Assembly: GCA_944321125.1 (NCBI GenBank)
Contig: CALUKD010000004.1
Location: forward strand, 1-64,000
Direction of reading: 5' to 3'
Source: Candidatus Butyricimonas faecavium
Lineage (GTDB): Bacteria; Bacteroidota; Bacteroidia; Bacteroidales; Marinifilaceae
DNA: 64,000 nucleotides
Shown here piece after piece: positions 1 to 64,000 of this stretch. The notes below the pieces were generated by a model. The model did not search any database. It was not told the DNA's origin and saw only the letters and a list, made by a program, of their open reading frames with translations. Numbering within the stretch: the first letter of the stretch is position 1; each line of letters begins with the position of its first letter. A program made the translations under genes and the position numbers.

Positions 1-2
1 TA

Positions 3-76
3 ACTTCGCAATTGTCATCGGACAGTTTTTTGGTAAGATAGTAAACAAACTGTCAGAACAAGTCTTGACTATTACA
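3..76. repeat. Left copy of a dispersed ~75-bp repeat
   Basis: Positions 37-76 match 10642-10681 with only a few differences (shared core ACTGTCAGAACAAGTCTTGA), and weaker similarity extends left to position 3 and 10610. In both copies a reading frame ends at the same aligned place (TAG at 39-41; TGA at 10640-10642), so these may be 3-prime ends plus downstream flank of two related decayed genes. No gene can be named. Confidence 0.6.
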
Positions 77-181
77 ATTTATGATTTACGATTTGTGATT
101 TAATTTAGGTGTTTTTGTTGAGAATACTTGTGCATGAACGAATTTTAACTTATCTTGGCTGTTGTGTTTAAAAATGCGTTT

Positions 182-1816
182 ATGAAAAAAATCAGTATTG
201 TTTCAATCGTAGTATTGTGTATTATTTTGTTTGGTGGATGTGCCAGCGAACCGAATCAGGAAGTGAATATTATTCCTCAACCTCAACAAGTAACAGTTAT
301 AGATGGTGGTTTTTATCTATCCCCGAAAACAGTGATTAACGTGGTTAAGGGGGCGGATGATTTGCAACCGGCTTGTACTTTTATGAGCACATTGGTTGAG
401 AAATCTTTCGGGAAGGCTTTGACCGTGGAGAACGGGGAGGCTAGGAAAAATGCGATTAATATTGTTGTCGATCCATCTATGAAAACGGATGCTTATGATT
501 TGACCGTGGGGAAGAATGCGATCAATATAAAAGGAGGAAGTTCGAAAGCTGTTTTCTATGCTATGCAGAGTTTACGGCAGATGATGCCTGTGGGCGTGGA
601 GAAAGGGGAGAAAATGGATCGGATTCGGATTCAAAATGTACAGATTCAAGATGAACCTCGGTTAGGGTACCGGGGGACAATGTTGGACGTGTGTCGTCAT
701 TTCTTCACGGTGGATGAGGTGAAGACTTTTATCGATATGTTGGCTTTGCATAAGTTGAGCGTGTTCCATTGGCATTTGACAGATGATCAGGGATGGCGTA
801 TCGAGATTAAAAAATACCCGGAACTCACGAAGATTGGAAGTCAACGAAAACAAACCGTGATTGGTAAAAATACTGGAAAATATGACGGTACTCCATACGG
901 ACCGTATTTTTTCACGCAAGAAGAGATTAAAGATGTTATTCGATATGCAGCCGATCGGTATATCACTATCATTCCGGAAATAGAGCTCCCCGGACATGCA
1001 CTTGCCGCATTGGCTACTTATCCGGAATTGGGATGTACGGGTGGACCTTATGAGGTGTGTCAGATGTGGGGCGTGTTTCCGGAAGTATTTTGCCCGGGTA
1101 ATGAGAAAACGTTTGAATTTTGGGAAGGCGTATTGGATGAGGTTGCGGAATTATTTCCCAGTGAGATTATTCATATCGGGGGAGACGAGTGTCCAAGGGA
1201 TGCTTGGAAAAAGTGTAAAAAATGTCAGGCCCGGATGAAACAGGAAAATATGAAAGAAGAAGGTGAACTACAAAATTATACCGTTCACCGGATCGAGGCG
1301 TATTTGAAAGAGAAGGGCAAGAGAATTATCGGTTGGGATGAAATATTGGAAGGTGATGTTTCCAAAACAGCGATTGTTATGTCGTGGAGAGGTAAGACGG
1401 GCGGTATTAAGGGGGCCAAGAGAGGGAACGAGGTGGTAATGGTACCGAATGATTATGCTTATTTTGATTACTATCAATCAAAAGATGTTGATAAAGAACC
1501 TTTTAGTATCGGTGGTTTTGTCGATGTAGCGAAAGTATACAGTTTGGATCCGACAGAGGGATTGACTGCCGAGGAAGGGAAGAAAATTATTGGGGTTCAA
1601 GCTAATTTGTGGGCAGAGTATATCACTACTTTTAGTCATGCTCAATATATGTTATTGCCGCGTATGGCCGCATTGGCAGAGGTGGCATGGACCCCGCAGG
1701 CAGATAGAGAGTATTCTAATTTCTTGAATCGGGCGAAGTTGTTGACTCAACGTTACGAGGCTTTGGGTTATAATTTCGCAAAACATATTCTACAAGAGTC
1801 AAAGTCTAATGAATAA
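182..1816 (+). CDS. Lipoprotein beta-N-acetylhexosaminidase (GH20)
   Basis: Removes terminal beta-linked GlcNAc/GalNAc from glycans, probably at the outer membrane or in the periplasm. The ATG at 182 is preferred over an upstream ATG at 155 because it gives a clean lipoprotein signal (MKKISIV start, then GGC lipobox Cys). A GH20b-like N-terminal domain precedes a (beta/alpha)8 barrel; HWHLTDDQGW and HIGGDECP are visible, with the catalytic Asp-Glu pair at about residues 335-336 and a C-terminal NLWAEY motif. The ~544-aa length is normal. Its stop overlaps the start of the beta-mannosidase gene by 8 bp, so the two are cotranscribed and probably act in sequence on N-glycan-like or mannose/GlcNAc-containing substrates. 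The substrate is inferred. Confidence 0.93.
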   Translation: MKKISIVSIVVLCIILFGGCASEPNQEVNIIPQPQQVTVIDGGFYLSPKTVINVVKGADDLQPACTFMSTLVEKSFGKALTVENGEARKNAINIVVDPSMKTDAYDLTVGKNAINIKGGSSKAVFYAMQSLRQMMPVGVEKGEKMDRIRIQNVQIQDEPRLGYRGTMLDVCRHFFTVDEVKTFIDMLALHKLSVFHWHLTDDQGWRIEIKKYPELTKIGSQRKQTVIGKNTGKYDGTPYGPYFFTQEEIKDVIRYAADRYITIIPEIELPGHALAALATYPELGCTGGPYEVCQMWGVFPEVFCPGNEKTFEFWEGVLDEVAELFPSEIIHIGGDECPRDAWKKCKKCQARMKQENMKEEGELQNYTVHRIEAYLKEKGKRIIGWDEILEGDVSKTAIVMSWRGKTGGIKGAKRGNEVVMVPNDYAYFDYYQSKDVDKEPFSIGGFVDVAKVYSLDPTEGLTAEEGKKIIGVQANLWAEYITTFSHAQYMLLPRMAALAEVAWTPQADREYSNFLNRAKLLTQRYEALGYNFAKHILQESKSNE

Positions 1817-4385
1817 AATAGTTTTGATGCTGTTTTTCGGTTGTATCACTTGGGGAATAATCGGGTGTTCAACCGAAAAAGAGGTTCGTACGGAATTGAA
1901 TTCCGGTTGGCAGTTCCGCCAAAGGGATTCAGGAACATGGTTACCTGCGACGGTACCCGGTACAGTACACACGGATTTGCTGGCCAACGGGAAGATTGAA
2001 GATCCTTTTTACCGGATGAATGAGTTGCAGTTGCAATGGATTGATAAGAAGGATTGGGAGTACCGGACAGAGTTCACGGTTTCGGAGGAAATAGGGGGAA
2101 AGGTCAATCAACGAATTACGTTCACGGGGCTAGATACTTACGCCGATGTTTATTTGAACGGAGAGAAATTAGGGTGTACGGATAACATGTTCCGGACGTG
2201 GAGATTTGATGTTGGGGGTAAACTAAAAGTTGGGCGTAACGAGTTACATATCGTATTTGTTTCCCCGACTCTTAAGGGGCGGGAAGAGATGGAACGTTAC
2301 GGTTTGAAGTTACCCGCGGATAATGACCAGAGTGTTCGGGGTGGTATGGGAGATGACCGGGTTAGCGTGTACACTCGTAAAGCTCCTTACCATTATGGTT
2401 GGGATTGGGGACCTCGTTTAGTGACTTCCGGTATTTGGCGTCCGGTGATATTGGAGGCTTGGAATGACGTGAAGGTGGAGGATGTGTTTATTCGTCAGCC
2501 TTCCGTGACAAAGGAAATGGCTCAGTTGGTTGCGGAGGTGTGCGTGAATTCGGATAAGCAACAGAATGTCACGATTGCGATTGTGAACGAGGGGAAAGTG
2601 TTGTTGCGGGAGCAAAAAGAATTGAAAAAGGGAAAGAATAAAATATCGATACCTTATACGATCCAGAATCCCCGTTTGTGGTGGAGTAACGGGTTAGGGG
2701 AACAGAACCTGTACGATTTCACGATTCAAGTGACTAGTGGGGGAGGTGTTGTGGCGGAAAAGAAGGTGACAACGGGATTACGGTCGTTGAAGTTAGTTCG
2801 ACAAAAGGATCAATGGGGAGAATCTTTTGGTTTCGAGTTGAATGGTGTACCCGTGTTTGCCAAGGGTGCTAATGCTATCCCGAACGACGTGTTCCTGCCT
2901 CGTGTGACCCGGGATTTGTACGAGAAAATGGTGTTGGATGCGGCGAATGCTAACATGAATATGATCAGAATATGGGGTGGTGGAATATACGAGGATGATG
3001 CCTTTTTTGAATTCTGTGATAAGTACGGGATCATGGTGTGGCAGGATTTCATGTTTGCCTGCGCTATGTATCCCGGGAATCGAGAGTTTTTGGATAACGT
3101 GCGTCAGGAGGCTATTGATAATGTTACTCGAATCCGGAATCATCCCAGTATCGCTTTGTGGTGTGGGAATAATGAAAACGCTTTGGCTTGGCGACACGGT
3201 GCGCCGGGGGGATGGGGATGGAAGAATGCTTTCACGAAGGAGGAACAGGATACAGTTTTCAAGGCTTACTATACAGTTTTTCACGAGATACTTCCTGACG
3301 TGGTGAAAGATTACACGGATGGGGATGATTATTGGCCTTCCTCGCCGATGTCAGGGCCAGAACCGGATCAGCATGGATTGGATGGGACTACTTCAGGAGA
3401 CCAGCATTACTGGGGGGTATGGCATGGTTTTCGACCATTGGAGAGTTTTGATGAGGTGACTACCCGTTTTTGCAGTGAATACGGTTTCCAGTCTTTTCCG
3501 GAGATGAGTACGATAGAAACGTACGCCCTGCCGGAAGATTATGATATAGAATCGGAGGTAATGAAATCGCACCAAAGGAGTTATATTGGTAACGGGCGTA
3601 TTCTGGATTATATGAAAATGTATTATCGGGTTCCGGAAGAGTTTGAACAATTTATTTACATGACCCACGTGTTGCAGGGACTTTCTACAAAGATGGGTAT
3701 CGAGGCACATCGTCGGAATATGCCATATTGTATGGGTTCTTTGGTTTGGCAGATCAATGATTGCTGGCCTGTTGCCAGTTGGTCGACAACGGATTATTAC
3801 CATAAGTGGAAAGCGGCTCATTACGTGATGCGGGATTGTTTTAAAGAGGTTATCATTGCTCCTAAATGGGAAGGGGATACCTTGGCAATTTATGCCGTGA
3901 GTGACAAATTGGAGGAGATTCAAGGAAAGTTGATTGTTGAGGTACTGGACTTTCAAGGAAATTCTATTTCCTTGACTGAAAAAGAGGTAAATGTAGCTGC
4001 AAATACTTCAACGGTTTTGTGGAAATTGAACCGGGAGTTGTTGCTTGTGGGAGGAACGGAGAAGGAAATGATGCTTGTGGTATGTTTACGACAAGGTGAT
4101 CGGGTTCTAGATGAAAAGAATGCTTATTTCGTGTATCATAAAAATATGAATTTGCCAGAGCCTCGTTTCTCCATTCAGGCAGGGGAGGAGAATGGTGAGA
4201 AATTTATTCGGGTTTCTTCGGATAAATTGGCTTGTAACGTCATGTTCTATATTCCGGGAATACCAACTTTCTTTTCGGATAATTATATAGATATAATTCC
4301 AAAAAGGAGTTATAAAATAAAGGTTGATGCGGATTTATCCCCCGCACAGATACAGGAGCGGATAAAGGTGCGCTATGTGCGTTAA
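1809..4385 (+). CDS. Lipoprotein beta-mannosidase (GH2)
   Basis: Hydrolyses terminal beta-D-mannose from mannooligosaccharides or the beta-Man of N-glycan cores. The 858-aa protein has a lipoprotein signal ending IIGCS, then the GH2 sugar-binding, immunoglobulin-like and TIM-barrel domains in the usual order. Diagnostic motifs are RIWGGGIYED, WQDFMFACAMYP, WCGNNEN (acid/base Glu near residue 456) and CSEYGFQS (nucleophile Glu near 557), all typical of the mannosidase branch of GH2. It overlaps the GH20 gene upstream by 8 bp, so translation is likely coupled. It converges on the beta-barrel gene at 4456 with a 70-bp gap in which no strong terminator is seen. Family assignment is firm; the natural substrate is inferred. 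Confidence 0.93.
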   Translation: MNKIVLMLFFGCITWGIIGCSTEKEVRTELNSGWQFRQRDSGTWLPATVPGTVHTDLLANGKIEDPFYRMNELQLQWIDKKDWEYRTEFTVSEEIGGKVNQRITFTGLDTYADVYLNGEKLGCTDNMFRTWRFDVGGKLKVGRNELHIVFVSPTLKGREEMERYGLKLPADNDQSVRGGMGDDRVSVYTRKAPYHYGWDWGPRLVTSGIWRPVILEAWNDVKVEDVFIRQPSVTKEMAQLVAEVCVNSDKQQNVTIAIVNEGKVLLREQKELKKGKNKISIPYTIQNPRLWWSNGLGEQNLYDFTIQVTSGGGVVAEKKVTTGLRSLKLVRQKDQWGESFGFELNGVPVFAKGANAIPNDVFLPRVTRDLYEKMVLDAANANMNMIRIWGGGIYEDDAFFEFCDKYGIMVWQDFMFACAMYPGNREFLDNVRQEAIDNVTRIRNHPSIALWCGNNENALAWRHGAPGGWGWKNAFTKEEQDTVFKAYYTVFHEILPDVVKDYTDGDDYWPSSPMSGPEPDQHGLDGTTSGDQHYWGVWHGFRPLESFDEVTTRFCSEYGFQSFPEMSTIETYALPEDYDIESEVMKSHQRSYIGNGRILDYMKMYYRVPEEFEQFIYMTHVLQGLSTKMGIEAHRRNMPYCMGSLVWQINDCWPVASWSTTDYYHKWKAAHYVMRDCFKEVIIAPKWEGDTLAIYAVSDKLEEIQGKLIVEVLDFQGNSISLTEKEVNVAANTSTVLWKLNRELLLVGGTEKEMMLVVCLRQGDRVLDEKNAYFVYHKNMNLPEPRFSIQAGEENGEKFIRVSSDKLACNVMFYIPGIPTFFSDNYIDIIPKRSYKIKVDADLSPAQIQERIKVRYVR

Positions 4386-4455
4386 GATTACGAATGGAGA
4401 GGTTCAAAATACGAAGATCTCGAACAATCTCAGAAATTAGGTTTTCATTAAATCT

Positions 4456-7275
4456 TTAAAAAAATCCGGGGGGAGGCGTTCCTTCCGGACCTCTTCCTTC
4501 TTTCTTTTTATTTATGGAGTTAAAGCGATAGGAAACTGTTAACATATAGTAATTTCGCTCATTTGTACTGTAGCTGGTTTGTGTGTACAGGTCTTGAATG
4601 CTGTAATTTAACAAGTTTCTTTGACGTAGAATGTCCATTGCTTTGAACCTGACTTGAAGCTGTTTTCTTTTCAAGAATTTTTTTCCGATTTCCATGTTTA
4701 GGAGGCTATTGGATTGGTTCACGTTTCCACCTTTTTTACTTAACGTGTAACTATATGAATAATCTCCGGCAAGGATAAATTCTTTCCAGAACACCCATTG
4801 GGCACTTGCGTTAACTGATTGAGAGAAAGAGCTGGAGCCTTCCGTGGTCGTACTTGTTGAACTGGTGTAGGAAGTGCGGGAAGATACGTTATAGTCCAAG
4901 TTCTCTGATATGTTACTATTAATGTTAAGACCGAATGATGCGTTATGGGAATTCGTCAAATTCTTTATATTGTCATAAATTGAAGGTGTTCGAGAATAAC
5001 TGTAAGATAAAGAAGGACTTAATCTTAATTTTAAAGATTTGATTTCGAAAGAATAACTGGAATTCATGGAAAGACTCCATTGTCCGTTCAAATTTACGGG
5101 CCGTGTGAGTCGTGCTCCCTGCAATATCTGGTAGCCGTTGATAACCGTGTCTTTTGAAATAAATTGTGTTGCTGTAGCAATATTGTTGAATGAATTCCGG
5201 AAACTGAGATTTACATTTAAGAAACTGAAATTCTCTTCGCTTATAATATTTCGGTTAAAGGATATCGAGGCCGATTGTGAGAATGTTTTTTTCAAATTAG
5301 GGTTTCCTGTTGAAATATTTAATTGGTCTCTTACATCAAGAATATCTTGTAATTGCTCGGCTCTGGGGGAATCTGTATTCCCGTTATAGTAAAAAGTCAT
5401 GGTTGATCTTTTGGATAAATTATAGCTGAAATTTACTTGAGGGGAAAGGTTCAGGTAATTATTTCTCACGTTAGAGTCCGGTGCATTCAAATATTCGTAT
5501 CTATTTTCTTCTCTTGACAGATTGATTGAGCCTCCGGCACTGAAATAGAATTTTTCTTGATTGTATCCATAACGGATGCCTAGGCTATTACTTGTTCTTA
5601 TGGTACTGGTTTTATTCGTTAATGCCGTGTCAATACCGATGATTTCCGTGAAAAGTGCGTCTTTGTATGACATGCTTTCTTTGTCAGAACTGTTCTTGTT
5701 GTAACTGAACGAGTAATTGAATGATAATCGGGCTTTTTCTGTTAACGGTTCTGAATAAGAAATAGAAGCCGTGTATGAATTTGATATACCTTCGGAGGTG
5801 TTAATAAGATTTCGTAACGTATCTCTTTTGTTTATAATACTGCTATCTTGTTGTGTATTATTGTTTTCGTTTTTGCTAATATTTATATTTCCGTTTAGTG
5901 TTAATGTTCGGCCTGTTTTCTGGAAGGCATGCATCCAAGAGAAATTTCCCCCGAAGGAGCGATTTTCACTGTGACTTTGATTCTTGCTATTCGTGATGTT
6001 TATCGTGTCGTTATCTTGAATATTGCTATTCATGTTTAATGATCGATTATCTGATTTACTATATGAAAAGGAAGGGGTGAAATAGAATCTGTTTTTCTTG
6101 TTCATGGAATAATTAAATCGGGTATTCACGTTATGGCTTGAACTTTCAGACCAAGAATGTGATTCTGAATTATAAATGTTGCTCTGGAAACTTTCAGAAG
6201 GGAAATATTCTTGAATACTGGAATTGGCAGAATAAGACTCACTGTTACTACCATTGTAACTCCCTCCGATATCAGTACCTTTGCTAAAAGTGTTGGCGAA
6301 GTCCACGGAATAATTTTTTCCTCGATTATTCCCACCTTTCCCGTGGTATTGTGCATTAGGAAGTTCGGAACCTTGATTGGTGTTACGTAGGCTTCCTTGT
6401 ATGGAGAATTTTTGCTTTTTGTTAAAAGCGTTAGCTGAAACGCCGAGGTTATAATTATTATCTTTAAATGAATCTTCTAGGTCTTCTGAAATGCCGTATC
6501 CGAGGTCGGCTTTACCGAATATTTTCAACTGGTTGGGATTTTTGGTTTCAATGTTTAGTGATCGGAATCTTTTTCCATCGTCATATCCTGAAAAATCGGC
6601 TTCTTCACTTTTTCCGTCAAACATCTTTATTTTGTTGATAAGACTGGCTGGAAGTGTTTGGAGTGCAGCCATAGGGTTACTAAGGAAATATTCGGTTCCG
6701 TCAATATAGATTTTCTTGACTTCTTCCCCGTTTGCCATTAATTTCCCATCAACGATTTGAAAACCGGGTAATTTTTTTAACAAGTCTTCCAATTCTGCGT
6801 CCTCCGGGACTTTCAATGCATTTGCATTGAATTCTGTTGTATCACCTTTCTGAATGATCAAAGGTGGTTTGGCCGTAATGACAACTTCTTCCAATACTTC
6901 TGGGAGTAATTTAATTATTCCGATACTTGTATCCGCTTTTACCAAATATTTTTTGCTTGTAGCTTGATAACCGACAAAAGAAGCGGTAATAACCAACTCT
7001 CCTGGAAGGAGGTCTTTTAAAATGAATTCTCCCATCGTGTTGGTTACAGTAGTCGGTTTTTTATCTTCTCCAACATAAATATGCGCACCCGGTAGAGTTT
7101 CCTCCTCAGTCTCTCCCGTTACGATACCTTTTAGCGTGTATTTGGTAACTTTTTTTTCAGGTATTATAGTTGTATCTTTTTTAATCGTGTCTTTTGTTTG
7201 TGTTTGGGCAAGCATTGTTATAGGTGTGACCAGCATGAACAAAAGAATGATTATTTTGTAGATATGAAGTTGCAT
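4456..7275 (-). CDS. TonB-receptor-like outer-membrane beta-barrel protein
   Basis: A 939-aa outer-membrane protein of the Bacteroidota type with a cleaved signal (ITMLAQ), a CarboxypepD_reg-like beta-sandwich at about 45-130 (LKGIVTGETEEETLPGAH), a plug-like stretch with the KLPGFQI and IYIDGTEYF motifs typical of this family, and a long Ser/Asn/Tyr-rich barrel. It ends SYRFNSINKKK followed by a Gly/Pro tail. Such proteins are often annotated as outer membrane beta-barrel or TonB-dependent receptors, but it lacks a SusD partner, so no substrate can be inferred. It may import a small ligand or have a structural role. It is read away from the PAP2 gene upstream on the same strand, 118 bp apart. 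Confidence 0.85.
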   Translation of the reverse strand: MQLHIYKIIILLFMLVTPITMLAQTQTKDTIKKDTTIIPEKKVTKYTLKGIVTGETEEETLPGAHIYVGEDKKPTTVTNTMGEFILKDLLPGELVITASFVGYQATSKKYLVKADTSIGIIKLLPEVLEEVVITAKPPLIIQKGDTTEFNANALKVPEDAELEDLLKKLPGFQIVDGKLMANGEEVKKIYIDGTEYFLSNPMAALQTLPASLINKIKMFDGKSEEADFSGYDDGKRFRSLNIETKNPNQLKIFGKADLGYGISEDLEDSFKDNNYNLGVSANAFNKKQKFSIQGSLRNTNQGSELPNAQYHGKGGNNRGKNYSVDFANTFSKGTDIGGSYNGSNSESYSANSSIQEYFPSESFQSNIYNSESHSWSESSSHNVNTRFNYSMNKKNRFYFTPSFSYSKSDNRSLNMNSNIQDNDTINITNSKNQSHSENRSFGGNFSWMHAFQKTGRTLTLNGNINISKNENNNTQQDSSIINKRDTLRNLINTSEGISNSYTASISYSEPLTEKARLSFNYSFSYNKNSSDKESMSYKDALFTEIIGIDTALTNKTSTIRTSNSLGIRYGYNQEKFYFSAGGSINLSREENRYEYLNAPDSNVRNNYLNLSPQVNFSYNLSKRSTMTFYYNGNTDSPRAEQLQDILDVRDQLNISTGNPNLKKTFSQSASISFNRNIISEENFSFLNVNLSFRNSFNNIATATQFISKDTVINGYQILQGARLTRPVNLNGQWSLSMNSSYSFEIKSLKLRLSPSLSYSYSRTPSIYDNIKNLTNSHNASFGLNINSNISENLDYNVSSRTSYTSSTSTTTEGSSSFSQSVNASAQWVFWKEFILAGDYSYSYTLSKKGGNVNQSNSLLNMEIGKKFLKRKQLQVRFKAMDILRQRNLLNYSIQDLYTQTSYSTNERNYYMLTVSYRFNSINKKKEGRGPEGTPPPGFF

Positions 7276-7392
7276 ATTATATGTTGTTGTTCTGATTTAA
7301 ACAAAAATAGACATATAATATGGATGTACCATGATAAAAAAAGGGTTTATGATTTCTTTAAATACTATTTTAACAAAATATTTAGAAGTTTG

Positions 7393-7953
7393 TTAGAAAA
7401 TGATACAAGCATGGATTCCAGGGTATTTTTGGAGTATGGTAGGCGTGAGTGTGATTCGTGTACGGCCATAGGGTTTGGTGAAAATATAAGAACTCCCGAT
7501 ACCTATTGCAGCACCACAAAGAATGTCCCACCAGTCGTGTTTATTGCAATAAGTCCGCCCCCAAGTGACATAAGTTGACAAAAGGTAAGCAGGAATGCCG
7601 AATTTCCAACCATATCGGCGTTGTAAAAAAGAAGCTCCTTGAAAAGTAATAGTTGCATGTCCTGAAGGAAAAGCATGATGGTCGCTTCCATCTGGGCGTT
7701 TTTTACGGATAGTATGTTTTAAGATATAACTTGTTCCAGCGGCCATGACTGCAGAGAATATAAGTTGCTTAGTTCCTTGATAATCTTTTTTCAATAGAGT
7801 GGTAGCCAAACAGAAGACTGGAGTTGCATAATATATAGCATCTCCAGAGATTTCGACAACCTTCTTTTGGGCGGAAACGTTCGTGATTAATAATGAAAGT
7901 AGCAAAAGTGATAGAGTAAATTGAGAAATAATTATTGGCAGTCCTCTTTTCAT
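7393..7953 (-). CDS. PAP2-superfamily phosphatase
   Basis: A 186-aa exported or membrane phosphatase. The three PAP2 signature blocks are present in order: KxxxxxxRP (KHTIRKKRP), PSGH (FPSGHAT) and GRxxxxxHxxxD (GRTYCNKHDWWD), giving an intact catalytic His/Arg set. A signal or anchor segment lies at residues 8-28. Substrates in this superfamily include undecaprenyl diphosphate, lipid A phosphate and phosphatidic acid; the sequence does not decide between them. It is read towards the beta-barrel gene (118 bp gap) and has the tRNA-Thr gene divergently upstream. Confidence 0.9.
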   Translation of the reverse strand: MKRGLPIIISQFTLSLLLLSLLITNVSAQKKVVEISGDAIYYATPVFCLATTLLKKDYQGTKQLIFSAVMAAGTSYILKHTIRKKRPDGSDHHAFPSGHATITFQGASFLQRRYGWKFGIPAYLLSTYVTWGRTYCNKHDWWDILCGAAIGIGSSYIFTKPYGRTRITLTPTILQKYPGIHACIIF

Positions 7954-8051
7954 CTTATTGATAATTAAAATATAGTCACAAATGTATGAAAAATGTACGG
8001 TTTTGAGTTGAAAAAATTTGATTTATCATTTCCAAATTACAAAAATAGTCG

Positions 8052-8059
8052 TACATTTG
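8052..8059 (+). promoter_or_regulatory. Candidate -7 element of the tRNA-Thr promoter
   Basis: TACATTTG fits the Bacteroidota primary sigma -7 consensus TAnnTTTG exactly and lies 11 bp upstream of the mature tRNA. A correctly spaced TTTG -33 box is not obvious; the nearest TTTG (8017) is too far away. Confidence 0.55.
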
Positions 8060-8070
8060 CACCCGTTATC

Positions 8071-8143
<73 letters not shown>

Positions 8144-8169
8144 CTACTGAAAATTAAGTAGTTAGCTAT

Positions 8170-8207
8170 AAAAAGAGGCCTTTTCGAAGAGATTAGGCCT
8201 CTTTTTT
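8170..8207 (+). terminator. Intrinsic terminator after tRNA-Thr
   Basis: AAAAAGAGGCC pairs with GGCCTCTTTTTT across a 15-nt loop and ends in a T run. The symmetric A/T flanks make it plausible in both directions. Confidence 0.85.
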
Positions 8208-8272
8208 CGTATAAAAAAGCATAGTTTTTTGTACTTTTATAAGGTTGTGTTACAGAATAGTTACAGAAAAAT

Positions 8273-9496
8273 ATGCCAACTTTTAGTATTTATATCGATA
8301 AGTCTTACGAGCGAAGTGATAAGAAATATGCTGTTTCAATTCGGGTTACCTAGGATAGGAAACATGCTTATTTAAAAACGGATTATTATGTGGTGCCACA
8401 ACAATTGAATAAGAGTTTTGAAGTAAAAGATAAGACTCTTTTGAAGTTGTTGCTGGAAAAAATGGAAAATTGCGAAGATCTTGTCGTTCGTGGTTTAGGA
8501 AATGACGTGAGTAATTATTCAGCTAAAGATATTGTAGAGTTTATAAAGAAAAAACAAAATGAGGTTGGTTGTATTGATTTTATTGTTTTTGCCGGGAAAC
8601 ATATCACTAAATTATTTGAGGTTGGAAGGGGAAAACGAGCAAAGCATATTCAAACGGCAATCAATGCCCTTGTTGATTTTTCCGGGAATGAATTGAATAT
8701 AATCAAGATCACGTCTAAATTTTTGGAATCTTTCGAAACGTTTTTGCGCTCGGAACGAACGATGATTCGGGTTAATCAATTCGGGCGTGAAGTGACGACT
8801 AAAAGAAAGCCCTTGACGGATACGGGTGTCCACGATTACATGGCGGATATTCGTGCAGTGTTTAACGAGGCCATTGATTTTTATAATGATGATGAGCTTG
8901 GTGATCCGGTGATCAAATATTACCCGTTTCGCAAGTTTGAAGTGGTATAGCCTAATCCCCCGAAGAAACGGAATATTTATCTTGAGAACTTCCGTAAAAT
9001 CATGAATATTGAAAACGAGTTGAGGCATCAGGAACTGGCCCGGGACGTTTTCATGCTTTCTTTTTTCCTTGTTGGGATGAATACCGTTGATATGTTTAAC
9101 GCACCTTATTCAAGTCGGAAGAATGGGAGAATCACTTATCAAAGAAGCAAGACTAAAGATAGGAGGGAAGATAATGCAGAAATATCAATAAAAATAGAGT
9201 CGGAGGCAGAGAGATTGATGAAAAAGTATGCCGATCCGGGTAAAGTTCGATTGTTTTCGTTCTATAAATTGTATGGTGATAGTTCGACTTTCAACGGGGC
9301 CGTAAATAAGGGGTTTAAGCGAGTTGTGCAAGAGGTTAATGAAAGTATCGAGAAAGAGATAAAAGAGGCTAAGAGTAAGCAAGAGAAGGAGGAATTACGG
9401 GTTTTTCTGATCCCGGAAGACACGAAGGCTTATTCTGTTCGGCATTCATGGGCCACGATAGTAAGAAACGTGTTAAATATCTCGAAGGATGCTTGA
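8273..9496 (+). pseudogene. Broken phage-type tyrosine recombinase (integrase)
   Basis: One reading frame of about 408 codons runs from ATG 8273 and is interrupted by two amber codons, TAG at 8351-8353 (where relatives have Trp, in VT-W-DRKHAYLK) and TAG at 8948-8950. The rest reads as a Bacteroidota site-specific integrase: an N-terminal arm-binding region, a core-binding domain, and a catalytic domain reaching AYSVRHSWATI, the box that contains catalytic Arg. The frame then stops at NISKDA, so the final His/Trp box and the nucleophilic Tyr are absent. It lies 66 bp after the tRNA terminator, the usual place for an integrase of an element using the tRNA gene as attachment site. Three lesions imply a dead relic rather than a sequencing error. 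Confidence 0.85.
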
Positions 9497-9564
9497 TTTG
9501 TTATTTCAAACAGGAGATTAAATAATATTTTGTACAGCCATAAATATTGGTTGTAGTATTTTGT

Positions 9565-9588
9565 AATGTAACTAAATTTAGTTACATT
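9565..9588. promoter_or_regulatory. Perfect 24-bp palindrome, likely HicB operator
   Basis: A perfectly symmetric 24-bp palindrome (half-site AATGTAACTAAA) ends 19 bp before the preferred hicA start at 9608 and 4 bp before the alternative ATG at 9593. Type II toxin-antitoxin operons are normally autorepressed through such operators, and HicB carries a ribbon-helix-helix domain. The position favours the 9608 start, because a promoter could then overlap the palindrome. Confidence 0.75.
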
Positions 9589-9607
9589 TGTAATGAGAAT
9601 AAAGAAC

Positions 9608-9889
9608 ATGGGAACTAAAGAAAAGTTGATTGAACGTTTTAAAAAACTGCCTAAAGATTTCGCTTATGATGAAGTGGTAAGATTATTTGGTATATTTGGA
9701 TACACGGAGAATACCAAAGGATCTACCTCCGGTTCACGAATTGAATTTATTGCTCCTGATGGCAAGGATTCATTCATGTTGCATAAGCCGCATCCATCGA
9801 ACGTGATCAAGTCTTACGTGATGAAACAGATCCTTGCCTATATTAACGAAAATGAACTAATTGAGAAATACGAACAAAATAAAAAGTAA
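9608..9889 (+). CDS. hicA: HicA-family mRNA interferase toxin
   Basis: A 93-aa protein (98 aa from the alternative ATG at 9593) of the HicA/YcfA double-stranded-RNA-binding-like fold. The familiar end of the family is visible: SGSRIEF, then HKPHPSNVIKSYVMKQIL, in which the His-rich segment and the following helix are conserved. In many relatives the residue after GS is the catalytic His; here it is Arg (GSR), so the active His may be one in HKPHP, or activity may be altered. The partner hicB begins 4 bp after the stop. In this family the toxin cleaves mRNA until bound by HicB. It lies in the relic island beside tRNA-Thr and is the only apparently intact operon there. Confidence 0.88.
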   Translation: MGTKEKLIERFKKLPKDFAYDEVVRLFGIFGYTENTKGSTSGSRIEFIAPDGKDSFMLHKPHPSNVIKSYVMKQILAYINENELIEKYEQNKK

Positions 9890-9893
9890 TGCT

Positions 9894-10241
9894 ATGGGAA
9901 TGATGAGATACAAGGGCTACACGGGTAGCGTGGAATATAGCGAAGATGATAATTGCTTGTTTGGTAAAGTTCAAGGCTTAGATAAGAGAACGTGCATACT
10001 TTACGAGGGAAACACTGTAGATGAATTAAAAACAGATTTTGAGAATGCAATAGATAGTTATTTAGAGAGCTGTAAAGAAAGAGGGGTGGTCCCAAGACAA
10101 CCTTATAGTGGAACTTTGAATATTCGAATTTCACCAGAAATTCATAGTAAGATTGCCATGCTCGCGCAGGAGGCTGGGACTACGATAAATGGTTATATCA
10201 AGAAGGCTTTAGAAGAACAGCTTAAATTAGCACATCGATGA
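9894..10241 (+). CDS. hicB: HicB-family antitoxin
   Basis: A 115-aa antitoxin. The N-terminal half is a partially degraded RNase H-like HicB fold (YKGYTGSVEYSEDDNCLFG, then a YEG..VDEL..DF segment), and the C-terminal 40 residues form a ribbon-helix-helix DNA-binding domain (SGTLNIRISPEIHSKIAMLA). This is the class that represses its own operon. The ATG at 9894 lies 4 bp after hicA; a frame-compatible ATG at 9861 lies inside hicA and is less likely, and 9900 is a further alternative. The perfect palindrome at 9565-9588 is its likely operator. Confidence 0.9.
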   Translation: MGMMRYKGYTGSVEYSEDDNCLFGKVQGLDKRTCILYEGNTVDELKTDFENAIDSYLESCKERGVVPRQPYSGTLNIRISPEIHSKIAMLAQEAGTTINGYIKKALEEQLKLAHR

Positions 10242-10300
10242 TGATAGGAGCATGGTGAATTTAGAAAAATCAGTAAGGATATTTAAACGTGGATACATGG

Positions 10301-10555
10301 ATGGATGAACAATACGGTAAGGTAGGAAGTTCTGGACGTGAAGAATTTCGTAAGGAGGCTTATGCTTATTGTGTGGGACAGATTATTCATGATGCAAGGA
10401 AGCAAGAAAAAAAATGATACTAACAGAGCTTGCTCAAAAAATAGGAACGAATAAATTTTATAGAAAATAGAACCATAGAGTCAGGTGTTGGGTTGTTGCT
10501 CCGAATCCTTGATGCTCTCGGTTTGAGATTTCATATTGTAAAACCGATGATGTAA
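10301..10555 (+). pseudogene. Frameshifted XRE-family HTH regulator (HigA-like antitoxin)
   Basis: The segment reads MDEQYGKVGSSGREEFRKEA and continues to a TGA in an 8-A run; in the next frame it goes on as MILTELAQKIGTNKF, then shifts again to IENRTIESGVGLLLRILDA and ends GLRFHIVKPMM with TAA at 10553-10555. Joined, this is the standard XRE helix-turn-helix antitoxin found with HigB/RelE toxins. At least two frameshifts and a deletion of about four codons around the recognition helix make it non-functional. No toxin partner remains next to it. Confidence 0.75.
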
Positions 10556-10861
10556 GATCGAAGGCACTGCGGAAATAAGAAAGTATCAGCTACAAAATCA
10601 GAAAATGAAACTTCACGATACACACCGGCCACTTTTTGTGTGATAGTAAAACAACTGTCAGAACAAGTCTTGACTTTTACAGTTAGTAAAATCGGAAGAA
10701 CAGGTGGCATTACTTTTTAATACGGAAAAACTTATAAACTTTGTCGGTATATTATCCTTTACTTTGAAGAAATTAGATAAAATAACTTCATTAATGGATG
10801 GGTATGATGAGATTCTTTAAGGATTTGGATGAAGAAATAGTTTGTTAGATGATAGAAAAGG
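10556..10861. other. Gene-free remnant region
   Basis: No intact gene. It contains the second copy of the dispersed repeat (10610-10681) and short unrecognised open stretches, for example a frame reading IVKQLSEQVLTFTVSKIG and one ending SLMDGYDEIL before TAA near 10820. This looks like decayed coding sequence belonging to the island to the left. Confidence 0.5.
10642..10681. repeat. Right copy of the dispersed repeat at 3-76
   Basis: GATAGTAAAACAACTGTCAG and the following 20 bp match positions 37-76 apart from a few substitutions and one indel. The orientation is the same as the left copy, about 10.6 kb away. The two copies enclose the glycosidase genes, tRNA-Thr and the relic island. Confidence 0.65.
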
Positions 10862-10887
10862 AACGGGGACTTTAATTGAAGTCCCCG
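10862..10887. terminator. Bidirectional intrinsic terminator
   Basis: AACGGGGACTT pairs with AAGTCCCCGTT around a 4-6-nt loop, followed by a T-rich tail on the plus strand and an A-rich tail on the other. It ends the FadL-like gene read on the minus strand. Confidence 0.8.
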
Positions 10888-10896
10888 TTTTGTTTA

Positions 10897-12405
10897 TTAA
10901 AATCTAATTCCTAATGTTAGTCTGAATTCGTTGTCTTTGAATTTTGTCTGAAATTCGGGAGATTCGATTACTTGTCCTTTTGAAGTTTCATAGTAATAGA
11001 ATAGACCGTTTAGTTTGGAATTCTTGTGGAGATAGGCGATATCTGCATAGAATACACCGAAATTTAATCCTAGACCACCTGTGAGAGTTTGGATGTCATT
11101 CTTTTCATTCATTTCTCCTTTTGTGTAGGGTGAGGCAGAATAGGCATACCCACCTCGTAGACAGAAAATGCTATTAAATCGATATTCTGCCCCGGCACGG
11201 AAATTATGAGTACTCTTGTAAATAGTTTTAATCGCATTGTTAGTTTCTAAATATTCATTTTTGGCGCCATCATTTGAATATTTTGCTGTGGTGTAGTCGA
11301 CATATTCATAGTCAAAACTGATAATGGCTCTTTGTCCTAGAACTGTTGCGGCACTTGCCATAAGTCGCCATGGTGTTTTTAATTTATAGGAATAATCAGT
11401 CCATGCGCTTTCTCCATATTCAAAGTTTTCCGTGGGCTTGGCGTCTTCAACTGGGAGTTCTGTAAATTTGGCAGAAACATTGTTATTAGCATAAGCATCA
11501 AGATTGTAATACGTAGGTGTATGAATAGCAAAACCTAAGCGGAGAATGGGGATAGGACGATATATAAAACCTGCTTTGAAGTTTATTCCGACACCGCTAC
11601 TTGTAAAGTCTTGATACATGCTGAATTTTTCTAGTTTATTTGTTGTTTCTCCAATAATTTCTTCCGTGTACACGGAAAATGATTTGTAATGTAGTGATTG
11701 AATTCCTAAAGTTATGCCAAAGTAAAATTTGTCATCATAATTTGCTCCTGCCGATATGGCGTATTCGCTTTGAAAACCTCGTTCTCTTGTGTATTTATAA
11801 TGTTGTAACTGATCAATACTTCTAATCGGGGTTTGGTAATTATAATCTTTGTTTTCTATAGCCTCGGGGCTTAAATAAAGCATGTAAGCATCATAAGCAA
11901 GTCCTGTGGTAAAATCGTTTAATTCCCGAGGGGATAAACCATCAGCTTCCTCTTTCCATATATTGGATAAAGATGAATCACCATTAGTTTCATAATATCC
12001 TTGGAAAATATTGCGATTAAAATTATTCAAGTTCGTATAATTAAAACCAATATTAATATTTTTCCATTTATCACTCATGGGTTGGAATGATAGTACGAAT
12101 CCTAATCCTCCTAGGAGATACATATTTTTTTCGTTATCAATACCTTTCGTTTTTGCATGAGCGAAATCAAACATGGATGTGAAGCTGAGTTCAGATTTGC
12201 GGAACACTCCAATGCCACCTGGGTTTGTCGATAGGGTTGTTAAATCTCCACCTAATGCTCCGAATGCCCCTCCCATTGCGGTAACTCTTGCAGAACCGAA
12301 TGGAGTAAATCTGGAGAATCGAAGGGCATCTTCTTCGTTTTGAGCCGAAGCAAAGAAGGAGAAGAGGAGTAATGTCGTAAATATATATAGTATTTTCATA
12401 GACAA
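10897..12405 (-). CDS. OmpP1/FadL-family outer-membrane transporter
   Basis: A 502-aa outer-membrane porin with signal peptide (FFASAQ) followed by the conserved N-terminal segment of the FadL/TodX family (FSRFTPFGSARVTAMGGAFG; ALGGD; NPGGIGVFR). The rest alternates Tyr/Phe-rich beta strands and ends TLGIRF with the terminal aromatic needed for barrel assembly. FadL proteins pass long-chain fatty acids or other hydrophobic compounds; Bacteroidota members are often called hemin receptors without direct proof. The gene lies 16 bp downstream of the aromatic-rich lipoprotein gene on the same strand, so the two are probably one operon. Confidence 0.88.
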   Translation of the reverse strand: MSMKILYIFTTLLLFSFFASAQNEEDALRFSRFTPFGSARVTAMGGAFGALGGDLTTLSTNPGGIGVFRKSELSFTSMFDFAHAKTKGIDNEKNMYLLGGLGFVLSFQPMSDKWKNINIGFNYTNLNNFNRNIFQGYYETNGDSSLSNIWKEEADGLSPRELNDFTTGLAYDAYMLYLSPEAIENKDYNYQTPIRSIDQLQHYKYTRERGFQSEYAISAGANYDDKFYFGITLGIQSLHYKSFSVYTEEIIGETTNKLEKFSMYQDFTSSGVGINFKAGFIYRPIPILRLGFAIHTPTYYNLDAYANNNVSAKFTELPVEDAKPTENFEYGESAWTDYSYKLKTPWRLMASAATVLGQRAIISFDYEYVDYTTAKYSNDGAKNEYLETNNAIKTIYKSTHNFRAGAEYRFNSIFCLRGGYAYSASPYTKGEMNEKNDIQTLTGGLGLNFGVFYADIAYLHKNSKLNGLFYYYETSKGQVIESPEFQTKFKDNEFRLTLGIRF

Positions 12406-12421
12406 TTATTGTTAATTAAAC

Positions 12422-13633
12422 TTATCTTCTGCTACCTGAATTTGTACGTTGAACTGGTCCGCTACTTCCTCTGTTGGAACGTGTTGTAGAACTACGTCCG
12501 TATGAGCTAGATCCACTGTTCCCTCTAAAATAACTTCCTGATGAATAGCCAGAGTTATTATGTGATGGATTGTAGTTTGTGCCGGACTCGTAACGGTTAT
12601 TATTTGACCTGGATTGTATAGCGGAACTTCTTGATGTTCTTGAGTAGGTGCTATATGACCGGGCATTTCTATTCGTTGTGTATTGTCTTTTCGGTGCGTA
12701 ACGAGTCGTTATTGTTGGTTTACTAGCGCCTCCCCAATCTGGACGATGATTACCCCAATTTGGACCATGGTGTCCGTGTCCGGGGCGGTGTCCCCAGTGT
12801 GGATGATAGCCGTAGTAGTGATTCCAATAAGGACTCCATCCCCATGGATCGTAGAAACCAGGTCCCCACCATCCCCACGGGTTGTATCCGTAGCCATAGT
12901 AATTGTTCCAGTATGGATCCCATCCCCAAAAGTTCCCCCAACCGAATGAGGCTCCCCAGCCCCAGTGATTCCAGCCAAAACTAACGTTGTTACTCCATGT
13001 GAAACTGTCAAAACGGGGATCGTTCCAGATCACTGTCCAGATATATTTGGGGTAATTACCGAAAATTAATTGAGAGTATAGGCCCACGTTCGAACTGCTT
13101 GGAAACCACCAATAGCGACCGTCAATCGTGTACACGTTCCAGTCTGGACTAAACGAGAGGTTCTGAGCAATTTCGTACCCGTTGCCGAAGTATGCGAAAC
13201 CTTCCGGATAACGGTTCATGATTCGGACACATTCTTCCAAATCATATTCACTACCTTTAAAGCCTCCGATCCAGTACCCGTCATCTGCTGGGATTGCAAT
13301 TCTGTTAACAGTTTGTCCGGTTCTGGCCTCTTCTTTTTGCACTTGTTTTTCTGTTGCATAACGAGCCATACCGATAGTATGAGACTTCGGGTTAACACTG
13401 TTATCTATTTCCTTCGGGTAAACGTTATCATTATCCGTGCTTTTACTGATTTGAGAACTAGAAGAAGCATTCAAGGTAATGTCCACTCCGGTTTTGTCTT
13501 TAATTTCTTGAGCGAAGAGGGAAGGTTTACCAGGAATATAGTAGATATCATCTTCCTGCGCTCGCACAAAGTTCTGCGAGGAAGAGCAGGCTCCTAATAG
13601 GACTGCTAATGCTGAAAAATATAATGCTATTTT
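12422..13633 (-). CDS. Aromatic/Gly/His-rich lipoprotein of unknown function
   Basis: The ATG at 13633 is chosen because it directly starts a lipoprotein signal (MKIALYFSALAVLLGACSSS); an upstream ATG at 13675 would add 14 residues and spoil it. The ~403-aa protein has an ordinary N-terminal half containing WNVYTIDGRYWWFPSSS, then a run rich in Trp, Gly, Tyr, Asn, Pro and His from about residue 235 to 320 (repeats such as WGWDPYWNNYYGYGYNPWGW), and finally a Ser/Arg/Asn-rich basic tail that looks disordered. It is probably surface or periplasmic. It lies just upstream of a FadL-like gene in the same operon. The tandem aromatic part could bind metals or polysaccharide, but no function is established. 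Confidence 0.75.
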   Translation of the reverse strand, partial: KIALYFSALAVLLGACSSSQNFVRAQEDDIYYIPGKPSLFAQEIKDKTGVDITLNASSSSQISKSTDNDNVYPKEIDNSVNPKSHTIGMARYATEKQVQKEEARTGQTVNRIAIPADDGYWIGGFKGSEYDLEECVRIMNRYPEGFAYFGNGYEIAQNLSFSPDWNVYTIDGRYWWFPSSSNVGLYSQLIFGNYPKYIWTVIWNDPRFDSFTWSNNVSFGWNHWGWGASFGWGNFWGWDPYWNNYYGYGYNPWGWWGPGFYDPWGWSPYWNHYYGYHPHWGHRPGHGHHGPNWGNHRPDWGGASKPTITTRYAPKRQYTTNRNARSYSTYSRTSRSSAIQSRSNNNRYESGTNYNPSHNNSGYSSGSYFRGNSGSSSYGRSSTTRSNRGSSGPVQRTNSGSRR

Positions 13634-13814
13634 CATCGTAATAATATTAATTACTTTCTTGTGTGACAATTTCATTGACTATTGGTTTATTTACTTCTAT
13701 CAAAATGCGTACCATTCGTTTATTGTTCCTCTGTTACAAGCAAACCATATGGCTTGTTTTGGATTCTATATTATAAAAATAGAAAATAATAATCGGATTT
13801 CCTAGTTTTTGTTT

Positions 13815-13822
13815 TAAATTTG
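13815..13822 (+). promoter_or_regulatory. Candidate -7 element of proS
   Basis: TAAATTTG matches TAnnTTTG exactly, 27 bp upstream of the proS ATG. No clear -33 box. Confidence 0.5.
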
Positions 13823-13848
13823 CTGCTGTTTTATCAAAAAATAATGAG

Positions 13849-15324
13849 ATGGCTAAGTTTTTAACTTCAAGAGAAGAGAATTATTCGCAATGGTACAATG
13901 ATCTGGTCGTAAAAGCCGGATTAGCAGAGAATTCAGCTGTAAGAGGATGTATGGTAATTAAACCTTATGGTTATGCCATATGGGAAAAAATGCAACAACA
14001 ACTAGACAAAATGTTCAAGGAAACGGGGCATAGTAATGCTTATTTCCCGTTGTTAATCCCTAAATCTTTCTTTTCAAAAGAGGCTGATCACGTGGAGGGG
14101 TTTGCGAAAGAATGTGCGGTTGTAACTCATTATCGATTAAAGAATGATCCGAATGGAGGCGGGGTGGTTGTGGACCCTGCTGCTAAACTGGAAGAGGAAT
14201 ACATTATTCGTCCGACTTCTGAAACGATTATTTGGAACACTTATAAAAATTGGATACAGTCTTATCGTGATCTTCCTATTCTTTGTAATCAGTGGGCTAA
14301 CGTGATGCGTTGGGAGATGCGTACGCGAATGTTCTTGCGTACTGCAGAGTTTTTATGGCAAGAAGGACATACGGCTCATGCAACGAAAGAGGAAGCTGTT
14401 GAGGAAGCTCAAAAAATGATTCGTGTATATGCGGAATTTGCCGAAAAATGGATGGCAATGCCGGTGATTATGGGACATAAGAGTGAGACGGAACGTTTTG
14501 CCGGAGCATTGGATACTTTGACAATCGAGGCTATGATGCAAGATGGGAAAGCTCTTCAGTCTGGGACTTCTCATTTCTTGGGTCAGAATTTTGCAAAGGC
14601 TTTTGATGTACAATTTACCACGAGAGAGGGGAAACAGGAGTATGTATGGGCAACTTCATGGGGTGTTTCTACCCGTTTGATGGGTGCGCTAATCATGTCG
14701 CATTCTGATGATAACGGTTTGGTATTACCCCCGAGATTAGCCCCGTTGCAAGTGGCAATAGTGCCTATTTATAAGAGTCTGGAAGGATTGGAAAAAATTC
14801 GTCAAACGGTTAGTGGGTTGATGGATAGATTGAAGGCTGCGGGAATCAGCGTGAAATTTGATGATCGTGACACGCAAAAGCCGGGCTGGAAATTTGCCGA
14901 TTACGAGCTGAAGGGAGTTCCGGTACGTTTGGCTATGGGAGAGCGTGATCTTGAAAACGGTACGATTGAGGTAGCTCGTCGTGATACCCTAACTAAGGAA
15001 ACGTTGCCATTGGAAGGCGTAGAACGACATATTGAGACTTTGTTGGAAGAAATTCAAGAAAATATATATAAATTGGCTTTGGAACGTCGTTCTAAAATGA
15101 TTACAAAAGTGGATTCTTACGAGGAGTTCAAGACTTTATTGGACACGAAAGGTGGCTTTTTTCTGTGTCATTGGGATGGAACTCCGGAAACAGAAGAACT
15201 TATTAAGAGCGAGACGAAAGCAACCATCCGCTGTATTCCATTCGATGCTCCCGACGAGGAGGGTAAATGTATGGTAACAGGTAAACCTTCTCATAAGAGG
15301 GTGTTGATTGCGAGAGCCTACTAA
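13849..15324 (+). CDS. proS: Prolyl-tRNA synthetase (short, eukaryote/archaea-like type)
   Basis: Class II aminoacyl-tRNA synthetase that charges tRNA-Pro. At 491 aa it is the compact form without the inserted editing domain. It contains motif 2/3 blocks ([35 protein letters not shown]), the [14 protein letters not shown] segment, an anticodon-binding domain from about residue 300 ([16 protein letters not shown]) and the C-terminal zinc-domain-like extension ending in Tyr ([11 protein letters not shown]), which is diagnostic of this lineage. It is followed 103 bp later by pepT on the same strand and is probably transcribed from its own promoter. Confidence 0.97.
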
Positions 15325-15427
15325 TTTTAAATTGAATGATTTTAGATTGAATGAATCAAGTAGAAAGAGAAGCTAGAATCTAAATTCAACAATTTAAAAT
15401 CTAAAGTTTACAATCTAAAATTATTTT

Positions 15428-16651
15428 ATGCTGCCAGTAGTTGAGCGTTTTATTAGATATGCTAAGATTCATACGGAATCGGATCGAGAGACAGGTTTAG
15501 TTCCGAGTACTCCAGGACAGTTGCAGTTTGCCTATCTTCTTTGCGAGGAGATGCAGAAAATAGGAATGCAGGATGTTGCCGTGGATGATTACGGATATGT
15601 CATGGGGTTTGTACCTTCTAATGCTGATAGAGAGTGTCCTTCGATAGGGTTTATCGCTCATATGGATACTAGTCCGGACATGACAGGGAAACATGTTAAA
15701 CCTCAGATTATCGAAAATTATAGGGGAAACGACGTGTTGTTGAACAAGGAAAAAGGATTCACTTTGTCACCGGATGATTTTCCTGAACTGATGAATTATG
15801 TTGGTACGGATTTGATTGTTACGGATGGTAATACGCTTTTAGGAGCAGATGACAAAGCGGGAATTGCCGAAATCCTAACAGCAATGGAGTATTTAATTCA
15901 ACATCCGGAAATCAAGCATGGACGTATTGCCGTTTGTTTTACACCGGATGAAGAGATTGGGGAAGGTGTCGATCATTTTGATCTGAAAAAATTCGGGGCT
16001 AAATTCGCCTATACTTTAGATGGGGGGGAGATTGGGGAATTAGAATGTGAAAACTTTAATGCGGCTTTAGCTCGCTTGACGTTTAAGGGACGTAATTTCC
16101 ATCCGGGATATGCTAAGAATAAAATGGTCAATTCAATCAAGGTGGCTAATGAATTCATGGCCAGCCTCCCTAAGAAGGATGCTCCGGAATACACTTCCGG
16201 TTATGAAGGATTTTTCCATATTTATTCCATTAAGGGAACGGTAGAAGAAACCTTGCTGGAGGTATTGATTCGTGATTTTGACAAGGAACGTTTTGAATGG
16301 AGAAAAGATGTCATTGAAAATGGAGTTCGTGAATATTCAAAGAAGTATGATTTACCGGTACTTCTGGAAATGAAGGATCAGTATGCAAATATGAAAGAAC
16401 GTTTGGAACCGGTAAGATATATCGTGGAAATAGCCAAACAGGCTATGGCAGAGCTGGGTATTAAACCATTGATTGTTCCTATTCGCGGTGGTACTAACGG
16501 GTCAAGATTATCATTTATGGGATTGCCTACACCGAATTTGTCCAATGGGGCACATAACGGGCATGGACGTTACGAGTATATACCAGTGTCTTCCATGGAG
16601 AAAATCGTAAATGTGATTGTGAAGATTTCCGAAATATGTGCTAAAATATAA
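15428..16651 (+). CDS. pepT: Peptidase T (tripeptide aminopeptidase)
   Basis: A cytoplasmic M20-family zinc peptidase that releases N-terminal residues from tripeptides. All metal-site blocks are seen: FIAHMDTSPD (first His and Asp), LGADDKAGIAE (bridging Asp), FTPDEEIGEG (general-base Glu-Glu), YTLDGGEIGE, and the C-terminal LSNGAHNGHGRYE with the last ligand His. The 407-aa length is standard. It lies downstream of proS after a spacer of TTTAGA-type low-complexity repeats and is closed by an intrinsic terminator at 16672. The POT-family peptide transporter nearby (17716) would supply its substrates. Confidence 0.97.
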   Translation: MLPVVERFIRYAKIHTESDRETGLVPSTPGQLQFAYLLCEEMQKIGMQDVAVDDYGYVMGFVPSNADRECPSIGFIAHMDTSPDMTGKHVKPQIIENYRGNDVLLNKEKGFTLSPDDFPELMNYVGTDLIVTDGNTLLGADDKAGIAEILTAMEYLIQHPEIKHGRIAVCFTPDEEIGEGVDHFDLKKFGAKFAYTLDGGEIGELECENFNAALARLTFKGRNFHPGYAKNKMVNSIKVANEFMASLPKKDAPEYTSGYEGFFHIYSIKGTVEETLLEVLIRDFDKERFEWRKDVIENGVREYSKKYDLPVLLEMKDQYANMKERLEPVRYIVEIAKQAMAELGIKPLIVPIRGGTNGSRLSFMGLPTPNLSNGAHNGHGRYEYIPVSSMEKIVNVIVKISEICAKI

Positions 16652-16671
16652 GTGAAAAAAAATTCTTCTAA

Positions 16672-16701
16672 AAGTAGGTTAGAAAATAACCTGCTTTTTT
16701 T
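16672..16701 (+). terminator. Intrinsic terminator after pepT
   Basis: AGTAGGTTA and TAACCTGCT pair across a short GAAAA loop and lead into a run of T. The right arm plus tail resembles the hairpin at 33264-33301 in the opposite orientation. Confidence 0.85.
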
Positions 16702-16772
16702 ATAACAAATCTTTGTTGTTGTACGTTTATTCGTCAAAAGATATTAAAATTTAAACATAAATAATTTAATAG

Positions 16773-17645
16773 ATGATGAAAAGATCCTTAATTGTAGTCC
16801 TATTTGTATTGGGTTTAGGACAGGTGTATGCGCAACCGGTAAAAGATACGGCGTGGACAAAAGCCGGTTATTTCGGGTTAAAATTAACGCAAGTCAGTTT
16901 GAGCAGTTGGTCTGCCGGAGGTGAGTCTGCCCTAGCATTTGATAGCCAGATAACGTATAGTGCCGATTTTAAACAGGATCGCCAGTTGTGGCAAAATCGT
17001 TTGGAATTAGGATATGGTTTGACAAAGAATGATGGTAAGAGTGCCCGGAAAACAAATGATAAAATATATTTTGCTTCCACTTATGGATATCAAATTTATA
17101 AAACACTCTATTGGAGTGCTTTATTGAACTTTAATACGCAGTTTGCGAAAGGATACGATTATAATATAGAGGATTCTGACTTTATTTCAAAGTTTATGGC
17201 TCCGGGATATTTGATAATTGGTACCGGTATTACTTGGAGTCCGAATAAGATATTTACGGCTACTTTTACTCCGGCTTCTTGGAGGGGAACTATTGTAGCT
17301 GATAGTCGTTTGTCAGATGAAGGTGCTTTCGGTGTGGATAAGGGAAAACATCTGTTATCAGAGTTTGGTGCAAATTTGAAAGCAGAGGTAAATTATGAGT
17401 TTTTGACTAACATGAAAGTTTATTCTCGTTTGGAATTGTATTCCAATTATTTGGAAGATCCTCAGAACATAGATGTTCGCTGGGAAGTTCAATTAAACAT
17501 GGCCATTAATAAATGGTTTTCAACAACTTTGTCAACAAACTTGTTATATGATAATGATGTAAAGATCGCCCAAAAAGACGGAACTGCGGGTCCGAGAGTA
17601 CAGTTTAAGGAAGTATTGGGAGTAGGACTTCAGATTAATTTTTAG
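16773..17645 (+). CDS. DUF3078-family secreted protein
   Basis: A 290-aa protein with a cleavable signal (LGLGQVYAQ) and the DUF3078 opening (WTKAGYFGLKLTQVSLSSWS-type, Trp-rich). The remainder is a beta-rich membrane-spanning pattern with LYSNYLEDPQNIDVRW near the end and a terminal aromatic (LQINF), so it is probably an outer-membrane barrel. Its function is unknown. A second ATG at 16776 is equally possible as start. It stands alone between two terminators and converges on the POT gene. Confidence 0.8.
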   Translation: MMKRSLIVVLFVLGLGQVYAQPVKDTAWTKAGYFGLKLTQVSLSSWSAGGESALAFDSQITYSADFKQDRQLWQNRLELGYGLTKNDGKSARKTNDKIYFASTYGYQIYKTLYWSALLNFNTQFAKGYDYNIEDSDFISKFMAPGYLIIGTGITWSPNKIFTATFTPASWRGTIVADSRLSDEGAFGVDKGKHLLSEFGANLKAEVNYEFLTNMKVYSRLELYSNYLEDPQNIDVRWEVQLNMAINKWFSTTLSTNLLYDNDVKIAQKDGTAGPRVQFKEVLGVGLQINF

Positions 17646-17660
17646 AAACTGATTGTGGAT

Positions 17661-17699
17661 ACAAAAAAAGAGTTCAGAAATTCTGAACTCTTTTTTTGT
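17661..17699. terminator. Bidirectional terminator between DUF3078 and POT genes
   Basis: An almost perfect palindrome: A run, GAGTTCAGAA, then TTCTGAACTC and a T run. It serves the two convergent genes. Confidence 0.92.
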
Positions 17700-17715
17700 A
17701 TGTTGATAAATGAGA

Positions 17716-19275
17716 TTATTTTGTAACTCTTTCAAGCCATTTTACCATACCAAGCATCACTCCCATAGATACAAGGCATACGATCAAAAATACTGACCAA
17801 CATTGCCAAATCGGCCATGCATTATACATGAGAGGACCAATCCAAAGTAGAAGGTTACCGAGGGCGGTAGCAGCAAGCCATAAACCTTGACATAAACCAA
17901 GCATACTCTTTGGAGCAACTTTCGATACAAATGATAATCCAAGAGGTGAGATAAATAGTTCTGCTACTGTTAAGAAGAAATAAGTAACTATAAGAACCCA
18001 CCAATGAGCTTTTGTTGCCATTTGCTCTGCGATAGGAAGACCTCTGTAGGCGTCTGCAGAAGGGTAACCTTTCATGATTGAGAAGACTGCAAGGAACAAA
18101 AATGCTAAACCAGCAATGAACATACCGATTGCAATCTTTCTTGGGGTTGAAATCTCTTTACCACGTCTTGCAAGGAATCCGAAAATAGCCATAATCATTG
18201 GTGTAAGAACAATGACAAAAAACGGATTAATTGCTTGCCATACTTCTGGAGCAACTGCAGAAGAGTCTACAAAGTCGCGAGCAAAGAATGAAAGAGACAT
18301 CCCGTTCTGATGGAATGAGAACCAGAAGAAAATAACGATACCTAAAACAGCGAACAAAGCATACATTCTCTGCTTAATTTCTTTAGCCATAGCAGCTTTT
18401 TCCTCTGCCGTGTAAGTTACACTCTGAGCAGCAGCTTTTTTTGCTGGATTCGGGAATGTTTTTTGTGAAGTAAAGAAAATTACAAGAGAAATAAGCATAG
18501 CTGCAACAGAGGCAATGAATGAGTAGTGAATTCCTTCATTGAAAATTTGCAAATATTGGAGACAAGAAGCTGTCATATCGGTAATAGCTCCACCAGCAGC
18601 AGTCATAAGTTGCTGTAAGTTAGCAAGAGCTTCGGGAGCCATGGTTGCAGCATTGTTGATATACTCGTGACAAAGGGCTGGAAGTTGTGCATTATAAGAT
18701 AATCCGTTTACACCCAACCACCATTGGCGTAAAACCGGAGCTATAAATGGAGCAATTAGACCACCCACGTTGATGAATACGTAGAAAATTTGGAAACCTG
18801 AATCTCTCTTGTCTTTTGCAATTTTAAGAGCATCGGGACCTTGTTTTGCGGCTTCTGCTTCAAAATTATCATACATTTGACCTACGATAGCTTGTAAATT
18901 ACCTTTGAACAAACCGTTACCAAATGCGATAAGAAATAAGGCAACGCAAGTGAGAGTCAATAACCAGGTTGTATTTTGCGATGTCGCAAGGATTGGAACA
19001 GATAGGATAATGTATCCTATTGCCATAACTGCGAGACCAGTTTTAATGGTTCCTTTGTAGTTCTGTGTACGGTCAGCAATGAGACCGCCGACAAGACTTA
19101 AAATATAAATACCAGCATAAAAGAAGGAATAAATGGTACCACTGGCGGCTTCGCTCAAACCAAATTTAGAACATAGGAATAACACTAACACGGCATTCAT
19201 GATGTAATAGCCGAAACGTTCTCCCATATTACTTAGAGCCGCAGTAAGCAACCCTTTAGGATGATTTTTGAACAT
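17716..19275 (-). CDS. POT/PTR-family proton-coupled oligopeptide transporter
   Basis: A 519-aa inner-membrane transporter of the major facilitator superfamily, with about twelve to fourteen hydrophobic helices. The start MFKNHPKGLLTAALSNMGER and the ExxERFGYY-like segment (here GERFGYY, preceded by Asn-Met), plus GGLIADR and GNGLFKGNLQAIVG, are the POT signature region. A central insertion (residues ~190-240) is longer than in Escherichia coli DtpA, as often seen in Bacteroidota members. It probably imports di- and tripeptides for PepT. A -7 match lies about 65 bp upstream on the minus strand. Confidence 0.92.
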   Translation of the reverse strand: MFKNHPKGLLTAALSNMGERFGYYIMNAVLVLFLCSKFGLSEAASGTIYSFFYAGIYILSLVGGLIADRTQNYKGTIKTGLAVMAIGYIILSVPILATSQNTTWLLTLTCVALFLIAFGNGLFKGNLQAIVGQMYDNFEAEAAKQGPDALKIAKDKRDSGFQIFYVFINVGGLIAPFIAPVLRQWWLGVNGLSYNAQLPALCHEYINNAATMAPEALANLQQLMTAAGGAITDMTASCLQYLQIFNEGIHYSFIASVAAMLISLVIFFTSQKTFPNPAKKAAAQSVTYTAEEKAAMAKEIKQRMYALFAVLGIVIFFWFSFHQNGMSLSFFARDFVDSSAVAPEVWQAINPFFVIVLTPMIMAIFGFLARRGKEISTPRKIAIGMFIAGLAFLFLAVFSIMKGYPSADAYRGLPIAEQMATKAHWWVLIVTYFFLTVAELFISPLGLSFVSKVAPKSMLGLCQGLWLAATALGNLLLWIGPLMYNAWPIWQCWSVFLIVCLVSMGVMLGMVKWLERVTK

Positions 19276-19337
19276 AACTTTTGTTTTTAATTTGTATTGG
19301 TAAATAATTAAATTTTTTCATTCACGCTAATAGTCTG

Positions 19338-19345
19338 CAAATATA
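19338..19345 (-). promoter_or_regulatory. Candidate -7 element of the POT gene
   Basis: TATATTTG on the minus strand matches TAnnTTTG, about 62 bp upstream of the transporter ATG. It lies in the short divergent spacer shared with the NAD(P)HX repair gene. Confidence 0.5.
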
Positions 19346-19393
19346 AATTATTTTTTTATCTTTAGTCATTGAAAACGTTTGAAACCTATCGCC

Positions 19394-20929
19394 ATGTTGA
19401 AGAATAATAAAATTTTCAAGACTTCGGATTTACGAAACTTGGATAAATATACAATTGAGAATGAGCCTATAACATCATTAGATTTAATGGAGAGAGCGGC
19501 TACTGTTTTTACAGAAAAATTATTGATTTTTTTCCCCAGCAACCATATTTTTAACATTTTGGCCGGTTCTGGAAATAACGGGGGAGACGGATACGTCGTG
19601 GCAAGATTATTGCTTCAAAAAGGATTAAATGTCAAGGTTTTTGGTTTGCATGAAGGTAGTAGCCTTTCTCCGGATTGTGCTGTAAACAGGAAACGATTCA
19701 TTGATATGGGAGGACGGTATATTGAGGTGAAAAATCCGGATAATTTGCAATTGGATACAAATAGCGTGCTGGTGGATGCCATTTTCGGGGCTGGGTTAAA
19801 TCGTCCGGTAACGGGATTTTTGGGAGATGTAATTAATCGGGTAAATTGTTTGTCTCATCCGGTAGTAGCAATAGATATTCCTTCTGGTTTGATGGGAGAG
19901 AATAACGGGGAAAATAACGGGGCGATCATAAAAGCTGATTATACATTTACTTTTCAATTCCCAAAATTAGCTTTTATGTTTCCGGAAAATGTATTTTACG
20001 TGGGACATTGGGAAGTGTTGGATATCCGTTTGCATCCAGCTATATTGAGGGAGTATCCTGCTACGTACTATTACCTGACAGAGGATGTGGTTGCATCCCG
20101 GTTATTGATTCCGGGAAAGTTTTCTCATAAAGGAACCTTGGGTAATACTTTATTAGTAGCAGGTTCTTATTCCATGATGGGGGCTGCCGTGTTATCGGCC
20201 AAGGGGGCTATTCGATCCGGAACGGGACTACTTTCCATGCATGTTCCTCGCAAATTGAAAGAAGTGATTCATTTGTCCGTGCCGGAAGCATTAGTTGAAG
20301 TAGATCGGAATGAATTTTGTTTTTCTGGTGTAGATGATCTTTCCCGTATCCAAGCGATCGGGATTGGTCCGGGTATTGGGACTTCACCCGTCACGGCAGA
20401 AGGGATTCGTCAACTGTTATCAGTATGGCGAGGAAAAATCGTGTTGGATGCAGATGCCTTGAATTTATTGGCATCGAATTCCGGATTACTGGAGCTCCTC
20501 CCAGAAGGAGCGATATTAACTCCTCATCCGAAAGAATTTGAAAGATTAGCAGGAAAAAGTGTAAATGATTTTGATAGATTAAATAAATTAAGCACCTTTG
20601 CACATCTACACCAAGTGTATGTCGTGCTAAAAGGTGCATATACGATAATAGCAACCCCGGAGGGGGAATGTTATTTTAATATGACAGGTAATCCGGGAAT
20701 GGCCAAGGGTGGGGCAGGAGACGTGTTAACAGGTGTTATTGCAGCTTTATTAGCAAGTGGTCATTCTTCGTTGGATGCGGCTATAATTGGGGTGTATGCC
20801 CACGGTTTAGCCGGTGATTTGGTCGCAGAAGAGCAGGGAATGAGAGGAACACGAGCGGGGGATATTGCCGATAGATTAGGTTTGGTGTGGAAAAAGATGG
20901 AAACATATAATATGGCTAAACAGCGATAG
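19394..20929 (+). CDS. nnr: Bifunctional NAD(P)HX epimerase / ADP-dependent dehydratase
   Basis: Repairs hydrated NADH and NADPH: the N-terminal YjeF_N domain (to about residue 210) epimerises R/S-NAD(P)HX and the C-terminal ribokinase-like domain (about 220-510) dehydrates the S form using ADP. Visible motifs are GSGNNGGDGYVVARLL and DAIFGAGLNRPV in the epimerase half, and IGPGIGTS, LDADALNLL, LTPHPKEFERL and GNPGMAKGGAGDVLTGVIA in the kinase-like half. ATG 19394 gives 511 aa; a frame-compatible TTG at 19379 is less likely. It is followed after 4 bp by the DUF4831 gene. Confidence 0.94.
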   Translation: MLKNNKIFKTSDLRNLDKYTIENEPITSLDLMERAATVFTEKLLIFFPSNHIFNILAGSGNNGGDGYVVARLLLQKGLNVKVFGLHEGSSLSPDCAVNRKRFIDMGGRYIEVKNPDNLQLDTNSVLVDAIFGAGLNRPVTGFLGDVINRVNCLSHPVVAIDIPSGLMGENNGENNGAIIKADYTFTFQFPKLAFMFPENVFYVGHWEVLDIRLHPAILREYPATYYYLTEDVVASRLLIPGKFSHKGTLGNTLLVAGSYSMMGAAVLSAKGAIRSGTGLLSMHVPRKLKEVIHLSVPEALVEVDRNEFCFSGVDDLSRIQAIGIGPGIGTSPVTAEGIRQLLSVWRGKIVLDADALNLLASNSGLLELLPEGAILTPHPKEFERLAGKSVNDFDRLNKLSTFAHLHQVYVVLKGAYTIIATPEGECYFNMTGNPGMAKGGAGDVLTGVIAALLASGHSSLDAAIIGVYAHGLAGDLVAEEQGMRGTRAGDIADRLGLVWKKMETYNMAKQR

Positions 20930-20933
20930 AAAG

Positions 20934-22046
20934 ATGAAAAAATTGTTTTTTATAATCGGATTAATGGGATTGGTATCCCTGTCTGTTTCGGGACAGAAAA
21001 AGAGAGAATTGACCACGCAGGTGTCAATTGATTATACTCTGCCAAAGATCAGTTATGACGTGGTTGTTACCATGGAATGTAGCCGCTTGATTCCGGGGCC
21101 TTTCCGGCAATATGCCGAACAACAGTTAGGAATCTCTCCGGAGATTACGAGTGAAGGCGAAGAGTGGACGATCAAGAACATCAAATTTATTCCGAGGGCC
21201 TTACCCGATCCGAAAGCTTCTTATACCGTGAATGCTGTCGGTGAATATAATTCTATTTTATTAAATGTAACTCCTGAAGGTTTTTTAGCTGGTGTGGGAA
21301 GTGGTAACACAAACCGGACTAGTGATGAAGAGATTGTTTACGAGGAAAAGGAGAAAAGTGTTGGTTCAAGTATTAATTACGTGTATTTCGGTATTCGCTC
21401 CACTCAAAAGGAAGTACTTGATTCCAATTTTACGGAGATGGAAGTTGAGGGTGAGATTCGTCGGGTATGGGATCCGATAGAACGTCATGTGTTAAAAGAA
21501 AATAAAGATTACGTGGACGAGATTACGTCAGAGATATTCAATATTCGTAAAAAGAGATTGGAATTATTAGCCGGAGGTTCGGCCACGGCAGAGGCTTTAA
21601 AAGCTTTAGATGAACTTGAGGCGAATTACATGAGTTTGTTTATGGGAAAAAAGGAAAAACGTGAAGTGGTTGAAACTATCTCTTTTGTTCCGGAAAAAGC
21701 TGACGAGTCAGTTGTTTTGTTCCGTTTTTCCAAGAATGACGGGATCACGGCAAAGAATAATGTGTCTGCTATTCCTTATATTGTTGAGTTGAAAAATATT
21801 TATGTTCCGAAGCGGGATGCCCAACAGGATGGAAATTCTCGTTCTGTCTCATCTCTCTCTTATCGTGAACCGGCTGTTGCTGATTTGTGTTTGTTGAAAG
21901 GGAAAGAAACCGTGATGACCGTTCGTTGTATCATACCGCAACTCGGATTCATCAAACAATTCCCTTTGGATGTTATCAATAACGAAGGTATTTCTATCGA
22001 TTTTTACCCGCAATATGGTTCGATAAAAGGTATAATGAAAAAATAA
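20934..22046 (+). CDS. DUF4831-family secreted protein
   Basis: A 370-aa protein with a signal peptide (SLSVSGQ) and the DUF4831 pattern: an early Tyr/Leu strand (QVSIDYTLPKISYDVVV), the conserved TNRTSDEEIVYEEKE-like segment, and a second domain beginning KREVVETISFVPEK. The function is unknown. It starts 4 bp after nnr and ends 20 bp before the ClC gene, so the three probably form one operon, though a metabolic link is not evident. Confidence 0.75.
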   Translation: MKKLFFIIGLMGLVSLSVSGQKKRELTTQVSIDYTLPKISYDVVVTMECSRLIPGPFRQYAEQQLGISPEITSEGEEWTIKNIKFIPRALPDPKASYTVNAVGEYNSILLNVTPEGFLAGVGSGNTNRTSDEEIVYEEKEKSVGSSINYVYFGIRSTQKEVLDSNFTEMEVEGEIRRVWDPIERHVLKENKDYVDEITSEIFNIRKKRLELLAGGSATAEALKALDELEANYMSLFMGKKEKREVVETISFVPEKADESVVLFRFSKNDGITAKNNVSAIPYIVELKNIYVPKRDAQQDGNSRSVSSLSYREPAVADLCLLKGKETVMTVRCIIPQLGFIKQFPLDVINNEGISIDFYPQYGSIKGIMKK

Positions 22047-22066
22047 GTTTGATATACTTTTAGACC

Positions 22067-23854
22067 ATGGCGGCGATTAACGAAAAAGGGGTATTGGGGA
22101 AGTTTTTGGTGTGGCGAGTCCGTTACATCAAGGAAAAGCAGTTTATTGTCATGCTGAGTATTCTAGTCGGTATTGTTACTGGATTAGCGGGAGTTGTGCT
22201 GAAAAATATGGTGCATTTTACACATATGTTTTTCACGGAACGGATGCAGGTCGACAGTGGTAACTTGCTTTTTTTTATTTACCCTTTTATTGGGATATTG
22301 CTGACAACGTTATTTGTAAAATTTTTCGTGAAAGAGGGGATCAGTCATGGCGTAACAAAAGTGTTGTATGCTATTTCCCGTCGCAACAGTATGATCAAAC
22401 CACACAACAATTATACTTCGATGATTGCCAGTACTCTGACCATTGGTTTCGGAGGATCGGTAGGAACGGAGGCCACCATCGTGTTGACAGGGGCTTCCAT
22501 CGGTTCGAATTTGGCACGTTTATTCCGGATGAACTACAAGGTGATGACCCTGATGATCGGTTGTGGGGCGGCAGGAGCCATTGCCGGGATTTTTAAAGCT
22601 CCAATTGCCGGAATTGTATTCACGATGGAAGTGTTGATGCTTGATTTAACGATGGCTTCATTGGTGCCGTTGATGTTTACGGCCATCACCTCGTATGTGG
22701 TCACGTTCTTTCTCATGGGGGATGGTTTTGTATTTTCTTACCAGATCACAGATAAATTTGTGATGGCTAATTTCCCTTACTATGTTATACTGGGAATCTT
22801 TGCAGGGGTATTGTCCGTGTATTTCGTTCGGATGAATCTCCGGGTGGAGCAATTTCTAGGGCGTATCAAACAAACATGGAAAAGAATAGCTATCGGTGGA
22901 GCTTTATTAGGTGTCATTATTTTCGTATTTCCCCCTCTATATGGTGAAGGTTACACAGCTTTGGATGCCATGATGGCTGGGCATTCCGATAAATTATTGA
23001 ATAATACTTATTTCTTCGGTTTTCGGGATAGTACATGGATGATGATCCTTTTCGTGGTTGGTCTAATATTTGTCAAAGTGATTGCCACGGCTTTAACCAA
23101 TGGCAGTGGGGGTGTTGGAGGTGTTTTTGCGCCAAGTCTGTTCACGGGTGGTGTTGCCGGTTATTTGTTAGCGATGCTAATTAACATGAGTGGAATCCGT
23201 ATCGTGGAACCCAGTCATTTTGTCTTGGCAGGAATGGCAGGAACGATGTCCGGAGTCATGAAGGCTCCGTTAACAGCCATGTTCTTGATTGCAGAGATTT
23301 CAGGAGGTTATGCTTTATTCCTGCCTTTAATGCTGACCTCAGTTATTTCTTACCTGACTAGCCAAGGGATGGAACCTTATTCTATTTATGCCCGCCGTTT
23401 GGCCATGCAGGGAGACCTGCTAACTCACAACAAAGATAAAGCCGTGTTGACTTTGATGAAATTGAATAGGGTGGTGGAAACGGATTTCAAGACAATAGAG
23501 GTGGATGCAACATTAGGTGATTTGGTAAAAGTTGTTTCCAAGTCGAGTCGGAATCTATTTCCTGTTTTGAATTCCAATCAACAGCTGTTGGGTATTGTCT
23601 TGTTGGATGATATTCGTAAAGTGATGTTTAATCAGGAATTGTATTCGAAAACTTACGTGCGGGATTTCATGACAACACCTTCCGTGGTGATTGACATCAA
23701 TGATTCGATGGAGGTGGTCATGAAAAAATTCGAAGACACAAAAGCGTGGAATCTGCCTGTTCTTCAAGATCATAAATATGTTGGTTTTGTTTCTAAGGCT
23801 AAGATATTCAACACGTATCGAAAAGTGTTGATTCATTTCTCTGATGATGAATAG
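22067..23854 (+). CDS. ClC-family chloride channel/antiporter with CBS pair
   Basis: A 595-aa inner-membrane protein. The hydrophobic ClC core covers about residues 20-430, with ion-path motifs GFGGSVGTEATIV (gating Glu region) and GSGGVGGVFAPSLF (GxFxP site). Two cytoplasmic CBS domains follow (about 455-590; FKTIEVDATLGDLV, LFPVLNSNQQLLG, VRDFMTTPSVVID), which in this family bind adenine nucleotides and regulate transport. Whether it is a channel or a Cl-/H+ exchanger cannot be decided here. It is last in the nnr-DUF4831-clc cluster. Confidence 0.93.
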   Translation: MAAINEKGVLGKFLVWRVRYIKEKQFIVMLSILVGIVTGLAGVVLKNMVHFTHMFFTERMQVDSGNLLFFIYPFIGILLTTLFVKFFVKEGISHGVTKVLYAISRRNSMIKPHNNYTSMIASTLTIGFGGSVGTEATIVLTGASIGSNLARLFRMNYKVMTLMIGCGAAGAIAGIFKAPIAGIVFTMEVLMLDLTMASLVPLMFTAITSYVVTFFLMGDGFVFSYQITDKFVMANFPYYVILGIFAGVLSVYFVRMNLRVEQFLGRIKQTWKRIAIGGALLGVIIFVFPPLYGEGYTALDAMMAGHSDKLLNNTYFFGFRDSTWMMILFVVGLIFVKVIATALTNGSGGVGGVFAPSLFTGGVAGYLLAMLINMSGIRIVEPSHFVLAGMAGTMSGVMKAPLTAMFLIAEISGGYALFLPLMLTSVISYLTSQGMEPYSIYARRLAMQGDLLTHNKDKAVLTLMKLNRVVETDFKTIEVDATLGDLVKVVSKSSRNLFPVLNSNQQLLGIVLLDDIRKVMFNQELYSKTYVRDFMTTPSVVIDINDSMEVVMKKFEDTKAWNLPVLQDHKYVGFVSKAKIFNTYRKVLIHFSDDE

Positions 23855-24014
23855 TTTTTAATGTAACAATTTAGATCGTTTTGCGTTATTTGTGGCGATA
23901 CATTAGATTTAATGTGTCTAAATAACTTCTTATTAGAAAAAAGAAGTTGCATTATTAGAAATAAACTATATATTCGCGGCAAAAATAAGAAATTACATTA
24001 AAAACGATATAACT

Positions 24015-24236
24015 ATGTATTGGACACTAGAACTTGCCTCAAAATTGGAAGATGCACCTTGGCCAGCATCAAAAGATGAGTTGATAGACTACGCCATTCG
24101 TTCCGGGGCACCTATGGAAGTGATCGAAAATCTTCAGGATATCGAGGATGATGAGGAAATATTTGAAAGTATTGAAGATATTTGGCCAGACTATCCGAGT
24201 AAAGATGATTTTTTCTTCAACGAAGACGAGTATTAA
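24015..24236 (+). CDS. DUF2795-family small acidic protein
   Basis: A 73-aa cytoplasmic protein with the conserved start MYWTLELASKLEDAPWPASK, the ELIDYAIRSGAP helix and a strongly acidic tail (EDDEEIFESIEDIWPDYPSK). It is widespread and highly conserved in Bacteroidota, usually as a single gene. No biochemical role is known. A TATATTCG, one mismatch from TAnnTTTG, lies about 45 bp upstream, and a strong terminator follows. Confidence 0.88.
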   Translation: MYWTLELASKLEDAPWPASKDELIDYAIRSGAPMEVIENLQDIEDDEEIFESIEDIWPDYPSKDDFFFNEDEY

Positions 24237-24259
24237 TTTATTCAGATAGATGAAAAGAT

Positions 24260-24292
24260 AACGAACCACTCCGGGAGGAGTGGTTCGTTGTT
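24260..24292 (+). terminator. Terminator-like hairpin after DUF2795 gene
   Basis: AACGAACCACTCC pairs perfectly with GGAGTGGTTCGTT over a GGGA-type loop. The T tail is weak (GTTCT), so it may work as an mRNA 3-prime stabiliser as well. Confidence 0.75.
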
Positions 24293-24415
24293 CTATATAG
24301 AAATATGAGCTCTTCCTATTTTTGGGGAGGGGATATTTATTTTCCATTATATATAGGAATTATTATTTTTATTTATAAATTTGATATTTACATCCGTAAA
24401 TTGTTAAAATGAATA

Positions 24416-24428
24416 GGGGGGGTGGGGG
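24416..24428 (+). repeat. Homopolymeric G tract (G7-T-G5) upstream of the ECF sigma gene
   Basis: Thirteen bases with a single T interruption, 45 bp before the sigma ATG in otherwise AT-rich DNA; the last G block can also pair with TCCCC at 24434-24438. Such tracts can slip during replication. Confidence 0.6.
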
Positions 24429-24472
24429 AACAGTCCCCAATTTTAATGATAGGTGTGATATAATTAAAGGTT

Positions 24473-25021
24473 ATGATAGAGTCCATGGAAATATTAGTAA
24501 GGCAGATGTCAAATGGAGATAGAAAGGCATATGCGGCTTTATTTCATGAATTTTACACTCCTTTATTACTTTATTCTATAAAATTCACGAAGAATAGGGA
24601 TGCTTCGGAAGATATTGTGCAGGATTTTTTCTGTCGTTTGTGGGAGGGACGCAAAAGGGTGGTAAATGGCAAGTCCTTTTATGCTTATATTTATAGTTCT
24701 GTGCGTAATCGTTCATTAAATTATTTAAGGGATATCCATTCTGTGTCTATTGAGGGGTTTGAAAAACAGTCTGATGAGGATTTTTTGTGCGAGATGATGG
24801 AAGAAGAAGTGTATAGAGAGTTGTATGCTGCTATCCAAAAACTACCTAAACGTTGTCGCCAGATTTTTTTATTGAAACTAGACGGGGAAGAAAATCAAAA
24901 AATTGCTGATATGCTTCAAATATCAGAGGAAACCGTCAGGAGTCAGTTAAGAAGAGGTAAAGAGTTACTACAAAATAGTGTTATCAGTTTCTATATTTTG
25001 GGATTAATATGTTATTTTTGA
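24473..25021 (+). CDS. ECF RNA polymerase sigma factor (FecI/SigW-like)
   Basis: A 182-aa group IV sigma factor. Region 2 (AYAALFHEFYTPLLLYSIKF, then SEDIVQDFFCRLWEGRK) and region 4 (LPKRCRQIFLLKLDGEENQK, IADMLQISEETVRSQLRRGK) are intact. In Bacteroidota such factors are held by a FecR anti-sigma protein and freed by a signal from an STN-domain TonB receptor; exactly those genes follow (fecR 25425, susC-like 26672). The unusual feature is a 403-bp gap before fecR. The tail ends with a hydrophobic ILGLICYF stretch. Confidence 0.93.
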   Translation: MIESMEILVRQMSNGDRKAYAALFHEFYTPLLLYSIKFTKNRDASEDIVQDFFCRLWEGRKRVVNGKSFYAYIYSSVRNRSLNYLRDIHSVSIEGFEKQSDEDFLCEMMEEEVYRELYAAIQKLPKRCRQIFLLKLDGEENQKIADMLQISEETVRSQLRRGKELLQNSVISFYILGLICYF

Positions 25022-25424
25022 GTTTATCTTTTCCTATTGGAGGTTTATAGGAGGATAAACGTCCAAATTATTTTGATAAAGTTTACAAATCGTGTGTATC
25101 ATGTAATCAAGTTATTGCTATATATATATTATCATGTTAATATTTGCTATGCAAGTATGATATTTTGTTATAATATAGGAACGGAGTAAGAATGAGAGAG
25201 CGGGTAACACGATAACAAGAATTTAATTGTATTTAACATTTTCTACTCGTAGAATTTGTGGAAATAATGTGTTTTTATATAAATTTCGGGTTTATCTTTT
25301 TGTAAATTAGTATTTTGATTGTCGTGATAAATAATAAAGATTATTTTTTCCAAAAAATAGGGAAGTGATTTGCACGTTTCTCTGTTTTGTGTGTATGTAT
25401 AATGATATGATATGAATGTAGATA
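25022..25424. other. Long AT-rich spacer between sigma and anti-sigma genes
   Basis: No gene is visible. It opens with a hairpin at 25022-25060 (GTTTATC/GATAAAC outer and TCCTAT/ATAGGA inner stem) starting right at the sigma stop, contains a run of TA dinucleotides near 25120, and ends with a roughly 22-bp tandem duplication (GATATGAATGTAGATAATGA and its variant) that overlaps the fecR start. It probably houses a terminator or attenuator and a promoter recognised by the upstream sigma factor, but no consensus could be identified. Confidence 0.5.
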
Positions 25425-26594
25425 ATGAGTGATATGAATATAGATAACGAGAATATTAAGCGTATAATTGTTAAATCTGTTTTGGGGACTTTGACGGAAG
25501 AGGAAAATCTTGTATTGAAGGAATGGTTTCAGGAAAATGCCCGGAATTGGGTTCTCTATCAAAAGTTATCTTCTGCTGTTGGATTGAAACATAAATATGA
25601 GCAATATGAGAACGTGAATGTGGTGGAAGCTTTCCGGAGAAATCAACATGTTTTGAGTGTGTCAAAATATAGAGTGATGAGAAGGATTCTGCCCTATGCG
25701 GCGGTTGTATTTCTTTTATTTGGTGGAGTTTTTTGTTTTTTGATGAATCGTTCAGGAGAAATTCAGGAGGAGGATCCAGTTGTACTGTCTGCAGGTGGGA
25801 AATATGCAGAATTAATTTTGGCAGATGGTCAGAAGGTAGACTTGTATGAGGGGATGGAAATGAAATTTCAGGAAAGGACTTCCAATATTCAAATAGAAGG
25901 GAATGTGGTTTGTTATCAAGAGAAAACAGATCGTGTGACAGTCAACGAATACAACATGATTCGTACCCCTTTAGGGGGAGAATATTCCCTAATGTTGTCA
26001 GATGGTACGAAAGTTTGGTTAAATGCGATGTCTGAGTTACGTTATCCGGTGACATTCGGGGGAGATACTCGGGAAGTCGAGTTAAAAGGGGAAGCTTATT
26101 TTGAAGTGAAGGAAAATGAAGCTAAACCGTTTATCGTAAAAACAGACGATTTTAATGTTAGAGTATTGGGAACCTCTTTTAATATTTCAGCTTATTCAGA
26201 TTCCCCGTTGGCTTATACTACGCTTTGTAGCGGACATGTGCGATTAAGTGACCGGAGGGTCCCGGGCAAAGAGATTGATATTTTACCGGGTGAACAGTTG
26301 TCGTTTCATCGGGATAATCGGGAGATGAATGTTCGAGAGGTCGATGTTGACGTATTTGTTTCTTGGCGGGAAGGATTTTTCCGGTTTGATAATAATACTG
26401 TGGATGAGGTTTTTACGATCCTACAAAGATGGTATAATATACAGGTTTTTTATGCAAACATGGAAGTTCGACAGGAACTTTTCACAGGTAAATTGCCTCG
26501 TTTTGACAATTTTCAGATTATCATAGATTTGATAGAACGAGTGTCCGATTTGAAAATTGAGGTAAGAGGGGAAATGATTTATATAGATAAATAA
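25425..26594 (+). CDS. FecR-family anti-sigma factor
   Basis: A 389-aa single-pass membrane regulator. A cytoplasmic sigma-binding N-terminus (residues 1-80) precedes one transmembrane helix at about 87-107 (LPYAAVVFLLFGGVFCFLM) and a periplasmic FecR domain (MIRTPLGGEYSLMLSDGTKV, LNAMSELRYPVTF, EVELKGEAYFEV, VLGTSFNI), ending in the DUF4974 domain that contacts the STN domain of the receptor (FDNFQIIIDLIERVSDLKIE). It should hold the ECF sigma factor inactive until the neighbouring STN-TonB receptor signals. An in-frame ATG at 25434 is an alternative start. Confidence 0.94.
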   Translation: MSDMNIDNENIKRIIVKSVLGTLTEEENLVLKEWFQENARNWVLYQKLSSAVGLKHKYEQYENVNVVEAFRRNQHVLSVSKYRVMRRILPYAAVVFLLFGGVFCFLMNRSGEIQEEDPVVLSAGGKYAELILADGQKVDLYEGMEMKFQERTSNIQIEGNVVCYQEKTDRVTVNEYNMIRTPLGGEYSLMLSDGTKVWLNAMSELRYPVTFGGDTREVELKGEAYFEVKENEAKPFIVKTDDFNVRVLGTSFNISAYSDSPLAYTTLCSGHVRLSDRRVPGKEIDILPGEQLSFHRDNREMNVREVDVDVFVSWREGFFRFDNNTVDEVFTILQRWYNIQVFYANMEVRQELFTGKLPRFDNFQIIIDLIERVSDLKIEVRGEMIYIDK

Positions 26595-26597
26595 AAA

Positions 26598-26636
26598 AGA
26601 TTGGCAGAACAGCTAACCACAACCTTCTGCCAATCT
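26598..26636 (+). promoter_or_regulatory. Perfect 12-bp stem-loop in the susC leader
   Basis: AGATTGGCAGAA (26598-26609) pairs perfectly with TTCTGCCAATCT (26625-26636) over a 15-nt loop, between the fecR stop and the SusC start at 26672. There is no T tail, so it is not a classical terminator; an mRNA processing or stability element that sets different levels for fecR and susC is a plausible role. Confidence 0.65.
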
Positions 26637-26671
26637 CGCATGATGTTTAACAAAATAAACTCTACAAATTT

Positions 26672-29600
26672 ATGAAAAAAAAATCAAAATGTAGGGAGTT
26701 GATCATTCCTTTAAAAAGGAATAGGATATTCCTTGCCATGAAGTATTTGATTATCTTGCTTATGGCATTCGGTTTAAATGGATTTTCGGAGGTAAAAGCC
26801 CAACGGATTGCGGAGTATAAGGTGGAAAATGCAAATTTAAAAATGTGTATAGAAAAGGTGGAGCAATTAACAGGGAAGGGTTTTTTTTATAATGGGAACG
26901 AGTTGGAACGAGTTGGGTGTGTTACTTTACATTTGATGGATGTGGAACTGGATGACTTGTTGATGAGAATATTACGTGGAAGTGGATATACTTACGAATT
27001 AATGAATGGAGTTATTGCCATTGTTAGAACGAAGAAAATTTCTCAGAGTAAGGTGGAGCAGGAACATTTGAAGGGGCGAGTGTTCGATACTTATGGTAAT
27101 GCTCTTCCGGGCGTAACGATATTAATTAAAGGAACGAATATGGGTGTCGTGACAGATACTGCTGGTCGTTTCACTCTTACTCTCCCAGAAGAAAAGGGGT
27201 GTGTATTAGTGTTTTCGTTTGTCGGAATGGAAAAACAGGAGATCAAGATTACCGATTTTCAGAGTGAGATAAATGTGGTGATGCGGGAGAAAACGGACGA
27301 ACTAGAAGAAGTGATTATCACGGGATATGGCGAGACTACGAAACGTAAAGCTTCTGGATCTGTGGCTGTTTTGACGAAAGATGCTTTCGAAAACAAGATT
27401 CCGACTTCGGTAGATGATATTTTGCAAGGATTGGTTGCTGGGGTTGCCGTTAAAGCTACTTCCGGACGTCCTGGTGAGTCGTCGAAGATCAGAATTCGTG
27501 GTATAAATACGATTCAGGGAGATGCAGAACCTTTGTGGGTTGTTGACGGAGTACCGTTGCAGGATGACCTTCCGGAAATTGATACCGATCAGATTAAATC
27601 TGGTAATTTGAACCAGATTTTCGTGAACGGAGTAGCAGGAATTAACCCGAACGATATAGAGAATGTGACGATATTGAAAGATGCAGCTGCGGCAGCGATT
27701 TATGGTTCACGGGCTGCAGGCGGTGTGATTGTGATCACGACGAAACAGGGACGTCCTGGGAAGATGAGGGTGAATTATTCGATGAGTTTAACGATGGGAT
27801 TAAAACCTCAAAGGGATGCTAATTTGATGAATTCAAGAGAGAAGTTAGCTTGGGAACAAGAGTTGTGGGACGAGTTTTCTGCGGATGCTTTTGCTGCCAG
27901 AGCCCCTCACGTGGCGGTTGTTGGGATAACGGGAATGGTCCGGGCGAACAAATTAGGACGAGACGGTAAACTTTGGACTGATGAAGGATTCGAAGCGATG
28001 AGTGTGGCTGAACAGGATGCCTATTTAAATGATTTGGCATCCTATTCCACAAATTGGTTTGGCGAGTTGTTCCGGAATTCTTTCGAGATGAATCATCACT
28101 TGTCTCTTTCCGGTGGTGACCAAAAGTACACGTATTATTTTTCTATGGGATACGTTTCCCAAGAGGGTTTGGTGCGTAAAACCGATTATAACCGCTACAA
28201 TCTAAATTTGAAGTTACATATGATGCCTTCCCCTAAGATTACGATTGATGCAACTGTTAAGGTGGCTCGTTTGGTTTCGGGTTCTTATTCCGGTAGTGTT
28301 GATCCGTTTTCTTACGCTTATTTTGCTAATCCTTATGAGCGTCCCTATAATGAGGATGGGAGCTACCGGGCGGATATGACTTACCAGAATCTATCGGCAA
28401 TCAATGATGGTGATATCGGTACGGAGTTGCTCCCAACTAATGGGTTTAATATTTTGCGGGAGATTGATGAAACGTCAGGTAAGAATGACAAGATGACAAC
28501 TTCCGGTTCTCTGGGGTTAAAGTATAACATTACTAGTAAGTTGGCTATTTCTGGATTAGTTTCTTACTCGTACGATCATAATAAATCGGAGGACGTGATT
28601 GGTAAAGATACTTATGCGGCTTTCTCGGATCGGCTCTATTTTGACCGGATGAATGAAAACTGGACTCCTTACGGTTCTATTACGCAAACTACCTCCTCTG
28701 GAGATAGTTATGATACTCGGGTTCAGTTGTCCTATATGGATACATTTTGGGATAAACATACTATTTCGCTATTAGGGGGAGCGGAGTTACGAGGAAATAA
28801 GTCTAAGCGTTTTTATACGAAACGTTACGGGTATGATCCTGATACTGGTAATTTTTCTACCCCTGTGAATCCGGATCCGGATGCATCGGATGCGTCTTCT
28901 TATGCTAATTTAATGGATGAGTTATCTGGACAGTCGATTAAGGAAAATACGTATGCTTCTTTTTATGCCTCATTGGATTATACGTTTTGGGATCGCTATA
29001 TTTTGAATGCGGCTTTCCGCATGGACGGTTCAAATAATTTCGGTAGTAAGGAGCAGTTTAACCCGACGTGGTCCTTGGGGGTGGCATGGCATTTGGATCA
29101 GGAGAATTTTATGGCAGCATTGCAACCTTATATTAGTCGGTTAACTTTGCGAGTGGCTGGAGGATATACGGGTAATGTCGTTCAAGGTGTATATAAACAG
29201 TTGGTCATTAAATACGGTTCTTCCTACTGGAACGGGGAAAAAATTGGTAGTATTGATAAAGCCCCAAATCCTCGGTTACGCTGGGAGAAAACAAGAGATA
29301 TGAAAGTAGCTCTTGATTTTGGGTTGTTTGATAACCGGGTGAGTGGGTTGGTTGAAGGATATTACCGGAAAAGTTTTGATATTATTTCTAATTCGGCTCT
29401 TTCAAGTACGACCGGTTTTAAATCAATTGTTTATAATGCATCTGATATTGTGAATAAAGGTATTGAAGGTACATTGCGGGTGGCGGCGTTGAAGATTCGT
29501 GATTTTGGTATTGATGTGGGGGGGAATGTTGCTTGGAATTATAATAAATTGGCTCGTTTCCGAACTTCTAATGGTGCGACGTTGGTGGATGGCAGGTTTG

Positions 29601-30310
29601 AAGGCTATCCGCAGGATGGAATTTATGGGGGAAAGTTGATCGGTATTGATCCTTGGACTGGACTTTATCTCTACAAGTTGAGACCGGATGCCGAGATTAA
29701 GGAGACCTCCGATTTGAACGAGGTAAAGAATTATCGTTATTATATCGGGACACAGAATGCTCCGGTGACGGGTGGTTTTAACGTGCAATTTACGTATAAG
29801 AATTTGAGGTTGAACGTGGGGGCGTCTTATGCTTGTGGAGGAAAGACCAATAGTTTGATGGATTCTCCGGCAAGTTATGATAAAGTGGCTTGGTATGGGA
29901 ACGAAACGCCTCAATCTGCTTACAGTGATTTGTATCGTAATCACTTAAACGTGAGTAAAGATGTGACAAATCGTTGGACTCAAGAGCGTACGACGGGGGT
30001 GAAGTATCCGCGAATAGTGGATTATTTAGGAGAATCTTTGTCGCTGGGGACTTATAATGCGATGTATGCCTCTATTGTGAATGGAGCTTTTTACGAAAGT
30101 AATTCTTATTTGAGAATCCGTGATATTACTTTTTCATATAATTTACCGAAGTCGATGCTACAAAAGATTGGATTATCTTCTTTGATGATGTATTTCACGA
30201 TGAATAATTTCTTCACGTTTACAAGCTATTCGGGAATAGATCCGGAAACTCCGGGAGCGACTTATCCGGTTACCCGTTCAATGTCTTTTGGTTTAAGTGT
30301 TGGTTTTTAG
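26672..30310 (+). CDS. SusC/RagA-type TonB-dependent transporter with STN domain
   Basis: A 1212-aa outer-membrane receptor. In order: a long signal region, STN signalling domain (about 45-115; AEYKVENANLKMCIEKVEQL), a CarboxypepD_reg-like domain (130-205; LKGRVFDTYGNALPGVTILI), a TonB-box-like segment (EEVIITGYGETTKRKASGSV), the plug (RIRGINTIQGDAEPLWVVDG, DPNDIENVTILKDAAAAAIYG-type block) and a 22-strand barrel ending SFGLSVGF. The STN domain links it to the upstream sigma/FecR pair by trans-envelope signalling. With the SusD-like protein it should capture and import an oligosaccharide, peptide or other large ligand. No glycosidase or peptidase is encoded in the locus, so the substrate is unknown. 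Confidence 0.95.
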   Translation: MKKKSKCRELIIPLKRNRIFLAMKYLIILLMAFGLNGFSEVKAQRIAEYKVENANLKMCIEKVEQLTGKGFFYNGNELERVGCVTLHLMDVELDDLLMRILRGSGYTYELMNGVIAIVRTKKISQSKVEQEHLKGRVFDTYGNALPGVTILIKGTNMGVVTDTAGRFTLTLPEEKGCVLVFSFVGMEKQEIKITDFQSEINVVMREKTDELEEVIITGYGETTKRKASGSVAVLTKDAFENKIPTSVDDILQGLVAGVAVKATSGRPGESSKIRIRGINTIQGDAEPLWVVDGVPLQDDLPEIDTDQIKSGNLNQIFVNGVAGINPNDIENVTILKDAAAAAIYGSRAAGGVIVITTKQGRPGKMRVNYSMSLTMGLKPQRDANLMNSREKLAWEQELWDEFSADAFAARAPHVAVVGITGMVRANKLGRDGKLWTDEGFEAMSVAEQDAYLNDLASYSTNWFGELFRNSFEMNHHLSLSGGDQKYTYYFSMGYVSQEGLVRKTDYNRYNLNLKLHMMPSPKITIDATVKVARLVSGSYSGSVDPFSYAYFANPYERPYNEDGSYRADMTYQNLSAINDGDIGTELLPTNGFNILREIDETSGKNDKMTTSGSLGLKYNITSKLAISGLVSYSYDHNKSEDVIGKDTYAAFSDRLYFDRMNENWTPYGSITQTTSSGDSYDTRVQLSYMDTFWDKHTISLLGGAELRGNKSKRFYTKRYGYDPDTGNFSTPVNPDPDASDASSYANLMDELSGQSIKENTYASFYASLDYTFWDRYILNAAFRMDGSNNFGSKEQFNPTWSLGVAWHLDQENFMAALQPYISRLTLRVAGGYTGNVVQGVYKQLVIKYGSSYWNGEKIGSIDKAPNPRLRWEKTRDMKVALDFGLFDNRVSGLVEGYYRKSFDIISNSALSSTTGFKSIVYNASDIVNKGIEGTLRVAALKIRDFGIDVGGNVAWNYNKLARFRTSNGATLVDGRFEGYPQDGIYGGKLIGIDPWTGLYLYKLRPDAEIKETSDLNEVKNYRYYIGTQNAPVTGGFNVQFTYKNLRLNVGASYACGGKTNSLMDSPASYDKVAWYGNETPQSAYSDLYRNHLNVSKDVTNRWTQERTTGVKYPRIVDYLGESLSLGTYNAMYASIVNGAFYESNSYLRIRDITFSYNLPKSMLQKIGLSSLMMYFTMNNFFTFTSYSGIDPETPGATYPVTRSMSFGLSVGF

Positions 30311-30330
30311 TTTTGAAATTATTAAAAACA

Positions 30331-31716
30331 ATGTCTATGAAAGTTTTGAAGTTATATATGATGGTGTTGATTGTAGGAATATGTTGTTCTTGTGATGAAT
30401 ATCTAGAGGTGAAGAATTACGGACAGGTTTTGCCTGAAACTGATGAGGATTATGCCACGCTGATCAATAATCAATTGTCCGCAATAGATAAAGGGACTGC
30501 TGGGGCTGCAAATATGCTGGGGTCTTTTGCTTGGATGATTGAGTTGGAATGTTATTCTGATAATCTGAATGCTAGTTTGATGACAAGTAATGCGTTATCA
30601 TATATTTATGTTGGTACAAATGTTAACTCGGCGCAGTATAGGTTTATGAATTATTATAGCCTTATTAAGGATTATAATATTATTATAGATAATCTGAAAG
30701 GGCGGGATACGGAGTTCGGGAAGAAGATTCTGGCAACAGCCTATACGATGAGGGGGGTGATGTATTTTAACTTGATGCGTGAGTGTTGCGAGGCATACGA
30801 GAAGGATAGGGCTACAGAAATCATGGGGGTTCCTAATGTGGAGCATTTTGATATAGAAGCTAAACCAGAAAGAGGAAATATTCAAGAATTGGTGGATTTT
30901 ATTGTTCGAGATTTGAAAACGGCAATTCAGATGAATCAAACGGATGAACAGTATCGTTTTACGGTGGATGTTGCTCGTGCTTATCTTGCCCGGACTTATT
31001 TCTGGGCTCAGGATTGGAAGAACGCAATAAAGATAGCAAAAGAAGTTTTAGATAAATACCCTCTTGTCGAGGGGGATGAATACAAAGAAATGATTCAGTC
31101 TCCACAAGGAAAGCTAGGAAATATGCTATTTCGCACATTTATTACAGGATCGCTAACGGCGTATAATCGGAATCTAAAAAATGTTAAAACTCGTCCGGTG
31201 AATATGTCTTTGATTAATCTGTTTTCAGAAAAAGAACAGGATATTCGTTACACGACATTTTTTGATTCTAAATTTTTTAGTACGAAAGGAATTCGAGTTT
31301 GTGTTCGTGCGGCTGAGATGTGTTTGATCCTTGCGGAGAGTTATGCTCATTTGTCAGATACAGATAATGCTCTGACCTATTTGAATTTGTTGCGTTCCAA
31401 GCGGATTGCTGATTATGTTCCTTATACAATAGCCACGTTACCTGCTGTGAACGAGAGTGATGTGATAAAGACGGATGCAACGGGAGCCAAGTTAACCCCG
31501 TTGATAGCGGCTATTTTGAACGAACGAAGAAAGGAGATGTTTATGGAGGGGGATCGTTGGTTTGAGTTAAAACGAAATGGTTCTCCAGAATTTTGGGTTG
31601 GTTATAATTTCGTGAAGTACACGACAGAGAAGTACCTTTACACGTTTCCACTCCGAAAAGCCGATCTTATTGCTAATGAAAATTTGGTGCAGAATCCTGG
31701 ATATGAAAATCTTTAA
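30331..31716 (+). CDS. SusD/RagB-family surface lipoprotein
   Basis: A surface ligand-binding lid for the SusC-like transporter just upstream. The ATG at 30331 (or 30337) is preferred; the TTG at 30313 overlaps nothing useful and gives a longer leader. The lipobox reads GICCSCD, followed by the typical N-terminus EYLEVKNYGQVLPETDEDYA and the alpha-helical TPR-like core; the C-terminal RKEMFMEGDRWFELKRNGSP block (SusD signature RxxEfxxEGxRxfDLkR) is clear. The length of about 461 aa is normal. The gene starts 20 bp after susC and is 2 bp from the next gene, so all belong to one operon. Confidence 0.94.
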   Translation: MSMKVLKLYMMVLIVGICCSCDEYLEVKNYGQVLPETDEDYATLINNQLSAIDKGTAGAANMLGSFAWMIELECYSDNLNASLMTSNALSYIYVGTNVNSAQYRFMNYYSLIKDYNIIIDNLKGRDTEFGKKILATAYTMRGVMYFNLMRECCEAYEKDRATEIMGVPNVEHFDIEAKPERGNIQELVDFIVRDLKTAIQMNQTDEQYRFTVDVARAYLARTYFWAQDWKNAIKIAKEVLDKYPLVEGDEYKEMIQSPQGKLGNMLFRTFITGSLTAYNRNLKNVKTRPVNMSLINLFSEKEQDIRYTTFFDSKFFSTKGIRVCVRAAEMCLILAESYAHLSDTDNALTYLNLLRSKRIADYVPYTIATLPAVNESDVIKTDATGAKLTPLIAAILNERRKEMFMEGDRWFELKRNGSPEFWVGYNFVKYTTEKYLYTFPLRKADLIANENLVQNPGYENL

Positions 31717-31718
31717 AA

Positions 31719-31949
31719 ATGAAAGTTATGAAAAAAATATATTTTTGTTGTGTAATGTTATGTATACTTTTTTGCTGGGGATGTGAAAAACCGAATGAAT
31801 TGCCACCCCGTGAAGAGGCATTTAATGATATGAATTTTACTCTTCCGGCATTACCTCGGTTGACGGATGCGGAAAGAGATATTATCGCTGCTCAAAAACA
31901 GGCTTACGAAGAAGCTATTGGTGTGCAGGATGTTTCTATTAGTAATTAG
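31719..31949 (+). CDS. Small lipoprotein in SusCD operon
   Basis: A 76-aa predicted lipoprotein: basic start MKVMKKIYF, hydrophobic stretch and lipobox CWGCEK at residue ~22, then a short acidic/Pro-rich mature part (NFTLPALPRLTDAERDII) and an amphipathic helix. It begins 2 bp after the SusD stop and ends 8 bp before the Calx-beta-like gene, so it is translated with them. I do not recognise a family. It may be a small accessory subunit of the surface complex. Confidence 0.7.
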   Translation: MKVMKKIYFCCVMLCILFCWGCEKPNELPPREEAFNDMNFTLPALPRLTDAERDIIAAQKQAYEEAIGVQDVSISN

Positions 31950-31957
31950 TAAATGAG

Positions 31958-33238
31958 ATGATTATGCAAAATATATTAAGATTGATCGCTTTGTTTTCGG
32001 TGATCGTATGTTTCATGGCTTGTTCTGAGGATGACGATAATGTTCGGACAGTTTCTTTTAAAAGGGCTGTTTATATACTATCTTCTAATCAAGCGATAGA
32101 AGTTGAAATTGGGCTATCCGAAGTGGCAGAACAAAAATTGATTGTTCCTTTTGAAGTTTTTGGCACGGCTGTTGAAGGGGAAGAGTATTTGTTATCGGCT
32201 CATGAGTTTGTGATTCCACAAGGGGAAAATTCGGCTAAGGTGGTGATCGCTCCTTTGGATAACGTATATTCGGACAGGCAGATTCGCTTGGAACTTGCAG
32301 ATGTGCCAGGGTATGCTTTTGGTAATTACCGGGTTGTTTTGATTCCTGTTGAAACGAAGGAGGTGATTACAACTTCTTTTGCGGCTGATGCATATATCTT
32401 GAAGAGTTCTTTGACGGTTTCTATGAATCTGTTTATCGGGGGAGCAAGTTATACGAATCCTTCTTATCCAATTACGGTTCCGTTTGAGATAGATCCTTCT
32501 TCGACAGCCGTGTTGGGTACACATTTTGAGATTGAAGGTGGAGACTTGGAGTTGGTGATGCCGACGAAGGGTACGTCCGCACAGGTAAAAATTAAATATT
32601 TGAAAAAAGAGGAGGGTAAGGATAAAATCGTGCTGCGTATGTTTGATAATGATTTGCATTACTTGGCTGGGGAGAGAAACCGGACGACAATCACGATTGA
32701 TGGTCCCACAACGTTCAAGGATTTGGAGGGAACGTGGCGGATGGATGGATTTACAAGTCTTACTCACGTGAAGAATTCTGTATTTGATGAAGATAAATCC
32801 GATTTAGAACATTTACCAGAGAATAATCCGCAAACGGATAAGTTGGTATTTACGTCGGGAATTACGGATCGAATGGATGTTAGCTTGATTACGGGTGATT
32901 TAGCTCATTATTTAAGAAATTGTGACTTGACGTCAGTGAAAGAGGAAGAGGAGTATTTGTATGAAATGGGAGATAATCCACCTTTCGAATCCGTGCTAAC
33001 GATGGAAATGAGCGAGGCTAATGTGAATTATTCTGCCACGAATGTGAATTTACGTAAAGCTCAAGTCGGGTTTCGGGTGTTGGATGGTGGGATGACGTTG
33101 GAGTTGCGTATTTTTGATTATGAACCGACAGATTTTTTACAGAGAACGTATAATGATAGAAAAGTTTCTTCCGCTTTTAGTAAGGAACCAATGAAACAGG
33201 ATTTTACGCTGGTATTTAAATTCGTGAGGGAAAATTAG
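31958..33238 (+). CDS. Surface lipoprotein with Calx-beta/immunoglobulin-like domains
   Basis: A 426-aa lipoprotein (lipobox CFMACSE). Two beta-sandwich repeats can be seen, each opening with a strand carrying VSFKRAVYILSSNQAIEVEI or TTSFAADAYILKSSLTVSMN and later a DNDLHYLAGERNRTTITIDG-type closing segment, as in Calx-beta-like or DUF4843/DUF4984-type accessory proteins of SusCD loci. The C-terminal third (from about 260, FKDLEGTWRMDGFTSL) is a separate lipocalin-like or beta-rich domain. It probably helps bind the ligand at the cell surface. The exact Pfam family is uncertain. An alternative ATG at 31964 exists. Confidence 0.72.
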   Translation: MIMQNILRLIALFSVIVCFMACSEDDDNVRTVSFKRAVYILSSNQAIEVEIGLSEVAEQKLIVPFEVFGTAVEGEEYLLSAHEFVIPQGENSAKVVIAPLDNVYSDRQIRLELADVPGYAFGNYRVVLIPVETKEVITTSFAADAYILKSSLTVSMNLFIGGASYTNPSYPITVPFEIDPSSTAVLGTHFEIEGGDLELVMPTKGTSAQVKIKYLKKEEGKDKIVLRMFDNDLHYLAGERNRTTITIDGPTTFKDLEGTWRMDGFTSLTHVKNSVFDEDKSDLEHLPENNPQTDKLVFTSGITDRMDVSLITGDLAHYLRNCDLTSVKEEEEYLYEMGDNPPFESVLTMEMSEANVNYSATNVNLRKAQVGFRVLDGGMTLELRIFDYEPTDFLQRTYNDRKVSSAFSKEPMKQDFTLVFKFVREN

Positions 33239-33263
33239 AGAGTTGTTTAGATACTGAAAAAAA

Positions 33264-33301
33264 GCAGGTTATAAATTGATAAATTTCAAATTTTAACCTG
33301 C
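33264..33301. terminator. Hairpin after the SusCD operon
   Basis: GCAGGTTA (33264-33271) pairs with TAACCTGC (33294-33301). The A run lies on the left, so as an intrinsic terminator it would work for minus-strand transcripts; on the plus strand it lacks a T tail and may allow read-through into the ABC genes. Confidence 0.45.
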
Positions 33302-33358
33302 CTTGTCGAAGGCATGGTGTTCGGGTTGTCATAGTATGGAATCACAAATTATTTATTT

Positions 33359-34294
33359 ATGGGAGAATCGATTGTTAAGGTAGAAAAGTTGTCTCATCGT
33401 TACAATGTGCAATGGGCTGTTCGGGATATTAATTTTGAGATTACGAAGAACGGGATATATGGTTTACTAGGTTCTAACGGAGCTGGTAAGTCTACGATTA
33501 TGAACATTATGTGTGGGGTATTGAAACAGACGGAAGGAAAAGTATATATTCAAGGAGTTGATTTAGCGGAAAATCCAGTTGACGCTAAACGACATGTTGG
33601 TTTTTTACCACAAAAACCACCTTTGAATATGGATTTGACGGTTGAGGAGTACTTGAACTTTACTGCGAATTTACGCTGGATTCCGACGGCTGAGGTTTCT
33701 CATGCGGTAAAGGTTGTGATGGAGCGATGTAATATTACACATTTCCGTAAACGGTTAATCCGAAATTTGTCTGGTGGGTATCAACAGCGAATCGGGATTG
33801 CGCAGGCTATTATCCATAACCCGAAGTTTGTAGTTTTGGATGAACCGACAAATGGGTTGGATCCTAATCAGATTGTGGAGATCCGGCATTTGATCCAAGA
33901 GATTGCCGAGGAACGGACTGTAATTCTTTCCACTCATATTCTGTCAGAGGTACAGGCCACGTGTGACTATATTCGGATGATTGAACAAGGTAAGTTGGTG
34001 TTTTCCGGAACTGTGAGAGAGTTCGATAATTATATTGTTCCGAATACTTTGTTCGTTTCTTTGGCTGCCTCTCCTCCGGTGGGAGAATTAACATCCATTC
34101 CGGGGGTGCTGAGAGTAGAAGAATTGGGTGGTTCCGATTACCGAATACATTTCACTGATAGACGGGATGTCACGAATCGCATTGTGCAAACCAGTGTGAT
34201 CCGGGATTGGGAGTTGACAGAAATTCGTCTGGAAAAGAGTTCGTTAGATACTATTTTTGCCGAATTGTCAAAAGTAGGATATGATCACGTTTAA
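33359..34294 (+). CDS. ABC transporter ATP-binding protein (GldA-like)
   Basis: A 311-aa ATPase with Walker A GSNGAGKST, Q-loop (FLPQKPP), signature LSGGYQQRIGIAQAI, Walker B FVVLDEPTNGLDP and H-loop STHILSEVQ. The C-terminal extension of about 90 residues resembles GldA/CcmA-type exporters. It overlaps the next gene by 14 bp, which encodes the matching membrane part, so the two form one transporter. In gliding Bacteroidota GldA-GldF-GldG is a motility-linked complex; in a gut species a general envelope export role is more likely. It follows the SusCD operon by 120 bp and may be cotranscribed. Confidence 0.93.
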   Translation: MGESIVKVEKLSHRYNVQWAVRDINFEITKNGIYGLLGSNGAGKSTIMNIMCGVLKQTEGKVYIQGVDLAENPVDAKRHVGFLPQKPPLNMDLTVEEYLNFTANLRWIPTAEVSHAVKVVMERCNITHFRKRLIRNLSGGYQQRIGIAQAIIHNPKFVVLDEPTNGLDPNQIVEIRHLIQEIAEERTVILSTHILSEVQATCDYIRMIEQGKLVFSGTVREFDNYIVPNTLFVSLAASPPVGELTSIPGVLRVEELGGSDYRIHFTDRRDVTNRIVQTSVIRDWELTEIRLEKSSLDTIFAELSKVGYDHV

Positions 34295-36611
34295 AAATAT
34301 TGGGATGAAGACATTGAGTATGATTTATAAAATTTCTAAAACAGAGTTACAGACTTTATTTTATTCCCCGATTGCTTGGCTGATAATTGTGATTTTCACG
34401 TTTCAGACGAGTATGGGATTTAGTGGGGTGATGAGTGATTTAGTGAAAAGTCAGGAGTTAGGGTACGGGTTACAAAGCGTGACTAAAAATATTTTTGGAG
34501 GCTTGAGGGGACTTTTTTCCATGGTTCAACAATACCTTTATTTGTATATACCCTTGCTGACGATGGGATTAATGAGCCGAGAATTTAGTAGTGGGGAGAT
34601 TAAATTATTGTATTCGTCACCGGTGACGAACACGCATATCGTGTTAGGAAAGTTTTTGGCGATGATGATTTTTGCTTTAGTGTTAGTTGGGATTCTTTTA
34701 ATTTATGTTATTTTCGGGGCGTGTACAGTAAAATCATTTGATTTAGCTTTGACGTTTTCGGGGTTATTAGGAATTTATCTATTGATTTGTGCTTATGCGG
34801 CTATCGGCTTGTTTATGTCCTGTCTTACTTCTTACCAAATGGTTGCTGCAATGGGTACGCTAGCTGTTTTGTCTATTTTGAATTTTATCGGCTCGGTTAG
34901 TCAGGATATTATGTTTGTACGAGACGTGACTTATTGGTTATCTATTTCAGGGAGAGTAGAAGAGTTTATTAATGGACTGATATGCAGCGAGGATGTACTT
35001 TATTTTATCATGGTGGTCATCTTATTTCTTGCGTGGAGTATTATTAAGTTACAAGCTGATCGGCAGAAGAAGGAGCTGAGGGTTACTGTGGGAAGATATG
35101 TTGGAGTATTTTTGGTTGTCGTACTGATCGGGTATTTTTCTTCACGTCCGTTTTTTAAAGTTTTTTATGATGTAACTTGTACGAAAGTAAATACATTGAC
35201 ACCTAATAGCCAAGAGATTGTTAGTCAATTAAAGGGGGGACTGACGATTACTACTTACACGAATTTGTTGGATGAAAATTACTGGATTGCTTTGCCGAAT
35301 GCTATTAATATAGATATAGAACGTTTCGAGAAATACATTCGATTTAAGCCGGATATCAAAATGAAATATGTCTATTATTATGATAAAGTAGAAAATGATA
35401 ATCTAGATAAGCGGTATCCAGATATGAATGATGAGGAGCGAGCGAGAGAATTGGCTAAAGGTTTGGAGATGGATTTCAAGATGTTTCTTACCCCTGAACA
35501 GATTCGACAAAAAATAGATCTTTCTTCGGAAGGTAATCATTTTGTACGCCTGATAGAACGAGAAAGTGGTGAGAAGACTTTTTTGAGGGTGTTTGATGAT
35601 AATAAGCGTCTACCTTCTGAGGCGGAGATTTCTATCGCTTTGAAGGGATTGGTGACTACAAATATGCCGAAAGTGGGTTTCCTGACGGGGCATGGAGAGA
35701 GAGATAGTAAGTTGGATGGGGATCGAAATTATAATCGAATTGCTCAGGATAAACCGTTCCGGTATTCGTTGATTAATCAGGGGTTTGCTTTTGAGGATAT
35801 CTCGTTGGAAAATGAGATTCCTGCTGATATTTCTATTTTGGTGATTGCCGAGTTACGAAGTTCTATCACGGATGAACAGATGAAGAATCTGGATGAATAT
35901 GTGGCTCGTGGAGGAAATTTGTTGATAGCAGGAGAGCCGAATCGACAAGAATATATGAATCCGTTGGTGAAACGTTTTGGAGTTTCTTTCATGCCGGGAT
36001 GTTTGGTGGAACGAAATGAAAATTTCTTGCCAAACTTTATAAAAGCACATCCTACACCAGAGATCTGTGAGTTGGCATATGTGTTTGAGGGGTTATTGGA
36101 GAAGAATCGTTGTATCACGATGCCAGGATGTACGGGATTGACTTACTCTAAGGATAAAGGATTTCAAGTGATTCCCATGTTGATGAGTGATACGGTTGGA
36201 AGTTGGAATGAATTGGAAACGATGAATTTTATTGATGATTCAGTGTGTTTGAATCCCGTTATCGGAGAGGTCGAGAAATCTTATCCTACGGCTTTGGCTT
36301 TATCACGTAAGATTGGGGACAAAGAGCAGAAAATCGTAATTCTTGGGGATGCAGATTGTATTAGTAATGCAGAAGTCAGTATTTATAGAAAGACAGTGAA
36401 GGCATCTAATTTTGCTTTGATAGCAGGAGTGTTTTATTGGTTGTCGGATGGGGAAGCCCCGATTGATATTCGTCGTCCTGTTCCGCCTGACGATGCTATT
36501 TGTTTAAGTCAACAGGCCGTGAATGGGGCTCGGATTGCTTTTATCTGGGGGTATCCAGGAGTGTTATTATTGATAGCTATCTTTATTTGGTTGAGAAGAA
36601 GAGGAAGATAG
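34281..36611 (+). CDS. ABC permease fused to GldG-like periplasmic domain
   Basis: A 776-aa fusion. The N-terminal ~250 residues hold six hydrophobic helices of an ABC-2 permease (GldF-like; LLTMGLMSREFSSGEIKLLY, SSPVTNTHIVLGKFLAMMIF). After another helix (~275-295, YVGVFLVVVLIGYF) comes a large GldG/ABC-type uncharacterised domain with VGFLTGHGERDSKLDGDRN, ILVIAELRSSITDEQMKNLD and YVARGGNLLIAGEPN, closed by a last transmembrane helix and basic tail (WLRRRGR). GldF and GldG are separate genes in flavobacteria. The start overlaps the ATPase gene; in-frame ATGs at 34305 and 34320 are alternatives. Confidence 0.88.
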   Translation: MITFKNIGMKTLSMIYKISKTELQTLFYSPIAWLIIVIFTFQTSMGFSGVMSDLVKSQELGYGLQSVTKNIFGGLRGLFSMVQQYLYLYIPLLTMGLMSREFSSGEIKLLYSSPVTNTHIVLGKFLAMMIFALVLVGILLIYVIFGACTVKSFDLALTFSGLLGIYLLICAYAAIGLFMSCLTSYQMVAAMGTLAVLSILNFIGSVSQDIMFVRDVTYWLSISGRVEEFINGLICSEDVLYFIMVVILFLAWSIIKLQADRQKKELRVTVGRYVGVFLVVVLIGYFSSRPFFKVFYDVTCTKVNTLTPNSQEIVSQLKGGLTITTYTNLLDENYWIALPNAINIDIERFEKYIRFKPDIKMKYVYYYDKVENDNLDKRYPDMNDEERARELAKGLEMDFKMFLTPEQIRQKIDLSSEGNHFVRLIERESGEKTFLRVFDDNKRLPSEAEISIALKGLVTTNMPKVGFLTGHGERDSKLDGDRNYNRIAQDKPFRYSLINQGFAFEDISLENEIPADISILVIAELRSSITDEQMKNLDEYVARGGNLLIAGEPNRQEYMNPLVKRFGVSFMPGCLVERNENFLPNFIKAHPTPEICELAYVFEGLLEKNRCITMPGCTGLTYSKDKGFQVIPMLMSDTVGSWNELETMNFIDDSVCLNPVIGEVEKSYPTALALSRKIGDKEQKIVILGDADCISNAEVSIYRKTVKASNFALIAGVFYWLSDGEAPIDIRRPVPPDDAICLSQQAVNGARIAFIWGYPGVLLLIAIFIWLRRRGR

Positions 36612-36624
36612 AGATATAAAAAGA

Positions 36625-36663
36625 AGGGAGCTCCAAAGTCTTACTTTGGGGGTCCTCTTTTTT
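36625..36663 (+). terminator. Intrinsic terminator after ABC genes
   Basis: CCAAAGT and ACTTTGG pair over a CTT loop, extended by GAG/CTC pairs with bulges, and end in TCTTTTTTT. Confidence 0.8.
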
Positions 36664-37100
36664 ATCAATACAGATATTACTTTTCTTTTGAACATAATAT
36701 TTAATGTGTTACAAATGACCTTAGTTAGTAATGGAGTTCTTTGTTAACGATTTTGAATTGAGCTTCATCTTTTATTCGTGTAGTTTTGATGTTAGACGAG
36801 TCATTAATACAAAGACTGACAGGATAGCAGCCTTATTCCAGTTGTTTACTTTTTTTAAGTTCTGGGAAAAAAACGGGGAGGAAGGGAAAGTACAAATCTT
36901 GAAATAAGGTGCCATCTTCATTTCAGTGGTGATGAAATCGGTTTCCCCGTAGAATGATTTGTTCAACAGAGCAGGGACTGAATTTGCCAACCTTCCCGAA
37001 GGAAAGCTGCCACGGAAGCAGAACAACAGTGAAATCATTGAAGAAGTTGAGAAATAGGGATATTCTAACTTTTAGTTTCGTTTTTTCGTTTACTAATAAC
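36664..37100. other. Spacer with a degenerate open frame
   Basis: No convincing gene. A 58-codon plus-strand frame from ATG 36731 to TAA 36905-36907 (begins MEFFVNDFELSF) continues in the same frame past TAA and one TAG (ending EIIEEVEK before TAG at about 37055), suggesting a decayed gene of about 108 codons. I do not recognise the family. The base composition of the last part (GGAAAGCTGCCACGG region) differs from the surrounding AT-rich DNA. Confidence 0.4.
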
Positions 37101-37108
37101 TACCTTTG
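37101..37108 (+). promoter_or_regulatory. Candidate -7 element of tsaE-ald
   Basis: TACCTTTG matches TAnnTTTG exactly, 65 bp upstream of the tsaE ATG. Confidence 0.55.
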
Positions 37109-37172
37109 TGGTATACTTCAATTGAGTATATGACAAAGATAATTAATCGATTTATAAAATAGAGAAAAGTTT

Positions 37173-37595
37173 ATGCGTTGGATAATTGACGGTGTTGATG
37201 ATCTGAATCGGGTAGCAAAGGAGTTTCTGGAAAGTACCGGGAACAACACGATATATGCTCTATATGGGCCTATGGGAGTGGGAAAGACTACTTTTGTGAA
37301 GGCCGTGGCCGAGTGTTTGGGGATAGAGGATGATGTAAATTCTCCTACGTTCGCTATCGTGAACGAGTATTTGACGGCAACGGGAGAATCGCTTTTTCAT
37401 TTTGATTTCTATCGGGTAAAGAATATTGAGGAGGCAATGGATTTCGGTTACGAGGAATATTTTTATAGCGGAAATCGTTGCTTTATCGAGTGGCCGGAGA
37501 TGGTGGAGTCTCTGTTGCCGGAAAATGCGTTGATCTGCAAATTCTCCGAATTGGCAGATGGCCGGAGAGAGTTGGTGATTGAAGAAAAACTATAA
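37173..37595 (+). CDS. tsaE: tRNA threonylcarbamoyladenosine biosynthesis ATPase TsaE
   Basis: A 140-aa P-loop ATPase (YjeE family) that works with TsaD and TsaB to make t6A37 in ANN-decoding tRNAs. Walker A GPMGVGKTTF lies near residue 33; VNSPTFAIVNEY and LFHFDFYRVKNIEEAMDFGY follow, and FIEWPEM is the conserved end block. The length is normal. It lies 11 bp upstream of an alanine dehydrogenase gene, so the pair is cotranscribed although their functions differ. Confidence 0.96.
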   Translation: MRWIIDGVDDLNRVAKEFLESTGNNTIYALYGPMGVGKTTFVKAVAECLGIEDDVNSPTFAIVNEYLTATGESLFHFDFYRVKNIEEAMDFGYEEYFYSGNRCFIEWPEMVESLLPENALICKFSELADGRRELVIEEKL

Positions 37596-37606
37596 AGTAT
37601 AGATTT

Positions 37607-38827
37607 ATGGATAACTCGGGTAAATTATTGGGCGCCCAGATTAATCGGGAATGGTTTTTATACCAAGAAAAAGAGGTATTTTCAGAATACCGACAGAAAC
37701 GATTGACAATCGGTTTACCGAATGAGACCGAGCGACGGGAAAATCGGGTGTGTTTAACCCCGGAGGCCGTGGCAATTATGGTCGATATGGGGCACACGAT
37801 AATATTACAGCGGGGAGCCGGTGAAGCGGCACATTACCATGATCGGGAATATGTTGATGCAGGAGCCCAGATGGTAGATACTTGCGAGGAAGTGTACACG
37901 GCGGATATTATTCTTAAACCGACTCCGGTAATGCAAGGAGATGTGGAGATGATGCATGATCGACAGGTCATATTGTCACCTATCGAGCTTTTCGAATTAC
38001 GCAAAGAGGCTGTTGTCGAGATGATGCAGAAGAAAATAACGGCCGTCGGTTTTGATATTCTGAAAGACGAGAACGGGGTGTATCCAGTGGTACAGATGAT
38101 GAGTGAGATTTCGGGAAGTTCGGCTATCATGATAGCCAGTGAGTACCTGAGCAATTCCAGAGAAGGGAAAGGGATCTTGTTAGGAGGAGTGACGGGGATC
38201 ACGCCCGCTGAGGTGGTTATTTTAGGTGCCGGGACCTTGGGTGAATATGCGGCTCGCACGGCGTTGGCTTTAGGGGCGGAGGTGAAAGTATTTGATCATT
38301 CGTTGGAACGTTTACGCCGGATAAACCATTGTCTGGGACAACGAGTATATACTTCTGTTTTTCACAAACCGGTTTTAGAACGAGCGTTATTGTCTGCCGA
38401 CGTGTTGATCGGGGCTTTACGCTTCTTTGATGATGATTTGGGGATTACCGTGTCTGAAGAACAAGTGAGATTGATGAAACAAGGGGCGGTAATCGTGGAT
38501 ATGTCCATCGAACATGGTGGATGTATAGAAACGTCAGGTCCTACTACCCACGAGAATCCGACTTATGTATATAACGGGGTGATTCATTATTGTGTCCCGA
38601 ATGTTCCGTCAAGAGTGGCTCGTACGGCTTCTATTGCTTATAGTAATTTATTTACCCCTTTATTTGATAAGATTTCCCGGGTAGGTGGTTTTAATGCCGC
38701 TATAAAAAATGATAAGGGATTGCGGCATGGGGTGTATGTTTATAACGGAGTATTGACTAAACGGGTGATTGCTGATCGTTATGGTTTGGTTTCCAGAGAT
38801 ATTGATTTATTACTAGCGGCTTTTTAA
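37607..38827 (+). CDS. ald: Alanine dehydrogenase
   Basis: A 406-aa NAD-dependent enzyme converting alanine to pyruvate and ammonia (AlaDH/PntA family). Substrate-site motifs are IGLPNETERRENRVCLTPEA (substrate Arg and Lys region) and the DIILKPTPVM segment; the Rossmann site reads GVTGITPAEVVILGAGTLGE, followed by VPNVPSRVARTASIAYSN. The Bacteroidota form has an N-terminal extension of about 30 residues before RLTIGLP. Its stop (38825-38827) abuts, without a single base between, the stop of the convergent lactate permease gene; this pairing puts pyruvate-forming enzymes beside a lactate carrier. Confidence 0.85.
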   Translation: MDNSGKLLGAQINREWFLYQEKEVFSEYRQKRLTIGLPNETERRENRVCLTPEAVAIMVDMGHTIILQRGAGEAAHYHDREYVDAGAQMVDTCEEVYTADIILKPTPVMQGDVEMMHDRQVILSPIELFELRKEAVVEMMQKKITAVGFDILKDENGVYPVVQMMSEISGSSAIMIASEYLSNSREGKGILLGGVTGITPAEVVILGAGTLGEYAARTALALGAEVKVFDHSLERLRRINHCLGQRVYTSVFHKPVLERALLSADVLIGALRFFDDDLGITVSEEQVRLMKQGAVIVDMSIEHGGCIETSGPTTHENPTYVYNGVIHYCVPNVPSRVARTASIAYSNLFTPLFDKISRVGGFNAAIKNDKGLRHGVYVYNGVLTKRVIADRYGLVSRDIDLLLAAF

Positions 38828-40231
38828 TCACCCGATAAAGACAATAATTCCCAGTATTATTCCGTACACGAATGCATAAGGGAAGGCTTGTTTCAAGATT
38901 TTCCCTTCTTGACCTTGTAGCTGGCATGCAGAGGCTGCAATGGCAATGCTTTGAGGGGAGATGATTTTTCCGGCGGTAGTGCCTGTCGTGTTGGCAGCGG
39001 CAAGCCAAGAGGGATCTATGTTCATGTTGGCAGCGATACCGGCTTGCAACTTTCCGAAAAGAATGTTTGCAGAAGTACCGCTACCCGTGATAAATGTTCC
39101 TATTTCCCCAACCAAAGGAGACCAGAAAGCGTAGTACTTTCCGGAAAGGAAAGTGAGCGTGTCAGCTAGTAGTTGCACCATGCCGGATATTTCCATGAGT
39201 GCGGATATACAGACTAAGGCAATAACCATAATGATGGTACTGCGGATTTGTACGAAGGTTTGGCCTAATAATATAAACTGCCTGCTTGTCGTTATTCCCT
39301 GTATTTGTCCCCCGATAAAAGCTCCGGCAAAAAGTAATAAACTCGTTGCTCTGAAGTTGAAAGGAATGGCCAGTAATATAAAGAAAATGATAAGGCCGTA
39401 AACACTCCATGCTTTGTATATCTGTCGGGACGAATACTTCGTGGCAATTGTATTGCTTTTTCCAATCCATTTACTCCATGCGATAATAACGATGATGGAA
39501 CAAACGCTACCTAGAATGGCCGGCATTTCCGGACCGAGATACACGGCTGTAACGTATTGAGCTAAAAAAGATACCCCTCCAACAAGCGTGCCTAGTAAGA
39601 TATTCTTTAATAAAGCTTGGCGACATCTGTCGGCTAATATAGCTAAGGTGATTGGTATCAGGAATATGAAAGGATATAATTGTCGGATGGTTGCCGTGCA
39701 TAATTCCGGTAACGGGCAGCCGGTTTCTTCCATGAGGACGGTTTCTGCGATACCAACAGCCCCGAATGTCGTGGGTTCACTGTTGGCGATGAGGCTCACG
39801 AGTACGGCAAACAACGGGCGAAACCCAAGGGTTACAAGTATGGCGGCCGGGATGGCAACCGAAGTTCCGTAACCGGCCATCCCTTCCAGTAATCCGCCGA
39901 ATCCCCACGTGATTAGCAATACTTGTACACTTTTATCCGTGGAAATAGCTGCCAACTGGTCTTTTAATACTTCAATCTTACCGGAATCTAACAAGATGTT
40001 GTAGCTAAACACGGCCATCCAAATTACGGAAAGAATGGTAATGCAGGCTCGTACGGTGCTGTTTATCAAAGTTGAACCAATCTCTTGTACAGGAGTACCG
40101 AAAGCGAACGTGGCTAATGTAATAGTAATAACAAGAGTAAGCAAGCTACTCTTATCTCCGGGCCACTTGCATATTCCCATGACTATGATCAGTATGGCCA
40201 TAGGCAGTAAGGCAAACAAGATTTCGAACAT
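38828..40231 (-). CDS. L-lactate permease family transporter
   Basis: A 467-aa, highly hydrophobic inner-membrane protein of the LctP/LldP family (about twelve helices). Conserved blocks are FGGLLEGMAGYGTSVAIPAAI and SLIANSEPTTFGAVGIAE near the N-terminal third and PLVGEIGTFITGSGTSANILFG with AANTTGTTAGKIISPQSIAIA near the end. It should import lactate (or glycolate) with protons. It is shorter than the 551-aa Escherichia coli protein but complete in its core motifs. It lies 18 bp downstream of the gmhB-like gene on the same strand. Confidence 0.9.
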   Translation of the reverse strand: MFEILFALLPMAILIIVMGICKWPGDKSSLLTLVITITLATFAFGTPVQEIGSTLINSTVRACITILSVIWMAVFSYNILLDSGKIEVLKDQLAAISTDKSVQVLLITWGFGGLLEGMAGYGTSVAIPAAILVTLGFRPLFAVLVSLIANSEPTTFGAVGIAETVLMEETGCPLPELCTATIRQLYPFIFLIPITLAILADRCRQALLKNILLGTLVGGVSFLAQYVTAVYLGPEMPAILGSVCSIIVIIAWSKWIGKSNTIATKYSSRQIYKAWSVYGLIIFFILLAIPFNFRATSLLLFAGAFIGGQIQGITTSRQFILLGQTFVQIRSTIIMVIALVCISALMEISGMVQLLADTLTFLSGKYYAFWSPLVGEIGTFITGSGTSANILFGKLQAGIAANMNIDPSWLAAANTTGTTAGKIISPQSIAIAASACQLQGQEGKILKQAFPYAFVYGIILGIIVFIG

Positions 40232-40249
40232 GACGTATCGTTTATCTTC

Positions 40250-40741
40250 TTATTGCTTGAGGATAGAGTCAATAACGGGAGTTAAATCGCTGTTTTTCGG
40301 TATTTTAATTCCCTTTATTCCGGCAGCTTCTGCCGCTTCGATGTCCCGTGAGCCATCCCCGATTAACCACGAGGCAGATTTGTCAATGTCGAACTCCCGG
40401 ATAGCCTGTTCGATCATATAAGGTGACGGTTTCCGGCATTTGCAAGGGGCAATGCTGCTGTGATGGGGACAGTAGTATATTTTATCCACGTGAGCCCCGT
40501 GCTTTTCCAGTTCTTTGCACATATGCGAGTGAAGTTTTTCTACGTCTTCGACCGTGTATTCTCCTTTAGCGACCCCGCCTTGATTGGTAACAACGATAAC
40601 CAAATAACCTGCCTTATTTAACCGGCGAATACCGTCAATAACACCGGGATTGAAAACAAAGTCTTCAACCTTGTATATGTAATAATGTCCTTCGTCAGAA
40701 TTGATGGTTCCGTCCCGGTCCAAAAATATAGCCTTTTTCAT
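40250..40741 (-). CDS. HAD-IIIA phosphatase, GmhB-like (heptose bisphosphate phosphatase)
   Basis: A 163-aa cytoplasmic phosphatase. The HAD motifs are IFLDRDGTIN (nucleophile Asp and acid/base Asp), VVTNQGGVAKGEY, the zinc loop CPHHSSIAPCKCRKPSP typical of GmhB, and SWLIGDGSRDIEAA. In heptose synthesis it removes the 7-phosphate of D-glycero-D-manno-heptose 1,7-bisphosphate for lipopolysaccharide or S-layer glycan; related histidinol-phosphatase domains have a similar sequence, so the natural substrate is inferred. It is upstream of lctP on the minus strand, with an 18-bp gap. Confidence 0.85.
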   Translation of the reverse strand: MKKAIFLDRDGTINSDEGHYYIYKVEDFVFNPGVIDGIRRLNKAGYLVIVVTNQGGVAKGEYTVEDVEKLHSHMCKELEKHGAHVDKIYYCPHHSSIAPCKCRKPSPYMIEQAIREFDIDKSASWLIGDGSRDIEAAEAAGIKGIKIPKNSDLTPVIDSILKQ

Positions 40742-40764
40742 TTTAGGTTTTAAATTTTAAATTA

Positions 40765-40889
40765 AACTCCTCCGCTAGCTTTACTGCTACCTCCTCTATA
40801 AGAGGTACTGGTGAGTCTTCCCCAAGGTGGAGAGTAACTCAACATTCCCTCGGTTTATAGAGGGAGTACCCCGGAGGGGGAAGGGAGTT
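40765..40889. repeat. Foldback (MITE-like) element between gmhB-like and holA genes
   Basis: About 125 bp with imperfect inverted ends (AACTCCTCCG left; GGAAGGGAGTT right) and inner arms CCTCTATAA/TTATAGAGG. It carries no coding capacity. Its left end (CTCCTCCG.TAGCTTT.CTGC) recurs at 60482-60512. Confidence 0.6.
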
Positions 40890-40937
40890 TTTTATTTCAT
40901 TTTCAACTTGTAACTTGAAATTCCTCACAATTGAATT

Positions 40938-41948
40938 TCAATGCATTATCTTAAATATTAGCTCTTTCAATAGTTCTCCGTCAGAAATGTTAGCATTGCC
41001 GACACCTTTTGATTTAAGGTCATATTCCCTTAACCAAGAAATAATATTGGCACATTTCATGGCGTTATATCTTTTAGCTCCTTCCGTGTAATCTTTCAGA
41101 AAATAGGGATTAATTCCCAGCAACCGGGCCATTTCCTGCTGGTTAGGTGTACTTTTCTTTTGATAATGATAGGTCAGTAGGTTCAAGAAATACCGGAACA
41201 ACATACTGATCGTGAGTACTAGCGGGTTATTCTTAGGGTTTGCTTCGAAATAATTCACGATACGGTTTGCCTTCAGGTGATCCATTTGTATGATGGCTGC
41301 CGTGAGCTCGAACGTGTTGAATTCCTTACTGATCCCCGTGTGTTCTTCCACCAGATTCTCCTTGATCTCGCCGCCTCCGGGAAGCAAGAGCATGAGCTTG
41401 TCCAGTTCATTGGCTACTTTACTCAAATCGTTACCCAGACTTTCAGCGAGAATACCTGCGGCTTTCGGGGAAATCATATACTTCTTGTCTTTGCAGTATG
41501 AGATAATCCAGTCCGGAATCTTATTGTCATAAAGTTTGGTTGATTCGAAATAAACGCAATGCGAAGAACTACTTAATTTTTTGAAAACCCCTTTACGCTT
41601 ATCGGGTTTCTTATTTTTATAGAGAAACACGAGAATTGTTGTCGGTTGAAGATGATCGATATAAGGCAGTAAATTCTCAAAGTCCCGGATATTCTGGGCT
41701 TCCTTGACAATAACAACCTGACGTTGTGACATCATGGGAAAACGGCGGGCAGTGTCGGTCACGGTAGTCATGGAGACATCGTTCCCGTACAATATGGTCT
41801 GGTTAAATGCCTTTTCGTCCTCCGTGAGGGCATTTTTTTCGATCCGTGCCGCTATATCGTCCAAGAAATAAGACTCCTCCCCCGATAAAAAGTAAATCGG
41901 GGCATATTTCCCTGCTTTTAAATCTGCAACTATCTCTTCGTATTTCAT
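40938..41948 (-). CDS. holA: DNA polymerase III delta subunit
   Basis: A 336-aa clamp-loader subunit that opens the beta sliding clamp. It has the family opening (KAGKYAPIYFLSGEESYFLD), the segment TILVFLYKNKKPDKRKGVFK in the AAA-like domain, LGNDLSKVANELDKLMLLLP, and the C-terminal helical domain with LLGINPYFLKDYTEGAKRY and ISDGELLKELIFKI. The length is typical. It is read on the minus strand, upstream of the gmhB-lctP genes, with the foldback element in between. Confidence 0.95.
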   Translation of the reverse strand: MKYEEIVADLKAGKYAPIYFLSGEESYFLDDIAARIEKNALTEDEKAFNQTILYGNDVSMTTVTDTARRFPMMSQRQVVIVKEAQNIRDFENLLPYIDHLQPTTILVFLYKNKKPDKRKGVFKKLSSSSHCVYFESTKLYDNKIPDWIISYCKDKKYMISPKAAGILAESLGNDLSKVANELDKLMLLLPGGGEIKENLVEEHTGISKEFNTFELTAAIIQMDHLKANRIVNYFEANPKNNPLVLTISMLFRYFLNLLTYHYQKKSTPNQQEMARLLGINPYFLKDYTEGAKRYNAMKCANIISWLREYDLKSKGVGNANISDGELLKELIFKIMH

Positions 41949-42018
41949 AAGGCAAAAGTAATAAACTTTAAATTCCGATCATATCAAAGAACGGTAATTT
42001 TAACGCCGGGAACAGGAT

Positions 42019-42615
42019 TTATCGCCGGGTGATGTGAGAAGGGCGTTCTTTTTCGATTGAACACACGATCTGCTCGATTTCCCGATCTCGTCCGTTTGGT
42101 TCATAGTCCGCTTTTAGGTTATTCCCGAACAACAGGGCCAGTGATTGCCAGAAATAGGCATTCACGCTTCCCTTGTATTCCTTGATGTGATTGAACGACG
42201 TGTTGTTCGTCTCTCGATAGATTAGACGAACGAGAATCTTTCCCTGAGTGACGGTTAATTTCATCAACGGTTGCTTGAACGTATGCATGAGTTCCTTGTA
42301 CTCTTTCTTGATAATCTGCTTCCGTTGGGCTTCGGAATCCGTTTGTGCGAGTTTATATTCAATCTCGTTGATTTTGGCGGCGGCTATTTTTGCATACGGG
42401 AACACTTTCTTCACGTTATAAACCATCCTTAAGTTACGTTGTTGCTGACGGGCATATTTCCGGGGATTCTTCAAACGGGCAACCACATCTACTTCATGGA
42501 GAAGAACATGAGGTACGGTATCTTTACCCATAATCACGGACGGAACAACACTCTGCGCGGTTGCAAAGCTGTTAATAAATAAAGATAAGAGTAATATGAC
42601 AAATATTTTCCACAT
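42019..42615 (-). CDS. DUF4294-family secreted protein
   Basis: A 198-aa protein with signal peptide (NSFATAQ). The DUF4294 core is seen as LRMVYNVKKVFPYAKIAAAK, then KEYKELMHTFKQPLMKLTVT and QGKILVRLIYRETNNTSF, ending in GRDREIEQIVCSIE. It is universal in Bacteroidota but has no known function. It lies 70 bp upstream of holA on the same strand and is divergent from yqgE. Confidence 0.88.
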   Translation of the reverse strand: MWKIFVILLLSLFINSFATAQSVVPSVIMGKDTVPHVLLHEVDVVARLKNPRKYARQQQRNLRMVYNVKKVFPYAKIAAAKINEIEYKLAQTDSEAQRKQIIKKEYKELMHTFKQPLMKLTVTQGKILVRLIYRETNNTSFNHIKEYKGSVNAYFWQSLALLFGNNLKADYEPNGRDREIEQIVCSIEKERPSHITRR

Positions 42616-42621
42616 TTTGTA

Positions 42622-42629
42622 TATCTTTG
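42622..42629 (+). promoter_or_regulatory. Candidate -7 element of yqgE
   Basis: TATCTTTG matches TAnnTTTG exactly, about 60 bp before the yqgE start. Confidence 0.45.
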
Positions 42630-42689
42630 CATTAACGCTTTATCAATACAAAGTTAGTAGATATATTTGACTTGTAAAAATATTAATTA

Positions 42690-43280
42690 GTGGAAAAGGA
42701 ATTTCAGGATCTGTTTCAGATATGTCACAATGATGACCGTGTTGAGGTGGGAAAGGTGTTGATTGCAGAACCTTTTCTGGAGGGTAAATATTTTAACCGT
42801 TCCGTGGTATACATGGTGGAGCATGATTCGAGCGGGAGCGTGGGTTTCGTATTGAATAAGCCGTTACCTTACACGACTTCAGAGTTGGTAAAAGAACTCG
42901 AAGGAGTATATTTTCCTGTATACATTGGTGGTCCCGTGGAGCGTAATCAGTTGTATTACATCCACCGGAGAAATGACATACCGGACTCGGAAGAGATCGC
43001 TAAGGGAATATACTGGGGAGGTGATTTTAAGGCTTTGGCAGAAATGTTGAAAGCCGGAAAGATATTGGAAGGAGAGATTCGTTTCTTTGCAGGATACAGT
43101 GGTTGGGCGGATAGCCAGTTGGAGAATGAACTACAGGAGAATTCTTGGATGGTGGGGACAATTCCTACCAACACGTTGTTTACCATCCCGAACGAGGGAT
43201 TATGGGAACAAGCCATGAGTTCTTTGGGGGGAAGATACAAGTTGTGGGCGAATTTCCCGGAAGACCCGATTTTGAATTAA
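42690..43280 (+). CDS. yqgE: YqgE/AlgH family protein
   Basis: A 196-aa cytoplasmic protein of the DUF179 (AlgH) family. It starts at GTG 42690 (no ATG fits the family N-terminus). Conserved segments are GKVLIAEPFLEGKYFNRSVV, GSVGFVLNKPL, YIGGPVERNQLYYIHR, FFAGYSGWADSQLENEL and WMVGTIPTNTLF. The biochemical role is unsettled; regulation of alginate was claimed for the Pseudomonas member. It stands upstream of rnpB and may be cotranscribed with it. Confidence 0.93.
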   Translation: MEKEFQDLFQICHNDDRVEVGKVLIAEPFLEGKYFNRSVVYMVEHDSSGSVGFVLNKPLPYTTSELVKELEGVYFPVYIGGPVERNQLYYIHRRNDIPDSEEIAKGIYWGGDFKALAEMLKAGKILEGEIRFFAGYSGWADSQLENELQENSWMVGTIPTNTLFTIPNEGLWEQAMSSLGGRYKLWANFPEDPILN

Positions 43281-43325
43281 TTGAAAGAAGAAGATTTAGA
43301 AGAGTTTAGGATTTAGAATGAAAAA

Positions 43326-43370
43326 GCGGGAACGAGTGCAGTTGGCATCTAAAATCTAAAATCATTAAAT
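43326..43370 (+). repeat. Partial copy of the GTGCAGTTGG hairpin repeat
   Basis: GTGCAGTTGGCATCTAAAAT and the following bases match copies at 50742-50793, 57677-57738 and 60558-60610, but the right arm GCACGGGG is missing here. Confidence 0.55.
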
Positions 43371-43383
43371 CTAAAATAAATAA

Positions 43384-43726
43384 AGGCAGGCCGTTCTATC
43401 GCTGTCCCGCAAGGGAGAGAGGAAAGTCCGGGCAACACAGGGCATCGTGCTTCTTAACGGGAAGATCTCCGGAAGGGGGTAGTAGTGTAACAGAAAATAA
43501 CCGTTTCGTTAGCGGAACAAGGGTGAAAAGGTGAGGTAAGAGCTCACCGGTACCCCGGGCGATCGGGGTAGCCGTACACCTCACGAGTTGCAAGACCATG
43601 TACACTGGCGCTTAGGTTTGCCCGACCGATGCCAGGGGGTAGGTCGCTAGAGCCGTGGAGTGATCCGCGGAGTAGATAAATGATAGAAACCGCAAGGTAC
43701 AGAACCCGGCTTACAGGCCTGCCTTT
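43384..43726 (+). ncRNA. rnpB: RNase P RNA (bacterial class A)
   Basis: The catalytic RNA of ribonuclease P, which matures tRNA 5-prime ends. The outer stem AGGCAGGCC at 43384 pairs with GGCCTGCCT at 43717-43725. The universally conserved GAGAGGAAAGTCCGGGC (P4 5-prime side, CR I) and ACAGAACCCGGCTTACAG (CR V) lie at the two ends, with CGCTGTCCCGCAAGGG near the start and a P12-like arm with TACCCCGGGCGATCGGGGTA in the middle. The 3-prime end runs into TTTTTT, a terminator of its own. Confidence 0.97.
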
Positions 43727-43766
43727 TTTATAATTACAAATTGGGAATGTAGAATTGAAAATGAAA

Positions 43767-43880
43767 CGACTCCCCCCTTCCCTCCTTGCATAGGAGAGAA
43801 AAAACATACGCAGGGCATGCTCTAGGGTGACAATGTCGTGCATTCTTCCCAAGTGCAAGGGGGAGTTAGAGGGGGAGTCG
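43767..43880. repeat. Foldback (MITE-like) element between rnpB and sdaA
   Basis: 114 bp with perfect 10-bp inverted ends (CGACTCCCCC left; GGGGGAGTCG right) and inner arms TCCTTGCA/TGCAAGGG. No coding capacity. It resembles in size and in its ACTCCC ends the element at 40765-40889. Confidence 0.65.
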
Positions 43881-44017
43881 GAAAGATAACAGACGAAAAG
43901 TTGAAAGATAAAAGTAGAAAGCAGTAAATTTTAGTAGCGTGAATCTTACGGGTGAAAATCTACAATCATCAATCTACAATCAAGAAATTAGTAAAATCTA
44001 TAACAATAATTTAGAAC

Positions 44018-45229
44018 GTGAAATCAATCAGAGAAATATTTAGAATTGGGTACGGGCCTTCTTCCAGTCATACGATGGGACCGGGACGTGCAGCACATTA
44101 TTTCAAGGAAAAGAATCCGGATGCCGAGCGTTACCGGGTGACTTTATACGGGAGTTTGGCTCTAACGGGAGTGGGCCACGGAACGGATGTCGCTATCCAG
44201 AAAATGATTAATCGACCGGATGACACGGAAATTATATGGGAATCCACGAAATCCCTGCCCCATCACCCGAACGGGATGTTGTTCGAGGCGTTGAAAAACG
44301 GGGAGATCGTTGATCGTTGGGAAGTATACAGTGTCGGTGGCGGTGCTTTATGGGATGAACTGGGAACTTTTAAGGAAGACGATATTTATCCTGATACAAA
44401 AATGACGGATATATTGGACTGGTGTAAGGCCGAGGGACGCTCTTTCGTAGAGTACGTGGAACTACACGAGGGGCCAGAAATCTTCGATTACCTTGAAGAA
44501 GTTTGGAAAGTGATGGTTGCCAGCATTCACAACGGGTTGGAAAACGAGGGTGTATTACCCGGTAACTTGCGGTTGGCACGTAAGGCTTGTTCTTACCACG
44601 TGCGAGCCCAACAATCGGCAGGAACCCTACGCCACATGGGAATGGTATTTGCTGCCGCTTTGGCAGTTGCCGAGGAGAATGCGGCAGGAGGTAAGATCGT
44701 GACGGCTCCCACGTGCGGGTCTGCCGGGGTCGTTCCTTCCGTGTTATTCTTTTTGAAACACGATCAGGATATTAGTGATAAGCGGATTATAAAAGGATTG
44801 GCTACAGCCGGGTTGATCGGTAACATCGTGAAAACCAACGGTTCCATTTCCGGTGCCGAGGTAGGATGTCAAGGAGAGCTGGGAACAGCTTGTGCGATGG
44901 CAGCTGGTGCGGCGGCCCAGATATTGGGAGGTTCTCCGATGCAGATTGAATACGCCGCGGAGATGGGATTCGAGCATAACTTGGGTTTGACGTGTGACCC
45001 CGTGGGCGGCTATGTGCAAATTCCTTGTATCGAGCGAAATGCCTTTATCTCTCAAAAAGCACGGGAGTGTGCCATCTATTCCTTGTTCTCGGATGGTCGG
45101 CACAAGGTATCTTTCGATGATGTGGTGGAAACCATGATGCAGACCGGTTGTGACATGCAGGCCAAGTATCGCGAGACAAGTTTGGGCGGTTTGGCTCGTA
45201 TATACAGGGCTCCATTGAAGAAATCGTAA
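44018..45229 (+). CDS. sdaA: L-serine ammonia-lyase (single-chain, iron-sulfur type)
   Basis: Converts L-serine to pyruvate and ammonia in the cytoplasm. It starts at GTG 44018 giving MKSIREIFRIGYGPSSSHTM, the SSHT phosphate-like loop of the beta domain. The alpha domain shows APTCGSAGVVPSVLFFL, EVGCQGELGTACAMAAG, NLGLTCDPVGGYVQIPCIER, supplying the Cys ligands for a [4Fe-4S] cluster. At 403 aa both domains are in one chain, as usual in Bacteroidota and Gram-negative enzymes. The gene stands 90 bp upstream of the bifunctional nuclease gene. Confidence 0.96.
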   Translation: MKSIREIFRIGYGPSSSHTMGPGRAAHYFKEKNPDAERYRVTLYGSLALTGVGHGTDVAIQKMINRPDDTEIIWESTKSLPHHPNGMLFEALKNGEIVDRWEVYSVGGGALWDELGTFKEDDIYPDTKMTDILDWCKAEGRSFVEYVELHEGPEIFDYLEEVWKVMVASIHNGLENEGVLPGNLRLARKACSYHVRAQQSAGTLRHMGMVFAAALAVAEENAAGGKIVTAPTCGSAGVVPSVLFFLKHDQDISDKRIIKGLATAGLIGNIVKTNGSISGAEVGCQGELGTACAMAAGAAAQILGGSPMQIEYAAEMGFEHNLGLTCDPVGGYVQIPCIERNAFISQKARECAIYSLFSDGRHKVSFDDVVETMMQTGCDMQAKYRETSLGGLARIYRAPLKKS

Positions 45230-45318
45230 CATTGAATCCGGAGATGTCAAACCGGAATGGTACATTAATTGTAACAACTAAGAATAGAAAATCGTAGACC
45301 TAACGTTATACAAGGCTT

Positions 45319-45909
45319 ATGGACAGGATTAAGTTAAAAGTTTTCGGATTATCCTATACTAGTATGTCGCAAACCGGTGCATATGCGCTGATTTTGGCGG
45401 AAGAAAATGATGCTTTCCGAATCCCTATCATTATCGGGATCGCTGAAGCTCAATCCATTGCCATACAGATGGAACACCTGCACTCGCAGCGTCCCTTGAC
45501 GCACGATTTGGTGAAAAGTTTGGCGGATAGTCTGGGAGTGGTTTTAGAGGAGGTTTATATATATCGTTGGGAATCCGGTATCTTCTATTCTGAACTGCGT
45601 TTCAGGAATGGTGATGAGATTCTGAAGATTGATTCGCGTACCTCTGATGCCATCGCTTTGGCTTTACGCTATAATTGTCCGATTTACATTGCGGCCAGCG
45701 TGATCGCCAAGACTGCCATTCCGATCTCTGATTTGGTTACGGGAGAATTTAGCGGACAAAAGCTTGTTGAACCGGAGAAACCCGAAACAACCGAGTATAA
45801 CTTTACGGTAGAAGAATTAACCCGTTTACTGGATGAGGCAGTGAAAAACGAGGATTACGAGAGTGCCTCTCGTTTCAGAGACATGCTGAAAGCTAGGAAA
45901 GAGGACTAA
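45319..45909 (+). CDS. Bifunctional nuclease family protein with C-terminal UVR motif
   Basis: A 196-aa protein. Residues 1-140 form the DUF151/BFN domain (VFGLSYTSMSQTGAYALILA, FRIPIIIGIAEAQSIAIQME, RTSDAIALALRYNCPIYIA); residues 160-196 form a UVR helical hairpin (LTRLLDEAVKNEDYESASRF) like that linking UvrB to UvrC. Plant relatives have nuclease activity and the combination suggests a nucleic-acid-linked role, but this is not shown for bacterial members. It lies 10 bp upstream of pgi and is probably cotranscribed. Confidence 0.9.
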   Translation: MDRIKLKVFGLSYTSMSQTGAYALILAEENDAFRIPIIIGIAEAQSIAIQMEHLHSQRPLTHDLVKSLADSLGVVLEEVYIYRWESGIFYSELRFRNGDEILKIDSRTSDAIALALRYNCPIYIAASVIAKTAIPISDLVTGEFSGQKLVEPEKPETTEYNFTVEELTRLLDEAVKNEDYESASRFRDMLKARKED

Positions 45910-45919
45910 TATATAAAAC

Positions 45920-47227
45920 ATGAAAATAATGGATTGCGTAAAACTTGACTATTCGAAGGTGTTATCGTTTGTAGGGGAACAAGAGATTGCCGTGCAACGA
46001 GAAAAAGCAATAAAGGCTCTAAAAAGCTTGGAAGACGGAACTTGTAAGGGAAGTGACTTTCTGGGCTGGCTTGACCTGCCCGTACACATCACGGATGATG
46101 AATTGAATCGTATTTCCGCTTGTGCCGGTAAGTTAAGGGAACAAACCGATGTTGTTGTCATCGTGGGAATCGGGGGATCTTACTTGGGAGCTAAGGCCGT
46201 GATCGAGGCCATGTCCGGTAGTTTCGATGCTTATTCCGGTACGAAGGTTGTTTTTGCAGGAAATAACGTGAGCGAGGACTACTTGTACGAGTTACAAGCG
46301 TTCCTCAAAGATAAGAGATTCGGTATATGCGTGATTTCCAAATCGGGAACCACGACAGAACCTGCCGTGACTTTTCGTTTGCTGAAAGATCAATTGATCG
46401 AGCAGGAGGGACTTGCCGTGGCAAGGGAGAGAATTGTTGCTATTACCGACGAGAAAAGGGGAGCTTTGCGGACGATGGCAGATCGGGAAGGGTATGAAAC
46501 TTTTGTAATTCCGGATAATGTTGGGGGACGTTACTCCGTGCTAACCCCGGTGGGATTGCTGCCGGTGGCTATTGCTGGTTTTGACATTCGGGCTCTGGTC
46601 AAGGGGGCCGTGGATATGCGGGCGTATAGCAAAGCTAACGGGGCCGAGCTTTCCGCTACTTATGCGGCTGTTCGGAATGCCCTCTACGAGAAGGGATATA
46701 TTATCGAGATTACGGTAAACTTCAATCCGAAACTACATTATGTTGCCGAATGGTGGAAGCAGCTTTACGGGGAAAGCGAGGGGAAGGAAAATAAGGGAAT
46801 ATTCCCTGCCAGCGTTGACTTTACCACTGATTTGCATTCCATGGGACAATACATACAGGAAGGACGTCGCGTTCTCTTCGAGACGGTTCTTTCCATTGAT
46901 AAAACGAAATATCAGTTACAAGTGCCTTGTGATGCTCATGACCTTGATAAACTGAATTATCTGGCCGGAAAACGTATTGATGAGGTAAACAAGATGGCTG
47001 AACTGGGAACCCAACTCGCCCATGTGGATGGGGGAGTACCTAATATCCGGGTCATAATCCCGGAACTGACGGAGTATTACTTGGGCCAACTGTTCTATTT
47101 CTACGAATTGGCTTGTGGCATCTCCGGCGGCATCCTCGGTGTGAACACTTTCGACCAACCGGGTGTGGAGGCTTACAAGAACAATATGTTCATGCTACTT
47201 GGTAAGCCGGGGTACGAGAGAAAATAA
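45920..47227 (+). CDS. pgi: Glucose-6-phosphate isomerase
   Basis: A 435-aa compact bacterial PGI that interconverts glucose 6-phosphate and fructose 6-phosphate. Visible motifs are [20 protein letters not shown] and [18 protein letters not shown] (sugar-phosphate-binding SIS loops), [14 protein letters not shown] (PGI signature 1) and [20 protein letters not shown], with the C-terminal [17 protein letters not shown] block. An alternative ATG at 45929 gives [10 protein letters not shown]. It converges on thiF with a bidirectional terminator between. Confidence 0.97.
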
Positions 47228-47257
47228 AAAATGAACTGGCCTTGCCAGTTCATTTTT
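47226..47257. terminator. Bidirectional terminator between pgi and thiF
   Basis: ATGAACTGGC (47231-47240) pairs with GCCAGTTCAT (47243-47252), flanked by A run and T run. Its right edge touches the last codon of thiF. Confidence 0.93.
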
Positions 47258-48003
47258 TATTTGAACAAGGATTCCTCCTCCCGTTCCTTCTTTCGGATAG
47301 TAAAAGTAAGATACGTGTTATTCAATATATCTATGGTCAATAATTTCCCGGAAAGTACGCCGGGTTTCTCTAGTATGATTTTAATAGCCTCGTTTGCTTG
47401 TAAAGATCCGACAATTCCCGGTAATGCCCCGATGACACCCAGTGGTTGCGAGAAATTCTCGATTTCGTCATTGTACTCGAAAAGGTCCCGGTAAGTGGGG
47501 CCGTTTTGATAATTGAACACGGACACTTGCCCGCTGAACTCGCATATGCTACCATAAACGAACGGTTTTCCCAACTTCACGCAAGCATCGTTAATCAGGT
47601 AACGGGCGTGAAGATTATCTGTTGCGTCCATGACAATATCGTATTCGGAAATGATTTCCAGTGCGTTATTTAATGATAACCGGGTAAAATATGGTGTAAT
47701 CCGGGTGAATGGATTTAATTGTTTTAATTTCGTGGCGGCGACGGTAACTTTCGGACTTCCCACGTGGGTCGTGTCGTATAATATTTGGCGTTGTAGATTG
47801 GATTCTGAAACAACATCATCGTCCATGATACCGATATGGCCGATTCCTGCTGCCGTGAGGTAATATAATATAGGTGAGCCTAATCCCCCGGCTCCCACGA
47901 CCAGTATGCTTGTTTCCTTAATTTTTTCTTGTCCTTGAATTCTAATGTCGTGTAGGATAATGTGTCGATTATAACGTTCTTGTTCTTGATGGGTCAGTGG
48001 CAT
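47257..48003 (-). CDS. thiF: ThiF/MoeB/HesA-family ubiquitin-like protein adenylyltransferase
   Basis: A 248-aa E1-like enzyme expected to adenylate the C-terminal Gly of ThiS so sulfur can be loaded. Nucleotide-site motifs are present: VVGAGGLGSPILYYLTAAGI, DDDVVSESNLQRQ, DATDNLHARYLINDAC. However, the usual zinc ligands CxxC are not there: the place normally reading CYxC has TYRDLF and the C-terminus has no cysteine pair. It belongs to the thi set by function but is separated from thiH by the recombinase gene. MoeB or a HesA-like role is an alternative; thi context favours ThiF. Confidence 0.85.
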   Translation of the reverse strand: MPLTHQEQERYNRHIILHDIRIQGQEKIKETSILVVGAGGLGSPILYYLTAAGIGHIGIMDDDVVSESNLQRQILYDTTHVGSPKVTVAATKLKQLNPFTRITPYFTRLSLNNALEIISEYDIVMDATDNLHARYLINDACVKLGKPFVYGSICEFSGQVSVFNYQNGPTYRDLFEYNDEIENFSQPLGVIGALPGIVGSLQANEAIKIILEKPGVLSGKLLTIDILNNTYLTFTIRKKEREEESLFK

Positions 48004-48036
48004 CTGTAATGAAAATTCTAATTTGTTCTACTCCTA

Positions 48037-48642
48037 TTACTTGTTTTCGTTAATGTGTTGTTTGACAAATCGGTTGACCGTGCAGATGGATACTTTGTAC
48101 TTTTTGGCTATTTTCCTGTAAGGCACGCTGTTATCCATGAGTTCAATAATCTTCTCTTTGTTTTGTATCAACACGTTCAACTGCGGGCAACTGCCATACG
48201 GGCGCCCCAGCTTTTTTCCCTCGGCCTTTCTTACCGCGAGAGCCTCTCTTGTCCGGATGGATATAAGGTTACGTTCGATTTCTGCGACTAATCCGAAAGC
48301 AAACCCGAGGATTTTACTGTTCAGATTATTCTCGAAAGTGTATCCTTCTTTTGTACTATGAAGAACAATTTTACGTTGAATACAAGTATTGATGATATTC
48401 ATAATGTCGATCAATGTCCTGCTTAGTCGAGATACTTCCGTGACGATGAGACAATCGCCTTCCTGCAAAGATTCCAGAAGATCGCCTAGTTTTCGGTCAT
48501 TACTATGTACTTTTCCACTGACAACGTCATGATACCACTTGTCAATATTAAGTCCCCGGTGGGCTGCAAATTTCTTGATCTCCTCCTGCTGGTTCTCCAA
48601 ATGCTGTTTGTTTGTGCTGACTCGCAAATATGCAACTACCAT
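48037..48642 (-). CDS. Mpi-like serine recombinase (DNA invertase)
   Basis: A 201-aa serine recombinase closely resembling the Bacteroides master invertase Mpi. The catalytic region has YLRVSTNKQ with Ser9, then VVSGKVHSNDRKLGDLL, IVTEVSRLSRTLIDIM (active-site Arg pair), SKILGFAFGLVAEIERNLIS and RTREALAVRKAEGKKLGRPY, followed by an HTH (YRKIAKKYKVSICTVNRFVK). Mpi-type enzymes invert promoters between short inverted repeats and thereby switch capsule and outer-membrane genes. This copy sits alone between thiF and thiH, 33 bp upstream of thiF, with no other element genes or obvious target repeats next to it. Confidence 0.92.
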   Translation of the reverse strand: MVVAYLRVSTNKQHLENQQEEIKKFAAHRGLNIDKWYHDVVSGKVHSNDRKLGDLLESLQEGDCLIVTEVSRLSRTLIDIMNIINTCIQRKIVLHSTKEGYTFENNLNSKILGFAFGLVAEIERNLISIRTREALAVRKAEGKKLGRPYGSCPQLNVLIQNKEKIIELMDNSVPYRKIAKKYKVSICTVNRFVKQHINENK

Positions 48643-48738
48643 AATTAAATTGATTTTAAAGTATTAAAAAGACAAACGTAACAAAAGGAGAAGAATATTT
48701 ATTGTTTTTCAAAGGTTAAAAGAAGTTATCAAACATAT

Positions 48739-48775
48739 AATAATAAGGTCTGGGATACTACCAAACCTTATTATT
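48739..48775 (-). terminator. Hairpin just after thiH
   Basis: AATAATAAGGT (48739-48749) pairs perfectly with ACCTTATTATT (48765-48775), starting 5 bp beyond the thiH stop. The tail on the minus strand is AT-rich but not a pure T run. It may end the thi transcript before the recombinase gene. Confidence 0.65.
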
Positions 48776-48780
48776 GTTAA

Positions 48781-49890
48781 CTACATCCATGCGTCCCAAT
48801 CCTTCCAGACTGGCTCATACCCTTGTGCCTTGATGGCCTCTACCATCTCTTGCGGGGTACGGTTGTCGTTGATGGCAAATTGTTCCAATTCCTTGTGGGG
48901 AACAACATACCCGCCCGGTTCCGTGCTTGACCCGGCACTCATGGACGTGGCTCCCAAGTGCATTACGTGATCCCGGAATTCCCGGCTTTCCCGTGTGGAT
49001 ATGGAGATTTCAGCCTGCTGATCCAGTAAACGGTAGGCGCATATCAGTTGCACCATCTGCTTGTCGTTGATCGGATCTTTCGGCATGAAAGCTCCGGCGT
49101 GCGGGCGTAAACGGGGAAGAGAAATCGAGTACTTGGAACGCCAGTAGGTCTTTTCTAGGTATTTCAAGTGCAGGGCCGTGAAGAAAGAGTCCGTACGCCA
49201 GTCTTCCAGCCCGAGCAATGCCCCGATACCCATTTTTTGAACTCCTGCCGTACATACCCTGTCGGGAGTTTCCAGACGGTAGCGGTAATTGGCCTTTCGT
49301 CCCTTGGGGTGGTACTTGGGATATTGTTGCTCGTTATATGTTTCTTGGTACACGCACACGAAGCTTAACCCCGCTTCATGCAGGCGGGCATAGTCGGCCG
49401 TGTCGAGAGGTTGCACTTCAAGAGCGATCTGCGAGAATTTGTCCCGTACTGCACGAATCACTTTCTCGTAATAGTCCACCGTGGTCACGGCAGGCGCCTC
49501 GCCCGATACGAGTAGCAGGTGTTTGAACCCCCATCCGGTAATGACATCGGTTTCTGCCTGTACCTCTTCGAGGGTAAGCATCTTCCGGTGAATATCGTTG
49601 TCGTGGTTGAAGCCGCAATACACGCAAAAATTCGTGCAGTAATTGGAAACGTACAAGGGAATATACAACTGGATCGTGTTCCCGAATCTTTCCAAGGTCA
49701 AGTGGTTGGCCTCCACGGCCATATCTTCCAGCAGTGGGGTTGCCGCCGGGGAGATTAACGCCATAAAATCATCTAACGTGCGATGCGGGTTATTAATTGC
49801 CGCAATTGCATCGTTTTTCGACTTATCCATGATGTTTTGTTTCACATCATTCCAGTCGTAGGTTTTCAAAGTATCGTAGAATGAAGTCAT
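48781..49890 (-). CDS. thiH: 2-iminoacetate synthase ThiH
   Basis: A 369-aa radical SAM enzyme that cleaves tyrosine to give dehydroglycine for thiazole formation. The cluster motif is YCTNFCVYCGFN (CxxxCxxC) near residue 85; LTLEEVQAETDVI, HLLLVSGEAPAVTTVDYYEK, QPLDTADYARLHEAGLSFV and the C-terminal GSSTEPGGYVVP segment are typical. Length is normal. It is the last gene of the riboswitch-controlled thi operon and is separated from thiG by a perfect 14-bp-stem hairpin. Confidence 0.97.
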   Translation of the reverse strand: MTSFYDTLKTYDWNDVKQNIMDKSKNDAIAAINNPHRTLDDFMALISPAATPLLEDMAVEANHLTLERFGNTIQLYIPLYVSNYCTNFCVYCGFNHDNDIHRKMLTLEEVQAETDVITGWGFKHLLLVSGEAPAVTTVDYYEKVIRAVRDKFSQIALEVQPLDTADYARLHEAGLSFVCVYQETYNEQQYPKYHPKGRKANYRYRLETPDRVCTAGVQKMGIGALLGLEDWRTDSFFTALHLKYLEKTYWRSKYSISLPRLRPHAGAFMPKDPINDKQMVQLICAYRLLDQQAEISISTRESREFRDHVMHLGATSMSAGSSTEPGGYVVPHKELEQFAINDNRTPQEMVEAIKAQGYEPVWKDWDAWM

Positions 49891-49896
49891 TTGCTT

Positions 49897-49910
49897 AACG
49901 TTTAAACGTT
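49897..49910. repeat. Perfect 14-bp palindrome upstream of thiH
   Basis: AACGTTTAAACGTT lies 6 bp upstream of the thiH start. Possibly just part of the structured thiG-thiH spacer; a recombinase or repressor site is possible but unsupported. Confidence 0.4.
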
Positions 49911-49913
49911 TGT

Positions 49914-49963
49914 AAGGTTTATAAAGTGAACTCCCTCCCGGGGGGCATTACTTTATAAACCTT
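49914..49963. repeat. Long hairpin between thiG and thiH
   Basis: AAGGTTTATAAAGT (49914-49927) and ACTTTATAAACCTT (49950-49963) are perfect inverted repeats; the 22-nt middle contains a second small GC-rich stem around CCCGGGG. Confidence 0.85.
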
Positions 49964-49973
49964 ATGAACTCAT

Positions 49974-50738
49974 TTAATCCAAAAATGCCGTTAACGGAGA
50001 ACTCGCTTGGGCGTGGCGGTATTGTTTGGCGAGTTTTGCCTCGAATGCCATATGTCCGGCTTCTACGGCCAGTTTAAAGGCCCGTCCCATTTCTACCGGG
50101 TTCGGCGATACGGCGATAGCGGTATTCACCAACACGGCGGCAGCACCCATTTCCATGGCAGCAGCGGCGTGGGAGGGGGCACCGATTCCGGCATCCACGA
50201 TAACGGGGACATTACTTTGTTCTATAATAATTTCTAGCAGGTCACGGGTCACCAGTCCTTTGTTCGTACCGATCGGTGCACCTAATGGCATCACGGTTGC
50301 GGCCCCGGCATTTTCAAGGTGTTTGCAAAGTACCGGGTCGGCTTGAATGTAGGGTAATACCACGAATCCCAGTTTTGCCAATTCTTCGGTGGCTTTCAGG
50401 GTTTCAATCGGGTCGGGCAACAAGTACTTGGGATCGGGATGTATTTCCAGTTTCAGCCAGTTCGTACCGAGAGCCTCTCTCGCCAGTTGTGCGGCGAACA
50501 CGGCTTCCTTGGCGGTTCTCACGCCGGAAGTATTGGGAAGCAAGGTGATATGAGGCGCTTTTAAGTGGGCCAGAATATCATCGTCCTTACCGTCTAGGCT
50601 GACACGTTTCAGGGCGACGGTTACAAGTTGTGACTCGGATGCCAAAATGGCGTCCTCCATCAATTGATTGGATGCGAATTTACCGGTTCCAGTAAATAGG
50701 CGTGAGGTAAATTCCTTGTCTGCTATTTTTAAAGTCAT
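49974..50738 (-). CDS. thiG: Thiazole synthase ThiG
   Basis: A 254-aa TIM-barrel enzyme forming the thiamin thiazole from deoxyxylulose phosphate, dehydroglycine and ThiS-thiocarboxylate. Motifs include [34 protein letters not shown] (Lys for the Schiff base), [51 protein letters not shown] and [20 protein letters not shown] (phosphate site). The length is standard. It sits between the thiEDE fusion and thiH. Confidence 0.97.
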
Positions 50739-50741
50739 TTT

Positions 50742-50793
50742 TGATTTTAGATTTTAGATTTTTAATTTTAGATTCCAGCTGCACGGGACCAAC
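50742..50793 (-). repeat. Hairpin-repeat copy between thiEDE and thiG
   Basis: Read on the minus strand it gives GTCCCGTGCAGCTGGAATCT followed by repeated TAAAATC units, matching copies at 43326, 57677 and 60558. The right arm is not conserved. Confidence 0.55.
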
Positions 50794-50796
50794 GCT

Positions 50797-52782
50797 TTAA
50801 CTATCCCCTCTAACTCCTCCTGTGTTCAATTTTCTCATTATTTCCTTCGTTTTTGCTGTTATATCCTCGCTGTTTTTAAGTAGGGAGGAAAGGGCAATAC
50901 CCGTGACGCCCGTGTTTAGTATCGGTTGAATGTCGTCTTCCCGGATACCTCCGATAGCGTGTACGGGGAGATAGATGCCCTCTTCCCGGCAGGCGTCTAT
51001 GATTCTCCGGTAACCTTCAAGACCGAGAACCGGGCTGAGACGCTTTTTCGTCGTGGTGTACGTGAACGGTCCCAGACCGATGTAGTCTACCTGTTGACGA
51101 AAACGGGCTACCACGTCTTCAAACGTGTTGCACGTACCACCGATGATTTTCGAATAACCTAGAATCCGGCGGGCTTCGAGGGGATTCATGTCCTCTTTTC
51201 CCAAGTGTACCCCGTCGGCGTCCAGCTCCAAGGCGATATCCACGTTGTCATTGACAAGGAACAAAGCCCCGTACCGTCGGCAAATCTCTTTTACGGCCTG
51301 TCCCGTGCGTATAAACTCTTCCCGGTCGGCCTCTTTCATCCGTAGCTGCACCCAGCGGCATCCTCCCTTGCACACGGCCTCCACCTGTTCGGGAATAGAA
51401 ACTCCTTCCTTGTAGTCGGTGATATATTGCAAGGGAATGTGGTACAAGTCTACTTCCGGGGCAGTACTTTCCACGCGGTTATGTATCCCTAGGTTCGTAT
51501 CGTTGGAGCGGATAAATCTCGCCACGTAATGCTGTCCCAGCCGGCAGGCGTCGGGGAGGGGATAGCCGAGCGTGAGATACGAGGCTATGGCCGAGGAGAG
51601 GACACATCCCGTCCCGTGTTTCCCGTGCTTTGCCCGTGCCACCGAGAAGGAATACACGCGGTCCGGGGTGATCAACCGATCGGTGGCCAACGCCCCGTCG
51701 TTATGACCGCCTTTCCAGAGGATATTGAGGTGTAAGGTGCGGGCAAGAGCTTGCAAATTTGCCGTATCCGTATGGTTCCCGAAAAGTATTTTCAGCTCGT
51801 CCGTGTTCGGGGTAATCAAGTATATTTCCTGAAGTATATCCTGCAACTGTCCAAGGTTTTCCCCGTTGTGAAACTGGAATCCGGCACTGGCTTTCAGTAT
51901 GGGGTCCCAGATAATCCTAACCTTGGGGAGCGTTGTCCGGAGGTATTTCACGACTTCTTCCAGCGTGTTGAAACTTTCGATCAACCCGATCTTGACGTAA
52001 GCGGGGTTAAATTCCCGGAACAGAACGTCGCATTGCTGGATGATTTCTCCCGGCGTGAGCCACTTCGTCCCGAGATACGTGTTTTGGTTCTGAAAGGTGA
52101 TTGCACTGCTTGTTCCGAGTCCATATACCCGGCAGCTTTCGAACGTTTTGATGTCTGCCGTCACCCCGGCCCCGGAACTTTGGTCAAATCCGGCGATGCT
52201 TAAAACCTCATCGGGCAATATGCCGGTAAACCGGGCAACGGTTTCCGATGGTTCTTCCCACGCGTATCCTAGCAAGGCTATACCTCGGAATCCCAGTTGA
52301 CGGCATTCCGCCACTTTTTCCCCGGTGATTCCCCCTAGGGCGATAACGGGTATTTGTCTCTTTTGCAAGTTTTCCTTCAGGAATTCCGGGCTAAATGCCG
52401 ACAGGTACCCCGGTTTGGAAATACTGTCAAATATCGGGCTTAGGAACACGTAGTTCGGCTCGAAAGGCAAGGTGTCGATTTCCTCGAAGGAGTGGCACGA
52501 CACGCTCACGTGCCCGAATCGCTCCCGTCCGGTGAACGCCCCCGCCTCGTTGTATTTCAAATGAATCCCTCTTAACCCGTACTCTTCCGCCAGTTCGAAG
52601 TGGTTGTGCAAGACAATGCGTTCCCGGAAGCAGGGACGGATGTCTCGGATATAGCGTTCTAGCGTGTTCCGGTTTGCCCCCGGCTTTCGCAGGTGTAACA
52701 GGTGCAAGCCGTTTTCAAAGAGCCTGTTCACGATACGCCCTTCATCCGGCAGCGAATAGGGAGGGGTAATGATGATTAACAT
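50797..52782 (-). CDS. thiED: Trifunctional fusion ThiE-like / ThiD / ThiE
   Basis: A 661-aa protein with three thiamin domains. Residues ~1-195: a thiamin-phosphate-synthase-like (ThiE/TenI) barrel (LLHLRKPGANRNTLERYI, VSVSCHSFEEID, FLSPIFDSISKPGY, VIALGGITGEKV). Residues ~200-440: HMP/HMP-phosphate kinase ThiD (LSIAGFDQSSGAGVTADIKT, WDPILKASAGFQF, LITPNTDELKIL, GKHGTGCVLSSAIASYL). Residues ~450-650: a second, more canonical ThiE (WVQLRMKEADREEFI, LVNDNVDIALELDADGVHLG, YIGLGPFTYTTTKKRLSP, VHAIGGI). The first ThiE-like copy lacks the VHLG-type and LGP..T loops and resembles TenI, so it may be regulatory or structural. The parts are usually separate genes. Confidence 0.92.
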   Translation of the reverse strand: MLIIITPPYSLPDEGRIVNRLFENGLHLLHLRKPGANRNTLERYIRDIRPCFRERIVLHNHFELAEEYGLRGIHLKYNEAGAFTGRERFGHVSVSCHSFEEIDTLPFEPNYVFLSPIFDSISKPGYLSAFSPEFLKENLQKRQIPVIALGGITGEKVAECRQLGFRGIALLGYAWEEPSETVARFTGILPDEVLSIAGFDQSSGAGVTADIKTFESCRVYGLGTSSAITFQNQNTYLGTKWLTPGEIIQQCDVLFREFNPAYVKIGLIESFNTLEEVVKYLRTTLPKVRIIWDPILKASAGFQFHNGENLGQLQDILQEIYLITPNTDELKILFGNHTDTANLQALARTLHLNILWKGGHNDGALATDRLITPDRVYSFSVARAKHGKHGTGCVLSSAIASYLTLGYPLPDACRLGQHYVARFIRSNDTNLGIHNRVESTAPEVDLYHIPLQYITDYKEGVSIPEQVEAVCKGGCRWVQLRMKEADREEFIRTGQAVKEICRRYGALFLVNDNVDIALELDADGVHLGKEDMNPLEARRILGYSKIIGGTCNTFEDVVARFRQQVDYIGLGPFTYTTTKKRLSPVLGLEGYRRIIDACREEGIYLPVHAIGGIREDDIQPILNTGVTGIALSSLLKNSEDITAKTKEIMRKLNTGGVRGDS

Positions 52783-52797
52783 GGTATTAATTTAGAA

Positions 52798-52846
52798 TTT
52801 AGAATGTAGAATGAATAGTTTTCCATTTTGGATTCTACATTCTAAA
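52798..52846. repeat. Perfect 15-bp-stem hairpin between thiC and thiEDE
   Basis: TTTAGAATGTAGAAT (52798-52812) pairs exactly with ATTCTACATTCTAAA (52832-52846) over a 19-nt loop. Confidence 0.88.
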
Positions 52847-52853
52847 CTTTACA

Positions 52854-54608
<1,755 letters not shown>

Positions 54609-54637
54609 TTAGTTGAATTTTATGTTTCTGCAATTTA

Positions 54638-54670
54638 AATTTAGAATGAATAGTTTTCCCATTCTAAATT
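54638..54670. repeat. Hairpin between thiS and thiC
   Basis: AATTTAGAATG (54638-54648) pairs exactly with CATTCTAAATT (54660-54670). It shares its arm sequence and AATAGTTTTCC loop with the hairpin at 52798-52846. Confidence 0.82.
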
Positions 54671-54681
54671 CTACATTTTAT

Positions 54682-54882
54682 TCACCCTCCCTGTACTGCC
54701 TTGATAATGATAATCTTGCTACCGTCTTGAAGCACGGTTTTTCCCCAGTCTGCACGGGGAATAACGTTGAAGTCCACGGCGATGGCAACGTTGTCCGTCG
54801 GGATGGCGTTGGCTTCCAGCACTTCGGGAAGCATCGTGCCGGGGGCACATTCGAAGGCTTTGTCGTTTATGAAAACTTGCAT
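54682..54882 (-). CDS. thiS: Sulfur carrier protein ThiS
   Basis: A 66-aa ubiquitin-like carrier that delivers sulfur to ThiG as a C-terminal thiocarboxylate. The start MQVFINDKAFECAPGTMLPE at 54882 gives the usual length; an in-frame ATG at 54933 would add 17 residues with no family match. The essential C-terminal Gly-Gly is present (KAVQGG). It is the first gene after the TPP riboswitch, and its partner adenylyltransferase gene thiF lies outside the operon proper, beyond the recombinase. Confidence 0.92.
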   Translation of the reverse strand: MQVFINDKAFECAPGTMLPEVLEANAIPTDNVAIAVDFNVIPRADWGKTVLQDGSKIIIIKAVQGG

Positions 54883-55061
54883 CGCCGAAGACGAATCACA
54901 AGTTGGCAGGTCACAAGTTACAGCTTCTTTCATCTTTTATCTTTTAGTTTTTATCCTCCCATCCCCCCTTACACAAAGAGAGATTAGAAGGGATCATCCG
55001 CTCTAAATTCTAAAATAATCTTCCGGGAAGTCTGTAAAACGAAATTCAGCTTGTATTATAA

Positions 55062-55192
55062 CTCTTTCCCTCCGCCGGCATTACCCGGATCAGGTTCATG
55101 GGTATAATCTCAGCCCGTTGTATTAACCTGCCGTTCTCGTGGCAGGCAGAAGTGTCGGGAAAAATCCCTTGCTTCTTAGGCACCCCTTCAGA
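55062..55192 (-). promoter_or_regulatory. TPP riboswitch (THI element)
   Basis: On the minus strand the conserved parts appear in order: GGGGTGCC (P1/P2 junction), a long P3 arm with TGCCTGCCACGAGAACGGCA, CTGAGATTATACCC, then GAACCTGATCCGGGTAATGC and CCGGCGGAGGGA. This is the thiamin pyrophosphate aptamer. It ends about 180 bp before the thiS start, so control is probably by transcription attenuation or by masking thiS translation; a clear terminator in the spacer was not identified. It should repress the whole thi operon when TPP is plentiful. Confidence 0.96.
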
Positions 55193-55194
55193 AT

Positions 55195-55489
55195 ATTTCA
55201 CGACAAAACTACGGATAATTTTTAAGACCTGCAATGACTGACTTCAAAAAGTAGCGGGTTACATTTTTAAAAAGGAAACATAAAAAAATGTAGGTTTGTT
55301 TTTGTTAATTATAGAAATATGTTTAAATTGTGGAAAAATAATACAATCATAAAATACTATAATAGGTGATACAGGAGGGGTGTCAATACGATTAGTAAAA
55401 TAACATAAGTTTTGGAAGTTGCAAAAATAGAATTTTGATATTGTCGATTATAGAGTTGTTAGAAATTTTGTTGTATTCAAATCAACGTT
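55195..55489. other. AT-rich spacer
   Basis: Nearly 300 bp with no gene. It must contain the promoter of the minus-strand thi operon and possibly one for the plus-strand genes to the right. A TACATTTTT/AAAAATGTA inverted repeat lies around 55262-55294. Confidence 0.5.
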
Positions 55490-55710
55490 ATGAAAAGGAA
55501 GGTCGTTTTTAGTTATTTAAGGTCCAGTATTTTTTTTATTTTGGTCATATTCTTATCTTGTAATGACGATTACATGGGCATGACGTGCAAATAGAAAAAT
55601 GGGATAAGATAGGGAAAGCTTTCATGGATTATTTACAATCCAGTTCCGATGGAATAATCCGATACAAATGTATGTTTATGGTCCGGACAGAAGAGCAACA
55701 TCTTAAATAA
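55490..55710 (+). pseudogene. Frameshifted small lipoprotein
   Basis: ATG 55490 opens a 34-codon frame, MKRKVVFSYLRSSIFFILVI then FLSCNDDYMG, a good lipoprotein signal, which stops at TAG 55592-55594. In the neighbouring frame the reading continues DVQIEKWDKIGKAFMDYLQS to TAA 55708-55710. A single-base insertion near 55575 would restore one ~73-codon gene. I do not recognise the family. Its 3-prime end overlaps the leader shared by the three tandem genes. Confidence 0.55.
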
Positions 55711-55719
55711 TATATAAAG

Positions 55720-56271
55720 ATGAAAAAACTGAAATTCATATCATTCATCGTGTTTTGTCTCTTGGGAATCAATCGTATGGCATGTTCTCAAGAACAAGAC
55801 ACGGTAATCATTAAGGACAGCATCGCGAAAATGAAACTTGACAAGAAACTGATCAAGTTGGCGAAGCAGGTCGTGTTGAAGCATGGACCGGAGTATTACC
55901 GGGAATACCGGGAACCTGTTATCAGGTATAGGCGAGTATCTAAAGGATGGAGCGATCTTCATATAGAGTATGTAAAGGCCTATGCGGGACAAGTGTTTTA
56001 CACCGTGGAATATCCTTACAACGAGGAAGAAGAGAGATTCTATACCGATTATTCCGCGAAAGTCTATTTCCTGGAAGACTTGACTATTTTTCACGTTTCG
56101 TTCGGCCATTGCATGGGCATTAAAGATTACAACAAGCTATCCCGCGCGGAAAAAAACAAGATTCGTATCCCGTACATTCAACGTAGACCGGGTAAATGGG
56201 TGCGGGACACCATCCGGGATGATAACGGCAACGTGATTGATATTATGAATCGTTACGAGGAGCCTGAATGA
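55720..56271 (+). CDS. Tandem secreted-protein paralogue 1 (unknown function)
   Basis: First of three near-identical genes (183 aa). A signal segment (FISFIVFCLLGINRMACSQ) is followed by a Lys-rich helix (DSIAKMKLDKKLIKLAKQVV), a Tyr/Arg-rich segment (HGPEYYREYREPVIRYRRVS), a beta-rich centre (AGQVFYTVEYPY, AKVYFLEDLTIFHVSFGH) and a basic end (IPYIQRRPGKWVRDTIRDDN). No known family is recognised. The first ~75 residues and last ~45 are almost the same in all three copies at the DNA level, while residues ~76-138 vary. The shared unit begins only 18 bp upstream of ATG, at CTTAAATAATATATAAA, so no private promoter is copied with it. Confidence 0.8.
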   Translation: MKKLKFISFIVFCLLGINRMACSQEQDTVIIKDSIAKMKLDKKLIKLAKQVVLKHGPEYYREYREPVIRYRRVSKGWSDLHIEYVKAYAGQVFYTVEYPYNEEEERFYTDYSAKVYFLEDLTIFHVSFGHCMGIKDYNKLSRAEKNKIRIPYIQRRPGKWVRDTIRDDNGNVIDIMNRYEEPE

Positions 56272-56282
56272 GGTGCGGGCAG

Positions 56283-56393
56283 GATTCCCCACAGGTGTTT
56301 TTTCATGTCTACACGCCTGTTGGCACGGGAAGTGACGCCTTCCTTTTCAGCAGCTCCCGTTGTTCCGTCCACCCGGAGCGGTTTGTCCGGCAC
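56283..56393 (-). pseudogene. C-terminal fragment of an MGMT-type alkyltransferase
   Basis: The reverse complement reads AGQTAPG, (one base lost) WTEQRELLK, (one base lost) EGVTSRANRRVDMKKHLWGI, matching residues ~65-103 of the intact protein at 60659-60982 and about three quarters of its bases. Similarity stops at the paralogue 1 stop codon on the left and exactly at the leader of paralogue 2 on the right. Confidence 0.85.
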
Positions 56394-56411
56394 CTTAAAT
56401 AATATATAAAA

Positions 56412-56966
56412 ATGGAAAAACTGAAATTCATATCATTCATCGTGCTTTGTCTCTTGGGAATCAATCGTATGGCATGTTCTCAAGAACAAGACACGGTAAT
56501 CATTAAGGACAGCATCGCGAAAATGAAACTTGACAAGAAACTGATCAAGTTGGCGAAGCAGGTCGTGTTGAAGCATGGACCGGAGTATTACCGGGAATAC
56601 CGGGAACCTGTTATCAGGTACAGGCGAGTATCTAAAGCATGGAACGATCTTCATCTGACGTATGTAGAGGCCCACGCGGGACAAGTGTATTACACCGTGG
56701 AATATCCTTACAACAAGGAAGAAGAGAGATTCTTCACCTCTTTTTCCGCGAAAGTTTATTTCTGGGAAGACTTGACCGTTTTTCACGTTTCGTTCGGCCA
56801 CGGCATGGGCATTAGAGATTACGACAAGTTATCCCGCGCGGAAAAAAACAAGATTCGAATCCCGTACATACAGCGTAGACCGGGTAAATGGGTGCGAGAC
56901 ACCATCCGGGACGATAACGGCAACATCATTGAAATTATGAATCGTTACGAGGAGCCTCCTGAATGA
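56412..56966 (+). CDS. Tandem secreted-protein paralogue 2 (unknown function)
   Basis: 184 aa, same layout as the first copy: MEKLKFISFI signal, identical Lys-rich and Tyr/Arg-rich segments, then a divergent centre (KAWNDLHLTYVEAHAGQVYY; FFTSFSAKVYFWEDLTVFHV) and the same basic end. Its unit, from CTTAAAT at 56394 to the TGA at 56964, lies between the C-terminal and N-terminal parts of an alkyltransferase pseudogene that is read on the opposite strand. It therefore seems to have entered or been copied into that gene. Confidence 0.8.
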   Translation: MEKLKFISFIVLCLLGINRMACSQEQDTVIIKDSIAKMKLDKKLIKLAKQVVLKHGPEYYREYREPVIRYRRVSKAWNDLHLTYVEAHAGQVYYTVEYPYNKEEERFFTSFSAKVYFWEDLTVFHVSFGHGMGIRDYDKLSRAEKNKIRIPYIQRRPGKWVRDTIRDDNGNIIEIMNRYEEPPE

Positions 56967-57056
56967 GGGGAGGCATTTGCCGGGTGATCTCGTGCGCTTT
57001 ACCGGTAAAATTCCCATGCCCGTCTCGTGTTTTCGGCGTGAAGGTGGAAAATTTCG
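56967..57056 (-). pseudogene. N-terminal fragment and leader of an MGMT-type alkyltransferase
   Basis: The reverse complement aligns with 60920-61020: shared leader GAAATTTTC..CTT.AC.CC.AAAA, an ATG, and CACGAGATCACCCGGCAAAT coding for EITRQIP/M, with a ~16-bp deletion after the start codon. Together with 56283-56393 it accounts for both ends of one gene in the correct order; only codons ~22-63, including the PCHR catalytic motif, are missing, and paralogue 2 stands in their place. Confidence 0.82.
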
Positions 57057-57072
57057 CAAATAATATATAAAG

Positions 57073-57624
57073 ATGGTAAAACTGAAATTCATATCATTCA
57101 TCGTGCTTTGTCTCTTGGGAATCAATCGTATGGCATGTTCTCAAGAACAAGACACGGTAATCATTAAGGACAGCATCGCGAAAATGAAACTTGACAAGAA
57201 ACTGATCAAGTTGGCGAAGCAGGTCGTGTTGAAGCATGGACCGGAGTATTACCGGGAATACCGGGAACCTGTTATCAGGTACAGGCGAGTATCTAAAGCA
57301 TGGAGTGATCTTTTTCCAGAGCTTATAGAGGCCCATGCGGGACAAGTGTTTTACACCGTGGAATATCCTTATAACAAGGAAGAAGAGATATTCTATACCG
57401 ATTTTTCCGCGAAAGTCTATTTCTGGGGAGACTTGACCGTTTTTCACGTTTCGTTCGGCCACTACATGGGTATTAAGGATTACGACAAGCTATCCCGTGC
57501 GGAAAAAAACAAGATTCGTATCCCGTACATTCAGCGTAGACCGGGTAAATGGGTGCGAGACACCATCCGGGATGATAACGGCAACATCATTGAAATTATG
57601 AATCGTTACGAGGATTATGAATAG
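57073..57624 (+). CDS. Tandem secreted-protein paralogue 3 (unknown function)
   Basis: 183 aa, third copy. The start MVKLKFISFI and the next ~70 residues equal copy 2 apart from position 2; the variable centre reads KAWSDLFPELIEAHAGQVFY and FYTDFSAKVYFWGDLTVFHV, and the end IIEIMNRYEDYE differs only in the last residues. Its shared leader starts at AAATAATATATAAA (57058), three bases shorter than in the other copies, directly after the alkyltransferase leader fragment. A degenerate terminator-like repeat follows at 57677. Confidence 0.8.
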   Translation: MVKLKFISFIVLCLLGINRMACSQEQDTVIIKDSIAKMKLDKKLIKLAKQVVLKHGPEYYREYREPVIRYRRVSKAWSDLFPELIEAHAGQVFYTVEYPYNKEEEIFYTDFSAKVYFWGDLTVFHVSFGHYMGIKDYDKLSRAEKNKIRIPYIQRRPGKWVRDTIRDDNGNIIEIMNRYEDYE

Positions 57625-57676
57625 GGATTTTCAGTAAATAAAGTTCTGTTGCTTGATTTTCTTGAATGTTAAACGT

Positions 57677-57738
57677 AGCCCTTATGCGGTTGGAATTTAG
57701 AATTTGAAATCTAAAATCAGCACGGGGTTCGTTTTTTT
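57677..57738 (+). repeat. Terminator-like hairpin repeat left of the AraC/AKR module
   Basis: GCGGTTGGAATTTAGAATTT, then AATCAGCACGGGGTTCGTTTTTTT with a T tail. The right arm and tail equal those at 60592-60610, but the left arm (GCCCTTATGC) has lost most pairing. It follows paralogue 3. Confidence 0.6.
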
Positions 57739-57761
57739 CTAAATTCCTCCCTATACAAATA

Positions 57762-58580
57762 CTAAAAATCTTTCCGGTACTCCGAGGGAGTTCGTTTCAA
57801 TCTTTTTTGCACGTAACGGCTGAAATAGGAGACGGAAGAAAAGTTTAACCGTTCGGCAATAGCCGTCAGGGAGAGTTCTTGTCGTCGCAACAGGCGGATA
57901 ATCTCTTGAAGAGTAAAACGATCAATCCAGTAACTGGCCGGTCGACCGCTTACTTTCCGGCATATCTCCGACAGGTAATGCGGGGTGATACAAAGTTCGG
58001 AAGCATAAAAGTCAAGATCGCGGTTCCGGGTATATTCACCTTTATATAATAGCTCGATAAACTTCCGTAACAAAGAGGCCGTGTGTTCCGATACTTGCAA
58101 GGTCCCTTTTCCCCGTGCGTGGATGTCGTAAAGGTCGAGGATATGTGCTGTCAACAGGCTACCCAGCAACTCTTCCCGGAAAAGATGTTTTTTATCTTCC
58201 AAGCGTTTGCGGATATACAACATGGCTTCCCGGCACACGTGGAAATCACGGGAGGAAAGTTGCATGACCGGGTTCTGCAAGAGCGACAAGTGGCCGATGA
58301 TACCATAATTGCTACGGATGGCGATCGAGGTTACGAACGCGTCCGAAAGGCTCATCAGTATGCCCCGGAAATCGTCAGATTCCGTGAATCCCGCCACGAG
58401 AGCCGGGTTGGGCAGGATGACATAATCCTTTGTCGCGATATTGTAGCGGGTTTCTTGAAACGTGAATCCCATGTTACCCTCTTGGCAAAGGATATGGGTG
58501 ATCCGTCCCGCGTACTGCAAGGAGTTATAATCCTGTAACGTGTCGGTAAAAATGATACCGTCGAATTCTACCTGTTCCAT
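57762..58580 (-). CDS. AraC-family transcriptional regulator
   Basis: A 272-aa regulator. The N-terminal ~160 residues look like a cupin-type sensor (THILCQEGNMGFTFQETRYN, DYVILPNPALVAGF); the C-terminal ~100 form the two-HTH AraC DNA-binding domain (LDFYASELCITPHYLSEICR, RRQELSLTAIAERLNFSSVS, YFSRYVQKRLKRTPSEYRKD). It is divergent from two aldo/keto reductase genes with a 126-bp shared control region, the classical arrangement for a regulator of those genes. The effector is unknown. Confidence 0.93.
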   Translation of the reverse strand: MEQVEFDGIIFTDTLQDYNSLQYAGRITHILCQEGNMGFTFQETRYNIATKDYVILPNPALVAGFTESDDFRGILMSLSDAFVTSIAIRSNYGIIGHLSLLQNPVMQLSSRDFHVCREAMLYIRKRLEDKKHLFREELLGSLLTAHILDLYDIHARGKGTLQVSEHTASLLRKFIELLYKGEYTRNRDLDFYASELCITPHYLSEICRKVSGRPASYWIDRFTLQEIIRLLRRQELSLTAIAERLNFSSVSYFSRYVQKRLKRTPSEYRKDF

Positions 58581-58673
58581 TCCTCTTGTTGATTTATGCG
58601 AAAATAATTAAAAACCACGAAAAGTGAAAATATCACCTCGAATTATGTAATAATAAAATGACAGATACGCGGT

Positions 58674-58681
58674 AATTTTGT
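58674..58681 (+). promoter_or_regulatory. Candidate -7 element of the aldo/keto reductase operon
   Basis: TAATTTTG matches TAnnTTTG exactly, 25 bp upstream of the first reductase ATG, in the AraC-divergent region. No good -33 box is seen, consistent with activation by the AraC protein. Confidence 0.55.
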
Positions 58682-58706
58682 ATTAGAAATTAAAACCATA
58701 AATCAT

Positions 58707-59555
58707 ATGAAAGACGTGAGATTAAACAACGGGGTGATGATGCCGGCCATCGGGTTCGGTGTCTTCCAAATTCCTGAGAACGAAACGGAACGGGTGGTGA
58801 CGGATGCGATCGAAGTCGGTTACCGGATGTTCGACACGGCGGCATCTTACTTCAACGAGGAACAAGTGGGCAACGCGATCCGCCGGAGCGGGATCGGGCG
58901 GGAGAAGTTTTTCGTGACCACCAAATTGTGGGTACAGGATTACGAGTACGACGACGCGCTACGGGCTTTCGACCTTTCGATGAAGAAACTGGGGTTGGAT
59001 TACCTCGATCTTTACTTGATGCACAAACCTTACGGGAACTACTATGCCGCGTGGCGGGCCATGGAACGGCTCTACAAGGAGGGACGTGTTCGTGCCATCG
59101 GTGTGACGAGCTTTTCTAGTGAACGCCTGCAAGACCTTTTCCTGCATAACGAGGTCAAACCTGCCGTGAACCAGTTGGAAACCCACCCGTTTTTCCAGCA
59201 ACAGGCAGCCAATTCCTTTTTGCAGCAAGAAGGTATCCAACACGAGGCATGGGCGCCTTTTGCCGAGGGGAAAAATGATATATTCAATCATCCGGTGCTG
59301 AAAGAGATCGCCTCTCGACATGGCAAGAGCGTGAGTGCCGTTATCCTTCGCTGGCTAAACCAGCGTAATATCGTGGTGATCCCCAAATCCGTGCGAGTGG
59401 AACGCATGATCGAGAACTTCAATATCCTTGATTTCACGCTCTCCGGGGAGGAAATGAGCGCCATCGCTGCTTTGGAAACGGGCAAAAGCCCCATTTACGA
59501 TGATATGGACTTGCAGACCGTGAAAGGAATCGGGTTGCACAAAATCCATGATTAA
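58707..59555 (+). CDS. Aldo/keto reductase 1
   Basis: A 282-aa NADPH-dependent aldehyde/ketone reductase (AKR superfamily, prostaglandin F synthase/2,5-diketogluconate reductase-like group). The catalytic tetrad is visible: Asp in FDTAASYFNEE with Tyr four positions on, Lys in FVTTKLW, His in LDLYLMHKPYG. The coenzyme end is VVIPKSVRVERMIENFNILD. It lies 38 bp upstream of a homologous second reductase; both face away from the AraC gene. Such pairs often detoxify reactive aldehydes or methylglyoxal, but this is inference. Confidence 0.95.
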   Translation: MKDVRLNNGVMMPAIGFGVFQIPENETERVVTDAIEVGYRMFDTAASYFNEEQVGNAIRRSGIGREKFFVTTKLWVQDYEYDDALRAFDLSMKKLGLDYLDLYLMHKPYGNYYAAWRAMERLYKEGRVRAIGVTSFSSERLQDLFLHNEVKPAVNQLETHPFFQQQAANSFLQQEGIQHEAWAPFAEGKNDIFNHPVLKEIASRHGKSVSAVILRWLNQRNIVVIPKSVRVERMIENFNILDFTLSGEEMSAIAALETGKSPIYDDMDLQTVKGIGLHKIHD

Positions 59556-59593
59556 ACCACCCGAATAGATATTAAACTTAAAAACAGAATCTT

Positions 59594-60466
59594 ATGCAGA
59601 CTATAAAATTGAATAATGACGTTGAAATACCGGTATTGGGATACGGTGTTTTTCAGGTGTCTCCCGAAGAATGTGAACGTTGCGTGCTCGATGCTATTGG
59701 CGTGGGGTACCGGTTGATCGATACGGCACAGGCCTATTATAATGAAGAAGGCGTGGGCAATGCTGTTGCCAAATGCGGTGTGCCTCGCGACGAGCTTTTC
59801 CTCACGACCAAAGTATGGATTACGAATGCCGGGGAAGAAAAGGCCGCCCGGAGCATTGACGAATCCCTTCGCAAATTGCGTACCGACTATATAGATTTGT
59901 TACTCGTCCACCAACCTTTCAGCGATTACCCGGGGACATGGCGTGCTATGGAAAAAGCCGTTAAGGCCGGAAAAGTACGAGCCATCGGGCTTTCGAACTT
60001 TTACCCCGACCGTTTCGTGGATATGGCGGAGTGTGCCGAAATCAAGCCTGCCGTGAACCAGTTGAAGACGAACGTTTTCAGCCAACAGTGGGATGCCGAA
60101 GCCGAGATGAAGGTTTACGGTACGCGCCTCATGGCTTGGGGACCGTTGGCGCAAGGAGACCCGGACCTGTTGACGAATCCCGTGTTGGTAGCTTTGGCCG
60201 GGAAACACGGGAAGACGGTTCAACAAGTGGCTTTGCGTTATCTTATCCAGCGTGGCATTATCGCTATCCCGAAGAGTACTCACGTTGAGCGTATGGCGCA
60301 AAACCTAGACGTGTTCGATTTTACCCTGTCGCCGGAAGACCTTGAAAGCATCCGTCCGCTCGACAAACCTGTCGACTTCCACTGGTCGCACCGTGACCCG
60401 GAGTTGGTGAAGTTCCTTTTGAACTACGATAAGCAGTTTAACCCGAGCAACATTCAAGATGTGTAG
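59594..60466 (+). CDS. Aldo/keto reductase 2
   Basis: A 290-aa AKR homologous to its upstream neighbour but clearly diverged. Tetrad: IDTAQAYYNEE (Asp, Tyr), FLTTKVWI (Lys), IDLLLVHQPFS (His). Substrate loop APVNQLKTNVFSQQ-like (KPAVNQLKTNVFSQQ) and coenzyme motif IIAIPKSTHVERMAQNLDVF. It ends the operon; a terminator-type repeat (60558-60610) follows. The gene pair has an evidently higher GC content than the left half of the window. Confidence 0.95.
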   Translation: MQTIKLNNDVEIPVLGYGVFQVSPEECERCVLDAIGVGYRLIDTAQAYYNEEGVGNAVAKCGVPRDELFLTTKVWITNAGEEKAARSIDESLRKLRTDYIDLLLVHQPFSDYPGTWRAMEKAVKAGKVRAIGLSNFYPDRFVDMAECAEIKPAVNQLKTNVFSQQWDAEAEMKVYGTRLMAWGPLAQGDPDLLTNPVLVALAGKHGKTVQQVALRYLIQRGIIAIPKSTHVERMAQNLDVFDFTLSPEDLESIRPLDKPVDFHWSHRDPELVKFLLNYDKQFNPSNIQDV

Positions 60467-60481
60467 AATGTAGAATAAAAA

Positions 60482-60512
60482 CCCCTCCGTCAGCTTTGCT
60501 GCCAGAGGAGTT
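60482..60512. repeat. Short copy of the CTCCTCCG repeat end
   Basis: CCCCTCCGTCAGCTTTGCTG followed by CCAGAGGAG resembles the left end of the foldback element at 40765 (CTCCTCCGCTAGCTTTACTG). It can form a weak CTCC/GGAG hairpin after the second reductase gene. Confidence 0.5.
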
Positions 60513-60557
60513 TGGAAATAAAAAACAAAATCAATACAGAGAGAAGTTAAAACGTTG

Positions 60558-60610
60558 ACCCCGTGCAGTTGGAGTTTAAAGTTTAAAATTAGCACGGGGT
60601 TCGTTTTTTT
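60558..60610 (+). terminator. Terminator-type hairpin repeat after the reductase operon
   Basis: ACCCCGTGC (60558-60566) pairs perfectly with GCACGGGGT (60592-60600), followed by TCGTTTTTTT. It is the most complete member of the four-copy family at 43326, 50742, 57677 and here. Confidence 0.8.
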
Positions 60611-60658
60611 GAAAATTCTAAATTGTCTTTGGGGGTAAGTTCTTTTTCAAGTTACAAG

Positions 60659-60982
60659 TTACAGTTCGCGAACGAGCAAAATTTCCCACAAGTGCTTTTT
60701 CATATCCACTCGGCCGTTAACCCGGAAGGTAACGCCCTCGCGTTTGAGCAAAGTACGTTGTCCGGGCCATCCCGGGGCGGTCTGTCCGGCACTGTTCACG
60801 ACCCGATGGCAGGGTAGCGTGTCATCGTTCGGGGATTGTGCCATCGCTCGGCCTACCCACCGGGCATATTGCGGTCGTCCCGCCAGCGCGGCGATCTTGC
60901 CATACGTGAGCACTTTCCCCCGCGGTATTTGCCGGGTGATCTCGTACACTTCTTCGAAAAATTCCTGTAACGCTTCGTCCAT
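60659..60982 (-). CDS. MGMT-family alkyltransferase (short form)
   Basis: A 107-aa protein consisting only of the methylated-DNA-cysteine methyltransferase DNA-binding domain. It keeps the acceptor motif PCHRVV (Cys58), the Tyr/Arg helix segment (LTYGKIAALAGRPQYARWVG), VNSAGQTAPGWPGQ and the end VDMKKHLW. The Escherichia coli homologue of this size (YbaZ/Atl) has Trp in place of the Cys and only binds alkylated DNA; having the Cys means this one could be catalytic. A pseudogene of a close relative lies split among the tandem genes at 56283-57056. Confidence 0.92.
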   Translation of the reverse strand: MDEALQEFFEEVYEITRQIPRGKVLTYGKIAALAGRPQYARWVGRAMAQSPNDDTLPCHRVVNSAGQTAPGWPGQRTLLKREGVTFRVNGRVDMKKHLWEILLVREL

Positions 60983-61018
60983 ACGTATTTTGTATTTTGG
61001 GAGTAAAGATAGAAAATT

Positions 61019-61735
61019 TCATGGGAATAACAATTTATGCGGTTCTTTGATTTTAGCGGGAGCGAGGAAATACTCGTTCGGGGAGAATGCCTTGTTCGTC
61101 ACGTTGCCGAAAAACGGGTAGACGTGCAACGTTTCGCCTTCCTTGGCCTGAACCGTGAAGGAGGCCGTGCCCCCGGCTCTCGTGGCAGACGTTCCGTGAA
61201 GGAGCATCAGCGCGTCGGGGCGTGTCGTGCCGATAACCATGACGTGAATGATGTCCGATGGCAGTGCCGATGCCGAGTTCCGTTTGTCGTTCCACGCGAG
61301 GGTGATAACGTTCTCTTGTCGGGTCATCGTCATGTCGAGTGGAAGCAGTAGTGAACCGTCACTGACCATGAAATGCTTGAAATCTTCCACCTCGCCCAGT
61401 TTATTCACGCACCCGTGATTCATCCGGTGGCGGTAGCTGTCGGAGGTTTGGCTATTTCCCGTCCGGTACTCGGCGGCGTGTTTCCACACGGGAAGCCCTT
61501 CATAAGCCTCTTTCATGTGGGAACTCATGTATCTGGCCCCGGAAAAATCACCGTTCGATTTGATCCGCTTTTCCGTGCGTTCCCAGTTTTTCCCGGAGGT
61601 GGCATCAGTGACCCTGCGATAAGAAACTTTTCCCATCCTCAAAAAGAAAATAAGGTTATCTACACGTATGCTTTTCATTCCGCTCGCGAGCAGGTAGTAG
61701 ATTAAAGATTGGTTCATATATTCTTTAATTTTCAC
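61019..61735 (-). CDS. DUF6266-like protein A
   Basis: A 238-aa protein. A start further in (ATG 61678 or 61636) is possible, since the family N-terminus seems to begin near GMKSIRVDN..MGKVSYRR. The C-terminal half is beta-rich: DFKHFMVSDGSLLLPLDMTM, NVITLAWNDKRNSASALPSD, IIHVMVIGTTRPDALMLLHG, LHVYPFFGNVTNKAFSPNEY. The order of these blocks parallels the gene at 62297, so the two are divergent relatives facing away from each other. Family name is by resemblance to DUF6266 proteins of Bacteroidota; function unknown. Its 3-prime end lies 36 bp before the MGMT gene. Confidence 0.65.
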   Translation of the reverse strand: MKIKEYMNQSLIYYLLASGMKSIRVDNLIFFLRMGKVSYRRVTDATSGKNWERTEKRIKSNGDFSGARYMSSHMKEAYEGLPVWKHAAEYRTGNSQTSDSYRHRMNHGCVNKLGEVEDFKHFMVSDGSLLLPLDMTMTRQENVITLAWNDKRNSASALPSDIIHVMVIGTTRPDALMLLHGTSATRAGGTASFTVQAKEGETLHVYPFFGNVTNKAFSPNEYFLAPAKIKEPHKLLFP

Positions 61736-62296
61736 AAGTATAATATTATTTTTACTATTAACAAAATATTTGAGATTAATATTTCAAAATAATACCTATA
61801 TAGTAAAATAATGGTTTTTAACAATTGTATCCATAATTGGATCTTTATACTCTACTATTGGATGATGTATTATTTCCTCTCTCGCATTTTTATTAATTAA
61901 CATTTATTACACAACCTCTCCACCTGTATATCACAGGTGAGGGAGTGATCATGAACAGGTGGAGGAGTGGTGGAGAGCAAAAAGGTTAAGTACGATTCTA
62001 GTGTATTGTAGGAGCGGCGTGGGATGAGATATGGTAGGGAATGTATGCTTTTACAATATGTTAATTGTTTTTCTGTCGTTGGATTGTTAAAAATATACTC
62101 CAAAGTTGTAATATATGTAATATAATTATAAATTATCTTTAAAAATTTTCTTGTTTTTCCTTGGTTTTGCTATTATAAAGTTGTAGTATTGCAAATGTAA
62201 ATAATGACATAATTATCATTATTTGATACCTACTAACAATCCCCTTTTTTTCGGGGGTGGGACAAATTGAATAAAATTAATTTAAAAAGAAGAATT
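61736..62296. other. AT-rich divergent spacer between the DUF6266-like genes
   Basis: 560 bp with no gene I can support. It has a short hairpin CACCTGT (61921-61927)/ACAGGTG (61933-61939) with a further ACAGGTGG copy at 61956, and a 68-codon minus-strand frame (62103-61897) that looks fortuitous. It probably holds both promoters. Confidence 0.5.
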
Positions 62297-62962
62297 ATGG
62301 CTGAAATGAAGTCAGACTTAGCAAGTGAACTCCATGGAAAGATTGGAGATAAGTTGTATCGTACCCTTGCCACGGGTAAAATCCTAGTGACCCCGCCCTC
62401 GAAAGAGCCAACTTTCGTTGATGAGAAAGACAGGGATGATCGTGATACGCGCATGAAAGGATATGGCGGTAGCGGTCATTTCGCCTCGGTTGTGAATGAC
62501 GCGATCAAGATCGGTTTCCCCCGGGAGAAAAGAGGGGAGCAACCGTTGGGGAAATTCATGCAGTATAACGCCAAGACGCTGTGCAAGTCCGCGAAAAACG
62601 AGAAGGGCGAGTTGGTAAGGGTGTATGATTTCAAAAAGATGGTCGTGGCTGCCGGGAATCTTCTCCGGGCGAATGTGACCGTGGCGTTTGACAAGGCTAC
62701 CGGTGTTTTTACCTTCACGCAAGAGGCCGATTCGCGTGGGGGAACCCGTGCCAACCCGAATGACAGGGTTTACGCGTTGATTATTGACGGGGTAAACGAG
62801 GATGCCGAGTTCATGTTGCTGAGAGAACGGAGTGAAAGTGGCGGGACGAGTTTTAGCGTGCCTGAATGGTGGGACAAAGAAAATCTTTTCGTTTACGTTT
62901 TCGCGGGAACCCGCACGAAGAAGAAAGCATCGCCTTCCATTTGCCTGTATCCGGCAGAATAA
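62297..62962 (+). CDS. DUF6266-like protein B
   Basis: About 221 aa from ATG 62297 (MAEMKSDLASELHGKIGDKL); a TTG at 62267 would add ten residues. Blocks resembling those of protein A follow in order: GKIGDKLYRTLATGKI, FKKMVVAAGNLLRANVTVAF, VFTFTQEADSRGG, DRVYALIIDGVNEDAEFML, ENLFVYVFAGTRTKKKASPS. Members of this group are common, secretion-signal-free proteins in gut Bacteroidota, sometimes next to mobile genes. Function unknown. Ended by a strong terminator at 62970. Confidence 0.68.
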   Translation: MAEMKSDLASELHGKIGDKLYRTLATGKILVTPPSKEPTFVDEKDRDDRDTRMKGYGGSGHFASVVNDAIKIGFPREKRGEQPLGKFMQYNAKTLCKSAKNEKGELVRVYDFKKMVVAAGNLLRANVTVAFDKATGVFTFTQEADSRGGTRANPNDRVYALIIDGVNEDAEFMLLRERSESGGTSFSVPEWWDKENLFVYVFAGTRTKKKASPSICLYPAE

Positions 62963-62969
62963 GGGGAGA

Positions 62970-63003
62970 GGCTGTCTATTTACTTTTAGACAGCCTTTTT
63001 TTT
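62970..63003 (+). terminator. Intrinsic terminator after DUF6266-like B
   Basis: GGCTGTCTA (62970-62978) pairs with TAGACAGCC (62987-62995) and is followed by eight T. Confidence 0.93.
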
Positions 63004-63077
63004 CTTCATTTTAGAAGGTTGTTTAAAAAGTGTTTGGATGCAAGTACTTTTTGGACACCTTTTTTGTTTTATAGACT

Positions 63078-64000
63078 TTAGAATTCCGATGTAAAGTGAA
63101 ATACCAGTTTCTTGTAGTTCGCTTGTGCCATTTGCAGCATGTACTGCGATTCGGCGAGGAATACGTCACGGCCCCATTTATCCTTGGCCATGTATTGCGC
63201 TTTGTGAAGGCGGAAATCCTCTAATTCCTTCGGGTCGAGAGCCTCGATCCAGCAAGCCTTGTAAAGATTGATGTTTTCCCAGCGGCAGGCGGCTCCGTAC
63301 TCGTGCAGCAGACGGTATTCGATGACCTCGAACTGGAGCGCACCGACGGTTCCGATGATCTTGCGGTTGTTGAACTGGTTCGTGAATAACTGGGCCACAC
63401 CCTCGTCCATAAGCTGGTCGATACCCTTGGCCAGTTGCTTGGATTTCATGGGGTCGGCGTTCTCGATGTATTTGAAGAGTTCCGGCGAGAAGCTGGGAAT
63501 ACCCTTGAAATGGAGTTTTTCGCCTTCCGTCAGCGTGTCGCCGATCTTGAAGTTACCCGTGTCGTGAAGACCCACGATGTCACCGGGGTAGGCTTCGTCA
63601 ATAATGGATTTCTTGGATGCCATGAACGCGGTGGGGGTGGAGAATTTAAGGTTCTTGCCCAGCCCGACGTGCAGGTAATTGGTGTTGCGGCGGAATACCC
63701 CGGAGCATACTTTCACGAAGGCGATACGGTCGCGGTGATTGGGGTCCATGTTGGCGTGGATTTTGAAGACGAAACCGGTAAACTTCTCTTCGTCCGGTTG
63801 CACGAGGCGTTCGTCCGTCTCGCGGGGAAGCGGGCTGGGAGCGATCTCGATGAAACAGTCCAACATCTCGCGGATACCGAAGTTGTTGAGAGCCGATCCG
63901 AAGAACACGGGGGCCACTTGCCCGCCAAGGTATGCCGTGCGATCGATGGCGGGGTATACTTCCCGAACGAGTTCGAGGTCTTCCCGCAGCTTGTTGGCCG
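63078..64000 (-). CDS. prfC: Peptide chain release factor 3 (C-terminal part, gene continues beyond window)
   Basis: A GTPase that recycles RF1/RF2 from the ribosome. The open frame runs to the right edge, so only the last ~306 codons are present and the G domain lies outside the window. Visible parts: ANKLREDLELVREVYPAIDR at the edge, VAPVFFGSALNNFGIREML, the OB/domain II segment with FTGFVFKIHANMDPNHRDRI and RIAFVKVCSGVF, and the C-terminal KIIGTVGALQFEVIEYRLLH and LAESQYMLQMAQANYK, matching RF3 to its natural end. Confidence 0.95.
   Translation of the reverse strand, partial: ANKLREDLELVREVYPAIDRTAYLGGQVAPVFFGSALNNFGIREMLDCFIEIAPSPLPRETDERLVQPDEEKFTGFVFKIHANMDPNHRDRIAFVKVCSGVFRRNTNYLHVGLGKNLKFSTPTAFMASKKSIIDEAYPGDIVGLHDTGNFKIGDTLTEGEKLHFKGIPSFSPELFKYIENADPMKSKQLAKGIDQLMDEGVAQLFTNQFNNRKIIGTVGALQFEVIEYRLLHEYGAACRWENINLYKACWIEALDPKELEDFRLHKAQYMAKDKWGRDVFLAESQYMLQMAQANYKKLVFHFTSEF

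Follow-up and report, generated by a model that had tools for sequence, protein, structure and literature searches.

Scraps of an alkyltransferase gene lie between tandem candidate immunity genes beside the remnant of a toxin-like lipoprotein gene in Candidatus Butyricimonas faecavium

In the first 64,000 nucleotides of contig CALUKD010000004.1 of Candidatus Butyricimonas faecavium (the window), three tandem paralogues (P1, P2, P3) are separated by scraps of an MGMT-type alkyltransferase gene, and the scraps beside P2 are confirmed as a real feature. P1-P3 are likely immunity genes left by a lost toxin-like lipoprotein partner (LP). We give about an even chance to the view that they are this lipoprotein's immunity genes and that the array grew as blocks of a P gene and a piece of MGMT were added before the older P gene, at the LP stop codon. 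This stepwise addition at the front is favoured over a single MGMT gene split by an inserted P2, which we judge the less probable of the two. The features of the locus are as follows.

55049..55197, minus strand: TPP riboswitch of thiC/thiS, anchoring the locus on its left (Rfam RF00059)
55490..55698, plus strand: toxin-like lipoprotein gene LP, remnant only (blastn against intact LP, genome G001)
55720..56271, plus strand: P1, candidate immunity protein of 183 aa, signal-like helix at the N-terminus (ORF; 89% identity to P2)
56253..56393, minus strand: MGMT scrap, C-terminal part, reading ...DMKKHLWGILPAPHSGSS (alignment to intact MGMT)
56394..56411, plus strand: leader of the P2 unit (CTTAA, the LP stop-codon context)
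56412..56966, plus strand: P2, 184 aa, candidate immunity protein with tail GAGCCTCCTGAATGA (ORF)
56972..57055, minus strand: MGMT scrap with leader, start codon and codons to ~20 (alignment; 13-nt deletion after ATG)
57073..57624, plus strand: P3, 183 aa, tail EDYE* (ORF)
57762..58580, minus strand: AraC-type regulator, right neighbour (Pfam HTH_18)
60659..60982, minus strand: intact MGMT-type gene, 107 aa, PCHR present (PF01035, 90.3 bits; TIGR00589, 56.1 bits, above cut-off)

The gene order in the window is thiS-LP remnant-P1-scrap-P2-scrap-P3-AraC-AKR1-AKR2-intact MGMT (AKR names given by eye), with the intact MGMT ~3.6 kb to the right of the scraps. The riboswitch returned no match when Rfam was searched at the gathering threshold; its score of 50.8 bits (E = 2.4e-8) narrowly missed the gathering score of 54.3, and the surrounding region (~55001-55238) shares 89-91% identity with G001, G003 and G004. 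A 50-nt intergenic repeat containing AGCACGGGGTTCGTTTTTTT occurs after P3 (57697-57746) and before the end of the intact MGMT (60569-60618), the two copies being 84% identical. Two DUF6266-like genes adjoin the intact MGMT (61019-61735 and 62267-62962), the second scoring below the Pfam cut-off.

The initial annotation had described the spacers flanking P2 as complementary C- and N-terminal pieces of an MGMT gene, arranged in the order of one gene, and pointed to an intact relative at 60659-60982. Alignment of the spacers to this intact gene bore out the description, both fragments scoring well above shuffled and random-piece controls. The left spacer (56276-56393) matched 60673-60792 with 88/120 columns identical and a score of 52, whereas the controls reached at most 16 (2000 dinucleotide shuffles) and 18 (2000 random pieces of the window); the right spacer (56972-57055) matched 60924-61020 with a score of 27, against control maxima of 17 and 18, respectively. 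The left scrap was also found in a protein search of the genome (68% over 25 aa, E = 6.7e-5). When the whole window was scanned in 20-base steps and both orientations, excluding the intact gene, the ten best scores all fell in these two spacers. The part of the intact gene absent between the scraps was 60793-60923, a stretch of 131 bp (~codons 21-63) that includes the PCHR active site. Signs of decay comprise two 1-nt deletions in the C-terminal part and the 13-nt deletion just after the ATG, and the reading frame of the left scrap stops at a codon antisense to the end of P1.

The P2 unit, as had also been proposed, lies flush with both scraps: the shared unit begins at 56394 (CTTAAAT), immediately after the left MGMT match, and the TGA ends at 56966, five bases ahead of the right match. 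No target duplication was seen by eye at these borders. The further proposal that P2 was inserted into a working MGMT gene holds up in part. The complementary scraps, the loss of the active site and the flush borders bear it out, as do the lack of a tyrosine integrase match on the contig and the MGMT gene at this address in G001, G002 and G003; insertion into a single working gene is a possible reading of them. The P2 unit does look like a compact cassette without a promoter, but its border on the left falls at the point where LP joins P. The LP-end start of P2 and its tail with two CCT are equally compatible with the alternative given in the same annotation, in which a separate piece of MGMT lies behind each of two P copies.

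The sequence ahead of P1 is the LP end (..CATCTTAAAT), that ahead of P2 is MGMT (..GGCAC/CTTAAAT, the slash marking the joint), and that ahead of P3 is the MGMT leader (..TTTCG/CAAATAAT). The left joints next to MGMT (codon 64/CTTAAAT and leader/AAATAAT) fall within 3 bases of one point in the P leader, and at their right ends all three P units diverge within ~3 bases of the stop codon. At its start, P2 carries CCTTAAAT, in agreement with the LP end in both G001 and G010. Since CCTTAAA stands at the LP end of these two genomes, the first bases of P2 are likely LP-derived; this origin rests on few letters, as G018 and G028 lack CCTTAAA and the LP end in the window itself reads TCTTAAA. By eye, GCGG is common to the P1/MGMT border (TGAGGTGCGGGCA) and the codon-20 region of MGMT (GCGGTATTT in the intact gene), and on one reading a deletion between such GCGG-like repeats would leave nearly what follows P2. 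We also considered that a complete P-MGMT unit had been duplicated, leaving one joint only, and rejected this because the two MGMT/P joints differ and P3 is without the LP-end bases of P2.

The gene ends suggest that MGMT and P have been tail-to-tail neighbours. Four of the 109 MGMT relatives (P0044, P0045, P0046 and P0140 (98 aa)) end in ...APHSGGSS, and another, P0130, ends in ...FPHGRGSSE. Read antisense, the end of the P2 gene gives PHSGGSS followed by a stop, exactly as in the four MGMT proteins, so that an MGMT gene overlapping a P gene tail-to-tail likely exists in other strains. Read in the same way, the end of P1 yields PHSGSS, and this lies in the frame of the left scrap. Because both tails read as an MGMT-like end, both tail types likely once had an MGMT neighbour. 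The tail of P3 (EDYE*) is unlike those of P1 and P2, and its antisense reading lacks PHSGSS.

The position of MGMT was compared among five sister genomes. MGMT lies beside the thiS riboswitch in three of them (G001, G002 and G003), ~42-44 bp from the thiS leader region, and no P gene is present at that place; the scraps thus appear to stand at an old MGMT address. The order in G004 is thiS-AraC-AKR1-MGMT, so AraC and the next gene lie between thiS and MGMT, and in G005 MGMT is >5 kb from thiS. Over the same columns the left scrap is 80% identical to the MGMT of G001 and G003, 71% to the intact gene of its own genome and 68% to G004, so it did not arise by recent copying of the intact gene. The right scrap, which is shorter, scored highest against its own intact gene (27), followed by G003 (21), G001 (20) and G004 (18), with 15 and 11 in the remaining comparisons. 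These values hint at two sources for the scraps, weakly so as both scraps are short. The intact MGMT is near the same translation-GTPase gene as in G001 and G003, so either MGMT copy could be native. The named proteins nearest to P2 (88-90% identical) are labelled B. virosa.

P1 and P2 are 89% identical, and the three copies are 89-92% identical at the protein level. P genes were found in 5/59 relatives searched, counting the genome itself (G076 is outside those 59), and in two of the six genomes of the genus on the same count, the copy in G001 lying at a different place. Tandem copies, all of one family, number three in the window, seven in G010 and two in G028. Among named genome contigs the sole relative locus found was in Sanguibacteroides (L040); viral contigs contained no relative in a protein search and no match to the P2 tail pattern, and plasmids (searched in 'near' mode) gave no match. 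No Pfam, NCBIfam or PADLOC family matched P above noise. The predicted-fold search, for which the alignment (A1) comprised 12 of the 31 database relatives of P and 6 sequences from genomes, returned no PDB match at E<=0.001 (71 at E<=10), and no credible match came from profile searches against PDB sequences.

The three copies differ unevenly along their length. Codons 1-73 are almost identical (pS 0-0.02, pN 0.01-0.02), most of the amino-acid differences fall in codons 74-137 (pN 0.11-0.12, pS 0.16-0.21), and in codons 138-181 the differences are mostly silent. In 20-codon windows, pN exceeded pS at codons 1-20, at codons 81-100 (0.174 versus 0.141) and at the last few codons, all from small numbers, and pN was below pS in 9/9 windows of the G010 genes. 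With so few such windows among P1-P3 and none among the G010 copies, these data make no case for positive selection. The motif MACSQ is common to P1-P3 and absent from the P proteins P0001-P0004 and from G001. Together with the nearly identical 5' ends it points to copying or gene conversion within the genome, with no need of import. The seven tandem P genes of G010 (L016, 5836-9558) have two alternating start types and spacers (an 8-bp overlap or an 11-bp gap) and look as if dimers had been amplified. P2 contains a run of seven A (56842-56848), and by eye P0005 resembles P2 minus one A, from either sequencing error or slippage.

The remnant ahead of P1 provides the link to LP. It consists of approximately the first 54 codons of LP, an internal deletion of ~1490 bp (G001 coordinates), and the last codons with the stop (tcTTAA). 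By blastn, 55490-55653 matched L015 6366-6530 of G001 (81%) and the sequence from 55652 matched L015 from 8021 onward; the protein match (E = 1.9e-11) contains an internal stop. A search of the genome found no intact LP, and so P1-P3 would be orphan immunity-like genes. LP was found in 7/56 genomes of the family, of which this genome has the remnant and G002 the N-terminal part only. All five relatives that keep the LP C-terminus (G001, G010, G018, G028 and G076) have P-like genes adjoining LP, the LP of G076 being broken into several frames. Relative to G003 and the genome studied here, the LP-P pair of G001 (L015, 6241-8737) is an insertion near an ftsH-like gene, flanked by an imperfect ~20 bp repeat that could be a target duplication or a shared promoter element; in G004 the right flank of the ftsH-like site is only partly alike.

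Genes at L061, L062 and L063 share the LP N-terminus (E = 5.6e-17, 2.6e-13 and 3.6e-7 to the LP of G001), and BLASTP found no match between their C-termini and that of LP or between their downstream genes and P. A common N-terminus combined with C-termini and downstream genes that change from gene to gene gives LP the look of a polymorphic toxin. The C-terminus of LP keeps E450, H508, H510, S527 and D530 in 8/8 aligned sequences, a JAB-like motif recognised by eye; Tox-JAB toxins, as PMC3482391 outlines them, carry E, H[ST]H, S and D. Pfam recognised no toxin domain, nor any other match, in the last 161 aa, and the whole LP returned only noise from Pfam, NCBIfam and PADLOC. The LP fold lists (Foldseek, VIA-align; alignment A2, with 6 of the 9 database relatives of LP and 2 sequences from genomes) were filled by the middle Ig-like domain, so that in effect this part alone was compared. 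We infer the toxin and immunity roles from the gene context and the motif. By eye, P of G018 is followed directly by another LP-like N-terminus (L018, 8473-8994; 173 aa), which has no C-terminal domain. In G002 (L063, 3148-4629) an LP-like N-terminus is joined to a C-terminus with weak similarity to zinc-dependent phospholipase C (PF00882, E = 0.0057, which misses the cut-off).

How the scraps came to lie between the P genes can be explained in several ways. Under the favoured front addition, each block would consist of one P gene and the piece of MGMT lying tail-to-tail behind it, and would enter at the LP stop codon, ahead of the older P gene. It would be supplied either by a tandem duplication in the same genome or by a related strain through recombination, as has been suggested in the literature for immunity-gene strings behind polymorphic toxins. 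On this view two MGMT copies or part-copies would have given rise to the scraps, one to the left scrap (behind P1) and the other to the right scrap (behind P2), and the piece behind P2 would later have lost its 3' part through the short GCGG-like repeat. The scraps may persist merely as spacers, as an intact MGMT lies nearby and, we propose, selection keeps the P genes. We prefer this reading because a single rule covers both left joints and because it fits the published view, put forward in PMC3482391, that strings of immunity genes are recombination remnants in which the new gene is placed ahead of the old. It has to reckon with scraps that do not overlap and form one gene in the right order, which a split gene gives for free; with an extra deletion that two copies demand, ending within 5 bases of the P2 stop codon; and with the absence of the LP-end match of P2 from G018, G028 and the LP end of the window. 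If the blocks are taken as an import of three alleles, the shared MACSQ and near-identical 5' ends again fit copying or conversion within the genome better.

A single MGMT at the old address might instead have been split, template switching or end-joining repair having put a copied P unit (CTTAAAT to stop+2) in place of the 131 bp. This is possible but less likely. The complementary, ordered scraps suit it, as do the one MGMT exactly at this address in G001, G002 and G003, the closeness of the left scrap to G001 and G003, and P units that have near-identical ends in different flanks. It requires, however, that the donor copy happened to be cut at the LP end and that an insertion with two ends, a rare event, took place, and it leaves unexplained both the left border of P3 at nearly the same point and the tail of P2, known from P genes that likely overlap MGMT. 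We think it improbable that a whole LP-P-MGMT block was imported by recombination at the thiS riboswitch, with the scraps as decayed hitch-hikers and the intact MGMT as the resident. The left scrap resembles P0048 and P0050, as well as the MGMT of G001 and G003, more than its own intact gene, the N-terminal extension of P0044 reads by eye like the translated upstream region of G003, and the order AraC-AKR1-MGMT recurs in G004. Yet such an import accounts for the source of the scraps and not for the joints, no end of the recombination was found on the right-hand side, the highest score of the right scrap is with the intact gene of its own genome, and the shared translation-GTPase neighbourhood lets either copy be native. 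An import of this kind can precede front addition or the splitting of a gene. Misjoined repeats, which the similarity of the three copies in a 48-contig draft might suggest, are a very improbable source of the array: each copy differs from the others at sites of its own and sits between unique flanks within a 250-kb contig, and P0005, the relative that by eye resembles P2 minus one A, is reported from three contigs of <=78,980 bases.

A broader reading that goes with front addition, and one we advance only tentatively, is that the LP stop codon and P leader form a repeatedly used entry point, where new immunity alleles arrive with downstream DNA of the donor, here MGMT. If so, scraps of host genes between array members would record the order and source of arrivals, and such arrivals would cost the host a DNA-repair gene. 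Unrelated scraps marking every joint would make the joints readable one by one. The locus also points to a toxin-like lipoprotein/P pair that is named by none of the profile libraries used, and this pair is the most useful lead from the locus.

Among known systems, the scraps and the intact gene belong to the MGMT/Ogt-type alkyltransferases (PF01035), the scraps being without the active site. LP shares with Tox-JAB-1 the E, HxH, S and D of its C-terminus. Reports of Tox-JAB-1 are confined to Bacteroidetes. The Imm65 that goes with it is a lipoprotein that is exported, and P is apparently exported too; in contrast, LP has no profile match, is itself lipoprotein-like, has no recognised RHS part, and is JAB-like in motif only. 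The rAID orphan-immunity arrays of gut Bacteroidales, as far as PMC12247911 describes them, are alike in their co-oriented, short immunity-like genes with several divergent copies per family. The present array falls outside their definition, since none of the 13 PF00589 (tyrosine integrase) matches in the genome lies on contig C4; it also holds one family only and adjoins an LP remnant. The mechanism by which rAID arrays gain copies is, according to the same source, not yet clear. The array also resembles the homogeneous polyimmunity loci, which in the account of PMC3482391 are, like the array in the window, tandem paralogues of one small family with or without a toxin gene, although P belongs to no described Pfam or NCBIfam family. 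The locus is a variant of this known polyimmunity type, set apart by the MGMT scraps that separate its copies.
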